Below, in pieces: positions 1 through 34,228 of a stretch of DNA of 34,228 nucleotides. This DNA comes from Candidatus Aenigmatarchaeota archaeon (GTDB taxonomy: Archaea > Aenigmatarchaeota > Aenigmatarchaeia > CG10238-14), in the NCBI GenBank assembly GCA_018920365.1, contig JAHLMM010000005.1, positions 1-34,228 of the forward strand. The letters run 5' to 3'. A model generated the notes under the pieces. The model saw nothing but the letters and a program-made list of their open reading frames with translations, was not told the DNA's origin and did no database searches. Made by a program: the position numbers and the translations under genes. Position 1 is the first letter of the stretch, and the number at the start of each line of letters is the position of its first letter.

Positions 1-113
1 CTTTTTAACAATCCAAAAAATATCGCAAAAGTCAGCAGAAAAGGAAGATAAACTTCATACACACCTTGCGTCTTTAAAACTCCTATCAATCCTTGCAAAG
101 CATTTTCTGCCAT
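1..113 (-). CDS. Multi-TM membrane protein, partial (3' end outside window); paralogue of the next two genes
   Basis: Minus-strand ATG at 113..111; reads MAENALQGLIGVLKTQGVYEVYLPFLLTFAIFFGLLK..., open to window edge; matches the N-termini of the 151..705 and 711..1241 products. Not on the ORF track because it is truncated. Confidence 0.8.
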   Translation of the reverse strand, partial: MAENALQGLIGVLKTQGVYEVYLPFLLTFAIFFGLLK

Positions 114-150
114 TATATCACATTATATTTTGATTTTTATATTTAAAGAG

Positions 151-705
151 TTATTTAATGGTTTGACCGCTAGGTTGTGCTATCCATATTAACGGAATTA
201 TCATTATGAAAATAACAACAATTGCTGTCAATATGTCTGATGGAATGGCTGATATTGCTTCAGGTGTTATGAATATGCTTACAAGACCGCTAGCAACAAA
301 AATAACACCAGCTACTGCAAGTCCAATTAAAAACAATGTTGTTGGTGTACTTGAATTTTTCCATTTTTCCCATAAATTTTTTGGCAAGTCTTCTGGCAAA
401 ACCAATCCAGCAATCATTAATCCTAGCATGAAAACAAGAATTACAACCATACCTTGCATAAAGAATGTTGATAGTTGTGTTTCAACATCAACACCTCTTA
501 GAATTGGAAATGCCCATACCATAAAAGCGGCTGACAATGCTATCACACCATTAACAGCAACATTTCTATCAGAATCAGTTCCAAAAATTTTTGACTTTCT
601 TAATATGCCATAAAATATGGCAGATGTAAGCATAAATGGAAATAGAAAATTAAATGCACCAATCTCCTTCATTTTGAATATTATATTTGTGAATACATCA
701 GCCAT
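151..705 (-). CDS. Multi-TM membrane protein (tandem paralogue family)
   Basis: ORF 184 aa, several hydrophobic segments; N-terminus MADVFTNIIFKMKEIGAFNFLFPFMLTSAIFYGILRKSKIFG shared with neighbours. Confidence 0.85.
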   Translation of the reverse strand: MADVFTNIIFKMKEIGAFNFLFPFMLTSAIFYGILRKSKIFGTDSDRNVAVNGVIALSAAFMVWAFPILRGVDVETQLSTFFMQGMVVILVFMLGLMIAGLVLPEDLPKNLWEKWKNSSTPTTLFLIGLAVAGVIFVASGLVSIFITPEAISAIPSDILTAIVVIFIMIIPLIWIAQPSGQTIK

Positions 706-710
706 TCAAT

Positions 711-1241
711 CTACCTCTTTGGTGGTATTACAGATACCACAGTAAATGCTAATCCTAAGAATAGCATTAATAGCAATAAAAATATGCCTCCACCCTCGCC
801 TTTGAAAATAGTGTCACCCAATCTTAACACGCTCCCCAACCCGCTTGTAGCAAATAATACTATGATCACTGTTACTAGAAATATCCATAGAAAAGCATTG
901 CTTTCCCCAAATGCCCTTTTTAAAGTTTCTGAAAAGTCTGGATATGCCAAACTACCACCTATTAAGCCAAAACTAACAACTAGAATTATTATGAAAACTT
1001 GTACAATAAACTTTGACATTGGCCCTCCTATAGCCATTGCGGGTAAAGTTGCAGCATATGCCCATATAAAAAATGAAAGTACAAGCGATAAAGTTGCATA
1101 AATAACAACAGAATCACCAAAAATTTTTGTTTTTTTTAGTAAGGCAAAAAACACAGCCCAAAAAATTATCATAGGAAACAGATAATCATAAACACCAATT
1201 TCAGTCAATCTTTCTACAATAAGCTGAAAAGGATTTGCCAT
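711..1241 (-). CDS. Multi-TM membrane protein (tandem paralogue family)
   Basis: ORF 176 aa; MANPFQLIVERLTEIGVYDYLFPMIIFWAVFFALLKKTKIFG. Confidence 0.85.
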   Translation of the reverse strand: MANPFQLIVERLTEIGVYDYLFPMIIFWAVFFALLKKTKIFGDSVVIYATLSLVLSFFIWAYAATLPAMAIGGPMSKFIVQVFIIILVVSFGLIGGSLAYPDFSETLKRAFGESNAFLWIFLVTVIIVLFATSGLGSVLRLGDTIFKGEGGGIFLLLLMLFLGLAFTVVSVIPPKR

Positions 1242-1272
1242 GATTATAATTTATTTTTTTTCTAATAAATAT

Positions 1273-1935
1273 TTAGCCCTTTCTTTTCATTTCATAAACC
1301 AAATCTGTTAGTGCCTTTACACTTTCTATTAAAGATGGCAAGGCTTCTTTGAAAGTTTTTTCTAAACTAGATAACCTAGCATTTACCTCGTCTACACCCT
1401 CTTTCAAAGAATCTATTTTTGTTATCATTTCTGATTGTCTTTCTTTTCCGCCTTTTGCAACCATTGAAAGTTTGTTGTGCAAGTCTACTATCTTTCTTTC
1501 AAGATCATTATATTTGTTTTTGAATTCAACAAGTTTTTCATCCAATTCTGTCATTTTTTCATGAACAATTGATTCTATAATTTCTTCATTGACATATTCT
1601 TGAGGCGGATAATACTCTTGCTGTTGAGGCTGAGGTTGCTGTTCAAATTGCTGAAATTGTGGCTGCTGAAAGTTTTGTTGAGGTTCTTGAAAATTTTGCT
1701 GAAAATCTTGAATACCAGGAGTCTCTTCACCTGTGACGCCAATTTTAAAACTTTGAGTCAATGCTCTGTCTATCTCTTCAGAACTAAACCCATCTTTTCT
1801 TAGTATATCAATTATTTCAGCTTCAGTAAAACCTTTGTTGCTTAAGTCAACTACTTTATCTGTTGGTATAAACCCTTTGCCTAATGATATCGGTTTTTCA
1901 GGCTCTTTTTTGCTTCCACCTAAAAATTTGATCAA
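1273..1935 (-). CDS. Coiled-coil protein with Q/P-rich linker, possibly FlaC/FlaD-like accessory protein
   Basis: 220 aa; N-terminal helical motif (FTEAEIIDILRKDGFSSEEIDRAL), Q/F/P-rich linker, C-terminal heptad-rich segment ending ...LIESVKALTDLVYEMKRKG. Confidence 0.75.
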   Translation of the reverse strand: MIKFLGGSKKEPEKPISLGKGFIPTDKVVDLSNKGFTEAEIIDILRKDGFSSEEIDRALTQSFKIGVTGEETPGIQDFQQNFQEPQQNFQQPQFQQFEQQPQPQQQEYYPPQEYVNEEIIESIVHEKMTELDEKLVEFKNKYNDLERKIVDLHNKLSMVAKGGKERQSEMITKIDSLKEGVDEVNARLSSLEKTFKEALPSLIESVKALTDLVYEMKRKG

Positions 1936-1977
1936 ACTTCACACCCTTAATATTAATTAGTTGTTTTTAACTTAAAA

Positions 1978-2358
1978 TTATCCCTTTTTATTCAAAATCC
2001 TTTCAAGTTCATCTCTTGTAACAAACCTTGATTTTATTGGATTGTATAGGTCAAGCAGGCTTTGTATCTCCTTTAACTCGCTTTTCTTTACAGTTTTTTC
2101 CATATTTTGTTCAAACTTTAACATGTTTGATCTCATTTGTTTGACTTCTAATGACAATTCTTTAATGTCATTACTAAGTTGTTCAAATGTTGTTTTGAGT
2201 ACATTAAGTTCATCTATCATTTTTTCTTCAATTCCTTTTATTCTAGAATCAATCACGTCCAATCTTTGTTCAACTATTCTTATTCTTCTTGTATTGTCAT
2301 TTATCCTTCTTGCTGTTTCTGTCTCTATTTCACTGGGCTGGTTTTTATCAAACGCCAT
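1978..2358 (-). CDS. Coiled-coil protein, uncharacterised (possibly FlaC/D-like)
   Basis: 126 aa, heptad-rich (IVEQRLDVIDSRIKGIEEKMIDELNVLKTTFEQLSNDIKELSLEVKQMRSNM). Confidence 0.75.
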   Translation of the reverse strand: MAFDKNQPSEIETETARRINDNTRRIRIVEQRLDVIDSRIKGIEEKMIDELNVLKTTFEQLSNDIKELSLEVKQMRSNMLKFEQNMEKTVKKSELKEIQSLLDLYNPIKSRFVTRDELERILNKKG

Positions 2359-2409
2359 AATAGTTATTTTGATTATTAAGTAAATATAATTTTATTTTAG
2401 TGTGGTCAA
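2359..2409. promoter_or_regulatory. Divergent intergenic region, putative bidirectional promoter between coiled-coil gene and ATPase
   Basis: 51 bp AT-rich spacer between divergent starts, containing TATA-like taaatataatttta. Confidence 0.4.
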
Positions 2410-4635
2410 ATGGTATTTGAGACAGAGTATATTGATGGCATTTTAAGGATAAACTGTCTTGACAGCATTTTCGGTTTTAATATAGAAGATTCAGAAACAG
2501 TAATGGCAAATGTCATAGACAAGATACTTGAGTATAAAAAAGTTGAAAGAATAATTCTAGTTGAAAGAAGGGAATATGAATATGATTTTTTTCAAACAAG
2601 GCTAATTGTTGAAATAGCAAATTTGTATGACAAGTTGCTGAATCAAGACAGAATTTTGGATTTTGGCTATCCTGAAAATATATCTTCAGCTGTATCTCAA
2701 TTGGGCTTTATCTTGCAAGTTGTTATGAAAAAGGATCCAATAGGAGCGTTTGTAAAACTGAGAAGAATGTTAAGGTTGTATGAAAGCAAGTTATCCAAAT
2801 CTTCATCCATGAATGAAAGGGTTGCGTATAGGATGTTAATAAAAAAACTTCAATATATTATAGATCTTTTTGAAAAAACAGAGCTCATAAAAACAGTTAA
2901 AGAAAGTTTACTTGGACATAAAGTTGGAGAGAGAGATATCTACAGGGTAATTTTCAACCCTATGATAAGACCAATATTCATGTTGACACGCTATTCTTCT
3001 CTACCTCCAAAAAACAGCAGGCTTGTTGATAGATATAAACTTCCGGATGGTATACAAGTTGAAATATTTCGTGTGCCCGATCAGGTTAGGTATTATTATT
3101 TTGTCAACGCACCTGAATTTAGGCTTGATGATGAAAAGTATTTCATTCTTGAAAACGCTAGAAGGCAGATAGCTGAGCACAAACCTAGTGAAACAGAATT
3201 TTCTCAGCCAGAAAAAGTAAGAGAAATATTCACAAACATAGGAAGAGATTTGATATTGCAATTTTCTGGAGGAAAGAAATTCACATCAAAAGAAATTGAT
3301 GAAATGACAAACATTCTTGTAAGACATACAACAGGTTTTGGTGTTTTGGAAATATTGCTTAATGATGAAAAGTTACAAGATATTTACATAAATTCACCTG
3401 TTGGCATATCACCAATATATGTTCATCACGATGATTATGACGAGTGTGAAACAAATCTGATACCAACGAGAGAGGATGCAGAGAGTTGGGCTACAAGATT
3501 CAGATTATTTTCTGGTCGTCCTTTGGATGAGGCAAATCCTGTGTTAGATACAGAATTGTTTGTGCCAGGTGGCAGAGCAAGAGTTGCAGCAATAACAAGA
3601 ACTTTAAGTCCAGAAGGAATAGCATATGCTTTAAGAAGACATAGAGATAGACCTTGGACTTATGCATTGTTTTTGCAGCAAAAATATTTTACACCTTTGT
3701 ATGCAGGACTTATGAGTTTCATAGTAGATGGATCAAGATCAATTTTGTTTGCAGGCGGGCGCTCTTCTGGTAAATCAAGTATGCTTGGTGCAACAATGCT
3801 TGAGATAATGAAAAAATTCAGAATAATAACGGTAGAAGATACATTGGAGTTACCTGTGCCACAATTGAGGAATTTGGGATACAACATAGAAAGAATGAAG
3901 TCTCGTTCTGTTATAACAAGAGTCGAATCTGAGTTGCCTGCTGATGAAGCATTAAGGACAGCTTTACGTTTAGGCGATTCCTGTTTAATAGTAGGTGAAG
4001 TAAGATCAAAAGAAGCAGTATCTCTGTTTGAAGCAATGAGAATAGGTGCTTTGGCGCATGTAGTAGCAGGTACTATACATGGTGAAAGCGCATATGGTGT
4101 CTTTGATAGAGTTGTAAACGATTTAGGTGTTACCAAAACAAGTTTTAAAGCAATAGATATTGTCACTGTGTCTGGTATGATAAAATCTGGTGATGGCTTA
4201 AGAAGATTCAGAAGAGTACTTGAGGTAACAGAGATAAGAAAGCATTGGAAAGATGATCCAATGTCTGAAAATGGTTTTGTAAATTTGATGGAATATTCTG
4301 CGAAAGAAGACGCTTTGAAGCCAACAGATACTCTAGTCAATGGTGAATCTTATGTTATCAATGAAATAGCGAAAAGGGTGAGAGAATGGCATGGAAATTG
4401 GGATGCTGTTTGGGATAACATTGAATTGAGAGCTAAAATAAAGCAAGCTATAGTTGATTATGCAGCAAAGTTAAATAGAAAGGATATACTTGAAGCCGAA
4501 TGGGTATCAGCAAGCAACGAAATGTTCCATTTGATTTCAGACCAAGTCAAACGCGAGTTAGGCTCATTAGATTCAAAAGAAATATTTAATAGATGGAGTG
4601 AATGGTTTAAACAATCCATAAAGGGGAAAAAATGA
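2410..4635 (+). CDS. Type II/IV secretion-type ATPase (FlaI/TadA/GspE superfamily)
   Basis: 741 aa; Walker A GGRSSGKSS, ITVEDTLELP, Walker B LIVGEVRSKEA, AGTIHGESA; approx. 250 aa N-terminal extension. Confidence 0.93.
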   Translation: MVFETEYIDGILRINCLDSIFGFNIEDSETVMANVIDKILEYKKVERIILVERREYEYDFFQTRLIVEIANLYDKLLNQDRILDFGYPENISSAVSQLGFILQVVMKKDPIGAFVKLRRMLRLYESKLSKSSSMNERVAYRMLIKKLQYIIDLFEKTELIKTVKESLLGHKVGERDIYRVIFNPMIRPIFMLTRYSSLPPKNSRLVDRYKLPDGIQVEIFRVPDQVRYYYFVNAPEFRLDDEKYFILENARRQIAEHKPSETEFSQPEKVREIFTNIGRDLILQFSGGKKFTSKEIDEMTNILVRHTTGFGVLEILLNDEKLQDIYINSPVGISPIYVHHDDYDECETNLIPTREDAESWATRFRLFSGRPLDEANPVLDTELFVPGGRARVAAITRTLSPEGIAYALRRHRDRPWTYALFLQQKYFTPLYAGLMSFIVDGSRSILFAGGRSSGKSSMLGATMLEIMKKFRIITVEDTLELPVPQLRNLGYNIERMKSRSVITRVESELPADEALRTALRLGDSCLIVGEVRSKEAVSLFEAMRIGALAHVVAGTIHGESAYGVFDRVVNDLGVTKTSFKAIDIVTVSGMIKSGDGLRRFRRVLEVTEIRKHWKDDPMSENGFVNLMEYSAKEDALKPTDTLVNGESYVINEIAKRVREWHGNWDAVWDNIELRAKIKQAIVDYAAKLNRKDILEAEWVSASNEMFHLISDQVKRELGSLDSKEIFNRWSEWFKQSIKGKK

Positions 4636-6644
4636 AAAAAGATTTGATCAATCAATTAAGAGAAGAATTTGAACATGGAAAAACAGTTAGAAAACTTTCT
4701 GCAGATTATATTCAATTTTTGAAGGATGAAGTTGAAAGAAAAAGTTTTTATGAAAAATTCTGTGTTTTCTGCAGCAGCATAATAAAAATAAATTTAGATG
4801 ATGAAAAAAGTAAAGAGTTGCAACAAAAATTAGACTTTAGCAATCTTAAAATAAATGCAAGCGATGTTTATTCTGCTTTTGTTGTAACTCTGTTTTTTAC
4901 AGCTTTAATATTTGTGTCATCATTTATAGCATTACTAACAATCTATCCAATTAATCAAATAATAAAATACGTTGCTTTTATAACGATAATTGGTGTTTCT
5001 GTCTCTTATTATGTGCTCATATACCCTAACATTTATGCTAAAAAGACAAGAGTTGATGCTTCCTCGGAAATTGTACAAGCTATACTTTATATTTCAATTG
5101 GCTTGAAAAATGTCCCCAACTTAGAAAGTGCAGTGGCATTTGCAGCATTCAATCTTGACGGTCCATTAGGAAAAGATTTGCGCAAACTTTTGTGGGATGT
5201 TTATACAGGCAAATACAGTAGAATAGAAGACGGTTTAGATGATTTTTCAAGAAAATGGAAGTTCGAAAACAGAGAATTTTCCCAAGCAATTGATTTGTTA
5301 AAGACGTCTGTAACAGAAATTTATGATAGGGACAAAGTCATTGAAAGAGCAATAAACCTGATATTGCAGTCTAACATGGAAAGAATGAATCAATATGCTA
5401 GGGATTTGAAAAATCCAATAACAATAATAAATGCTTTAGGTGTATTGTTACCTGTTATAACGTTAATGATATTTCCTATATTAGGTTTAATTATGCCAAC
5501 GCTTGTTAGCCCTTACACGCTATTATTCATGTATAATATTGCATTGCCATTAGTAGTTTATTTTTTAATGAAAAATGTTTTAGAAAAAAGACCATATGGC
5601 TTTCATTCAATTGATATAACAGGGCACCCCGAAGCCAACAATTTTGGTTATATATCTTTGAATTTCTCAAAAAGAAAAATTCAAATTCCTTTGCTGCCAT
5701 TCTGTATAGGAATATTTCTTTTGATTTCATTCCCAGCAATAATAGGCATTTTAAATGCTACAATAGAAACACCATTATTTACAAGAACTTTGTATGGGCT
5801 TCAAATTTTTTGGGGAATTATTATTTCATTGATAATATTTACCTTGATGTCTACAAGTAAGAATAGAAGAATAAAAAAAGATTTGGAAGAAATAGAATCA
5901 GAATTTTCAGAAGCTATATTCATGTTAGGCAGCACTTTAAGGGCAGGTCAGCCATTTGAATCATCATTAAAATCTACATCCCAAAGATTGAAAGACCAAA
6001 AAATTTACAGTTTTTTTGAAAAAATAATCTACAAAATGAATAATTTTGGTATGTCTTTAAAAGACGCTGTTTTTCATAAAGATCAAGGCGTCATAAAGGA
6101 ATATCCATCCAAAACAATAAAAAATACAATGAAAATTGTTGTTGAATCTACATCAAAAGGGCTTGGTCCTACCGCATCTGTACTTACAGCAATATCACAA
6201 TACATGAAAAATGTCCATGATGTTGACGAACATTTAAAGCAGCTTTTAGAAGATGTAACATCATCTATGGGTATAATGTCATCTTTGCTTGTTCCCTTAG
6301 CGGCTGGTGTTGTTGTAGGCTTGAGTGGAATAATAATGAAGATATTGATATTTGTTTCTGGCTTATTTGCACAACTGCCAACTGATTCAACAGAAATACC
6401 CATTTTGAATATAAAACCAGAATCTATAATGCCAATTGAAATGATGATAGTTGTTGTCGGATTTTATATGATAGAATTGATAATATCACTAAATATATTT
6501 AAAGTGAAAATAGACAAAGGAAACGATATATTTGAGATAGGATATTCAATAGGTACAAATTTAATAAGTGCGGCATTAATATTTACATTTGCTATATTAA
6601 TTATAACGTTTGGATTAGGAGCTCTTATACCGTTGAGTGTTTGA
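4632..6644 (+). CDS. FlaJ/TadC-type platform membrane protein (two T2SSF-like halves)
   Basis: 670 aa; ATGA overlap with the ATPase; TM clusters with GPLGKDLRKLLWDVYTGKYSRIEDGL motif and a second half ending in a TM bundle. Confidence 0.88.
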   Translation: MKKDLINQLREEFEHGKTVRKLSADYIQFLKDEVERKSFYEKFCVFCSSIIKINLDDEKSKELQQKLDFSNLKINASDVYSAFVVTLFFTALIFVSSFIALLTIYPINQIIKYVAFITIIGVSVSYYVLIYPNIYAKKTRVDASSEIVQAILYISIGLKNVPNLESAVAFAAFNLDGPLGKDLRKLLWDVYTGKYSRIEDGLDDFSRKWKFENREFSQAIDLLKTSVTEIYDRDKVIERAINLILQSNMERMNQYARDLKNPITIINALGVLLPVITLMIFPILGLIMPTLVSPYTLLFMYNIALPLVVYFLMKNVLEKRPYGFHSIDITGHPEANNFGYISLNFSKRKIQIPLLPFCIGIFLLISFPAIIGILNATIETPLFTRTLYGLQIFWGIIISLIIFTLMSTSKNRRIKKDLEEIESEFSEAIFMLGSTLRAGQPFESSLKSTSQRLKDQKIYSFFEKIIYKMNNFGMSLKDAVFHKDQGVIKEYPSKTIKNTMKIVVESTSKGLGPTASVLTAISQYMKNVHDVDEHLKQLLEDVTSSMGIMSSLLVPLAAGVVVGLSGIIMKILIFVSGLFAQLPTDSTEIPILNIKPESIMPIEMMIVVVGFYMIELIISLNIFKVKIDKGNDIFEIGYSIGTNLISAALIFTFAILIITFGLGALIPLSV

Positions 6645-6800
6645 ATGAAAGGAATAGCACGAGAAACAGTTGTGATGATAGCATTTTTGATACTGGCAGC
6701 ATTACTCATAGCTTTAATGTTTACAATTTTGAAAGATCAAATTTCACCTGTAACAGATAAGATAAAAGAATTGTTCAAAAATATGGCAAAGGCGATATGA
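6645..6800 (+). CDS. Small one-TM protein, pilin-like N-terminus
   Basis: 51 aa, below the ORF-track cutoff: MKGIARETVVMIAFLILAALLIALMFTILKDQISPVTDKIKELFKNMAKAI; abuts upstream TGA and overlaps the next ORF. Confidence 0.75.
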   Translation: MKGIARETVVMIAFLILAALLIALMFTILKDQISPVTDKIKELFKNMAKAI

Positions 6801-6982
6801 TGAAAGGCATAAGTGGTTATATAATTGCTTTTGTAATAACAATAATACTAGCATCTTTAGGCATAGTTTTGATATGGGTTTTTTTAAAGAACACAGCATC
6901 AAATGCAACAATATTTTCCAAAGAAACTGTTGACAGTATCTGCAGATCATTAGGAGTTATATCATCATTATTGGGGTGCTAA
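6797..6982 (+). CDS. Small one-TM protein, pilin-like N-terminus
   Basis: M(M)KGISGYIIAFVITIILASLGIVLIWVF; overlaps upstream stop; start may be the second ATG (6800). Confidence 0.8.
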   Translation: MMKGISGYIIAFVITIILASLGIVLIWVFLKNTASNATIFSKETVDSICRSLGVISSLLGC

Positions 6983-6983
6983 A

Positions 6984-7112
6984 ATGGAAGTAAAGTTCAT
7001 TGCAGGTATAATACTTTTTTTAATTATGTTAGCTGTATTGTTGTTGATTTTAAGTTTAGGTAATAATGTTATTAACAACATTTTTGATTTTTTGAAAGGT
7101 GTTGTATCATGA
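6984..7112 (+). CDS. Micro-protein, single TM helix
   Basis: 42 aa, below the ORF-track cutoff: MEVKFIAGIILFLIMLAVLLLILSLGNNVINNIFDFLKGVVS; ATGA overlap with the next gene. Confidence 0.65.
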   Translation: MEVKFIAGIILFLIMLAVLLLILSLGNNVINNIFDFLKGVVS

Positions 7113-8092
7113 AAGGATTGTCATTAATGCTGTCATTAATATTAGCTTTGGTAATTCTCGGTATAGGATTATTGGTCTTCAACAAAATTAAAAACTGGAG
7201 ATGCTTTGGAAATATTTTTGAATGTGGAGAAAGCGCAAAATTAATCCTCTCAGCAAACTGTGTTTATACAAGATGTTTGAAAGGATGTAACGATAAAGAC
7301 ACGATTTCTTTGCAAACAAACGATTTTAATTGCCAAAACACTTGTGATAAAGCAAGTTTTCTTGATTTAGTAAAAAGTGACAGTAGCATTGTTTTTGATT
7401 ATTCATACTGTGGTTTGCAATATCCAATCCCTGTGGATTTAACAAATGAGGCGGAAAGTAGAAGAAAAATATCTTTGAAAGATTTTAAAACATTCGATTG
7501 CATTGTTCTGTACAATGATAGGGCAGATAACACGTTTGATGATGTTTTTAATGATAATCCATTTCCATCAATGAATGTTATATTTATTGACGGTTCAATC
7601 GTTGAAAATTATGAGGAGTTGAAATCAGGTAATTGTGTTACAGGTTTACCAATTGAAAGCAAGTATAAGCAAATAGATAATGTTGTTATAAAAAGCGGTA
7701 TAATATATTCTTATGGTGGTGCCGATAATTTCATCGTATCAGTATCCTATCCTTCAGCATCAGTAAAGCAACTTGATGGAACAAAAATATTTTTGTCAGA
7801 TATCTATTACTATAATCAATTCAACAGCAACTCTATCGCATTTATTCCAGGAAGATATTATCCGCTTGATGCTACCAATGGTATAGTTTTTGCAATTCAA
7901 TCAGTGTCTTTATCACAATGTTCGTCATTAAAATATTATTATCACTGTGGTAATCAAGTTCAAAGTGGAAGTATAGATCATCCTGAACTACCTGTAGATT
8001 TTCAGATTTGCAACAAATATAGGTTTTATGCAGACTCAGCTTGCATTTCAAACCAAAATGCACCAATTGTGTTGAATGCAGAGAGGATATAA
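7109..8092 (+). CDS. Pilin-like N-terminus plus Cys-containing extracellular domain
   Basis: 327 aa; MKGLSLMLSLILALVILGIGLLVF then Cys-rich segment (CVYTRCLKGCNDKD...CQNTCDKA). Confidence 0.85.
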   Translation: MKGLSLMLSLILALVILGIGLLVFNKIKNWRCFGNIFECGESAKLILSANCVYTRCLKGCNDKDTISLQTNDFNCQNTCDKASFLDLVKSDSSIVFDYSYCGLQYPIPVDLTNEAESRRKISLKDFKTFDCIVLYNDRADNTFDDVFNDNPFPSMNVIFIDGSIVENYEELKSGNCVTGLPIESKYKQIDNVVIKSGIIYSYGGADNFIVSVSYPSASVKQLDGTKIFLSDIYYYNQFNSNSIAFIPGRYYPLDATNGIVFAIQSVSLSQCSSLKYYYHCGNQVQSGSIDHPELPVDFQICNKYRFYADSACISNQNAPIVLNAERI

Positions 8093-8094
8093 AA

Positions 8095-8286
8095 ATGGAT
8101 GACACAATTAAATTGATATTAAATATTGTAATAGGTGTTGTAATATTTGCTATAATTGTTTTTGGTTTGGTTTTGATCTCAGGTCAAAGCAAAGAAAAAT
8201 TGCAGGAATTTTTCAATAGTTTCAAACAAAGATTGATATTCAAAAATCATTATTTTTTAGTAATTAAAAATTTTCAAAGAAAATAA
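8095..8286 (+). CDS. Small one-TM protein
   Basis: ORF-track start 8041 overlaps the upstream CDS; ATG at 8095 gives MDDTIKLILNIVIGVVIFAIIVFGLVLISGQSKEKLQEFF... (63 aa). Confidence 0.65.
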   Translation: MDDTIKLILNIVIGVVIFAIIVFGLVLISGQSKEKLQEFFNSFKQRLIFKNHYFLVIKNFQRK

Positions 8287-8323
8287 TAAATATTGGAAAT
8301 ATTAAATAATAAAAAGTGATATT

Positions 8324-8611
8324 TTGAAGGGAGAAGCAGAAAACACAATTGTTAGAATTGTTATTGCATTAATAATTATTGGTGTTATAGTAGCTTTGAT
8401 ATATTTGTCCTTGGGCCCATTTAGAAGAGAAATAAATTATCAGATTTGTTATTCTGCTTTGAAATCATATTGCGCTGACAAAGATCCATCGGCATCAACA
8501 GCCTCTGTAACAACCAGTTCTTCTTGTCAAAGAGAAATGCCTGCAGAAAAATCTTATGTAAAATCAATAAGTTCATGTGAACAACTTGAAGTAACTACAC
8601 AAACACCTTAA
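8324..8611 (+). CDS. Small one-TM protein, pilin-like N-terminus
   Basis: TTG start; MKGEAENTIVRIVIALIIIGVIVALIYLSLG + short Cys-containing tail. Confidence 0.75.
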   Translation: MKGEAENTIVRIVIALIIIGVIVALIYLSLGPFRREINYQICYSALKSYCADKDPSASTASVTTSSSCQREMPAEKSYVKSISSCEQLEVTTQTP

Positions 8612-8645
8612 CTTTTTTCTTTAAGCTTTACAATTAATTATATCA

Positions 8646-9239
8646 ATGAAAGGCGCTGTTACTTCAGTAATGTTGATGATAATTGTTACTGCCTTAACAA
8701 TTATTATAATAACAATGACTTTGCCTTCTATGAAAGAAATGACTTTTGTTAGAAATTGCATGATTAATATAAACGATCAGGTAAGAAACATAGTTAATGC
8801 TGCATGTATAATGGATGATACTGACTTGGAATCAGTGCAAGAAGTTGATTTGTCATGTTTTGAATACATAAGTTATGATAACACTGAACATACCTTAAGC
8901 TATAGAATCAAAGGTAAAAATGATGATAAAAAGATAGATCTAGTCTGCCCAAACACCATAAGTGCTGTTGAATTTGATTTTTCTTCTGCTGGCAACCAAA
9001 ATATACTTCAGATTACAAAGACAAAATACAACTTTCTTGTTTTACCAAAAAAAGCCAAGCTTTTATTTTGTTATGGTGACGTTACTCAATGCATCAATTT
9101 GAATGAAAACCAATGCAAAGTGCAGCTTGGTTGTTTATATGATTCTAATTCAAATACATGTACAGGTACTGCTATTGATTGTGAAAATTTGAATGAAAAC
9201 CAATGCACAAAACAATTAGGTTGTGGTTTAGTTGTCTGA
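8646..9239 (+). CDS. Pilin-like N-terminus with C-terminal Cys repeat (LNENQCxxQLGC x2)
   Basis: 197 aa; MKGAVTSVMLMIIVTALTIIIITMTL; two NLNENQC..QLGC units. Confidence 0.85.
   Translation: MKGAVTSVMLMIIVTALTIIIITMTLPSMKEMTFVRNCMININDQVRNIVNAACIMDDTDLESVQEVDLSCFEYISYDNTEHTLSYRIKGKNDDKKIDLVCPNTISAVEFDFSSAGNQNILQITKTKYNFLVLPKKAKLLFCYGDVTQCINLNENQCKVQLGCLYDSNSNTCTGTAIDCENLNENQCTKQLGCGLVV
9096..9207 (+). repeat. 22-nt exact direct repeat (aatttgaatgaaaaccaatgca) at 9096-9117 and 9186-9207 encoding the Cys repeat
   Basis: Exact repeat, 90-bp spacing (30 codons, in frame). Confidence 0.9.
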
Positions 9240-9675
9240 AGAAAGACCATCTGAGGCATTAGAATTTTTTATATTAACGTTTGCATTGTTAGCAGCAGCA
9301 ATACTTTTTGCAAAATCTATTGTAGACGGCATTAATACAATGCTTTACTTTTTTTCAAAAGCAAACGCAGAATCAGTTTCAGATGAAATATCAGATTTGA
9401 TTACAAACTCAGGTGGTACAACTTGTAATGTTTCTGTGCAATATATTAAGCCAAGAGGTAATTTCAAGTATAATATAATGTTTTTTGATAAATCTGTAAT
9501 AATTGATTCTGAAAAAATAGATGATACTAATACATATGTATATAAAACATTTTCTCACAGTTTTTATCCAATAAAAGTTAAAATAAAAACTGACAAACAA
9601 ATAGATTTTGAAAGTGTTGAAATATCAAAAATAAAGAATGAAATACAAGTTGAACCCAAAGGAGGAATCACATGA
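9232..9675 (+). CDS. One-TM secreted/pilin-like protein
   Basis: 147 aa, TTG start; MSEERPSEALEFFILTFALLAAAILFAKSIV; ends in ATGA overlap with the next gene. Confidence 0.75.
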   Translation: MSEERPSEALEFFILTFALLAAAILFAKSIVDGINTMLYFFSKANAESVSDEISDLITNSGGTTCNVSVQYIKPRGNFKYNIMFFDKSVIIDSEKIDDTNTYVYKTFSHSFYPIKVKIKTDKQIDFESVEISKIKNEIQVEPKGGIT

Positions 9676-10568
9676 AAAAAGGCGGCGTCTCAATTGCATT
9701 AACATTTGCAGAGTTTATTGGATTATTAATATTCGTAGGAATTCTTGTATTGATTTTTAGAATTCTTTCAGGTGACGTCATAAAATTTGGTTTTGAGAAA
9801 GAAAAATACGCAGAAGCTCATAAAGCTGTTAGTTTAGAAAATTATATATTAGCATCACCAGATTTAATTGCAGATGTTAATGGAAATGCGCAGAAAGGTG
9901 TTTTGAGCAACCAAAAAATTCAAAATTATGATGGAAAAAAATTAGATTGCTGCGACTATATAGATTATGATTATTCGATTGAAATAAAATCTATTGACAA
10001 TAGCGAAGTTTATGCTATTAATTATCAAAAACAAGATTTGAAACTACTTTTTGATTTGGGTAAAAAATGCAATCAAATTTCCGGCGATATTTTAATGAAA
10101 TCATACAGCGCCCCAATAGTAATTTATGATGAAAATACTGGATCAAAAACTCTAGCAAAGATGTCATTATATCTAACAAAAACACCGATTTCAATAATAT
10201 CAGAAGAAATATTCAATGCATGTATAAACAATAATTATGAAAATTCAGTTCCTATATACGGTTTTCATTCATCCGAGTTAAGTATACTAAAATCAGCAAA
10301 AAATGAATATTCAATTTGTCTGGAAACTATTTCAGGTAGTTTTATGTGCAAGAGAATTAATTGTGAAAAGACTATAAACACACCTAAATTTAACTCTAAA
10401 TGTCAAAATAATGATGGTAAATGTTCGATGACAAGTATAAATTCAAAATGTGGTTATGTTTTGGATAATGATTGTAGTAAAAATACATGTTCTAGTTTGA
10501 ATATAATATCTAATGATAAAGAGGTTAATATATGCTTTTCAGGAGAAAAGGACTCGGCACAATGTTGA
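9672..10568 (+). CDS. Pilin-like N-terminus with Cys-containing ectodomain
   Basis: 298 aa; MKKGGVSIALTFAEFIGLLIFVGILVLIF; C-terminal Cys-rich tail. Confidence 0.85.
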   Translation: MKKGGVSIALTFAEFIGLLIFVGILVLIFRILSGDVIKFGFEKEKYAEAHKAVSLENYILASPDLIADVNGNAQKGVLSNQKIQNYDGKKLDCCDYIDYDYSIEIKSIDNSEVYAINYQKQDLKLLFDLGKKCNQISGDILMKSYSAPIVIYDENTGSKTLAKMSLYLTKTPISIISEEIFNACINNNYENSVPIYGFHSSELSILKSAKNEYSICLETISGSFMCKRINCEKTINTPKFNSKCQNNDGKCSMTSINSKCGYVLDNDCSKNTCSSLNIISNDKEVNICFSGEKDSAQC

Positions 10569-11017
10569 CAATAATCATAATATTTGCGATTATAAGCATC
10601 TCGTTATTTTTATTTGTATCTTTATTCACATACAACATAAGACTTGAAACTATAGAATTGGTAACAAAATCTCAAGAAAGTCTGATTCCATTAGCAATTG
10701 TCAATTCTGATTATTTGGATGGTGATAGTCTTGCGATTTCATTTGAAAGAAACCAAGATGAAACAACAAAAATTATAGACGATTTCATAGTGAAATACAA
10801 AAATTATGAAACGTCTCAGCTAACACAGACAAAAAGTGTACACTATTATTATTCGATAAATAATGTTGATAACACTATAGAATATATTTCAAATGGTAAA
10901 TGTTTGAGTACATCAAAGACTTGCACAAAATATACATTTAGGACAAAATTTCCTATGCCAAAAATTTTTGACGGACAAAATTTTTTAGGCGAATTTGTGT
11001 TTACAAGCTATGTGTGA
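10532..11017 (+). CDS. Pilin-like one-TM protein
   Basis: 161 aa; MLFRRKGLGTMLTIIIIFAIISISLFLFVSLF; 37-nt overlap with upstream CDS (alternative ATG at 10562). Confidence 0.75.
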   Translation: MLFRRKGLGTMLTIIIIFAIISISLFLFVSLFTYNIRLETIELVTKSQESLIPLAIVNSDYLDGDSLAISFERNQDETTKIIDDFIVKYKNYETSQLTQTKSVHYYYSINNVDNTIEYISNGKCLSTSKTCTKYTFRTKFPMPKIFDGQNFLGEFVFTSYV

Positions 11018-11021
11018 TAAT

Positions 11022-12293
11022 ATGAAAGGAATATCAATATTAATACCGGCAATGCTTTTACTTGTTCTTGCTTCTGTATTCATATCTTTGTTTTATTTTC
11101 AAAAAACAATTTCAATTGAAAGAGGTGTTTTCAGAGAAAAATTAAATTTGAATGCAAACAGAATAGAGACAACGTCATCATTAGTAACACAAGCAGCAGA
11201 ATTATCATTACTTCAATCAATATACGATATAGGAAATTCAAATGTTGCAATTTCAAATAATTTTGATTACAACAGTCAAGAAAAATTGCCTTATTGGTCT
11301 CAAATGCAAGAGAATTATCTTGAACAATCAATAACAGAATTGGCAGGAATATATTTTTCAAAATATCACTCAGAATTTTCAGATTATTTCATGAATCCTT
11401 CCAGATCAGAAGGCAGAAGTGAATTTTGGAAAGTTGAGTGGAGCAAAAACATGATATTTGAAAAAATGGATCAAAACGAAATTATAGTCAGCTTTGGGGC
11501 ATACAATATAAGCTACAAGGATAATAATGTAGAATTGTCAAAGAAGTATGAATTAAAAGCAAGAATAAAAACATCTTTTGGTCTTTTCATACAAAAAGGT
11601 AATCAAGCAATTCAAATGATAAATAACGGAAGAGCCTCAGATGTTTCAAGCTTATCAGATAATTATGTAGATGTTCGTTTAGAAGATAGAAACAATTATT
11701 ATATTATTATTATTGAAGAAAAGAAAACCAATTCTTTTTATGATATGTCTGCAAACCAAAAAATCAAAGATAAAATTAGATTAAAGTTTGTTGTCAGCAA
11801 AGACAATAGATGTTTATGTTTGGATTCTTGCGGAAATTCATGTTGGGTTTCTTTTGGACAAAACTTTTTTGAATGCCCAAACTCTTGTCAAAGTATTGTA
11901 CAGTCAAATCCTTTATCAAATTGTCCGATAATTTCAACGTGTAATGGAGTGCAAGTTGATTTATGTTCTGACAGACAGAATTGTGGTGTATGTGGCAATG
12001 AATGTGAAGGTCCTATAGATGGCGGTTATTGCTGTTCTCAAGGTAGATGTACAGATAACACCGGTACTTCATGTAGCTATACGCCAGCTCCATCTTCAAT
12101 GTGTTATTGCAGCAGTAGTTTATGCATGCAACCATGTTGGATTGGCTATAGAAATATAATCGAATGCCCATCGAATTATTGTGGTGCATCAACATCAATT
12201 GGATCAAAACTAAACCAGTTATCAGATGTAAACAACTATGGAAACATTTATGTTTTAAGACCTGGGCAAAAAACAGATTTTATTTTCACTTAA
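11022..12293 (+). CDS. Pilin-like N-terminus, large ectodomain with duplicated Cys-rich module
   Basis: Start set at ATG 11022 (MKGISILIPAMLLLVLASVFISLFYF); ORF track start 10995 overlaps the upstream gene; C-terminal CxC...CW...ECPxxC modules. Confidence 0.82.
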   Translation: MKGISILIPAMLLLVLASVFISLFYFQKTISIERGVFREKLNLNANRIETTSSLVTQAAELSLLQSIYDIGNSNVAISNNFDYNSQEKLPYWSQMQENYLEQSITELAGIYFSKYHSEFSDYFMNPSRSEGRSEFWKVEWSKNMIFEKMDQNEIIVSFGAYNISYKDNNVELSKKYELKARIKTSFGLFIQKGNQAIQMINNGRASDVSSLSDNYVDVRLEDRNNYYIIIIEEKKTNSFYDMSANQKIKDKIRLKFVVSKDNRCLCLDSCGNSCWVSFGQNFFECPNSCQSIVQSNPLSNCPIISTCNGVQVDLCSDRQNCGVCGNECEGPIDGGYCCSQGRCTDNTGTSCSYTPAPSSMCYCSSSLCMQPCWIGYRNIIECPSNYCGASTSIGSKLNQLSDVNNYGNIYVLRPGQKTDFIFT

Positions 12294-14464
12294 TCGTACA
12301 TTGTATATTTTGTAGCACGATTTTTTACAATATCAACATATTTTCTTGTTCCATCAGCTATACTGCTAGTACAATCTCTTGTTCCATCAGCTAGTCTAAC
12401 ACAACAACCCCATCCATTGTAAGCTCTTATTGCCAAATCCCAACCTGTATATACAGCATAAAAATTAGGCGAACAATCATAAGTGCAACTAACATCTGTT
12501 GTGCAACTTCCTTGACCAGTGCATGTAAATCCATTTCTTATAGCAATAGATGCAGAGCTGTCACACTTTGACTTAAATTGCCTTACTCCGCATTCTATAT
12601 TTTTATTTATGTCATATGGATCAGAACATTCGCCAGGCATTAATTGCATTACACCTATTGCGCCTGATGGAGATATTTTAATATTACCGTTTGACCAGCA
12701 ATGCATAAATCCAGATTCTGTTTCTGTTATCGCCAATACTATGCTTGGTTTTACTCCTTGTCTTTTTGCTTCTGTAACTATTTTATTTATGACTTTTTGT
12801 TTATCAGTCTCACAATTATTTTGCAACACTAAATTTTCTGGAGCACAACAAACAGTATCAACTTGACTACATATACCAGGAACTTCTATGTAACCACTAG
12901 AACAGCTGTGCATACATACATACGGACTTTTGCATTCAGTCAACTTAGCACAGCAAATAGTATCAGGTTGACTGCAAAAACCTTTAGTTACAGTATATCC
13001 ATTTGGGCAAGGATTGGTTGGATTGCAACTAGTACCTATGCACGGATGCATACACACATTAGGATCTCTACATTCTGTTACACCAGAAGATGATGCACCA
13101 GAACCAGATGGCAGTGTTGATTGTGTCTGCATAATACATTTATGAATGCTTTTTTGATCAGTTACAGTTGTTTTATATGAATAATTTACATAAACAGAGG
13201 CAAGTACAGTTTTTTCATAATCCTTATAATTGCTTGTCAAAACCTCTGCACCGCATCTTATCATAATACCTTTTGATTTTTTTACTTCATCTGCATTAGC
13301 TATTGAAAAACTATAACATGTTTTAGGATCATTACAACTTTGCAGTGTGATGACATTTCCATTAACATCACAAGAGTTTAATCTGATATAATCAACACCA
13401 AAAACAATTTTTCCATTTTCAAAACTTGCCGTACCATCGCCTAGATTTTTGATATTTATTATTATATCAAATTGTGTGTTTTCTTTCAACACAATACTCG
13501 GATAGGAATAACCTATCACATCTACAGGTCCAGGAGAGACAAGATTTTCTTCAATGTTTATTTTACTATATTCACTTCTTATCTCTTCTCTTCCTACAGT
13601 AGGATCAACATAAAATTTGAAAATTCCTTTTGATGTCTGCTCTGTTATTGCATCAACTTTGAAATAAACAGTGTTTGCACATATGGATGGCATTTTATCA
13701 AATTTCAATACTACAGGCAGATATTCGCCACCTCTTAATATTGTTTGATTATTGTCATATACTGTGATAACTTCTTGATCTGTAAAAGAGCTAAACATCT
13801 TACCAGAAGCCATTGCTTGCACCATTTTTATCTTTATATCATATGTATTTTCATAACTTCGTGATCGCGGATCAATGTTTTTGTTTATCAAAACAAGCTG
13901 AAGATTATAAGGCTCTCCAGCAATTGCATCTATTTCATCTTTAACAACACTTATAGAACCTCTTGAATATTTTGGATACCCGAATTTTATATCCAAACCT
14001 CTATAATCTCCTACTTTTTTATAGTCTTTACCGCATTCTTCCAAATCTTTTTCCTGTATTTCAGCGTTTATTGCACACAATGATCTTGAAATATCATTAA
14101 ATACAGAGCTAAGAAAAGTGGTTATACCGCTAGTAGCATCTCTGAAAGTTTGACTTGAAAATATTGCAATTACAACAGCACCAAATAATATAAATGAAGA
14201 TACAAGTGCTAAACTTTTTACTGTGTTATCATTTTTCACAAGAATATAAAAACTCCAAAGATTGAACGTAGAAATTGCAGATATCTTAATTATTAATCCT
14301 ATTATTGTATTTAATTTTGGAAACAATCTTGATGTAAAAGCAAAAACAATTATTATTGAAAAAATAAACATTACAACCCAGACAATAAATTTTATATTTT
14401 GCGTTTCATTCAAAATTTCATTTTTTTCTTGATTCTGCTCATTTTCTTGTGATATTATCTTCAA
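12290..14464 (-). CDS. Membrane-anchored Cys-rich protein with C-terminal lytic transglycosylase (SLT/goose-lysozyme-like) domain
   Basis: 724 aa; N-terminal TM segments, beta-rich region, two CMHxC Cys modules, then KPSIVLAITETESGF...SPSGAIGVMQLMP...DINKNIECGVRQF...AIRAYNGWG, matching the SLT motif layout. Confidence 0.88.
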   Translation of the reverse strand: MKIISQENEQNQEKNEILNETQNIKFIVWVVMFIFSIIIVFAFTSRLFPKLNTIIGLIIKISAISTFNLWSFYILVKNDNTVKSLALVSSFILFGAVVIAIFSSQTFRDATSGITTFLSSVFNDISRSLCAINAEIQEKDLEECGKDYKKVGDYRGLDIKFGYPKYSRGSISVVKDEIDAIAGEPYNLQLVLINKNIDPRSRSYENTYDIKIKMVQAMASGKMFSSFTDQEVITVYDNNQTILRGGEYLPVVLKFDKMPSICANTVYFKVDAITEQTSKGIFKFYVDPTVGREEIRSEYSKINIEENLVSPGPVDVIGYSYPSIVLKENTQFDIIINIKNLGDGTASFENGKIVFGVDYIRLNSCDVNGNVITLQSCNDPKTCYSFSIANADEVKKSKGIMIRCGAEVLTSNYKDYEKTVLASVYVNYSYKTTVTDQKSIHKCIMQTQSTLPSGSGASSSGVTECRDPNVCMHPCIGTSCNPTNPCPNGYTVTKGFCSQPDTICCAKLTECKSPYVCMHSCSSGYIEVPGICSQVDTVCCAPENLVLQNNCETDKQKVINKIVTEAKRQGVKPSIVLAITETESGFMHCWSNGNIKISPSGAIGVMQLMPGECSDPYDINKNIECGVRQFKSKCDSSASIAIRNGFTCTGQGSCTTDVSCTYDCSPNFYAVYTGWDLAIRAYNGWGCCVRLADGTRDCTSSIADGTRKYVDIVKNRATKYTMYD

Positions 14465-14474
14465 TTACCACACC

Positions 14475-15278
14475 TTATATTTCAGATTTTGATGATATCT
14501 CAATATCCTTATAAATTTTATAATTATAACTGTATTCTACAGAAATTTTAGCATATTCCCCTGGTTTGTTTCCAGCTTTAAGAGAACAAAACAAAGGAGG
14601 ATTATAATTTACTTTAAAATCTCCTAAATTTGTAAAATCGCATGCTTGGTTATCATATATTTCAAAATTGACAAGCTTTATTTTAATGTTATTGCCTTTG
14701 ATTATAACATCTGATGTTTCATCTGAGATAAAATTGATTGTGGACACTACAACCTCATTTGGACTTATACCTTCGTTATTGCTGCTTAATTTTATTTCAG
14801 CTTTTACCGGACCATTAGTATAATCACTAGATATTGAACCAATCTTTAGATTCTGAGTGTATATAGGCACAGAAATTGATGATTCGTCTAAAGAGTCATA
14901 ACTTACTGAAATTCTTGGTACTATTGTAACACCATTTCCGGACATGCAAAAGTCTTTTGGTGGCATAAATGTAAAAATAACTATTCTTTCATCACCTTGC
15001 TCAATTTGTGAAAGAGAACATTCGTTGCTTGTTTTTTTACCTTGCTCGCATTCTATTGATTTTATATCCATACTCGACAAATCTTCCACTGCTACAACAA
15101 CATTCTTTATAGAATGATCAATATTATTTGTCATTTTTACTTTGACAGAAAATGGCATATTACATTTTATTTCTTTTGGATAATCAAATGATATATCAAA
15201 CTTGCTTTGTACTGACTGTTCTTGAACACAACCTGAAATTAGCAGTACCAAAAATACTATTAGAAATGCAATCTTCAT
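14475..15278 (-). CDS. Secreted lipoprotein with beta-sandwich-type ectodomain
   Basis: 267 aa; signal peptide with lipobox MKIAFLIVFLVLLISGC. Confidence 0.8.
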   Translation of the reverse strand: MKIAFLIVFLVLLISGCVQEQSVQSKFDISFDYPKEIKCNMPFSVKVKMTNNIDHSIKNVVVAVEDLSSMDIKSIECEQGKKTSNECSLSQIEQGDERIVIFTFMPPKDFCMSGNGVTIVPRISVSYDSLDESSISVPIYTQNLKIGSISSDYTNGPVKAEIKLSSNNEGISPNEVVVSTINFISDETSDVIIKGNNIKIKLVNFEIYDNQACDFTNLGDFKVNYNPPLFCSLKAGNKPGEYAKISVEYSYNYKIYKDIEISSKSEI

Positions 15279-15314
15279 ATAATTATTATTTAATCAAGAT
15301 ATAAAATATATTTG
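15279..15314. promoter_or_regulatory. Very short divergent promoter region
   Basis: 36 bp between divergent starts 15278(-) and 15315(+); contains TATA-like gatataaaatata. Confidence 0.4.
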
Positions 15315-17405
15315 ATGCCTAATAGGATTAACTTTGAACAAAAACCGTCAAAAGATTATATAAACTTTCTTCTTGAGGATACTAAATCAAAAGAGAAAAA
15401 TACATGGTTTGAAAAATTATGCGGCTTTACAGAAAATTTTGGTATAGATCCTCCAAAGGAAATGAAGGAAAAACTAAATCAAACAATAGCATTTTCATCT
15501 TTAAATGTAACAGCAAAAGGCGTTTTTACAGCATCAATATTAACTTTTTTCATACTTTTGATTAACATTTCATTTCTATCTTCCATACTTAAAAGCACAG
15601 GTTTAATAGCCCTAATGATTTTAATACCGATTGTTGGCTTTATCTATATTTATACATACCCATCTTTTTCTTCAAAGGTTGTTAAAATACAAACAGGTGA
15701 CGAAGCAATAAAAATCATCTTATACATGATCATCTATCTTAAATTAAACCCTACTTTTGAGGGAGCTGTTTTATATGCTTCTGCTCACACAAAAGGTCCT
15801 ATTTCAAATGATATAAAAAAAGCCGTTTGGGATATGCAAACAGGCAAATATAGATCAATTGAAGAAGCTTTGTCGTTTTATATACCAAAATGGGTTGTTT
15901 GGAACGAAGATTTTGTAAGGTCTCTCAGTCTTTTATACGGTGTTCTTATCGAGCCAAGCGAAAAAGGAAGAGATGACATATTAAGAAAATCTTTAGACTA
16001 TATGCTGGAAAATACAAAAGAAAAAATGAAGGTTTATGTTGAGGAGATAAGCGGTTCTATAAATATACTTCACATAATGGGCATACTTCTTCCTGTAATG
16101 GCAATGGTAATGCTTCCGCTCGTATCAATGTTTTTAAATGATACAGTTAACCCTCTTTATATTGGAATAGGCTATATCATAATACTGCCTTTGTTTTTAT
16201 ACTTTTTTATAAGAAGAATACTTTTGAAAAGACCTTCAGCGTTCCTTATACCCGATGTATCAAAGCATCCTGATTTGCCACCACCAGGAAAGTTTTCAAT
16301 AAAAATAGGAAAAAACAAACTTTACTTGTCAGCAATATTTATTTCTATTATAGTTGGTTTGCTTCTATCATCTTATGGAATCCTACATTTTACCAAGCTT
16401 TATTTTGATTATGCAAATGCAAGCCCACAGCTAAAAGAAGAAATAATGAAAGGAGAGGCAAGTATAAATTTCGAAAATATTGCATCAACTTTATCAATAA
16501 CATTAGGCATAGGTTTTGCTACATATACATACTTTTACTTGATAAGTTTTCAAAGAATAAAAATAAGAAATGAAGTCAAAGATGTAGAAAGAGAATTTCA
16601 AGTAGGTTTATTTACATTAGGCAACTATTTATCAGAAGGATATCCAATAGAGAAAAGTATAGAGAAAAGTTTGGATGAGTATGAAAAATTGGGAATGAAA
16701 AACAAAGCCACATACAAATTCTTTCAAAAACTTCTTAATAACATAAAAAATACAGGAATGACTTTTAAGAGGGCTATTTTTGACAAGACTTTGGGTTTGA
16801 TGATATATTTCCCATCTGTTTTGATAGAAGAAGTAATGAATGTCATATCAAGTGCTTCTGAAAGAAGCTCAACAGTACTAGGAAACGTGGCAAAGACAAT
16901 AGCAACTTATATTGAAAATTTGAATTCAATTGAAATAAAAATAAGAGAATTGCTAGAGGAAGTTAGGTCAGGCATAAAGATACAATCATCTTTTGTAATA
17001 CCTGTTGTTTGTGGCCTTGTTGCAGCTTTAGGGATATTCATACTAAACATGTTTGCAATTATATCATGTGAAATGCAAAAAATTGAAAAGAGTTTTGGTT
17101 TTTCAGGTTTGCAAAACTCCGGTGATTTTTTAAAACAAATGATTGGAAGCTTTTCAAAAATGATGCCTATGACTGTGCTGCAAGCAATAATAGGAGTATA
17201 TACGATTGAAATAATTATTATAAGCTCTATTCTTTTGAATGGTATAGAAAACGGTTTTGATCCTGTATCAAGAAATTACTTGATAGCTAACACAATTATA
17301 AAGGCATTAATTGTTTATTCAATTGTTTTTATCTTAGCTTTAGTAGTGTTTGATTATACTCTTATATCAATGCAATCATCTAATGGAATGTTTTCTTGCA
17401 GATAA
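15315..17405 (+). CDS. Second FlaJ/TadC-type platform membrane protein (paralogue of 4632..6644)
   Basis: ATG at 15315 (ORF track starts at TTG 15312); GPISNDIKKAVWDMQTGKYRSIEEAL and KRPSAFLIPDVSKHPD mirror motifs of the first copy. Confidence 0.87.
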   Translation: MPNRINFEQKPSKDYINFLLEDTKSKEKNTWFEKLCGFTENFGIDPPKEMKEKLNQTIAFSSLNVTAKGVFTASILTFFILLINISFLSSILKSTGLIALMILIPIVGFIYIYTYPSFSSKVVKIQTGDEAIKIILYMIIYLKLNPTFEGAVLYASAHTKGPISNDIKKAVWDMQTGKYRSIEEALSFYIPKWVVWNEDFVRSLSLLYGVLIEPSEKGRDDILRKSLDYMLENTKEKMKVYVEEISGSINILHIMGILLPVMAMVMLPLVSMFLNDTVNPLYIGIGYIIILPLFLYFFIRRILLKRPSAFLIPDVSKHPDLPPPGKFSIKIGKNKLYLSAIFISIIVGLLLSSYGILHFTKLYFDYANASPQLKEEIMKGEASINFENIASTLSITLGIGFATYTYFYLISFQRIKIRNEVKDVEREFQVGLFTLGNYLSEGYPIEKSIEKSLDEYEKLGMKNKATYKFFQKLLNNIKNTGMTFKRAIFDKTLGLMIYFPSVLIEEVMNVISSASERSSTVLGNVAKTIATYIENLNSIEIKIRELLEEVRSGIKIQSSFVIPVVCGLVAALGIFILNMFAIISCEMQKIEKSFGFSGLQNSGDFLKQMIGSFSKMMPMTVLQAIIGVYTIEIIIISSILLNGIENGFDPVSRNYLIANTIIKALIVYSIVFILALVVFDYTLISMQSSNGMFSCR

Positions 17406-17434
17406 TTTAAAATCCAAAAACAAAATATAAAACA

Positions 17435-17929
17435 ATGAAAGGCATAGCTCTATCTGTAATAGCTTATATGATACTTTCTCTTGTTGTTTTAATAGTTATT
17501 TTGAGTTTGATTGGTAACAAAATATATCCAGCCGCAAAAGAAGGCTATTGTAAATTTGTCATAGGTATTAGAAGTGTTTTGCCTTTGCCAACTCATATGA
17601 AAACAGACATACCAACTATTTGCCAAAAAACAGAAAGAATATATCCAGAAACAATTGAAATATTGTCAGGAGATCCGTTAAGAATATCTTTCAATATAGC
17701 AGCCTATTCACAGGCTTGTTGGGAAAGAACATCAAATCAAAACTATAACAAAGATGTTTTGTGTTATGAGCTTGTATTGAGAAGAGTGGATTCTGCTGTT
17801 ACATATCAAATGGTACAAAATTATTTAGGCACAAACAGCAATATTTTATTGACATTTAATGACATTACAGCGCCGAGATCAATAGGAATAATATATAATC
17901 ATCAACAAAACAAGATTCAGGTGATATAA
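17435..17929 (+). CDS. Pilin-like N-terminus with small ectodomain
   Basis: 164 aa; MKGIALSVIAYMILSLVVLIVILSLIG. Confidence 0.83.
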   Translation: MKGIALSVIAYMILSLVVLIVILSLIGNKIYPAAKEGYCKFVIGIRSVLPLPTHMKTDIPTICQKTERIYPETIEILSGDPLRISFNIAAYSQACWERTSNQNYNKDVLCYELVLRRVDSAVTYQMVQNYLGTNSNILLTFNDITAPRSIGIIYNHQQNKIQVI

Positions 17930-17941
17930 ATTTCACTGGAA

Positions 17942-18322
17942 ATGGAAACAATTTTCAAGTATGTTTTGTATAGTCTTGTGATTTTAGTTGTTATAGGCAT
18001 TGTTATAGCATTCAAAGATAGGATAATGAAGCTGTGTCTGATACCGCCTTGTGAAAAACAAACATGTGATGTAACTGTAATAACAACTTCAGAACCGTCT
18101 TTTTCAGGTACAGTTGAAAGATACTGCGATTTTTGCTATCAAAAAGCCAAAGATTGCAGGCAAGATACTTTATGTTATATAGTTTCATATCCATCAGTAT
18201 TTTCACAGCAACTTTACATACCTCAAAACAACAATATATGCAAATATCAATGCACAAAAGACACATCAACACTTTATTTCACTTATAATCACATTTCCCA
18301 GTCAGTTATAGTAGGTTGCTGA
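17942..18322 (+). CDS. One-TM protein with Cys-rich ectodomain
   Basis: 126 aa; METIFKYVLYSLVILVVIGIVIAF then CLIPPCEKQTC...CDFCYQKAKDC. Confidence 0.8.
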   Translation: METIFKYVLYSLVILVVIGIVIAFKDRIMKLCLIPPCEKQTCDVTVITTSEPSFSGTVERYCDFCYQKAKDCRQDTLCYIVSYPSVFSQQLYIPQNNNICKYQCTKDTSTLYFTYNHISQSVIVGC

Positions 18323-18323
18323 G

Positions 18324-18767
18324 ATGAAAGGATATCTGAATTATTTGTTTTATTCAATCCTTTTTTTTGTTTTTGTTGTTGTTTCAATTCTTATAATCAG
18401 AAACATTTCAAAATCACCTAATAACTTAGATTATGATATAAAATCAGAATATTTTTGTAATAGTATTAACAATACTGTTATCACTAAAAAAGAGTTTCAG
18501 GATATACTTACAGCCTTCATTAATGGAGATTGCACTGAAGTAATAATCACAGCTGGCGAACCTATTGAAAAGACAGATATTCAAGAAATGGTTAGAGAAA
18601 TAGACGAAAACATAGGAGTTTTTGAAATTAAAAATTGCGATCTCTTCTCATACAATAGTGGTAATATATTTGCTAATTTTACTAAAATTCAAATAGGTGA
18701 AAAAATTTATTTAAATAGAAAACAAATAATGAATAGCGATATACTGGTGTGTGCTTTTGAAAACTAA
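18324..18767 (+). CDS. Pilin-like one-TM protein
   Basis: 147 aa; MKGYLNYLFYSILFFVFVVVSILII. Confidence 0.8.
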   Translation: MKGYLNYLFYSILFFVFVVVSILIIRNISKSPNNLDYDIKSEYFCNSINNTVITKKEFQDILTAFINGDCTEVIITAGEPIEKTDIQEMVREIDENIGVFEIKNCDLFSYNSGNIFANFTKIQIGEKIYLNRKQIMNSDILVCAFEN

Positions 18768-19374
18768 AGGAGTAAACGCACTTGAAATTGTTTTTGGTGC
18801 TTTGCTATTAATGATAGTAGTAATTCTTGTCATCAGACTTTTAACAAATATTGTCACTCCAACAAAAATAACAGGAAATTTAAAAAATTTTGAAGAAGCT
18901 TATAATTTTGAGCAAGAAAAGGCAAAATGTAGAGATTTGTGTGATCAGTATATTTCTTCTGATTATGTAAGACAATACGCAGTTAATTATTGTATGCAAA
19001 AAGTTAGTATTGATATAAGCGGTGACAAAAGACCTGGCCAAAAAGGCCAATATGGGTTTGTAGCAAACCTGCCTTTTTGTGAAGATGGTTTGTATTGCTT
19101 CCATATTTATCAATGTAGAGCAGGAAATTATGTTTTAGATGCAACTAATTGCGGTAAGGTTTTATGTGAATATTATGTGAATGAAGTTGGACTATCTCCT
19201 GATGATGCTGAAAGCCTGATTACTCAATATAGTGGTATACACCCAGGTTCTTGTCCAATGGATGTAAACTCATGGAATATAAGAGACAAGCCAACATACC
19301 CTCAAGGCTCAAATTTGAACAGTGCAGATTGGTGGTATCAAAACGCCAATTATCCGAATGATTTATGTGGTTAA
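18751..19374 (+). CDS. Prepilin-like protein with Cys-containing ectodomain
   Basis: GTG 18751 or TTG 18757 start; (MLL)KTKG-VNALEIVFGALLLMIVVILVI: KG followed by E at +5. Confidence 0.82.
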   Translation: MLLKTKGVNALEIVFGALLLMIVVILVIRLLTNIVTPTKITGNLKNFEEAYNFEQEKAKCRDLCDQYISSDYVRQYAVNYCMQKVSIDISGDKRPGQKGQYGFVANLPFCEDGLYCFHIYQCRAGNYVLDATNCGKVLCEYYVNEVGLSPDDAESLITQYSGIHPGSCPMDVNSWNIRDKPTYPQGSNLNSADWWYQNANYPNDLCG

Positions 19375-19400
19375 ATAGATTTTTATGTAAATAATATTTT

Positions 19401-20303
19401 ATGATAGCTATCTTGCTTTTACTTTTAATAATTAACCCTGTTTATGCCCAAGTTACAGTTGGTGTTTCTCCACCTGTTGTTGACTTGAAAGATGTTGATA
19501 GAGGAGAAGCAAGAATAGTAAAATTCAATATAATAACTTCAACTCAATCAACTCTTGTTGTTAGGTTAGAACCAGTTAGGGGAAAATCCGAATTTTTCAA
19601 AGACAGTTCAATTTTGGCTAATCTTTCAGAAGAGGATACATCTTCATGGACAGAATTTATTTCAAACCCAGTCGAGCTTCAGCCGAGTTCAATCCAAGGT
19701 ACTAGCATAAAGGCAACAAAAGAAGTTTCTTTCATTTTAAATATACCAGATGATGCTGAGCCAGGTTATCATTTATTTTATGTTATGCTTGATCCAAAAG
19801 GTGCAGATAGCAAGAAGCAAATAAGCATAAAATCAGTCTTTCCACTAACAGTAACTTTCAATGTACCTGGAAATGTTCAAAGAGAAATAAAGATATATGA
19901 CACAAAACTTTCAGGAACATCCCCAGGCACTGTATATTTTGAGACGTTAATGCAAAATACAGGCAATGTAACTGTTATGATAAAGAAAGGTGTAATAAAT
20001 GTTTATGATGAATACGGAGATTTTGTCGGTTCAACAAATTTCCCATCGTTTTATATGAGCCCAGGGGAAATGAAAACAGTGAAAACAGCATGGAATACAG
20101 AAGTGAAATTAGGTCAATACATGACTCAAACAATAGTAGATTATTCCAGCAATATCACAGAAAAAAATAGCACATTTTCTATATATCAAAAACCTGTTAT
20201 GCCTATATCCAAAACTATAGAAAAACCAAAAACCAATTTATGGTTATTGATAATAATTTTGCTGGTGATAGCAATTGCCTATTATTGGTATAAAAGAGAT
20301 TAG
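19401..20303 (+). CDS. Secreted beta-sandwich protein with C-terminal TM anchor (DUF916/WxL-accessory-like fold suspected)
   Basis: 300 aa; signal peptide to AQVTVGVSPPVVDL, C-terminal LWLLIIILLVIAIAYYWYKRD. Confidence 0.78.
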   Translation: MIAILLLLLIINPVYAQVTVGVSPPVVDLKDVDRGEARIVKFNIITSTQSTLVVRLEPVRGKSEFFKDSSILANLSEEDTSSWTEFISNPVELQPSSIQGTSIKATKEVSFILNIPDDAEPGYHLFYVMLDPKGADSKKQISIKSVFPLTVTFNVPGNVQREIKIYDTKLSGTSPGTVYFETLMQNTGNVTVMIKKGVINVYDEYGDFVGSTNFPSFYMSPGEMKTVKTAWNTEVKLGQYMTQTIVDYSSNITEKNSTFSIYQKPVMPISKTIEKPKTNLWLLIIILLVIAIAYYWYKRD

Positions 20304-20736
20304 TTTTGTGATTATACTTTTGGCATTTGCGTCTGTGCAGTCTGTAGAGTTGACAGAAGATTTGTTATTTTATTATCAAACACAAAAATATGACGCAAAA
20401 GCAATTGTTTTTACAAAACAGCAAAATATAAAAATAGGCATATCCTCTGATACAGATGTTATTGATTTTGGCCAAATTTATGAGAATATGTCAAGCAGAA
20501 AATACATCAATGTCACAGGAAACAAATATGACTACAAAGTAAAAGTTTATGTAAGCGGAAATATTTCAGAATTTGTGAATATTGAAAAAAATAACTTTAT
20601 TCTTGAAAAAAATCAAGCGACAGCAATACCCATATTATTTTCAGGAAACAAACCAGGGAATTACAACGGAGAAGTAAAAGTAGTATTTAAAAGGGTTAAA
20701 TACCCAATTTTTAATTGGTTGTTAAAATGCGTTTGA
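20275..20736 (+). CDS. Secreted small beta-rich protein
   Basis: 153 aa; overlaps the upstream gene at its 5' end, true start may be GTG near 20308; signal-peptide-like N-terminus. Confidence 0.7.
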   Translation: MPIIGIKEISFVIILLAFASVQSVELTEDLLFYYQTQKYDAKAIVFTKQQNIKIGISSDTDVIDFGQIYENMSSRKYINVTGNKYDYKVKVYVSGNISEFVNIEKNNFILEKNQATAIPILFSGNKPGNYNGEVKVVFKRVKYPIFNWLLKCV

Positions 20737-21458
20737 TATTGCTTTTATTGCTAATAACATGCGCAGCTGCTTTGGATATTGTTATGACTGTTTCAGAACT
20801 GACAGATGCTCAGCTAATTGGTGTAAAAAATAATTATTCTAATGGATTGGTAAATACTTCTTTTGAGATTTTTAATTCAGGCAGCTTAGGATCAAAATCA
20901 AGGGTAAGATTAGATGTATATTATCAGCAGAAACAGATGGCAAGGTTATGGTCACATGAATTTTCATTTCAGCCAAATGATAGGGAATTCATTGAATTTT
21001 ACTGGCCTACTATGAATAAAACAGGAAAGTTTGTTCTAGTTCCATTTTACTATACACAGACCGAAATAATAAAACTTGAAAATATAACCTTTAGAGTAAA
21101 CAATTCAAGTCAAAATACAGAAAATATTAAAATGGTTTCTTCCAAATTTTACAAAGATAGAATATCTGTTTATATAAAAACAAACTCAACATCAGATGCA
21201 GTAATAATACCTTTGAAATATCCAGGAAGCTGGATAGTTGAACAAAAGAAAGCTAGATTATACCAGAACACTTTGAATTATGTTGAAATTAAAACAAGCC
21301 CAGGATCATGGAATCCAGGAACTATAACATTTATGGTTATGGATAATAACGGCAACTATGGGATAAACGAATTTACAATAAAAAGAGAAAATGCTTTGAA
21401 TGAAGCTATGTTTTACTTGATAAAGTTTTTTGAAGAGCAAATTAGTAAAATTTTATAG
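20727..21458 (+). CDS. Secreted beta-sandwich protein
   Basis: ATG at 20727: MRLILLLLLITCAAALDIVMTVSELTDAQL; ORF track start is TTG 20715. Confidence 0.75.
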   Translation: MRLILLLLLITCAAALDIVMTVSELTDAQLIGVKNNYSNGLVNTSFEIFNSGSLGSKSRVRLDVYYQQKQMARLWSHEFSFQPNDREFIEFYWPTMNKTGKFVLVPFYYTQTEIIKLENITFRVNNSSQNTENIKMVSSKFYKDRISVYIKTNSTSDAVIIPLKYPGSWIVEQKKARLYQNTLNYVEIKTSPGSWNPGTITFMVMDNNGNYGINEFTIKRENALNEAMFYLIKFFEEQISKIL

Positions 21459-21480
21459 CCATGAAAATCAAAAAACAATT

Positions 21481-22236
21481 GTGGAAAATAACATAATAGG
21501 TATATTTTCAGGTAAGGGGGGTGTTGGAAAGACTACTTTAACTGTAAATCTAGCTATATCAATGGTTCAGTTTAACAAAAATGTTATAGCAGTTGATACA
21601 GATCTTAAGATGAGCGGTTTGGGTCTTCATCTAAATATGTACAAATTCCCAACAACAATAAATGACGTCTTATCATCAACAAAAAATTTGCTCGATGCTT
21701 TGTATATACACTCTTCGGGTATAAGAATAGTTCCAGCACCTGTATATGCAGAAGATGTTGATACTTCTAGATTAAAAGAAGTTTTGGCAAATCCTTATAT
21801 TTCTAATAGCTATGTCTTGCTTGATTCACCACCTGGACTGGAAAAAAATGCTATAGATGTAATCTCTGCATGTAATTCTGCAATAATTTTGACAACACCT
21901 GAAGTTCCTGCTGTTACAGACGCATTAAAAATAGTTGACAAGATAAACAAGATGAATGTAAACATTTTGGGTCTTGTGATAAACATGTCTGATAAAGATA
22001 GCCAGTTGGATGATGAAGAAATTGAATCAGCTTTAGGTGTGAAAATTATAGGTAAAATACCATTCGATAAAAATGTTAGAAAAAGCTTATCATTTAGACA
22101 ACCTTTAATGATTTACAACCCATACTCACCGGCGTCAGTTGAGATAAAGAAAATAGCGGCAAAAATTTTAAACGAAAAGTATGAGAACGAAAAGTTTTTG
22201 ATTTTCAAAAGAATTTTCAAAGGGATAAAAAAATGA
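21481..22236 (+). CDS. MinD/ParA-family ATPase
   Basis: Deviant Walker A SGKGGVGKTTLTVNLA, VDTDLKMSGL, LLDSPPGLEKNA; GTG start 21481 preferred over TTG 21430, which overlaps the upstream gene. Confidence 0.9.
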   Translation: MENNIIGIFSGKGGVGKTTLTVNLAISMVQFNKNVIAVDTDLKMSGLGLHLNMYKFPTTINDVLSSTKNLLDALYIHSSGIRIVPAPVYAEDVDTSRLKEVLANPYISNSYVLLDSPPGLEKNAIDVISACNSAIILTTPEVPAVTDALKIVDKINKMNVNILGLVINMSDKDSQLDDEEIESALGVKIIGKIPFDKNVRKSLSFRQPLMIYNPYSPASVEIKKIAAKILNEKYENEKFLIFKRIFKGIKK

Positions 22237-24479
22237 AAAAACAAATACTAGTGTTTTTTTTACTCTTACCAATATCTTTTGCAGCGCCAGTTATATCAGA
22301 TTTTAATCAATATCCAGAAATTTTGTGGCTTGGAGATACAGCAAAAATAAGTTTCAATTGTTTTGAAGAAAACTATTCTATTGAATCAGTAAAAGCATCA
22401 GTAACAACTCCTATAATGATTCCAAATTTAAACATTTTGAAAGATGTTGCTTATAATATATCAATACCTTTGAATTATCCTTATGCTGGTAACTATACAC
22501 TAAGGATAGAATGTGAAAGCAATAATACAATCAATAATTATACTGTTTATGATTACAAATTTGCTGTTTACAATTTGACATCAACTATAGATTCAGTAAT
22601 TCCTGACAAGATTTATTCAGGTGATGAAGTCAAAATTTATATGAAAATTAAAAGAAATTCTGAAATTTTAGATGGAACATATCCTATATCTTTCACAGTT
22701 TATTTGAACAATAGTATTGTCAATACCACAATGCCGACATACTATGATCCATCAAGAGGTTGGGTTATTTCTTTCATTGCTTTTGAAGGAAAATATAATA
22801 TGAAGGTAGAGTATAGTATTTTTGGAAAGAATTTTTTTGTTGAAAGAGAATTAAATGTAAATAAACCAGTTTCATTTTCGTTGGTTTCAATAGATAAAAC
22901 TGATGTTCTTGTAAATGATATAGTATATCTAAAGTTTTTAGCAACTGAAAGAGATTCTAAAATTGACAAAGATGAGTACAATATAAGATTTGATATAGAT
23001 TCAACACAAATAATACCAGAAAACATTTCTATTTCAGAATCACCATCAAACACAATAATAGAATCTAGGTTGAAAATGCCAAGCTTGGATAAAGGAGAAC
23101 ACAATTTAAAAATAACATTTAATTATAAAAATCATACTTTTATTTTAAATAAAAAACTTGATTTTCAATTTGAAATTTTGGGGAAAATATCCAATGATAA
23201 TGGAGACTATTTCAACGCAAAAGTTAAATTTAAAAATGGAACATTTGAGAAAACTTTTACAACAAATTCTTCAGGCTATTTTTATGGGAATTTACCAAAA
23301 GCAAAGTATGATATTGAAGTAGAGATTAAGGATTATCCAAATTATCCCGGTGTAAAGCTTATACTAAATAAAACAGAATTGGAATCTTTTGATGATTCTA
23401 TAAAATTTGATTTAATTCAACCTAAATATAATGGCTTGTCTGTAGCAGGATCTTACATGATTGATACATCTTTAAGCTTTGATAAAGCTCATGTAGAAAT
23501 GATTTATGACAAGAAAAAAATTTCCAACCCAGATGAGCTTGTTGTTTACAGGTGTGAGAAATGGGATTATAGAAATGGCATGTGCAGTGATGAAATGGAA
23601 GAGATAGATTTTTCCGTTAATAAAAACAAAAATTCTGTTGATTTTGATATACAAAGTTTCTCATATTTTTTAATAGCATACAAAAAGAAGCTAAATACAA
23701 AGTTTTCTTTTGACAAAACTTCTTATTACATAAAAGAGCCAATTAAAATAAACGGTTATGTTGAAGATAATGATGGTAATCCAGTCAGCGATACTGATGT
23801 TGAAATAAGGATAATTTCAACTGGTGAGAAGTATAATGCTAAAACAGACAAAAATGGCGTTTTTAATATAGAATTTTTATCGCCTTCAAACGAAGGAATA
23901 TTTAGTATTGAGATAAATTCGAAAAAAGACTTTTTTATAGAAGATAAAAAACAATCATCAATAAATGTGACAAAAAGCAAAAAATTATCTCTTTTAATGG
24001 ATGATTCTTTCAAGGTTTATAGAGGTGAAAATATTACAATTCCTGTAAAGATAATTAATATTGGGCAATCTGATCTAAAGGCAAAAATAAAGCTTACTGG
24101 AATAAACGAAAATGAATATGTAATCAGTGTGCCAAATGAATTTGATATAGCATCTAATGAAGAGAAAAATTTTGAATTAAAAATTTTTGCATTATCGAAT
24201 GTTTCAAATTTAGCTCCAAAAATTATAGTTGAATATTCAGGTTTAACAGAGCAAAAACAATTTGTTGTAATTTTTGAAGATAAACCTGTAGCTCAAAATG
24301 ATAGGAAATTTAATTTACATTCAGCCAAAGTAATACTTCCAGAATCAACTGATATTATTTTTACAGTAATAGTATGCTGCGCTATATTACTAACCGCTTA
24401 TATTTTTAAAAGAATGAAGACACCAAAAAAAAATAATATGGATTTACTTATCGGAATAAAAAGTGAGATTAATAAATAA
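22233..24479 (+). CDS. Large secreted multi-domain (Ig/carboxypeptidase-regulatory-like repeats) protein with C-terminal TM
   Basis: 748 aa; signal peptide MKKQILVFFLLLPISFAAP; repeated DGN/Y beta-domain motifs; C-terminal VIVCCAILLTAYIFKRMK; ATGA overlap with the MinD-like gene. Confidence 0.82.
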   Translation: MKKQILVFFLLLPISFAAPVISDFNQYPEILWLGDTAKISFNCFEENYSIESVKASVTTPIMIPNLNILKDVAYNISIPLNYPYAGNYTLRIECESNNTINNYTVYDYKFAVYNLTSTIDSVIPDKIYSGDEVKIYMKIKRNSEILDGTYPISFTVYLNNSIVNTTMPTYYDPSRGWVISFIAFEGKYNMKVEYSIFGKNFFVERELNVNKPVSFSLVSIDKTDVLVNDIVYLKFLATERDSKIDKDEYNIRFDIDSTQIIPENISISESPSNTIIESRLKMPSLDKGEHNLKITFNYKNHTFILNKKLDFQFEILGKISNDNGDYFNAKVKFKNGTFEKTFTTNSSGYFYGNLPKAKYDIEVEIKDYPNYPGVKLILNKTELESFDDSIKFDLIQPKYNGLSVAGSYMIDTSLSFDKAHVEMIYDKKKISNPDELVVYRCEKWDYRNGMCSDEMEEIDFSVNKNKNSVDFDIQSFSYFLIAYKKKLNTKFSFDKTSYYIKEPIKINGYVEDNDGNPVSDTDVEIRIISTGEKYNAKTDKNGVFNIEFLSPSNEGIFSIEINSKKDFFIEDKKQSSINVTKSKKLSLLMDDSFKVYRGENITIPVKIINIGQSDLKAKIKLTGINENEYVISVPNEFDIASNEEKNFELKIFALSNVSNLAPKIIVEYSGLTEQKQFVVIFEDKPVAQNDRKFNLHSAKVILPESTDIIFTVIVCCAILLTAYIFKRMKTPKKNNMDLLIGIKSEINK

Positions 24480-24498
24480 CAAATTATAAATTTATATC

Positions 24499-25098
24499 GT
24501 GAATATAGTTGAACTTTTTCAAAACATTGGTAGAGAAGCTATAACTAAAAGTATTTTGATATTTTTGCTTTTAATCGCAAGTGTTTTGCTTGCTAATCTT
24601 GTTAGGAATGCAATAAACGGATTGTCAAAAAAGATGAAACTTGATAATAAAATCAAAATAGGAAAGAAAATACAATTTACAGAAATTATATCTAATTTTA
24701 CAGTTTTCATAATATATTTAGTTTTTATTAATTCTGCTATAGAGATTATAGATATAAAAGTTCTTACAGAGTATTTTAAGTTGCTAACAGATCTTGTAAT
24801 AAATATTTTTGCTGGGACCTTGATTATTATTTTAGGTTATGTTATATCTGGATATATAAGGAGAAAGATTTTAGAAACAAGATTTGATCATTCCAAGTTA
24901 ATAGGAGAAATATCATTTGTATTTATAATGATTATATCAATTCAAATAGCGCTGAAAATTATCGGCATTCCTACAAATTTGCTAGAATCAATTATCATTA
25001 TAATAATTGCTTCCATAGGACTGGGCTTGGCTATAGCAATAGGATTTGGATTAAAAGATGTTGTTGCTGATTTTGCAAGAAAAAACTTTAAAAGTTAA
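24499..25098 (+). CDS. Membrane protein resembling the conserved TM-helix/MscS N-terminal family
   Basis: 199 aa, GTG start; GLGLAIAIGFGLKDVVADFARK typical of the TM-helix family. Confidence 0.65.
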   Translation: MNIVELFQNIGREAITKSILIFLLLIASVLLANLVRNAINGLSKKMKLDNKIKIGKKIQFTEIISNFTVFIIYLVFINSAIEIIDIKVLTEYFKLLTDLVINIFAGTLIIILGYVISGYIRRKILETRFDHSKLIGEISFVFIMIISIQIALKIIGIPTNLLESIIIIIIASIGLGLAIAIGFGLKDVVADFARKNFKS

Positions 25099-25131
25099 AC
25101 TTTAATTTTATTGATTTTTAATATTATTTCA

Positions 25132-25569
25132 ATGAAAGAAATCAAAGTAAAGACATCAAGAAAAAAATTCATTCACATATATATTTTTATCTTGATAATG
25201 ATTTTTTTATATCCATCTTCTGACTTTTATAATGAAGGCAGTGTTTACAATACCATCTTTTTTGCTATCATAATTTTTTCATTATTATATGCAGAGCTAT
25301 CTATAGCTAATACAAGTTATATAATAAAAAAAGATAATATAACTGAAATAAGAGGAATATTGACAAAGCAAAAAACAACAATACCGATTTCGTCTATTTC
25401 TCATATAAATATGAAAAAAAATTTAATAGGCATGATTATAAATTTTGGGGATATAATAGTAACTTCTTTTACAGGTGTTGTCATAGTTCTAGATAGTTTA
25501 AGCAATCCTGAAAAGGTTCATGACATTTTACAAGAAAACATAGAAGCTATGAAAAACAATCATTTTTAA
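25132..25569 (+). CDS. Membrane protein with bacterial PH-like (DUF304-type) domain
   Basis: ATG at 25132; two TM helices, then YIIKKDNITEIRGILTKQKTTIPISSISHINMKKNLIGMIINFGDIIV. Confidence 0.65.
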   Translation: MKEIKVKTSRKKFIHIYIFILIMIFLYPSSDFYNEGSVYNTIFFAIIIFSLLYAELSIANTSYIIKKDNITEIRGILTKQKTTIPISSISHINMKKNLIGMIINFGDIIVTSFTGVVIVLDSLSNPEKVHDILQENIEAMKNNHF

Positions 25570-25593
25570 AAGAATTTCAATCAAATTGAATTT

Positions 25594-26844
25594 ATGAAAA
25601 TATACATAGAGACATATGGATGTGCAGCTAATAAATCAGATTCTGAGATAATGGCTGGACTGCTTTTATCAAATGGCCATGAAATTGAGACAAATATTCA
25701 AAATTCTGACATGGTTATAATAAACACATGTGGTGTAAAAAAATCGTCAGAAGACAGGATTTTGAAAAGACTTATAGATTTATCAAAAACCAACAAGAAA
25801 GTTATAGTTGCAGGATGTTTGACAAGAATAAATTTAGAGAAAATAAAACAAAAAATACCAAATTTCTACGGAATAATAGATCCCCATTCTATACACATGA
25901 TTAATACAGTTGTCGAAAGAGGTGGAATATTATTTTCAGATAAACCTGCAGAAAAACCAGCTTTGCCTAAATATAACTTTAACAATGTAATATCTATAGT
26001 ACAAATATTAGAGGGATGTTTGTCAGCATGTACGTTTTGTGGTACAAAACTTGCTAGAGGTAGGGCAATAAGCTATAGACCATCTACGATAATAAATTCC
26101 ATAAAAGAAGATGTGAGAAAAGGTTATAAAGAGATATGGCTTACATCCCAAGACAATTCATGTTATGGCAAAGATATAGGGGTAAATCTTTCAGAATTAA
26201 TGAATTCAATAGCAAAGATTGAAGGCAAATTTTTTGTAAGAGTTGGGATGATGAATCCTTTGCATATAAAAAGTTATCTAGATGATTTGATAGATTCTTT
26301 CAAGAATGAGAAGTTTTTCAAATTTTTGCACATACCCGTTCAATCTGGAAGCAATGAAGTACTTAAACATATGAGAAGAGGATATACAGTTGAAGACTTT
26401 GTTTTTTATGTAAAAAGGTTTAGAGAAGAGATTCCAGATATAACAATAAGTACAGATATAATTGTTGGATATCCTACTGAAAAACAAAAAGATTTTAGAA
26501 AGACAGTATCTCTTGTAAAAAAAATAAAACCAGATGTTGTTAATCTCTCTAGATTTACTCCTAGAAATGGTACAATCGCAGCAAAACTTGAACAACTAGA
26601 TCAGAAGATTATTAACAAAAGAAGTTCAGAAATACATTTTCTGATAAGAAAAATATTAGAAAAGAAGAATAAAAAATGGGTTGGATGGGAAGGCGAAGTT
26701 TTAATAGATGAAAAGAACAAAGTAACAACATCTAGAAACATTTACTATAAACCTATTATAGTTGACGGTAATTTAGGAGAATTTGCAAAAATAAAAATAA
26801 CAAAATCATTTGCAAACTACTTTATTGGTAAAAAAATAAAATAA
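25594..26844 (+). CDS. Radical SAM methylthiotransferase, archaeal/eukaryotic MiaB-like (tRNA t6A to ms2t6A)
   Basis: MKIYIETYGCAANKSDSEIMAG; EGCLSACTFC radical-SAM CxxxCxxC; SQDNSCYGKDIG; STDIIVGYPTE. Confidence 0.92.
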   Translation: MKIYIETYGCAANKSDSEIMAGLLLSNGHEIETNIQNSDMVIINTCGVKKSSEDRILKRLIDLSKTNKKVIVAGCLTRINLEKIKQKIPNFYGIIDPHSIHMINTVVERGGILFSDKPAEKPALPKYNFNNVISIVQILEGCLSACTFCGTKLARGRAISYRPSTIINSIKEDVRKGYKEIWLTSQDNSCYGKDIGVNLSELMNSIAKIEGKFFVRVGMMNPLHIKSYLDDLIDSFKNEKFFKFLHIPVQSGSNEVLKHMRRGYTVEDFVFYVKRFREEIPDITISTDIIVGYPTEKQKDFRKTVSLVKKIKPDVVNLSRFTPRNGTIAAKLEQLDQKIINKRSSEIHFLIRKILEKKNKKWVGWEGEVLIDEKNKVTTSRNIYYKPIIVDGNLGEFAKIKITKSFANYFIGKKIK

Positions 26845-26860
26845 AAAAGAATTTGAAAAA

Positions 26861-26959
26861 TTACCAATCTTCGTCATCAAAGTCTTCGTCGCCTTCAAAG
26901 TCTTCTTCGTCATCAAAGTCTTCGTCATCCCAGTCGTCTTCTCTTTTCAAATCAAACAA
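26861..26959 (-). CDS. Candidate tiny highly acidic protein (32 aa)
   Basis: TTG start six nt after SD-like GAGGTG: MFDLKREDDWDDEDFDDEEDFEGDEDFDDEDW*; GTG start at 26968 would give 35 aa; below ORF-track cutoff. Confidence 0.55.
   Translation of the reverse strand: MFDLKREDDWDDEDFDDEEDFEGDEDFDDEDW
26869..26926 (-). repeat. 22-nt exact direct repeat (cttcgtcatcaaagtcttcgtc) inside the acidic ORF
   Basis: Copies at 26869-26890 and 26905-26926, offset 36 nt (12 codons). Confidence 0.85.
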
Positions 26960-27080
26960 TACTTTCACCTCTTGGGTTACTCAATTATTGTATTAGCCTA
27001 AAGTATTTAAACCTTTATCATATTATCTTGAAGTGATAACTTTAGTAATATTTTTAATATATTCAAGATGAAATTAGATT

Positions 27081-27380
27081 ATGCCTATAACAAAAAAACA
27101 GATTTTGGATAAATTGAAGCAATGCTATGACCCTGAAATACCAATAAACATAGTTGATTTGGGCTTAGTTTATGATGTGAAAATTCATGAAAGCAATGTT
27201 TATATAAAAATGACGTTGACATCTATCGGCTGCCCATTATATGGCGTTATTTCTGAGGATGTAAAAAACAAAGTAAAAACAATTAAAGGCGTGAAAAATG
27301 TTGAAGTAGAAATAGTTTGGGATCCTCCATGGACTCCTGACAAAATGTCAAAAACAGCAAGAGCAAAATTAGGAATTTGA
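27081..27380 (+). CDS. MIP18/DUF59 family protein (Fe-S assembly-associated, SufT-like)
   Basis: 99 aa; CYDPEIPINIVDLGLVYDV...MTLTSIGCPLYG...VWDPPWTPDKMS. Confidence 0.88.
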   Translation: MPITKKQILDKLKQCYDPEIPINIVDLGLVYDVKIHESNVYIKMTLTSIGCPLYGVISEDVKNKVKTIKGVKNVEVEIVWDPPWTPDKMSKTARAKLGI

Positions 27381-27518
27381 ATTCTTCATTTCATTTAATT
27401 CATCTAGAAATCTCTTAGCGACTCTAGGTACATCTTTTTCTTCAACTCTAAAAATTTCTGCGATTTTGGCAAGAATTTCAGATTTTTTATTCAAAGTTTC
27501 CCATTCTTTTTTGTCCAT
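27369..27518 (-). CDS. Small uncharacterised helical protein
   Basis: 49 aa, below ORF-track cutoff: MDKKEWETLNKKSEILAKIAEIFRVEEKDVPRVAKRFLDELNEMKNSNS; 12-nt convergent overlap with 27081..27380. Confidence 0.6.
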   Translation of the reverse strand: MDKKEWETLNKKSEILAKIAEIFRVEEKDVPRVAKRFLDELNEMKNSNS

Positions 27519-27543
27519 AAAAATAAAATATCACCAACTTATT

Positions 27544-27978
27544 TTAATCTATCTCTACTACATCACCTATTGTCAATTCTGATTTTTTATAATCTTTTTT
27601 TTGATAATTTGAGTCGGCTTTTTCTAAAATTTTTATTCCAAGTTCTTTTTCTATTTTTCTAGCCAACTCAAAATCAGGCTTTAAATCACCTGATTCAATT
27701 TTTTTAATCAATTTTTCACTTTGTTTGATTTTTTCTGCAAAATCTTTTCTAGAAATTCCAACTTTCTCTCTTGCATTTTTTATAATTTCGCCAAAATTAT
27801 CTACAAATTCAAAATCATCATCTTCTTTATTTTTGCTTTGTTCTACAACAGGCTTTGCTATTTCAGCTATTTTTTGTCCGTACGAAGAACAAGAATTACA
27901 CACTTCAACTATGGCATCTTCTATTATAACTTTTACCAATTCTTTCTCTTCTTTACCGCAAATGCAACATTCTGGAAT
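27544..27978 (-). CDS. Archaeal MBF1-like protein (Zn-knuckle + HTH), start apparently ATT
   Basis: HTH IIKNAREKVGISRKDFAEKIKQSEKLIKKIESG; upstream in-frame extension supplies PECCICGKEEKELVKVIIEDAIVEVCNSC. ORF-track start (TTG, 27939) removes the first Zn knuckle. Confidence 0.75.
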   Translation of the reverse strand: MPECCICGKEEKELVKVIIEDAIVEVCNSCSSYGQKIAEIAKPVVEQSKNKEDDDFEFVDNFGEIIKNAREKVGISRKDFAEKIKQSEKLIKKIESGDLKPDFELARKIEKELGIKILEKADSNYQKKDYKKSELTIGDVVEID

Positions 27979-28067
27979 AAAAAAACACCTAATATATTAA
28001 ATTGATATTAAAAATATGAATTTTTCTAAGATATTATAATTTTATATTTTTTAAATCCCAAGATAAT

Positions 28068-28103
28068 ATGATGAGGTCTGAAGGTGCTTGTCGGATTTTT
28101 TAA
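28068..28103 (+). promoter_or_regulatory. ileS 5' leader with candidate uORF (MMRSEGACRIF*)
   Basis: Short ORF 28 nt upstream of the ileS GTG; TATA-like tttatatttt near 28040 would place transcription start near the uORF. Confidence 0.25.
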
Positions 28104-28130
28104 TTTTCCTATCCTTCTGAGGTGTTTTTA

Positions 28131-31001
28131 GTGAAAGAATTTGAACAACTGGAATTAGATATAAAAACCTTTTGGGAAAAAAACAACATTCCTTTAAAAT
28201 CTAGAAAAAGGAATCAAGGTAAGAAAAAGTTTTACTTTCTAGATGGCCCGCCATACGCTACAGGTTATATTCATATAGGTACGGCTTGGAATAAAATACT
28301 GAAAGATGCTTATTTGAGATATAGAAGAATGAAGGGTTATGATGTCTGGGATAGACCTGGTTATGATACACATGGTTTACCTATAGAGAATAAGGTTGAA
28401 CAGAAGCTTGGACTGAAGTCAAAGTCAGATATAGAGAGATTGGGTGTTGAGAATTTCAATAAAGAATGCAGACAATATGCAACCCAGTTTATAGATATAA
28501 TGAATAAGCAATTTGAAGATCTTGGAGTTTGGATGAATTGGAAAGAGCCTTATTTGACATTGGACAATAGCTATATAGAAGGTGCTTGGCACACATTTAA
28601 AGTAGGTTTTGAAAAAGGCCTTCTTTACAAAGACATTTACCCTGTTCATGTGTGCAGTCACTGCGAAACGGCGGTTGCATATAATGAGATAGAATATACA
28701 CAACTCACTGATCCATCTGTCTATGTAAAATTCCCTGTTTATGGAAAGGAAAATGAATATCTTGTTGTATGGACAACAACACCATGGACATTACCGTCAA
28801 ACACAGGAATAATGGTAAAGCCATCTGCAGATTATGTTTATGTTAAGGTTGGCAGTGAAGTACTGATAATAGCTGAAGCCAGATTGCAAACGGTCGCTGA
28901 AAAAGCTGGTTTAAGTGGATATAAAATAGTAAAAAGAGTCAAAGGCAAGGACTTGGAAGGATTAAGGTATGAACATCCTCTGGCAGATGTTTTTCCTTTT
29001 ATAAGAAAAATACAAAATGGACATAGAGTGGTTTTATCTGAACAATATGTTTCCATGGAAGAAGGTACAGGCCTTGTCCATACAGCACCCGGCCATGGAC
29101 AAGAAGATTATAAAGTTGGCAAGGAAAATAATTTACCAATAGTATCACCATTAAGACTAAATGGTACTTTTAACAACAATTGTGGCAGATTCTCTGGCAA
29201 GTTGGCAAAATCTTCTGATGATGAAATATTAGAAGAATTCAATGTGAGAGGGTTGCTTTTGCACAAAGAAAAGATAACTCATGAATATCCTAAATGTTGG
29301 AGATGCAGCACACCGCTGCTATATATGTCAGTGCCACAGTGGTTTTTCAGGGTAACTAGTATAAGGAATAAATTGCTAGAAGAAAACAAAAAAGTAAAAT
29401 GGTATCCTGATTGGGCAGGTAAAAGATTTGAAAATTGGCTTGAAAATTTAGGTGATTGGCCTATATCTAGACAGAGATATTGGGGTATACCTTTACCAAT
29501 TTGGGAGTGTGAAAGATGCGGGAAAATGAAGATTATAGAATCAATGGATGAATTGCCAGAAAAAGTAAATGATTTGCACAGACCATACATAGATAAAATA
29601 AAACTTGAATGTGAATGTAAAGGCGAAATGAAAAGAGTTCCTGATGTTCTAGACGTATGGTTTGATTCTGGATTAGCAGCATGGTCAAGCTTGAATTATC
29701 CAAAAAACAAAGATTTGTTAAAAAATTTATGGCCTTGTGATTTTCAAGTTGAAGGTCCAGATCAAATAAGAGGGTGGTGGAATTCTCAGATAATAACAAG
29801 CATAATTACATTCAATCAAGCACCGTTTACGAACATACTATTTCACGGTTTTGTTTTAGACGCACATGGAAATAAAATGTCTAAAAGCAAAGGTAACATT
29901 GTTCAACCAGAAGATGTTATTGCAAAATATGGTAGAGATGTTTTAAGATTTTATCTTCTTTCAAGTCCTGCATGGGATGATTTTTACTTTAATTGGAGGG
30001 ATACAGAAAACGTTGCAAAAAGCTTGAATATATTGAGGAATACATTTAACTTTGTCAAAACTTATGCAACAAAAATGCCATCTAAAAAACCAGATCTTAA
30101 AATAGAAGACAAATGGATATTATCAAAATTGAATTCTATACTTTTAGAATATGACAAAAATATGGACGAATATAATATACATAAATCTGTCCAAAGCTTG
30201 AACGAATTTATTCTCAATGATTTTTCAAGATGGTATATAAAACTTGTAAGAGACAGGGTATGGCCTACATATGAAGGCAAAGATAAAACTGCAGCTGTTT
30301 ACACTTTATTAAAAGTTTCAGAAGTTTTGCTTAAAATGCTGGCACCAATAACACCTTATTTAGCAGAACATCATTACCAGCAGATATTGAGACAATTCAA
30401 CAATGTTGAATCAATACATTTGTTTGACTTGCCTTCAGCAGATAAGAAAGCAATAGATGTTGATTTAGAAAATCAAATGAAAATAGTTAGAGATATATTT
30501 GAAGTAGCATCTTCAATTAGACAAAAAGAGAAGATAAAATTAAAATGGCCATTGAAAAGATTAATGATACAGACAAGCAACAAACAGATTGTAGATGCAG
30601 TTAAGGCATTAGAAGATGTTCTAAAATTCTCTTGTAATGTAAAATCTGTTTCTGTTATCAAAAAATTACCAAAAGGCAAATTTGCTGAAGCAGTATTTAA
30701 TGATGCAAAAATATATCTTGATCTTGAAAAGGATGAAGAGATATATTCTGAGATGATATACAGAGAAGTTGTAAGATCGATACAAGAATCTAGAAAGAGA
30801 AATAATTTTGTTATATCAGATCAAATTGAACTTTCAATGAAAACAGATAAAGATATAGAAGACATGTTAAAAAGGTTTTCAAAAGAGTTTGAAAAAGAAG
30901 TTGGAGCATCTTCAATTTCTTTCGGTAAATTGAAAGGAAAGTATGAATGCGTTGTCGAACTTGATGATGTAAAAATAGAAATAGCATTTGATAAAAAATA
31001 A
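28131..31001 (+). CDS. ileS: Isoleucyl-tRNA synthetase
   Basis: DGPPYATGYIHIGTAWNKILKD (HIGH), DRPGYDTHGLPIE, ISRQRYWGIPLPIWECE, NKMSKSKGN (KMSKS). GTG 28131 lies six nt after SD GAGGTG; ORF track uses 28122. Confidence 0.95.
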   Translation: MKEFEQLELDIKTFWEKNNIPLKSRKRNQGKKKFYFLDGPPYATGYIHIGTAWNKILKDAYLRYRRMKGYDVWDRPGYDTHGLPIENKVEQKLGLKSKSDIERLGVENFNKECRQYATQFIDIMNKQFEDLGVWMNWKEPYLTLDNSYIEGAWHTFKVGFEKGLLYKDIYPVHVCSHCETAVAYNEIEYTQLTDPSVYVKFPVYGKENEYLVVWTTTPWTLPSNTGIMVKPSADYVYVKVGSEVLIIAEARLQTVAEKAGLSGYKIVKRVKGKDLEGLRYEHPLADVFPFIRKIQNGHRVVLSEQYVSMEEGTGLVHTAPGHGQEDYKVGKENNLPIVSPLRLNGTFNNNCGRFSGKLAKSSDDEILEEFNVRGLLLHKEKITHEYPKCWRCSTPLLYMSVPQWFFRVTSIRNKLLEENKKVKWYPDWAGKRFENWLENLGDWPISRQRYWGIPLPIWECERCGKMKIIESMDELPEKVNDLHRPYIDKIKLECECKGEMKRVPDVLDVWFDSGLAAWSSLNYPKNKDLLKNLWPCDFQVEGPDQIRGWWNSQIITSIITFNQAPFTNILFHGFVLDAHGNKMSKSKGNIVQPEDVIAKYGRDVLRFYLLSSPAWDDFYFNWRDTENVAKSLNILRNTFNFVKTYATKMPSKKPDLKIEDKWILSKLNSILLEYDKNMDEYNIHKSVQSLNEFILNDFSRWYIKLVRDRVWPTYEGKDKTAAVYTLLKVSEVLLKMLAPITPYLAEHHYQQILRQFNNVESIHLFDLPSADKKAIDVDLENQMKIVRDIFEVASSIRQKEKIKLKWPLKRLMIQTSNKQIVDAVKALEDVLKFSCNVKSVSVIKKLPKGKFAEAVFNDAKIYLDLEKDEEIYSEMIYREVVRSIQESRKRNNFVISDQIELSMKTDKDIEDMLKRFSKEFEKEVGASSISFGKLKGKYECVVELDDVKIEIAFDKK

Positions 31002-31030
31002 TATAAACAAGCATTCTAAATATTATTCGT

Positions 31031-31471
31031 ATGGCAACACAAGTTAAAGATGTAATGAACCCTCAAGTGGTTGTAGCAAAACCTCAGGCTACCATAAAAG
31101 AAGCTGCAGAAATAATGTCTCAGATGAGAATAGGCTGCCTATTAGTTATGGATAATGAAAAAGTTGTAGGCATTGTTACAGAAAGCGATATAATAGGTAA
31201 AATCGTCGCATCCAAAAAAGATCCTGAAAAGGTGAAAGTAAGCGATATTATGACAACAAATATAGTTTCAATAAATTCAGAAGAGGATTTACAGACTGCA
31301 GCTGAAAAAATGGTTGAAAATAAAATAAAAAGATTGCCTGTAATAGATAGTGGAAAACTTGTTGGAATAATAACCGCAACTGATTTGATATCATTTGAAC
31401 CTAAGATGATAGAAACGCTTAGTGAATTATTTTCAATAAAATCTCAAGTGGGAAGGACAATTGCCGGCTAA
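31031..31471 (+). CDS. CBS-domain pair protein
   Basis: 146 aa; two CBS repeats (VKDVMNPQVVVAKPQATIKEAAEIM...; VSDIMTTNIVSINSEEDLQTAAEKM...). Confidence 0.93.
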   Translation: MATQVKDVMNPQVVVAKPQATIKEAAEIMSQMRIGCLLVMDNEKVVGIVTESDIIGKIVASKKDPEKVKVSDIMTTNIVSINSEEDLQTAAEKMVENKIKRLPVIDSGKLVGIITATDLISFEPKMIETLSELFSIKSQVGRTIAG

Positions 31472-32061
31472 ATCTTTTTTACAAACATAATTGGATTGTC
31501 TAAAACACTTATAGCATTATCAATCTCTTTTTGCAGCAACACATCATCGAATGGAAATTCTATTTGATTGCAAAAATCAACTATTATGTCTTTTACAACT
31601 TTGTATGCATTAAAATTTTTGTCAAACAAAATCTCTTTTTTTATCTTGACAGTTTCTCTATCTATTTTTATTTCACCAAAAATTCCCAAATCTTCATTTT
31701 CAAGTATAGTTTTACCTTTCAAGTTATCAATACTCAATAAAAATGTAAATCTTGTATCGCTATGCAAGGAATAAACAATCTTGCTTAATTTGAGAACACC
31801 ACAAGTTATTGCTATAGTTCTTATAACATCTATTTTGTTATCTAACATTATTTTTTCTCTATATTCTATATTCCCATTTTTCTTTATGCTTGCATATGAG
31901 CCAGTAGAATCATCACTAAAAAATATAGAGCTGTCTTCAATTCTGTTTCCAGCCAATATAAGAAACCAAGGTTTGTTTTTTACAATTTTTATATTCATTT
32001 CCTCAATATCATCTATCTTTACATTTTGAGGTTCAACTTTAACATTATATTCAGAGCTCAT
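31468..32061 (-). CDS. Hypothetical protein
   Basis: 197 aa ORF; no recognised motif; overlaps the CBS gene stop convergently. Confidence 0.75.
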   Translation of the reverse strand: MSSEYNVKVEPQNVKIDDIEEMNIKIVKNKPWFLILAGNRIEDSSIFFSDDSTGSYASIKKNGNIEYREKIMLDNKIDVIRTIAITCGVLKLSKIVYSLHSDTRFTFLLSIDNLKGKTILENEDLGIFGEIKIDRETVKIKKEILFDKNFNAYKVVKDIIVDFCNQIEFPFDDVLLQKEIDNAISVLDNPIMFVKKI

Positions 32062-32160
32062 GAGAATATATTGAAATTATTTACTTTATATATTACTTTG
32101 CTATTTTATAGAAATAGTTATATTTTATAAGATTAAAATTTTAGTTTAAAGTGTGGTAAA

Positions 32161-32535
32161 ATGAACCAAGCAAAGAGAGCATTTGCAGTCTTTGTCATAT
32201 TATCGCTAGTTTTAATATTCTCCCTTTACATTGTTTACAAAAACAAGCCTAAATACAATCAAGACGAAATATTATTTTTTTATGGCATAACATGTCCTCA
32301 TTGCAAAAATGTTGAAAATTTTATAGATGAAAATAATTTGAATGATAAACTGAAAATAAGAAGCTTTGAAGTATATCAAAATGAAACAAACTTGAACGAA
32401 ATGTTGGCATATGCTAGAAAGTGTGGTTTAAAAGACAGCAATTTAGGCGTTCCAATGATCTATTATAATGGAAAATGCTACATAGGTGATAAAGATTGTA
32501 TAGATTTGTTAAAGAATTTAGCTGGATCAAAATGA
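32161..32535 (+). CDS. Membrane-anchored thioredoxin/glutaredoxin-fold protein
   Basis: N-terminal TM; EILFFYGITCPHCKNVENFI (CPHC), GVPMIYYNGKCYIGD. Confidence 0.85.
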   Translation: MNQAKRAFAVFVILSLVLIFSLYIVYKNKPKYNQDEILFFYGITCPHCKNVENFIDENNLNDKLKIRSFEVYQNETNLNEMLAYARKCGLKDSNLGVPMIYYNGKCYIGDKDCIDLLKNLAGSK

Positions 32536-33020
32536 TAGCTTTGATGCTTGCATTAATTCCTATAGCACAGTCAGTCTGTCCATTATGCACGATAGCTGTC
32601 GGTGCTGGTTTAGGTATTTCAAGATACTTTGGAATAGACGATTTGATAACTTCTATTTGGATTGGCGGTCTTTTAATTTCAACTTCTTTCTGGATGATAG
32701 ATTGGTTTGAGAAAAAAAAGATAAATTTTGTGTTTAGAGATCAAATAATAGTATTGTTGTTTTATCTACTTGTTATAATACCACTTTACATTTCAAAGAC
32801 AATAGGATCTCCAACAAACAGATTTTTTGGTGTTGACAAAATATTGTTCGGAATGCTTATAGGAACAATAGCATTTTTATCATCAGTATATTTTGACAGC
32901 TATTTGAGAAGACTTAATAAAAACAAAGTCATTTTTCCATATCAAAAAGTCATCATACCATTAATGTTCTTGATAATAGCTAGTATAGTATTTTATTTGC
33001 TTTTAGGCATATTTTCATAG
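32532..33020 (+). CDS. Multi-TM protein with N-terminal CPLC motif, possible redox partner
   Basis: ATG 32532 overlaps upstream stop (ATGA); MIALMLALIPIAQSVCPLCTIAVGAGLGISRYFG + about 4 further TM helices. Confidence 0.78.
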   Translation: MIALMLALIPIAQSVCPLCTIAVGAGLGISRYFGIDDLITSIWIGGLLISTSFWMIDWFEKKKINFVFRDQIIVLLFYLLVIIPLYISKTIGSPTNRFFGVDKILFGMLIGTIAFLSSVYFDSYLRRLNKNKVIFPYQKVIIPLMFLIIASIVFYLLLGIFS

Positions 33021-33028
33021 GTGATAGA

Positions 33029-33565
33029 ATGGATAAAGTTGATGAATTCATAACAAAAGTTGATAAAGTAATAAAAGAAAAGAAGCTTGATCTATCTTCA
33101 GATGAAGATTTAAGCATCGGAATAATGAATTTGATTAGCATTGAAGAGCATCTATTTTTTACAGCAATGAAAACTGGCAAAGACAAGTATTTTGCATTGC
33201 TAAATGAAATAAGGGAAATAAGAAAGAGGATGCTTAAAAAAATAATAAAAGATTATGAAGGAGAGGTTTGGTGCATATCAAAGCATCTGCTAGCCGCTTC
33301 AATGAGGCTAATGGAAGTAGGCACTAAGCAATTAAACAAGGGAAATAAAAAAGAAGCAAGAGAGCTGTTTGAGGATGCTTATAATCTTTATTCAATGTTT
33401 TGGGGGTTAAATTTAGGTTTGATAAATACAAAGGATATAGACAAAGAAAAAATAATAAAAGATTCTAAAAAAGAAAACTATCTTCCAGTTGATAAATCAG
33501 AAAAGAATTTTTTAAGCAAATTAAGACAGGCGTTTCAGAAAGCTATAGATTGCTGCAAGGAATAA
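33029..33565 (+). CDS. Uncharacterised alpha-helical protein
   Basis: 178 aa, helical/charged, no clear motif. Confidence 0.75.
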   Translation: MDKVDEFITKVDKVIKEKKLDLSSDEDLSIGIMNLISIEEHLFFTAMKTGKDKYFALLNEIREIRKRMLKKIIKDYEGEVWCISKHLLAASMRLMEVGTKQLNKGNKKEARELFEDAYNLYSMFWGLNLGLINTKDIDKEKIIKDSKKENYLPVDKSEKNFLSKLRQAFQKAIDCCKE

Positions 33566-33597
33566 TGATTTAAAAAATTAAACTTGTATTAATTTTT

Positions 33598-34228
33598 ATG
33601 CCAATTGACAAAAAAGCTTTAATGAAAAAGTTTCAGCAAGAACCAGAGAAATATTGGAAAGTATCTTTATTTTCTGAAAAAGGTTTTGTTAGAAAAAAAT
33701 GTTCTTTATGTGGAAAGTTTTTTTGGACATTGGATTCTGAAAGGCAGACGTGTGATGATCAACCTTGTAGATTTTATGAATTTATAGGAAATCCACCAAC
33801 AAAAAACAGAATGGATTATGTGGAAACTTGGAAGGCGATTGAAAAATTTTTTGTGAAAAACAACCACACATCTCTAAGAAGATATCCTGTTGTTTGCAGA
33901 TGGTATCCTTTGTTTTTCAACATAGCTTCTATAATTGATTTTTACAGGATAGAAAACAATCAGCTTGTATTTGAATTTCCAGCAAATCCTGTAATAGTTC
34001 CACAATTCTGCTTGCGATTTAATGATATACCAAATGTCGGCATAACAGGCAAACATTTCACATGCTTCAATATGGTTGGTCAAGCGGGGTTTTATGATGG
34101 CAAGCAAGGATATTGGAAAGATGAATGCATAAGGCTAGATTTTGATATGGTTACAAAAGTTTTGGGTATACCAGAAAAAGAGGTTATATTCATAGAAGAT
34201 ATGTGGGCAGGACCAAGCGCATTTGGTC
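33598..34228 (+). CDS. alaS: Alanyl-tRNA synthetase, archaeal type, 5' part
   Basis: ATG 33598, open to window end: MPIDKKALMKKFQQEPEKYWKVSLFSEKGFVRKKCSLCGKFFWTLDSERQTCDDQPC...RFNDIPNVGITGKHFTCFNMVGQAGFYD...IEDMWAGPSAFG. Confidence 0.93.
   Translation, partial: MPIDKKALMKKFQQEPEKYWKVSLFSEKGFVRKKCSLCGKFFWTLDSERQTCDDQPCRFYEFIGNPPTKNRMDYVETWKAIEKFFVKNNHTSLRRYPVVCRWYPLFFNIASIIDFYRIENNQLVFEFPANPVIVPQFCLRFNDIPNVGITGKHFTCFNMVGQAGFYDGKQGYWKDECIRLDFDMVTKVLGIPEKEVIFIEDMWAGPSAFG

Follow-up and report, generated by a model that had tools for sequence, protein, structure and literature searches.

The window analysed here, a stretch of 34,228 nucleotides, comes from the genome (752 kb, 94% complete) of an archaeon in the DPANN phylum Aenigmatarchaeota and contains a type IV-like pilus locus. 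Within this locus, at 12290-14464, lies the gene that we refer to below as the slot gene. The features of the locus are as follows.

2410-4635, plus strand: type II/IV secretion (pilus) ATPase, E (PF00437, 1.2e-15)
4632-6644, plus strand: first of two F-type membrane platform proteins of the pilus (PF00482, 1.5e-7)
7109-12293, plus strand: first pilin-like array, at least six ORFs (each with MKG.../KG... followed by one N-terminal transmembrane segment)
10995-12293, plus strand: last ORF of this first pilin-like array, 432 aa
12290-14464, minus strand: slot protein, 724 aa, TTG start, uninterrupted reading frame
Slot protein, about residues 26-104: three predicted N-terminal transmembrane helices
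Slot protein, residues 157-287 and 314-441: two beta-sandwich ectodomains, confident in the AlphaFold2 model
12821-13126, minus strand (residues 447-549): Cys-rich linker of the slot protein, with repeated CMHPC/CMHSC and ...SQVDTVCC
12293-12820, minus strand (residues 549-724): lytic transglycosylase (GH23/SLT) catalytic domain, from Pfam, alignment, AlphaFold2 and Foldseek
12716-12718, minus strand: codon of the catalytic Glu583, which begins the ES pair within ETESGF; in the alignment this pair coincides with the ES motif of Slt70/MltC
14475-15278, minus strand: lipoprotein-like gene directly upstream of the slot gene, conserved next to the slot gene in G003 and other genera of the family
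15312-17405, plus strand: second F-type membrane platform protein of the pilus (PF00482, 6.2e-4, below the cut-off; homologous to the first F)
17435-19374, plus strand: second pilin-like array, four ORFs, recognized by N-terminal sequence

An E-type ATPase and two F-type platform proteins, the combination by which such a pilus locus is recognized, bear out the pilus-like locus described in a sequence-only reading of this DNA. The genome also encodes a prepilin peptidase (PF01478, 3.6e-15), and about ten small ORFs in the locus have, by eye, pilin-like N-termini (K-G followed by one transmembrane segment). Their pilin-like status is a prediction from sequence and context; the one such ORF that was scanned has no Pfam family. 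The whole window is collinear with two genomes of the same genus (G001 and G003), in which nearly every substantial ORF has a homologue. This synteny with Aenigmatarchaeota metagenome-assembled genomes (MAGs) rules out a bacterial chimera, and the neighbouring genes, from which the earlier reading had wished the taxonomy of the contig to be verified, are archaeal.

A lytic transglycosylase domain on an archaeal scaffold

The slot protein ends in a domain that Pfam assigns to SLT (PF01464; residues 564-615, 25.9 bits versus a cut-off of 21.3) and that carries the motifs GAIGVMQ (601-607), NIECG (622-626) and AYNGWG (681-686). Across 14 divergent SLT domains drawn from related loci, seven alignment columns are invariant: E583, S584, G604, M606, N622, Y682 and N683. 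The profile of this alignment finds MltC and Slt70 in the PDB at E values of 1e-16 to 4e-14, and its ES motif falls on the catalytic Glu-Ser of both enzymes. The AlphaFold2 model of the domain (pLDDT 88.3, pTM 0.86), when searched against the PDB with Foldseek, matches Slt, LtgA and MltC first and then MltE and MltF, with a probability of 1.00 for the top matches and a best E value of 1.8e-3; nearly all of the 50 matches listed are GH23 enzymes. The TMq of about 0.5 is probably kept low by a Cys-rich insertion in the domain. Pfam score, catalytic and motif residues, and lysozyme-like fold thus all place the domain in GH23. The SLT-type layout perceived earlier is thereby confirmed, as is its catalytic Glu (ETESG), for which a check by predicted structure had been proposed: Glu583 is kept and the model matches lytic transglycosylases. 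The extent first given to the domain (12297-12790) was in the right place but slightly short of the actual nt 12293-12820, since the Cys-rich insertion splits the domain and makes it wider.

With the GH23 lytic transglycosylases Slt70, MltC, MltF and MltE the domain shares the common fold, the catalytic Glu-Ser and the GxxGxMQ, NI..G and AYN motifs. Unlike these enzymes, it belongs to an archaeon in which no murein synthesis genes were found (see below), contains a large Cys-rich insertion, and has as its carrier an archaeal scaffold of membrane and beta-sandwich parts, encoded in a pilus locus.

The ORF and the N-terminal transmembrane helices of the earlier reading both stand, the frame being uninterrupted over its 724 aa and the helices three in number. 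In the full-length AlphaFold2 model (pLDDT 66.4) the sandwich and SLT domains are confident, the linker and transmembrane region are poor, and the Cys-rich linker looks disordered. Matches of this model in the PDB are generic tandem beta-sandwiches (integrin legs, soluble domains of archaeal AglB) with low TM-scores, and bear no functional weight. No cell-wall-binding domain was found in the ORF by Pfam, SLT being the only match at E<=0.01. As the N-terminus is not pilin-like, the protein may be membrane-bound near the pilus rather than on it. At their 3' ends the slot ORF and ORF 10995-12293, which is pilin-like and converges on it, share 4 bp (12290-12293); similar Cys-rich modules (CMHPC / CMQPC) occur in both.

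Exchange of the catalytic module

In the same-genus genomes G001 and G003, the slot orthologues have a C-terminal Peptidase_M23 domain in place of SLT (E 5.6e-25 and 6.9e-27), with the zinc-ligand pattern HxxxD ... HxH. These proteins are 42% and 30% identical to that of the window and share with it the ectodomain, the Cys-rich linker and, as far as sequenced, the transmembrane region. The boundary of the exchange, read from an alignment of the window with the L027, L030 and L029 sequences, is sharp: homology to the scaffold runs up to "...VDTVCC", and homology to the genus's second SLT gene, described below, begins at "NCETD". Farther afield, the slot protein of G007, from a different genus in the family, again terminates in M23; that of G011 has a C-terminal peptidase domain called C39-like, a label based on likeness to Pfam C39_2, as found on the neighbouring protein, and not on a Pfam scan of the domain itself; and in G008 and G010 (genus g6) it has no enzyme domain. 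Profile comparison shows distant slot scaffolds to be homologous to that of the window (P 2.8e-5 and 1.3e-5). M23 occupies the slot in two genera, and among the three same-genus loci it does so twice; this distribution suggests M23 as the original occupant, for which SLT was later substituted in the window's lineage.

The genus possesses a second SLT gene (G000:C2, L032:5198-6208), with a pilin-like N-terminus (KASVSEIILTVGVLL...), which lies outside the pilus locus between LSm-like and FtsZ-like genes and is found in the three more complete members of the genus. Neither this gene nor the M23 domain at the slot of relatives had figured in the sequence-only reading. Across three genomes the window SLT is 53-60% identical to the domain of the second gene, and the two group together in the tree (95/90 support), which does not settle the order inside the group. 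The donor of the window SLT was most likely within the genus: the nearest source is the genus's own pilin-like SLT gene, which points to shuffling of the domain within the lineage and not to the bacterial donor that phylogeny had been expected to locate.

Other origins were considered. A misassembly joining the second SLT gene to the scaffold is unlikely, the two genome copies being only 58% identical. A viral origin was rejected: the domain has no close relative in viral contigs; matches to phages and plasmids are partial and at 45% identity or less, save two short ones spanning under a quarter. One scan of named genome contigs gave no bacterial relative and returned only two same-genus MAGs, JAOAJH010000003 (isolate SKW179) and JAHLMN010000027 (DRTY-7_1_bin_34), both Candidatus Aenigmatarchaeota archaeon.

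Wall-cutting domain families across the phylum

Of 156 genomes of the phylum, 46 have SLT, 56 have M23 and 10 have Amidase_2; many of these domains form the C-terminus of pilin-like proteins inside pilus loci. Several pilin-like proteins combine SLT with another domain: Amidase_2 (G008 and G010), C39 (G011), M23 (G005) or a reprolysin-like domain (G007). In genus g6, the pilin-like ORF at the position matching 10995-12293 carries SLT + Amidase_2 or SLT + C39. Paired SLT-pilin and M23-pilin genes are present in several families (G045, G118, G131, G136, G139, G141, G142, G146 and G147). SLT and M23 lie within 3 kb of each other in 14 of the 28 genomes that have both, a figure that includes a few genomes in which a single long ORF, of another type, has both domains; random placement gives a mean of 0.4 and a maximum of no more than 5 (20,000 trials). 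SLT and M23 genes apart from any pilus linkage also exist (e.g. L040, L065, L068 and L071); the association, though strong, therefore has exceptions. Neither domain was seen in the incomplete genomes G002, G004, G006 and G009.

Some further arrangements were observed. An NlpC/P60-domain ORF fragment (L037:2-472 in G005, E 2.3e-9) lies at a contig edge, upstream beside pilin-like genes. The end of L036 and the start of L064 (G007:C10 and G007:C4) appear to hold the two halves of one gene, which would probably put the SLT-pilin and two M23 genes in one large cluster. An Alba-like gene (DNVVFVGKKPTMSYVLAVITQF) stands repeatedly beside pilin/hydrolase arrays (L037, L041, L042, L132, L138 and L140). 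Other Aenigmatarchaeota families have SLT proteins of great length (from 700 to more than 3,000 aa; L034:7777-12153, L067:4968-9800, L089, L090) outside pilin arrays, some of them near DUF63-like membrane and lipoprotein genes.

The probable target

The penicillin-binding transpeptidase (PF00905) was found in none of the 156 phylum genomes, and the Mur ligase (PF08245) in none of the window's family; six of the 57 genomes outside that family have a Mur_ligase_M match, a Pfam family that also covers non-murein ligases. Hence the substrate should not be the cell's own murein. SLT enzymes cut the glycan strand, Amidase_2 the amide bond to the stem peptide, and M23 and NlpC/P60 the peptides of the wall. 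The only substrate common to these four is peptidoglycan, so the target of the exchangeable enzymes is likely to be bacterial murein. The earlier proposal that the protein could attack bacterial cell walls therefore gains support, both from the retained catalytic residues and the failure to find transpeptidase or Mur ligase, and from the other murein-cleaving families at the slot or on neighbouring pilin-like proteins.

Discussion

We propose, with a probability of roughly 0.6, that the slot protein is a membrane-anchored murein hydrolase that acts with the archaeal type IV-like pilus to open the bacterial wall. Its N-terminal helices would anchor it in the archaeon's membrane and leave the ectodomain on the outer side, a topology suggested by its three transmembrane helices and by the single one of the homologous g6 proteins. 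The two beta-sandwich domains and the Cys-rich linker would carry the lytic transglycosylase, which, to judge from its family and residues, would cut the MurNAc-GlcNAc strand of bacterial peptidoglycan. The end of the linker would be the point of exchange at which a lineage swaps SLT, M23, a C39-like module or no module at all, and other wall cutters (SLT, M23, Amidase_2, NlpC/P60) would ride on or beside the pilin-like subunits of like loci. The most likely use would be a local, contact-dependent opening of the wall of a pilus-held bacterium, on which the murein-less DPANN archaeon could then feed, to which it could attach, or which it could kill. That all this amounts to a contact-dependent, pilus-displayed apparatus with interchangeable modules (SLT, M23, Amidase_2, NlpC/P60, C39-like), which breaches the murein of living bacterial prey or hosts, is a more tentative proposition, to which we give somewhat less than even odds. 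Against the main proposal stand the two g6 genomes with no enzyme on the slot protein, the capacity of M23 and C39-like domains to act on other proteins, and the want of a Pfam cell-wall-binding domain in the slot ORF. According to PMC11291902, moreover, every cultivated DPANN has an archaeal host, which speaks against a bacterial target.

The main rival is scavenging, in which tethered murein hydrolases would digest dead or lysing bacteria for sugars and amino acids while the pilus served for general adhesion. The same genes would be expected, several bond types (glycan, amide and peptide) are covered, the limited biosynthesis of DPANN is established, and Vigneron et al. 2022 (PMC9723730) inferred microbial carbon recycling. 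A scavenging enzyme, however, would need neither to be encoded in a pilus locus nor to have pilin-like carriers, and the repeated linkage of hydrolases to such loci suggests contact-dependent use; we therefore regard scavenging as unlikely, though the most serious of the alternatives.

The remaining explanations are weaker still. At pilus passage or on contact with a host, the SLT domain might act as a repurposed enzyme on an S-layer or other archaeal glycan, the former being an alternative that the sequence-only reading had raised, or on a chitin-like polymer. Chitinolytic enzymes do occur among GH23 folds, and the archaeon's apparent lack of murein synthesis (no PF00905, no PF08245 in the family) would fit; but the M23 at the slot and the Amidase_2 and NlpC/P60 of sister loci have peptidoglycan in common with SLT and not a glycan, and since one glycan cannot serve all four alike, this explanation is improbable. 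A methanogen host whose pseudomurein is attacked would agree with the known life of DPANN on archaeal hosts and would likewise supply a wall polymer. Pseudomurein has talosaminuronic acid in beta-1,3 linkage together with L-amino acids, and is a poor substrate for GH23, M23 and Amidase_2, so that we give this idea very little credence. Equally slight is the chance that the use of SLT is non-catalytic or structural, the domain having degenerated into a module with which a pilus accessory protein binds sugars: the low Pfam score (25.9 bits) and the large Cys-rich insertion could be so read, but all the invariant residues, the catalytic Glu among them, are retained.

That archaea have murein hydrolases is already known, and GH23 enzymes of DPANN are among them. 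Strock et al. 2025 (PMC12352652) reported peptidoglycan hydrolases in about 5% of archaeal genomes, two haloarchaeal ones of which kill a bacterium; their enzymes likewise have murein hydrolase domains, domain shuffling and a presumed antagonism against bacteria. Their survey demanded a cell-wall-binding domain beside the catalytic one, a combination that the slot protein lacks, and the enzymes they studied were secreted haloarchaeal M23 proteins, whereas the enzymes described here are predicted to be tethered to the membrane or to pilins, and no binding domain was found in them; the main text of Strock et al. mentions neither pili nor Aenigmatarchaeota. GH23 in Woesearchaeota, another DPANN phylum, has been proposed as "vampiristic" (Vigneron et al. 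2022, PMC9723730), also a predation hypothesis, and there pilus linkage and module exchange were not reported. In Micrarchaeota MAGs, M23/GH23 were noted and some MAGs have type IV pili (PMC8561730). VirB1, TraG and PrgK of conjugative type IV secretion systems (PMC12102498) similarly place SLT and a peptidase/CHAP domain in a secretion locus; they open the producer's own wall, whereas the Aenigmatarchaeota archaeon has no wall of that kind and the machine of its locus is of the type II/IV pilus (E/F) type, with no VirB4-type system identified among the genes assigned in this analysis. Episymbiotic Saccharibacteria, as described in PMC12206443, resemble our organism as ultra-small, host-dependent cells with type IV pili for host contact but are bacteria, and a text search of that source found no link of the pili to a murein hydrolase. 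Catalytic-module exchange at one slot and the pilus-linked arrangement of murein hydrolases appear to be new; the open-licence literature yielded no description of archaeal pilin-fused or pilus-locus murein hydrolases or of such one-slot exchange, which is weak evidence.

The isolate name of one relative presumably hints at a hot-spring origin and, if this is right, these proteins would be a possible source of heat-adapted wall-cutting enzymes. The phylum-wide link between pili and hydrolases provides testable genes, residues and partners, and it predicts bacterial targets. DPANN in cultivation have archaeal hosts; if the proposed role is true, some DPANN, among the Aenigmatarchaeota, would be predators or episymbionts of bacteria.
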